Origin: Candidatus Auribacterota bacterium
Lineage (GTDB): Bacteria; Auribacterota; JAFGBW01
Direction of reading: 5' to 3'
Assembly: GCA_016932965.1 (NCBI GenBank)
Contig: JAFGBW010000290.1
Location: forward strand, 1 to 6,869
DNA: 6,869 nt
The notes beneath the pieces are model-generated. The model made no database searches, was not told where the DNA came from, and was given only the letters and a program-made list of their open reading frames with translations. Each line of letters begins with the position of its first letter. Positions within the stretch are counted from its first letter, which is position 1. Both the position numbers and the translations under genes were made by a program. Shown here one piece after another: positions 1 through 6,869 of the stretch.

Positions 1-786
1 ACTCTGGCTTCCACCGGCACCCCCAGTTTTTTCATGCATCCTGCTGAAGCCATGCATGGAGATTTGGGCATGCTCAGAAAGGAGGATGTGGTCATCCTTT
101 TATCTTACAGCGGGGAGACCGAGGAAATCACCCGTCTTCTTCCCATGCTGAAGGTGGTCGGCAGCAAAACGATAGCTATCACTAAAAACCGTTCTTCCAC
201 TCTCGGGAAAAACGCGGACATCGTTTTGGAACTGGGCAGCCTCGAAGAAGCCTGTCCAATGGGTCTGGCGCCCACCACTTCCACGACAGCCATGCTGGCC
301 CTGGGTGATGCCCTGGCCATTGTTCTGCTGAAAATCCGCCATTTTGATGAAAAACAATATGCCTTTTTCCATCCGGGAGGGTCCCTGGGAAAAAAATTAC
401 TGACTGTTAAGGATCTCATGCGGACAGATGAACGTTGTCCTATTCTTTCCGAGGAAAGACCGGTCAAGGAAGTCATGTTAGCTGTTTCATCCGCACGCGC
501 CGGATCGGCCATTATCGTGTCATCTGAAGGAAAACTGGTCGGGGTTTTTACAGACGGAGACCTTCGCCGTCATTTGAACCGTTCTCTCGTGTTCATAGAC
601 GGCCCGGTGTCAGAAGTCATGACTCGAAACCCCAAATATGTGGAAGAATCCGTTTACGCCCTGGAAGCAGTAGGGATCATGAAAGAATTCATGATCGGAG
701 AATTGCCGGTGGTGGATCAGGACAAAATACCCTTGGGGTTACTGGACCTGAAAGATCTCGTCAATATCGGACTTTTGGATCTGTAA
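1..786 (+). CDS. kdsD: Arabinose-5-phosphate isomerase (KdsD/KpsF/GutQ family), 5'-partial
   Basis: This cytoplasmic enzyme interconverts ribulose 5-phosphate and arabinose 5-phosphate, the first committed step towards Kdo, the inner-core sugar of LPS. The reading frame is open from base 1, so the gene starts outside the window. The 261 visible residues begin TLASTGTPSFFMHPAEAMHG, a block typical of the family's SIS sugar-isomerase domain. The phosphate-binding SYSGET (about residues 35-40), the EACPMGLAPTTSTTAMLALG block and the HPGGSLGKKLL motif follow. Two CBS domains complete it: the first runs from VKDLMR to VFTDGDLRRHL, the second from VSEVMTRNP to LDLKDLVNIGLL. Family members are about 320-330 residues, so roughly 65 N-terminal residues are missing. 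The C-terminus is normal and ends in TAA. No kdsC or lpt genes follow, unlike many LPS clusters; the next gene is 287 bases away and unrelated. A KpsF or GutQ paralogue cannot be excluded from sequence alone. Confidence 0.95.
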   Translation, partial: TLASTGTPSFFMHPAEAMHGDLGMLRKEDVVILLSYSGETEEITRLLPMLKVVGSKTIAITKNRSSTLGKNADIVLELGSLEEACPMGLAPTTSTTAMLALGDALAIVLLKIRHFDEKQYAFFHPGGSLGKKLLTVKDLMRTDERCPILSEERPVKEVMLAVSSARAGSAIIVSSEGKLVGVFTDGDLRRHLNRSLVFIDGPVSEVMTRNPKYVEESVYALEAVGIMKEFMIGELPVVDQDKIPLGLLDLKDLVNIGLLDL

Positions 787-877
787 TCAGTTGCCTTTGC
801 CAACGGTTTACGCCCGAAATGGTTATCTGATCATAGTCTCATATTATGAAGCCACTGAACCTGGCATATATATTTTT

Positions 878-908
878 TCACCACGAAGGACACGAAGAGC
901 ACAGAAGG
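878..908. repeat. Solo CACGAA-type repeat, 9-nt period
   Basis: The stretch reads as three successive 9-nt units, CACGAAGGA, CACGAAGAG and CACAGAAGG, preceded by TTCAC. The same kind of 9-nt-period sequence flanks the broken GxxExxY gene at 5880-5907 and, inverted, at 6234-6261. Here no GxxExxY gene is nearby, so this is a solitary copy. A run of nine G (907-915) follows directly. I recall repeats of this type as common near GxxExxY genes in environmental bacteria, but I cannot search for that here. The rest of the 787-1073 gap shows no convincing gene. Confidence 0.55.
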
Positions 909-1004
909 GGGGGGGAACTGCTCGCATGCGCTCGCAAAAAAATAACTACTCCCGCAATTCGCATCATTCTCGGTTTACATAACCTCCGATAGATTTTATC
1001 ATGG

Positions 1005-1050
1005 GCAGAAAATGATTCCCTTTAGACAAAAAAACCTTACTATTTTCTGC
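1005..1050. promoter_or_regulatory. 9-bp inverted repeat in leader of the YdjM-type gene
   Basis: GCAGAAAAT at 1005-1013 is perfectly complementary to ATTTTCTGC at 1042-1050, with 28 bases between. The repeat ends 11 bases before the Shine-Dalgarno site of the gene at 1074. It could be an RNA hairpin in the 5' leader or a repressor site; the sequence does not decide. No clear -35/-10 pair was found next to it. Confidence 0.35.
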
Positions 1051-1060
1051 AATGAAGAGA

Positions 1061-1067
1061 GAGGAGG
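1061..1067 (+). promoter_or_regulatory. Strong ribosome binding site of the YdjM-type gene
   Basis: GAGGAGG lies 6 bases before the ATG at 1074. It is the best Shine-Dalgarno match in the window and fixes the start. Because the downstream ETF gene overlaps this gene by ATGA, it probably also feeds translation of the ETF fusion through coupling. Confidence 0.75.
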
Positions 1068-1073
1068 ATAGAC

Positions 1074-1631
1074 ATGCCTCTTCCTGTAGCGCATACTCTG
1101 GCCGGATTGGCTGTCGCCCAGGTACAGCCCATGCGTTTCTTTGATAAAAAATGGCAGGATGTTCTTTTTTTAATCATTATATCGAACTCAGCGGACCTTG
1201 ATTTCCTGCCCGGGTTTTTGATAGGGAGTCCGAATCTGTATCACCACGGCATTTCACACAGTTTAGGCGCGGCGCTTCTCGTGGGAATGATTGCAGCCTG
1301 GTTTTTCAGAAAAAAAGGGGGGTACTGGAAATACGCCCTGGTGATTTTCTTATGTTATTACTTCCATGTTTTTCTGGATTTTCTGACTGAAGACAGGCGC
1401 ACTCCTTATGGTGTGCTGTTATTCTGGCCGTTCAACCAGGAATATTTTATTTCCCCTTTTCTAATATTTAAAAAGGTCAATCGTTCGGAAAATTCACTCA
1501 CTTTTTTTCAAAGCCTTTTTAACAGACATAATTTCAGCGCTGCCTGGCGTGAATTCTGGATCATGGGACTCTTGATCGGATTTATTAAGCTGTTGAGTTT
1601 CGGAAAAAAACAGAAAAAGGCCCATCCATGA
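1074..1631 (+). CDS. YdjM-type membrane-bound metal-dependent hydrolase
   Basis: The 185-residue protein matches the YdjM family (PF04307), predicted membrane-bound metal-dependent hydrolases of unknown substrate. Candidate metal ligands are in the expected order: H7 in MPLPVAHTLAG, D41 and D43 in NSADLDFLPG, H57-H58 and H62 in YHHGISHSLG, then H98 and D102 in YFHVFLDFLTE. Hydrophobic segments near 29-50, 64-78, 86-104 and 160-175 fit several membrane spans. WPF near 118-120 is also typical. Length is normal for the family. The start is supported by the GAGGAGG site 6 bases upstream. The stop codon overlaps the ETF start in ATGA, so the two genes are probably cotranscribed and translationally coupled. 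E. coli YdjM is SOS-regulated, but I see no LexA-type box here. Family membership is secure; the reaction is unknown. Confidence 0.88.
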   Translation: MPLPVAHTLAGLAVAQVQPMRFFDKKWQDVLFLIIISNSADLDFLPGFLIGSPNLYHHGISHSLGAALLVGMIAAWFFRKKGGYWKYALVIFLCYYFHVFLDFLTEDRRTPYGVLLFWPFNQEYFISPFLIFKKVNRSENSLTFFQSLFNRHNFSAAWREFWIMGLLIGFIKLLSFGKKQKKAHP

Positions 1632-3532
1632 ACGGTCTCCATATCGTTGTCTGCATCAAACAGGTGCCTGATACCACCCAAGTCAGGATTGACCCGATAA
1701 AACACACCCTTATCCGCGAAGGTGTGCCTTCCATCATCAACCCCTATGATGTTCACGCCATCGAGGAAGGTTTGAGGCTGAAGGAAAAATATCAAGGCAG
1801 GGTGACGGTCATCAGCATGGGGCCTCCTCAGACCGAAGAAGCTCTGAGAAAAGCCTTGTCCCTTGGCGCGGATTCCGTATATCTCGTATGTGATCACATC
1901 TTTGCCGGCGCGGACACCAACTCGACAAGTCTGACTCTTTCCGGAGCCGTCAAATATCTGTCCAAAACAGATCCAGTGGATTTGATCCTGTGCGGCAAGC
2001 AGAGCATAGACGGCGATACAGCCCAGGTCGGTCCTGGAATCGCTTCCAGACTGAAATTCAATCCTTTGACTTACGTGGACCAGATACTAAACATGGATCT
2101 CTCCGCCGGCACCATCACTGTCCGCAGAAAACTCGAAGGCGCCTATGAAAAAGTCACCTCCCCCCTGCCGGCTCTTGTCACGGTGTTAAAAGAAATCAAC
2201 GAACCCCGTTACGCGACTCTGCCCGGCCTCATCCGGTCGCTCAGGGCAGACATACCTGTCCTCACCAATCATGATCTGGGTTTGAACCCCGAACAGCTCG
2301 GTTTCAAAGGTTCGCCGTCGAAAGTCAAACATATTTTCACTCCGCCTCTCCGTTCCGGCGGTAATAAAATCGCCGCTGATAATCCCTCTCACGGCGCTGA
2401 AGTTATTTTTAACTACATGCTGGAAGCAGGCCTTTTGAACACCAAGGAAGATCATTCCAGGAAAAAAACAAAACCCTCATCCCCGGACAAATCCGATGAT
2501 GTCATTTTTGAAGGGGACAATACCGTTGTCATCCAGCCTGGAGGAGTATGGATCTTTCTCGAGCACCATGACAATGAAATCGCCCGGGTATCACAGGAAT
2601 TACTGGGGATTGGAAAAATCCTTGCCCGTGATTCAAGATCTTTACTTGGCGCCATTGTCTGCGGGCACCAGATGGACAGTCTTGTTCCAAGTGCTTTTGG
2701 TTTTGGCGCGGACCATGTTTTTGTGGTGGACGACCCGGTGCTTTCATCCTACCGGACATTACCATACACTCAAGCGGTGACAAATCTGGTGGTAAAATAC
2801 AAACCGGACATTCTTCTTATGGGCGCAACCACGCAGGGCAGGGACCTGGCAGGTTCTGTTGCGGCGGAGCTTTCAACCGGACTGACTGCTGACTGCACAG
2901 GCCTTAAGATCAACACCAGGGGACTGTTGGAACAGACCCGGCCTGCTTTCGGGGGCAATCTCATGGCGACCATATTAACCGAGCATCACCGTCCGCAAAT
3001 GGCCACGGTCCGGCCCAGGGTCATTCCTTTACCTGCATACCATCCGAAAAAAAACGGCCGGATCATCTTTGAGAAGATTGATCTTAAGGAAAAAAATATT
3101 CCGGTGAAAATCATCGAACACATGAAAATCAGTTTATCTGAAACGAATGATATCTCCTGTGCGGACATCATTATTTCCGGCGGACGGGGCATGGGTTCAG
3201 GGCAGAATTTTTCCATGTTAAAGGATTTGGCCGCCATTTTAGACGGAGTGGTTGGCGCCACCCGCGCGGCAGTGGACTCCCGCTGGCTGAGTTATGACCA
3301 CCAGATTGGCCAGACAGGTAAAACCGTCCGGCCAACTCTGTACATCGCCTGCGGCATCTCCGGCGCTGTCCAGCACAGAGTCGGCATGCAGACCAGTGAC
3401 CATATCATCGCCGTCAATACCGATCCCGATGCCCCTGTCTTCAGCATCGCCAGCCTTGGTATCATCGGCAGCGCTATTGAAATCATCCCCGCCCTGAATC
3501 AGTTATTGCAAATGAGGCGTGCGGGGAAATAA
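1628..3532 (+). CDS. Fused electron transfer flavoprotein, beta-alpha (EtfB-EtfA)
   Basis: This 634-residue protein joins both ETF subunits, normally separate proteins of about 260 and 330 residues. ETF is a soluble FAD carrier taking electrons from acyl-CoA and other dehydrogenases to a membrane oxidoreductase. Residues 1-270 are EtfB, with the N-terminal IVVCIKQVPDTTQVRID and the nucleotide-binding block CGKQSIDGDTAQVGPGIASR near 122-141. A polar linker rich in K, S, P and D spans about 271-300. EtfA starts near 305 (GGVWIFLEHHDNEIARVSQE) and ends with the FAD domain: SGGRGMGSG (517-525), GATRAAVDSRW (543-553), GQTGKTVRP (561-569) and the signature LYIACGISGAVQH (571-583). All main cofactor motifs are present, so both halves look functional. 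DGDTAQVGP is of the kind seen in anaerobe ETFs, including bifurcating ones; bifurcation itself cannot be claimed. The ATG overlaps the upstream stop. No acyl-CoA dehydrogenase gene is visible. Confidence 0.95.
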   Translation: MNGLHIVVCIKQVPDTTQVRIDPIKHTLIREGVPSIINPYDVHAIEEGLRLKEKYQGRVTVISMGPPQTEEALRKALSLGADSVYLVCDHIFAGADTNSTSLTLSGAVKYLSKTDPVDLILCGKQSIDGDTAQVGPGIASRLKFNPLTYVDQILNMDLSAGTITVRRKLEGAYEKVTSPLPALVTVLKEINEPRYATLPGLIRSLRADIPVLTNHDLGLNPEQLGFKGSPSKVKHIFTPPLRSGGNKIAADNPSHGAEVIFNYMLEAGLLNTKEDHSRKKTKPSSPDKSDDVIFEGDNTVVIQPGGVWIFLEHHDNEIARVSQELLGIGKILARDSRSLLGAIVCGHQMDSLVPSAFGFGADHVFVVDDPVLSSYRTLPYTQAVTNLVVKYKPDILLMGATTQGRDLAGSVAAELSTGLTADCTGLKINTRGLLEQTRPAFGGNLMATILTEHHRPQMATVRPRVIPLPAYHPKKNGRIIFEKIDLKEKNIPVKIIEHMKISLSETNDISCADIIISGGRGMGSGQNFSMLKDLAAILDGVVGATRAAVDSRWLSYDHQIGQTGKTVRPTLYIACGISGAVQHRVGMQTSDHIIAVNTDPDAPVFSIASLGIIGSAIEIIPALNQLLQMRRAGK

Positions 3533-3551
3533 AAGGGAAGGAGCAGGGAAT

Positions 3552-3596
3552 TTTGGGAGGAAAACTTCTTTTGCCAAAAGAAGTTTTCCTCCCAAA
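3552..3596. terminator. Perfect 21-bp hairpin after the ETF fusion
   Basis: Bases 3552-3572 and 3576-3596 are exactly complementary over 21 positions, with a GCC loop. The arm begins TTTGGGAGGAAAAC. It starts 19 bases past the ETF stop, where a terminator is expected. No T-run follows the stem directly; only CTTTT appears some bases later, so it may instead act as an RNA-stabilising or bidirectional hairpin. It belongs with the similar hairpins at 3622-3658 and 5760-5795. Confidence 0.6.
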
Positions 3597-3621
3597 CCCG
3601 CCTTTTAAGAAAATCAATCCG

Positions 3622-3658
3622 CCGGGGATGATTTTTTGAAGCAAAAAATCATCCCCGG
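3622..3658. terminator. Perfect 17-bp hairpin, second of a tandem pair
   Basis: Bases 3622-3638 (CCGGGGATGATTTTTTG) pair perfectly with 3642-3658 across an AAG loop. It lies 25 bases after the first hairpin. The preceding AATCCG and the overall design match the palindrome after the DUF4340 gene (5760-5795), although the arm bases differ. A terminator or repeated intergenic hairpin role is inferred. Confidence 0.55.
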
Positions 3659-3779
3659 TAACAATATTCTGCCTCGCTTGTTCAGTGAAATATTCCAGAT
3701 TATGATTCCTGAATTTGCACTTTCTTCTTATCAATCTCTTAAAAAATATTTTTATCGAACAGAAAATCTGACTTTCACA

Positions 3780-3810
3780 TTGACAGTGAATCTCAATTTA
3801 TATGTATTAT
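3780..3810 (+). promoter_or_regulatory. Sigma70-like promoter for the DUF4340 gene
   Basis: A perfect -35 box TTGACA (3780-3785) is followed by an AT-rich -10 region. TATTAT (3805-3810) is the best hexamer at 19-bp spacing; TGTATT (3803-3808) gives 17 bp. An A/T tract (3738-3755) upstream could serve as an UP element. The expected start site is near 3817. The transcript would run through the foldback element into the gene at 4057. Between the hairpins and this promoter (3659-3779) I see only AT-rich sequence and no gene. Confidence 0.6.
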
Positions 3811-3850
3811 TTGAAATAGAAAACTTGCATATCTTTCATCTTAAAGGAGC

Positions 3851-4042
3851 GGACTTAACCCGCTTTTCTCACCGGGTTTCGTGATGAGACCGCGAAAAGC
3901 CAGATGAATTCGAGGATAGGAGATAAAAAAACGGATGATGGCATATTGCAATATGTCGAAGTCGTTTTTTAACTCCAGCGCAGAAGACATCGGATTTTCA
4001 CGGTCGTAATAGAAACTACGGTGAGAAAAACGGGTTAGGCCC
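3851..4042. mobile_element. MITE-like foldback element with 24-nt terminal inverted repeats
   Basis: The ends 3851-3874 and 4019-4042 are inverted copies agreeing at 21 of 24 positions; the core reads TAACCCG then a T-rich stretch, then CTCACCG. The inside folds on itself as well. Bases 3888-3906 (GACCGCGAAAAGCCAGATG) pair imperfectly with 3988-4005, AAAAAACG (3926-3933) pairs with CGTTTTTT (3963-3970), and the centre is the palindrome CATATTGCAATATG (3942-3955). The whole 192 bp is therefore one long imperfect palindrome with concentric arms. The flanks 3843-3850 (AAAGGAGC) and 4043-4050 (AAAGGGAA) share five leading bases, a possible decayed target duplication. There is no transposase, so a full-length parent elsewhere would have to move it. 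I cannot assign the IS family. Confidence 0.75.
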
Positions 4043-4049
4043 AAAGGGA
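4043..4049 (+). promoter_or_regulatory. Ribosome binding site of the DUF4340 gene
   Basis: AAAGGGA lies 7 bases before the ATG at 4057 and directly abuts the foldback element. A close copy, AAAGGAG, abuts the element's other end at 3843-3849. The pair suggests the insertion duplicated the original Shine-Dalgarno site and left the gene a usable one. Confidence 0.6.
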
Positions 4050-4056
4050 AATATTA

Positions 4057-5736
4057 ATGCCGAAAAGACTGACCGTTGTTCTCATCCTCTTAGGCCTAGT
4101 CATTCTCTATCTTCTTCTGGTGGAAAGCCGCTTAACAACCACGGATGAACGCATCAAGAATAAAAACACCGCCCTGCAGTTCCCCGAGAATTCGCTTCAA
4201 GAAATATCCTTCAGCGGCATCACCCTTGAAAAATACGGGGACCTGTTCCGTCTGAAAAAACCCTTTTCCCATCCGGCTTCAAACAAAGCATGCATGCGTT
4301 TGTTCACCCAGTTTGAAAAAGTGATCCGCGTGAATGTTTTCCCCAACTGGCGTGAAAATGACCGGACCCTTGCCGATTTTGGACTGGACTCCCCGGCATG
4401 GACAGTCACTTTAAAGTCCAAAAATCAAGCTAACGTGATCAAGATCGGCAAGAAAGTGGAAGGCCAGGAGGAATACTATGCTCAGCTGGATGCGGAGCCG
4501 TCTGTTTTTACAGTTAAAGAATCACTGGTTAATGAACTGAGTAAGAATCCTGCCGCCTATGCTGATACGGAGCCGTTCGATTTTTTGAAGGAACAGCCGT
4601 CTGAAGTCAAATGGTTCATGCCCGGCCGCGGAACATTTTTACGCCATATGCACGGCTTGTACGTGGTGGGGGACCACCAGGGACGGATATGGCAGGCGCT
4701 GAAGAAACGGAGCGAAGCATTCATCACCCTTTTAACCCGTCTGGACCTCTCTGAGCTTCATCTGACGCCCATTTCCGATGAAGAATCCGGCGTGGCTAGC
4801 CCCTGGTGTTATGTCTATGCGAGAGGGCCTAACCAAAAAAGCAAATCACTGCTCATCGGATCAGAACACAACGGAAAACGCTGGGCCAAACTCGAAAAAG
4901 ACGGCATGGGATTCGAACTGGACTCAAACCTGTTAGAAGTATTCAATCTTGATTTCGAGCAGTTGGCCGCAGGAAATCTCCTGGAAGGGGAAATCATGAC
5001 CCTTGAAAAGGCGGTGTTTCACTTTTCATCATCAGATACCTCGCTCGTATTAAAAGGGCGTAAAAACGAATGGACCATGGAGCATCCCTATGCCTGGCTT
5101 TTTTCATCCCGAAGAATATTGAATCTGGTTCTTAGGTTCGCAGTCAGGGAAGTGCTTTCCTTTGAAAACAGGACCCTCTCCAATCCGTTCCTGACCGTCA
5201 CCTTCCACTACGAAGACGATCCCGATAAATCCGAAAAGGTGGAGCTCTTCACGGACAAAAATCAGCCTGATTTATGTTTCGCGCAGAGAAACGGGTCTTC
5301 CACAGCCGGAGCCATGAAGGCCGTTTCAGAAGACGAATTTCCTGAGGATCCCTTTTATTTCATGATGGAAAAACCTTTTTCCGCTGTCATGGATAAAACA
5401 ACGAGAATCGAGATTCAAAAACAGGAAAAATCCAGTATTCTTCAGCAGAATGAAAGGGGAGTCTGGAATTTCGAAAAAAATGAGCTGCCTGTGAACACAG
5501 AACCGGCTCAATTCATAGAAGCGCTGAAAAACAGTACCTGCCGCACAGCCATGTCCAGAAAAGAAGGCGTGGATTTCGGGTTTACCGATCCTTCCTATGT
5601 CGTGAAATTCTATGATGATGAAGGGAAATCGTTTTTCATGGTCAGGGTCGGGTCCTATTCCACCTCCAAGGAAACCTATCTGGAAGGCGATGACGCCGTG
5701 TTCATGTTCATGAGGGACTTCCCTCAGATGGAATGA
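4057..5736 (+). CDS. Membrane-anchored DUF4340 protein
   Basis: The 559-residue product has one N-terminal hydrophobic helix (about 5-22, LTVVLILLGLVILYLLLV) after a KR pair, with no evident lipobox, so it is probably anchored in the inner membrane with the bulk in the periplasm. The rest matches DUF4340 (PF14238). Its characteristic unit, FGLxxP followed by beta strands and a short glycine-containing turn, appears at 108-165 (FGLDSPAWTVTLKS ... IKIGKKVEGQEEYYAQLD). It recurs at 507-550 (FGFTDPSYVVKFYDDEG ... RVGSYSTSKETYLEGD). A related stretch near 251-290 (YVYARG ... LLIGSEHNGKRWAKLE) suggests a third, diverged copy. DUF4340 proteins are usually encoded beside Gld-type ABC transporter genes; none is visible here and this gene appears monocistronic, with its own promoter (3780) and a following palindrome (5760). 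The molecular function is unknown. Confidence 0.85.
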   Translation: MPKRLTVVLILLGLVILYLLLVESRLTTTDERIKNKNTALQFPENSLQEISFSGITLEKYGDLFRLKKPFSHPASNKACMRLFTQFEKVIRVNVFPNWRENDRTLADFGLDSPAWTVTLKSKNQANVIKIGKKVEGQEEYYAQLDAEPSVFTVKESLVNELSKNPAAYADTEPFDFLKEQPSEVKWFMPGRGTFLRHMHGLYVVGDHQGRIWQALKKRSEAFITLLTRLDLSELHLTPISDEESGVASPWCYVYARGPNQKSKSLLIGSEHNGKRWAKLEKDGMGFELDSNLLEVFNLDFEQLAAGNLLEGEIMTLEKAVFHFSSSDTSLVLKGRKNEWTMEHPYAWLFSSRRILNLVLRFAVREVLSFENRTLSNPFLTVTFHYEDDPDKSEKVELFTDKNQPDLCFAQRNGSSTAGAMKAVSEDEFPEDPFYFMMEKPFSAVMDKTTRIEIQKQEKSSILQQNERGVWNFEKNELPVNTEPAQFIEALKNSTCRTAMSRKEGVDFGFTDPSYVVKFYDDEGKSFFMVRVGSYSTSKETYLEGDDAVFMFMRDFPQME

Positions 5737-5759
5737 ATATTTAAAAAAGGATGAAATCC

Positions 5760-5795
5760 GCGGGAAGATCTTTTTTATAAAAAAGATCTTCCCGC
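5760..5795. terminator. 36-bp perfect palindrome after the DUF4340 gene
   Basis: Bases 5760-5777 (GCGGGAAGATCTTTTTTA) are the exact reverse complement of 5778-5795. As RNA, about 17 bp would pair around a small loop. A second inverted pair surrounds it: GATGAAAT (5750-5757) and ATTTCATC (5810-5817). It lies 24 bases after the stop codon, a natural terminator position, though no T-run follows the stem. Confidence 0.6.
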
Positions 5796-5879
5796 ACCCT
5801 TTACAAAAAATTTCATCGGCGGTTACATGGGAACCTGCTGTCATCCTTGAGATAAATATGACAATCAATTTATTAGATA

Positions 5880-5907
5880 CCACGAAAAGCACTAAAAACA
5901 CGAAAAT
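5880..5907 (+). repeat. CACGAA-type repeat, left copy inside the GxxExxY start
   Basis: The 28 bases start CCACGAAAAGCACTAAAAA and follow a 9-nt period. They align without gaps to the reverse complement of 6234-6261 with 21 of 28 identities. Because the period is three codons, the gene simply reads through it near its N-terminus (TTKSTKNTK). Confidence 0.55.
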
Positions 5908-6119
5908 TTTATATAAAGAAGAATCCTATAAAATTACAGGTGCATGTTTTAAAGTATACAAAGATAAAGGTCCGGGATTCCTGGAAGCAGTTTATCAAGA
6001 GTGTTTAAAGATTGAGTTTGAACATCAAAATATACCATTTATTGAGAAACCCAAGCTCGAAATTAAAAAACAGAGAAAAGAAATTAGGTTTATTGATAAA
6101 CTTTGGGCATTATCCAAAG

Positions 6120-6188
6120 TTCGACTCGAAGCCAGGATGGCGTAGAGGGACGACAAAGTCGCCTTTAGGCAAGGACAGGATGTCCGCG
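6120..6188 (+). repeat. GC-rich 69-nt in-frame insert with two hairpins
   Basis: The insert separates HYPK from VQYERIVL in the C-terminal part of the GxxExxY relic, where the family normally runs straight through. It is exactly 69 bases (23 codons, SKPGWRRGTTKSPLGKDRM in the middle). Forty of its 69 bases are G or C, against a strongly AT-rich host gene. It contains two short hairpins: CGAC-AAA-GTCG (6151-6161) and GGACA-GGA-TGTCC (6173-6185). The insert edges are inferred by comparison with remembered family C-termini and could shift by a few bases. It resembles a REP-like or palindromic element inserted in frame. Confidence 0.55.
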
Positions 6189-6233
6189 GTCCAATATGAA
6201 AGAATTGTATTATAATTTTTTACGAAGTGAAAA

Positions 6234-6261
6234 ACTTTCGATCTTTTAGTGAATTTAGTGG
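6234..6261 (-). repeat. CACGAA-type repeat, right copy, inverted
   Basis: On the minus strand this reads CCACTAAATTCACTAAAAG and continues to TCGAAAGT. It matches the copy at 5880-5907 at 21 of 28 positions. Together the two copies bracket the GxxExxY relic as imperfect inverted repeats. The rest of the 98-base gap between the relic and the flavoprotein gene shows no clear terminator. Confidence 0.5.
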
Positions 6262-6313
6262 ATAAAAAAAGAAGAGTTTCCCTTCATACTGATCCTCATA
6301 AAAACTCAACCGA

Positions 6314-6869
6314 TCATATCCGGATCAGATAATCATATGCCGCCAAGGCGGCTTTGGCGCCTTCTCCTGCTGAAATGACGATCTGGTTGTAGGGGACGGA
6401 AGTGACATCCCCTGCACCAAAAAGCCCTTCTATACCGGTCTGACAGGACGCATTGACAATGAGCTCACCCAAGTCGTTTAACTTCGCCAGATTTTTCACG
6501 GGGCCGGTATTGGGAGACAGCCCGATTTCCACAAATACGCCGTCAGCCACTATGAGATTCTCCCTGGAAGTGTCCCTGTTTTTAACCCGCACTCCGCTCA
6601 CCTTTTTATCCCCCTCGATTCTCACAACAGCGTGATTATCCAAAAAATGGGCCTGAATTCCTTTTTTGGCTGTCTCGATGAGCACCTGATCAGCCTGGAA
6701 CCCTTTTGCGAAATTGACCAGCGTGATGGCGGACGCGACTTTCAGAAGGTCGATCACAGCCGTGAAGGCGGAATTCCCTCCGCCTACAACCACCACTTTC
6801 CTGTTTTTAAAAAACGGAGCGTCGCAAATCGAACAATAAGACACCCCCCTTCCCAGAAATTCCCTTTCG
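6314..6869 (-). CDS. Thioredoxin-reductase/AhpF-like FAD-NAD(P)H oxidoreductase, 5'-partial
   Basis: The gene runs leftward and its 5' end lies beyond the right edge; 184 C-terminal residues are visible. Upstream of the GTG at 6844 the frame continues as EREFLGRG, so that GTG is an internal Val codon and not the start. The redox-active pair is present in GVSYCSICDAPFF (CxxC). Next come the NAD(P)H-binding loop VVVVGGGNSAFTA, the EIGLSPNT segment and the C-terminal FAD motif GLFGAGDVTSVPYNQIVISA, followed by GEGAKAALAAYDYLIRI. Such enzymes move electrons from NAD(P)H through FAD to the cysteine pair and on to thioredoxin or a peroxiredoxin. The VPYNQIV...GEGAKAALAAYDYLIR ending resembles AhpF more than classical TrxB. 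About 120 residues of the flavoprotein core are missing, and any N-terminal AhpF domain cannot be seen, so the choice between TrxB-like and AhpF-like stays open. Confidence 0.9.
   Translation of the reverse strand, partial: EREFLGRGVSYCSICDAPFFKNRKVVVVGGGNSAFTAVIDLLKVASAITLVNFAKGFQADQVLIETAKKGIQAHFLDNHAVVRIEGDKKVSGVRVKNRDTSRENLIVADGVFVEIGLSPNTGPVKNLAKLNDLGELIVNASCQTGIEGLFGAGDVTSVPYNQIVISAGEGAKAALAAYDYLIRI

Follow-up and report, generated by a model that had tools for sequence, protein, structure and literature searches.

Between the electron-transfer-flavoprotein (ETF) fusion gene, which ends at 3532, and the DUF4340 gene (4057-5736, + strand; 559 aa; Pfam PF14238, E 1.6e-25) of the window, the 6,869-nt stretch of DNA analysed here, lies a long palindrome, and we asked what this sequence is and how it came to stand in front of a gene. 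An imperfect palindrome of 192 bp was found at 3851-4042, between the Shine-Dalgarno (SD)-like octamers AAAGGAGC (3843-3850, + strand) and AAAGGGAA (4043-4050, + strand), just where the preliminary description had placed it and them. Its outer arms of 51 nt (3851-3901 and 3992-4042) are 73% complementary, and its centre is palindromic. The strand was predicted to fold end to end at -83.3 kcal/mol, compared with -48.4 ± 4.2 kcal/mol for shuffled sequences (z = -8.4), and none of 200 shuffles matched this stability. The palindrome has no coding capacity. When curated Rfam covariance models were compared with the element, none reached its gathering score, and the single match was at chance level (E 8.5). 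From sequence comparison, we conclude that the palindrome is very probably a copy of a new MITE family for which IS1380-type transposases provide mobilisation in trans.

Further copies, for which the preliminary description had suggested a search, were present in the window's own genome (G000), a 3.14-Mb draft in 300 contigs that is 92.6% complete. A model of the element ends (R1) gave 26 end matches, corresponding to 12 good places plus fragments; the element is a dispersed repeat. The window copy belongs to a short class with C226, C97, and C216 (~184 bp including the target sites). A long class, in which the centre is ~95 bp longer, comprises C87, C98, C60, C1, and C64, and three copies (C113, C124, and C288) have an internal deletion with both ends retained. 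The copies lie mostly in spacers or at gene ends and occupy unrelated gene contexts. A model of the full-length element (R2) gave no match near the DUF4340 homologues of relatives (13 loci), although this is a weak test as the homology is distant. Since other copies exist in the genome and none was found at these distant homologues, the palindrome lacks the appearance of a regulatory RNA tied to one locus.

The borders of the element were set by alignment with copies from its own and other genomes. The aligned copies share sequence from CCCG to CGGG and diverge beyond a flanking YTAR 4-mer, and the element proper is the CCCG...CGGG segment of 176 bp at 3859-4034 (+ strand). The window copy is flanked by TTAA on the left (3855-3858) and TTAG on the right (4035-4038), with one mismatch between the two 4-bp target sites. 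It had been proposed that a foldback element landed in the SD site of the DUF4340 gene and that the octamers AAAGGAGC and AAAGGGAA are the resulting target duplication. Both octamers are SD-like, but they agree at only 5 of 8 positions and lie 4 bp outside the YTAR sites, and 8 bp separate each of them from the family border. In addition, the GGAC and GCCC between the octamers and the YTAR sites are absent from other copies, and the flanks of those copies are YTAR and not SD-like. The AAAGG common to both octamers is easily due to chance because 22% of pairs of random 20-nt windows lying 200 nt apart share a 5-mer. We regard this origin of the octamers as extremely improbable. Nor did the insertion duplicate the SD site: when the flanks are joined at the 4-bp YTAR, the inferred empty site keeps AAAGGAG and AAAGGGA ~20 nt apart. 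AAAGGAGC lies outside the element and is no target duplication, and AAAGGGAA, which starts 9 nt past the element's last base, is likely the SD site of the DUF4340 gene.

We then examined the flanks of 108 aligned copies. YTAR was found on the left in 82% and on the right in 92% of these copies, 39 of which had been recruited by a pattern requiring YTAR on the right, and the sites were mainly CTAG and TTAA. The left 4-mer equalled the right 4-mer in 69 of the 108 copies, against a mean of 35.9 and a maximum of 52 in 20,000 permutations, indicating a target-site duplication. Because CTAG and TTAA are self-complementary, the comparison of direct with inverted agreement rests on non-palindromic sites. 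There, seven distinct copies showed direct and three showed inverted agreement (L234 repeats L094, and the two were counted as one copy); taken alone, these counts give modest support for duplication over a longer inverted repeat. Within single genomes, copies switch between CTAG and TTAA with both sides changing together, a pattern that fits target duplication and argues against a fixed end.

The anatomy of the family was read from an alignment of 27 copies (A2). Next to the terminal repeat CCCGCATTTCTCAC, the left side carries TTTCGTnRCGAG and the right side CGCAGTAGAAA, always in the same orientation. The terminal inverted repeats of 17-18 bp are conserved across phylum-level lineages. In the window copy, the left terminal inverted repeat CCCGCTTTTCTCACCGGG (3859-3876, + strand), a conserved end common to IS1380-family elements, is followed by the left asymmetric motif TTTCGTGATGAG (3877-3888, + strand). 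The central palindrome GCATATTGCAATATG (3941-3955) has the family form GGCATA..TTGACA..TATGTCGAG, identified from A2 and from RNAalifold with compensatory pairs. On the other side are the right asymmetric motif CGTAATAGAAA (4005-4015, + strand), part of which served as the cross-genome probe, and the right terminal inverted repeat (4017-4034, - strand), also a conserved end in the aligned copies. The window copy matched R2 at 81.5 bits (E 2.8e-25), a score obtained with the window copy itself among the 27 sequences of the model. Family members range from 61 to 280 bp, with classes of 61, 70, 93-95, ~135, and ~184 bp, and the four smaller classes retain the ends and motifs. The minimal copies L101, L122, and L133 (61-70 bp) consist of nearly just the two ends and TTCGT..CGCAGTAGAAA, and the L084 copy is preceded by a second, inverted end; these four are candidates for the smallest mobile unit.

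The source of a transposase was sought with PF13701 in 19 carrier genomes, and ten had a match at E ≤ 0.001. No match was obtained in the window's own genome, the 92.6% complete draft in 300 contigs, which thus provided no partner transposase. Insertion sequences often drop out of draft assemblies in many contigs. A transposase in the same genome is also not strictly defining for an IS1380 derivative, since movement may be past. At seven PF13701 loci, distributed over five genomes, the transposase gene is accompanied by YTAR|CCYGSATWTCTCAY-type ends. Such an end was present on both sides in L141 (G012) and on both sides of an internally deleted insertion sequence in L146 (G148), and one end each was found in L238, L244, and L248 (G161), L242 (G155), and L245 (G153), that of L244 being the most divergent. 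For all four proteins tested, the top match was NF033539, "IS1380 family transposase," with E-values of 9e-113 and 1e-121 for two long proteins and scores below the curated cut-off for two fragments. Over the first 17 nt, the insertion-sequence ends of G161a and G155 matched the MITE consensus at 16 positions and the right end of G012 at 15 of 17. For these three ends, the consensus of the same genome was the best or tied best, whereas the other ends were less telling. Beyond the ends, the element does not evidently resemble any of the IS1380 elements examined, and the asymmetric motifs TTTCGTnRCGAG and CGCAGTAGAAA were not found together in the insertion-sequence ends examined. The shared ends are good evidence, but not proof, that the element is mobilised in trans by IS1380-type transposases. 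The element is thus short and multicopy (12 copies in its own genome and up to ~160 matches elsewhere), lacks coding capacity, and is bounded by terminal inverted repeats, as is characteristic of a MITE, and these repeats are the same as those of elements with an IS1380 transposase gene, as is characteristic of an IS1380 derivative.

In the mechanism that we propose, an IS1380-type DDE transposase supplied in trans would bind the 17-18-bp ends (CCCGCATTTCTCAC...), excise the element, and insert it at a YTAR target, in most cases CTAG or TTAA, with duplication of these 4 bp. At the window locus, the target would have been a TTAR between the ETF and DUF4340 genes, a few bases 5' of the gene's own SD site. 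If transcription comes from upstream, the window copy would add a 180-nt hairpin to the leader, with the SD site staying outside the stem. That a transposase acts in trans, the sequence of events at this locus, and any effect on the DUF4340 transcript are inferences.

The proposal that an element landed in the ribosome binding site of the DUF4340 gene holds insofar as a mobile foldback element, known from its other copies, apparently landed in the leader, but neither the octamers nor the SD site was duplicated. The TTGACA promoter assumed earlier scored below the consensus threshold, and the + strand yielded no sigma-70-like site. The element likely lengthens the leader if transcription of the gene begins upstream of it. 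The predicted leader does contain the hairpin that had been envisaged, with its stem ending just before the SD site, but removing the element made no clear difference to the predicted accessibility of the SD site. A longer leader bearing a hairpin is plausible, as is an effect of the element on the DUF4340 leader, and expression may be affected.

The window carries other repeats. A second dispersed repeat at 3552-3658 consists of two perfect or near-perfect hairpins joined by the conserved linker AACCCGCCTTTTAAGAAAATCAAT, and at least five other copies of ~100 bp are present in the same genome (C283 twice, C97, C197, and C261). Among four copies compared, both stems change, with each change matched on the opposite arm, and the linker is constant. 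By its appearance, this repeat could be a structured element of two hairpins or a double terminator that is mobile. A third perfect hairpin, 3' of the DUF4340 gene at 5760-5795 (GCGGGAAGATCTTTTTTA/TAAAAAAGATCTTCCCGC), resembles the second of the two hairpins at 3552-3658 in style; no hairpin like it (arms of at least 15 bp) was detected in 29 kb of other loci from the same genome or in 47 kb from relatives. Furthermore, CACGAAG-type repeats occur at 878-907 (accacgaaggacacgaagagcacagaag) and 5880-5908 (accacgaaaagcactaaaaacacgaaaa), the latter overlapping the start of a short PDDEXK_3 frame (5858-6145, 95 aa) that looks truncated, and cacgaag runs of a similar kind flank the element copies C60 and C124.

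Next, we considered whether the hairpin of the element is itself maintained. The stem between the conserved blocks varies freely among genomes, and end-to-end pairing persists in nearly every copy, across size classes from 61 to ~184 bp. RNAalifold gave 33 consensus pairs, of which 16 had at least one compensatory change between genomes, including one pair (columns 4/214) that belongs to the target site and is best left out of the element's tally. Within genomes, for which the best-scoring copies were taken, the deviation from the consensus at paired versus unpaired positions was 0.047 versus 0.120 in G155, 0.036 versus 0.085 in G161, and 0.043 versus 0.101 in G012. With 22 or 40 nt trimmed from each end, this contrast was reached by the unrotated register alone in G155 and G161, but it was weak in G012, where 7 of 178 rotations reached it. 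These observations, together with the conserved asymmetric motifs in internal loops, would also be expected of a conserved structured RNA, either a cis-regulatory leader or a small RNA, that is multicopy by coincidence. However, the YTAR flanks, the unrelated gene contexts, the lack of an Rfam match, and the ends held in common with IS1380 transposase genes all stand against such an RNA, as does, in a weak test, the lack of an element at the DUF4340 homologues of relatives. We consider it very unlikely.

A MITE whose hairpin has a selected role is compatible with the IS1380-type MITE explanation. Variation at paired bases is about half that at unpaired bases, clearly in two of three genomes, so the hairpin itself may be selected, and palindromy is retained in nearly all copies. 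Doubly changed pairs numbered 27, 10, and 6 in G155, G161, and G012, against 2.8, 1.6, and 1.1 expected under independence. However, the majority of these pairs in G155 and G161 are broken and not compensated, so the excess of double changes does not by itself imply compensation; subfamily structure, alignment shifts, and template switching between the arms are alternative sources. The selection of best-scoring copies and the weak contrast in G012 also weigh against a selected role, which we regard as possible but doubtful. The same tentative standing applies to its conceivable forms, such as recognition of single-stranded DNA or a cruciform in transposition, or an RNA hairpin through which insertions into transcribed spacers become tolerable.

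The distribution of the IS1380-type MITE was then determined in other genomes. The right-end pattern was found in 54 stretches of one-per-species genomes, most with an inverted partner within 61-238 bp; single-hit records lacking such a partner (e.g., L085, L092, and L121) are probably chance matches. According to the record titles, the other carriers include Opitutia/Verrucomicrobia, Acidobacteria, Gamma- and Deltaproteobacteria, and Chlamydiae. The element sequence of a groundwater "Chlamydiae" MAG (L108) equals that of G012 (L082), a genome of the window's phylum. R2 matches numbered from 2 to at least 166 per genome in the 19 genomes tested (the window's own and 18 others), with some reverse-strand self matches included. 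Within the window's phylum, 8 of 43 genomes had matches, as did 8 of 185 genomes sampled from the class to which the gammaproteobacterial host G155 belongs. The 176-180-bp architecture was seen again across phylum-level lineages, at up to ~160 copies per genome. It is conceivable, though in our judgment rather unlikely, that a single palindromic IS1380-type MITE lineage kept its 176-bp architecture as it spread across these lineages and that its hairpin is selected as a structure recognised by the transposition or host RNA machinery. Carriage on plasmids or phages was also considered, and there was no match for three element queries in plasmids or two in phages. Among viral contigs, the first pattern gave no match, and the second gave four (L137-L140) that represent one identical stretch with no inverted partner; this stretch is not the element and is probably a chance match.

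Several known repeat families resemble the element. ERIC/IRU repeats of enterobacteria are likewise small, non-coding, intergenic, end-to-end palindromic, multicopy, and MITE-like. ERIC is ~127 bp, has TA target sites, and is narrow in host range; by contrast, the present element differs in its ends and sequence and extends to phylum-level lineages. The Correia/NEMIS, RUP, and BOX repeats share with it the form of short dispersed repeats able to alter the leaders of neighbouring transcripts, but they are also narrow in host range, and their ends and parent transposases are unlike those of the present element. IS1380-family insertion sequences (PF13701, NF033539) have the same terminal repeats CCYGSATWTCTCAY and YTAR flanks, whereas the element has no transposase gene, is 61-280 bp long, and carries subterminal motifs of its own, TTTCGTnRCGAG and CGCAGTAGAAA. 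Descriptions of bacterial MITEs are usually confined to a single species or genus. The MITEs of Anabaena sp. 90 are 77-541 bp, non-coding, bounded by inverted repeats, and mostly intergenic, and no insertion-sequence ends matching them were reported from that genome (PMC3542288). The present element, in contrast, has matching IS1380-type ends in several carrier genomes. Among the matches listed from the open-licence PMC literature, no paper was found to contain the element's sequence or an earlier description of it, and passages from papers that mention both IS1380 and MITEs did not describe it. We take the element to be a new MITE family whose ends are of IS1380 type and whose breadth and retained end-to-end hairpin are unusual.

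The target preference bears on how insertions are tolerated. YTAR includes TAA and TAG, and among 105 element ends with enough upstream DNA, 20 (19%) coincide exactly with the stop codon that closes an open frame of at least 100 codons, compared with 183 of 3,509 other YTAR sites (5%). Survival of harmless insertions suffices as an explanation for this excess, and a YTAR site at a stop codon is a simple way for an insertion to spare the upstream gene. The family provides IS1380 transposases with a natural non-autonomous substrate whose fold is directly testable, and as a source of leader hairpins and of breaks in assemblies it has been overlooked. Because its ends, motifs, and length can be recognised in several phylum-level lineages, it is useful for marking horizontal spread among bacteria that are uncultured.
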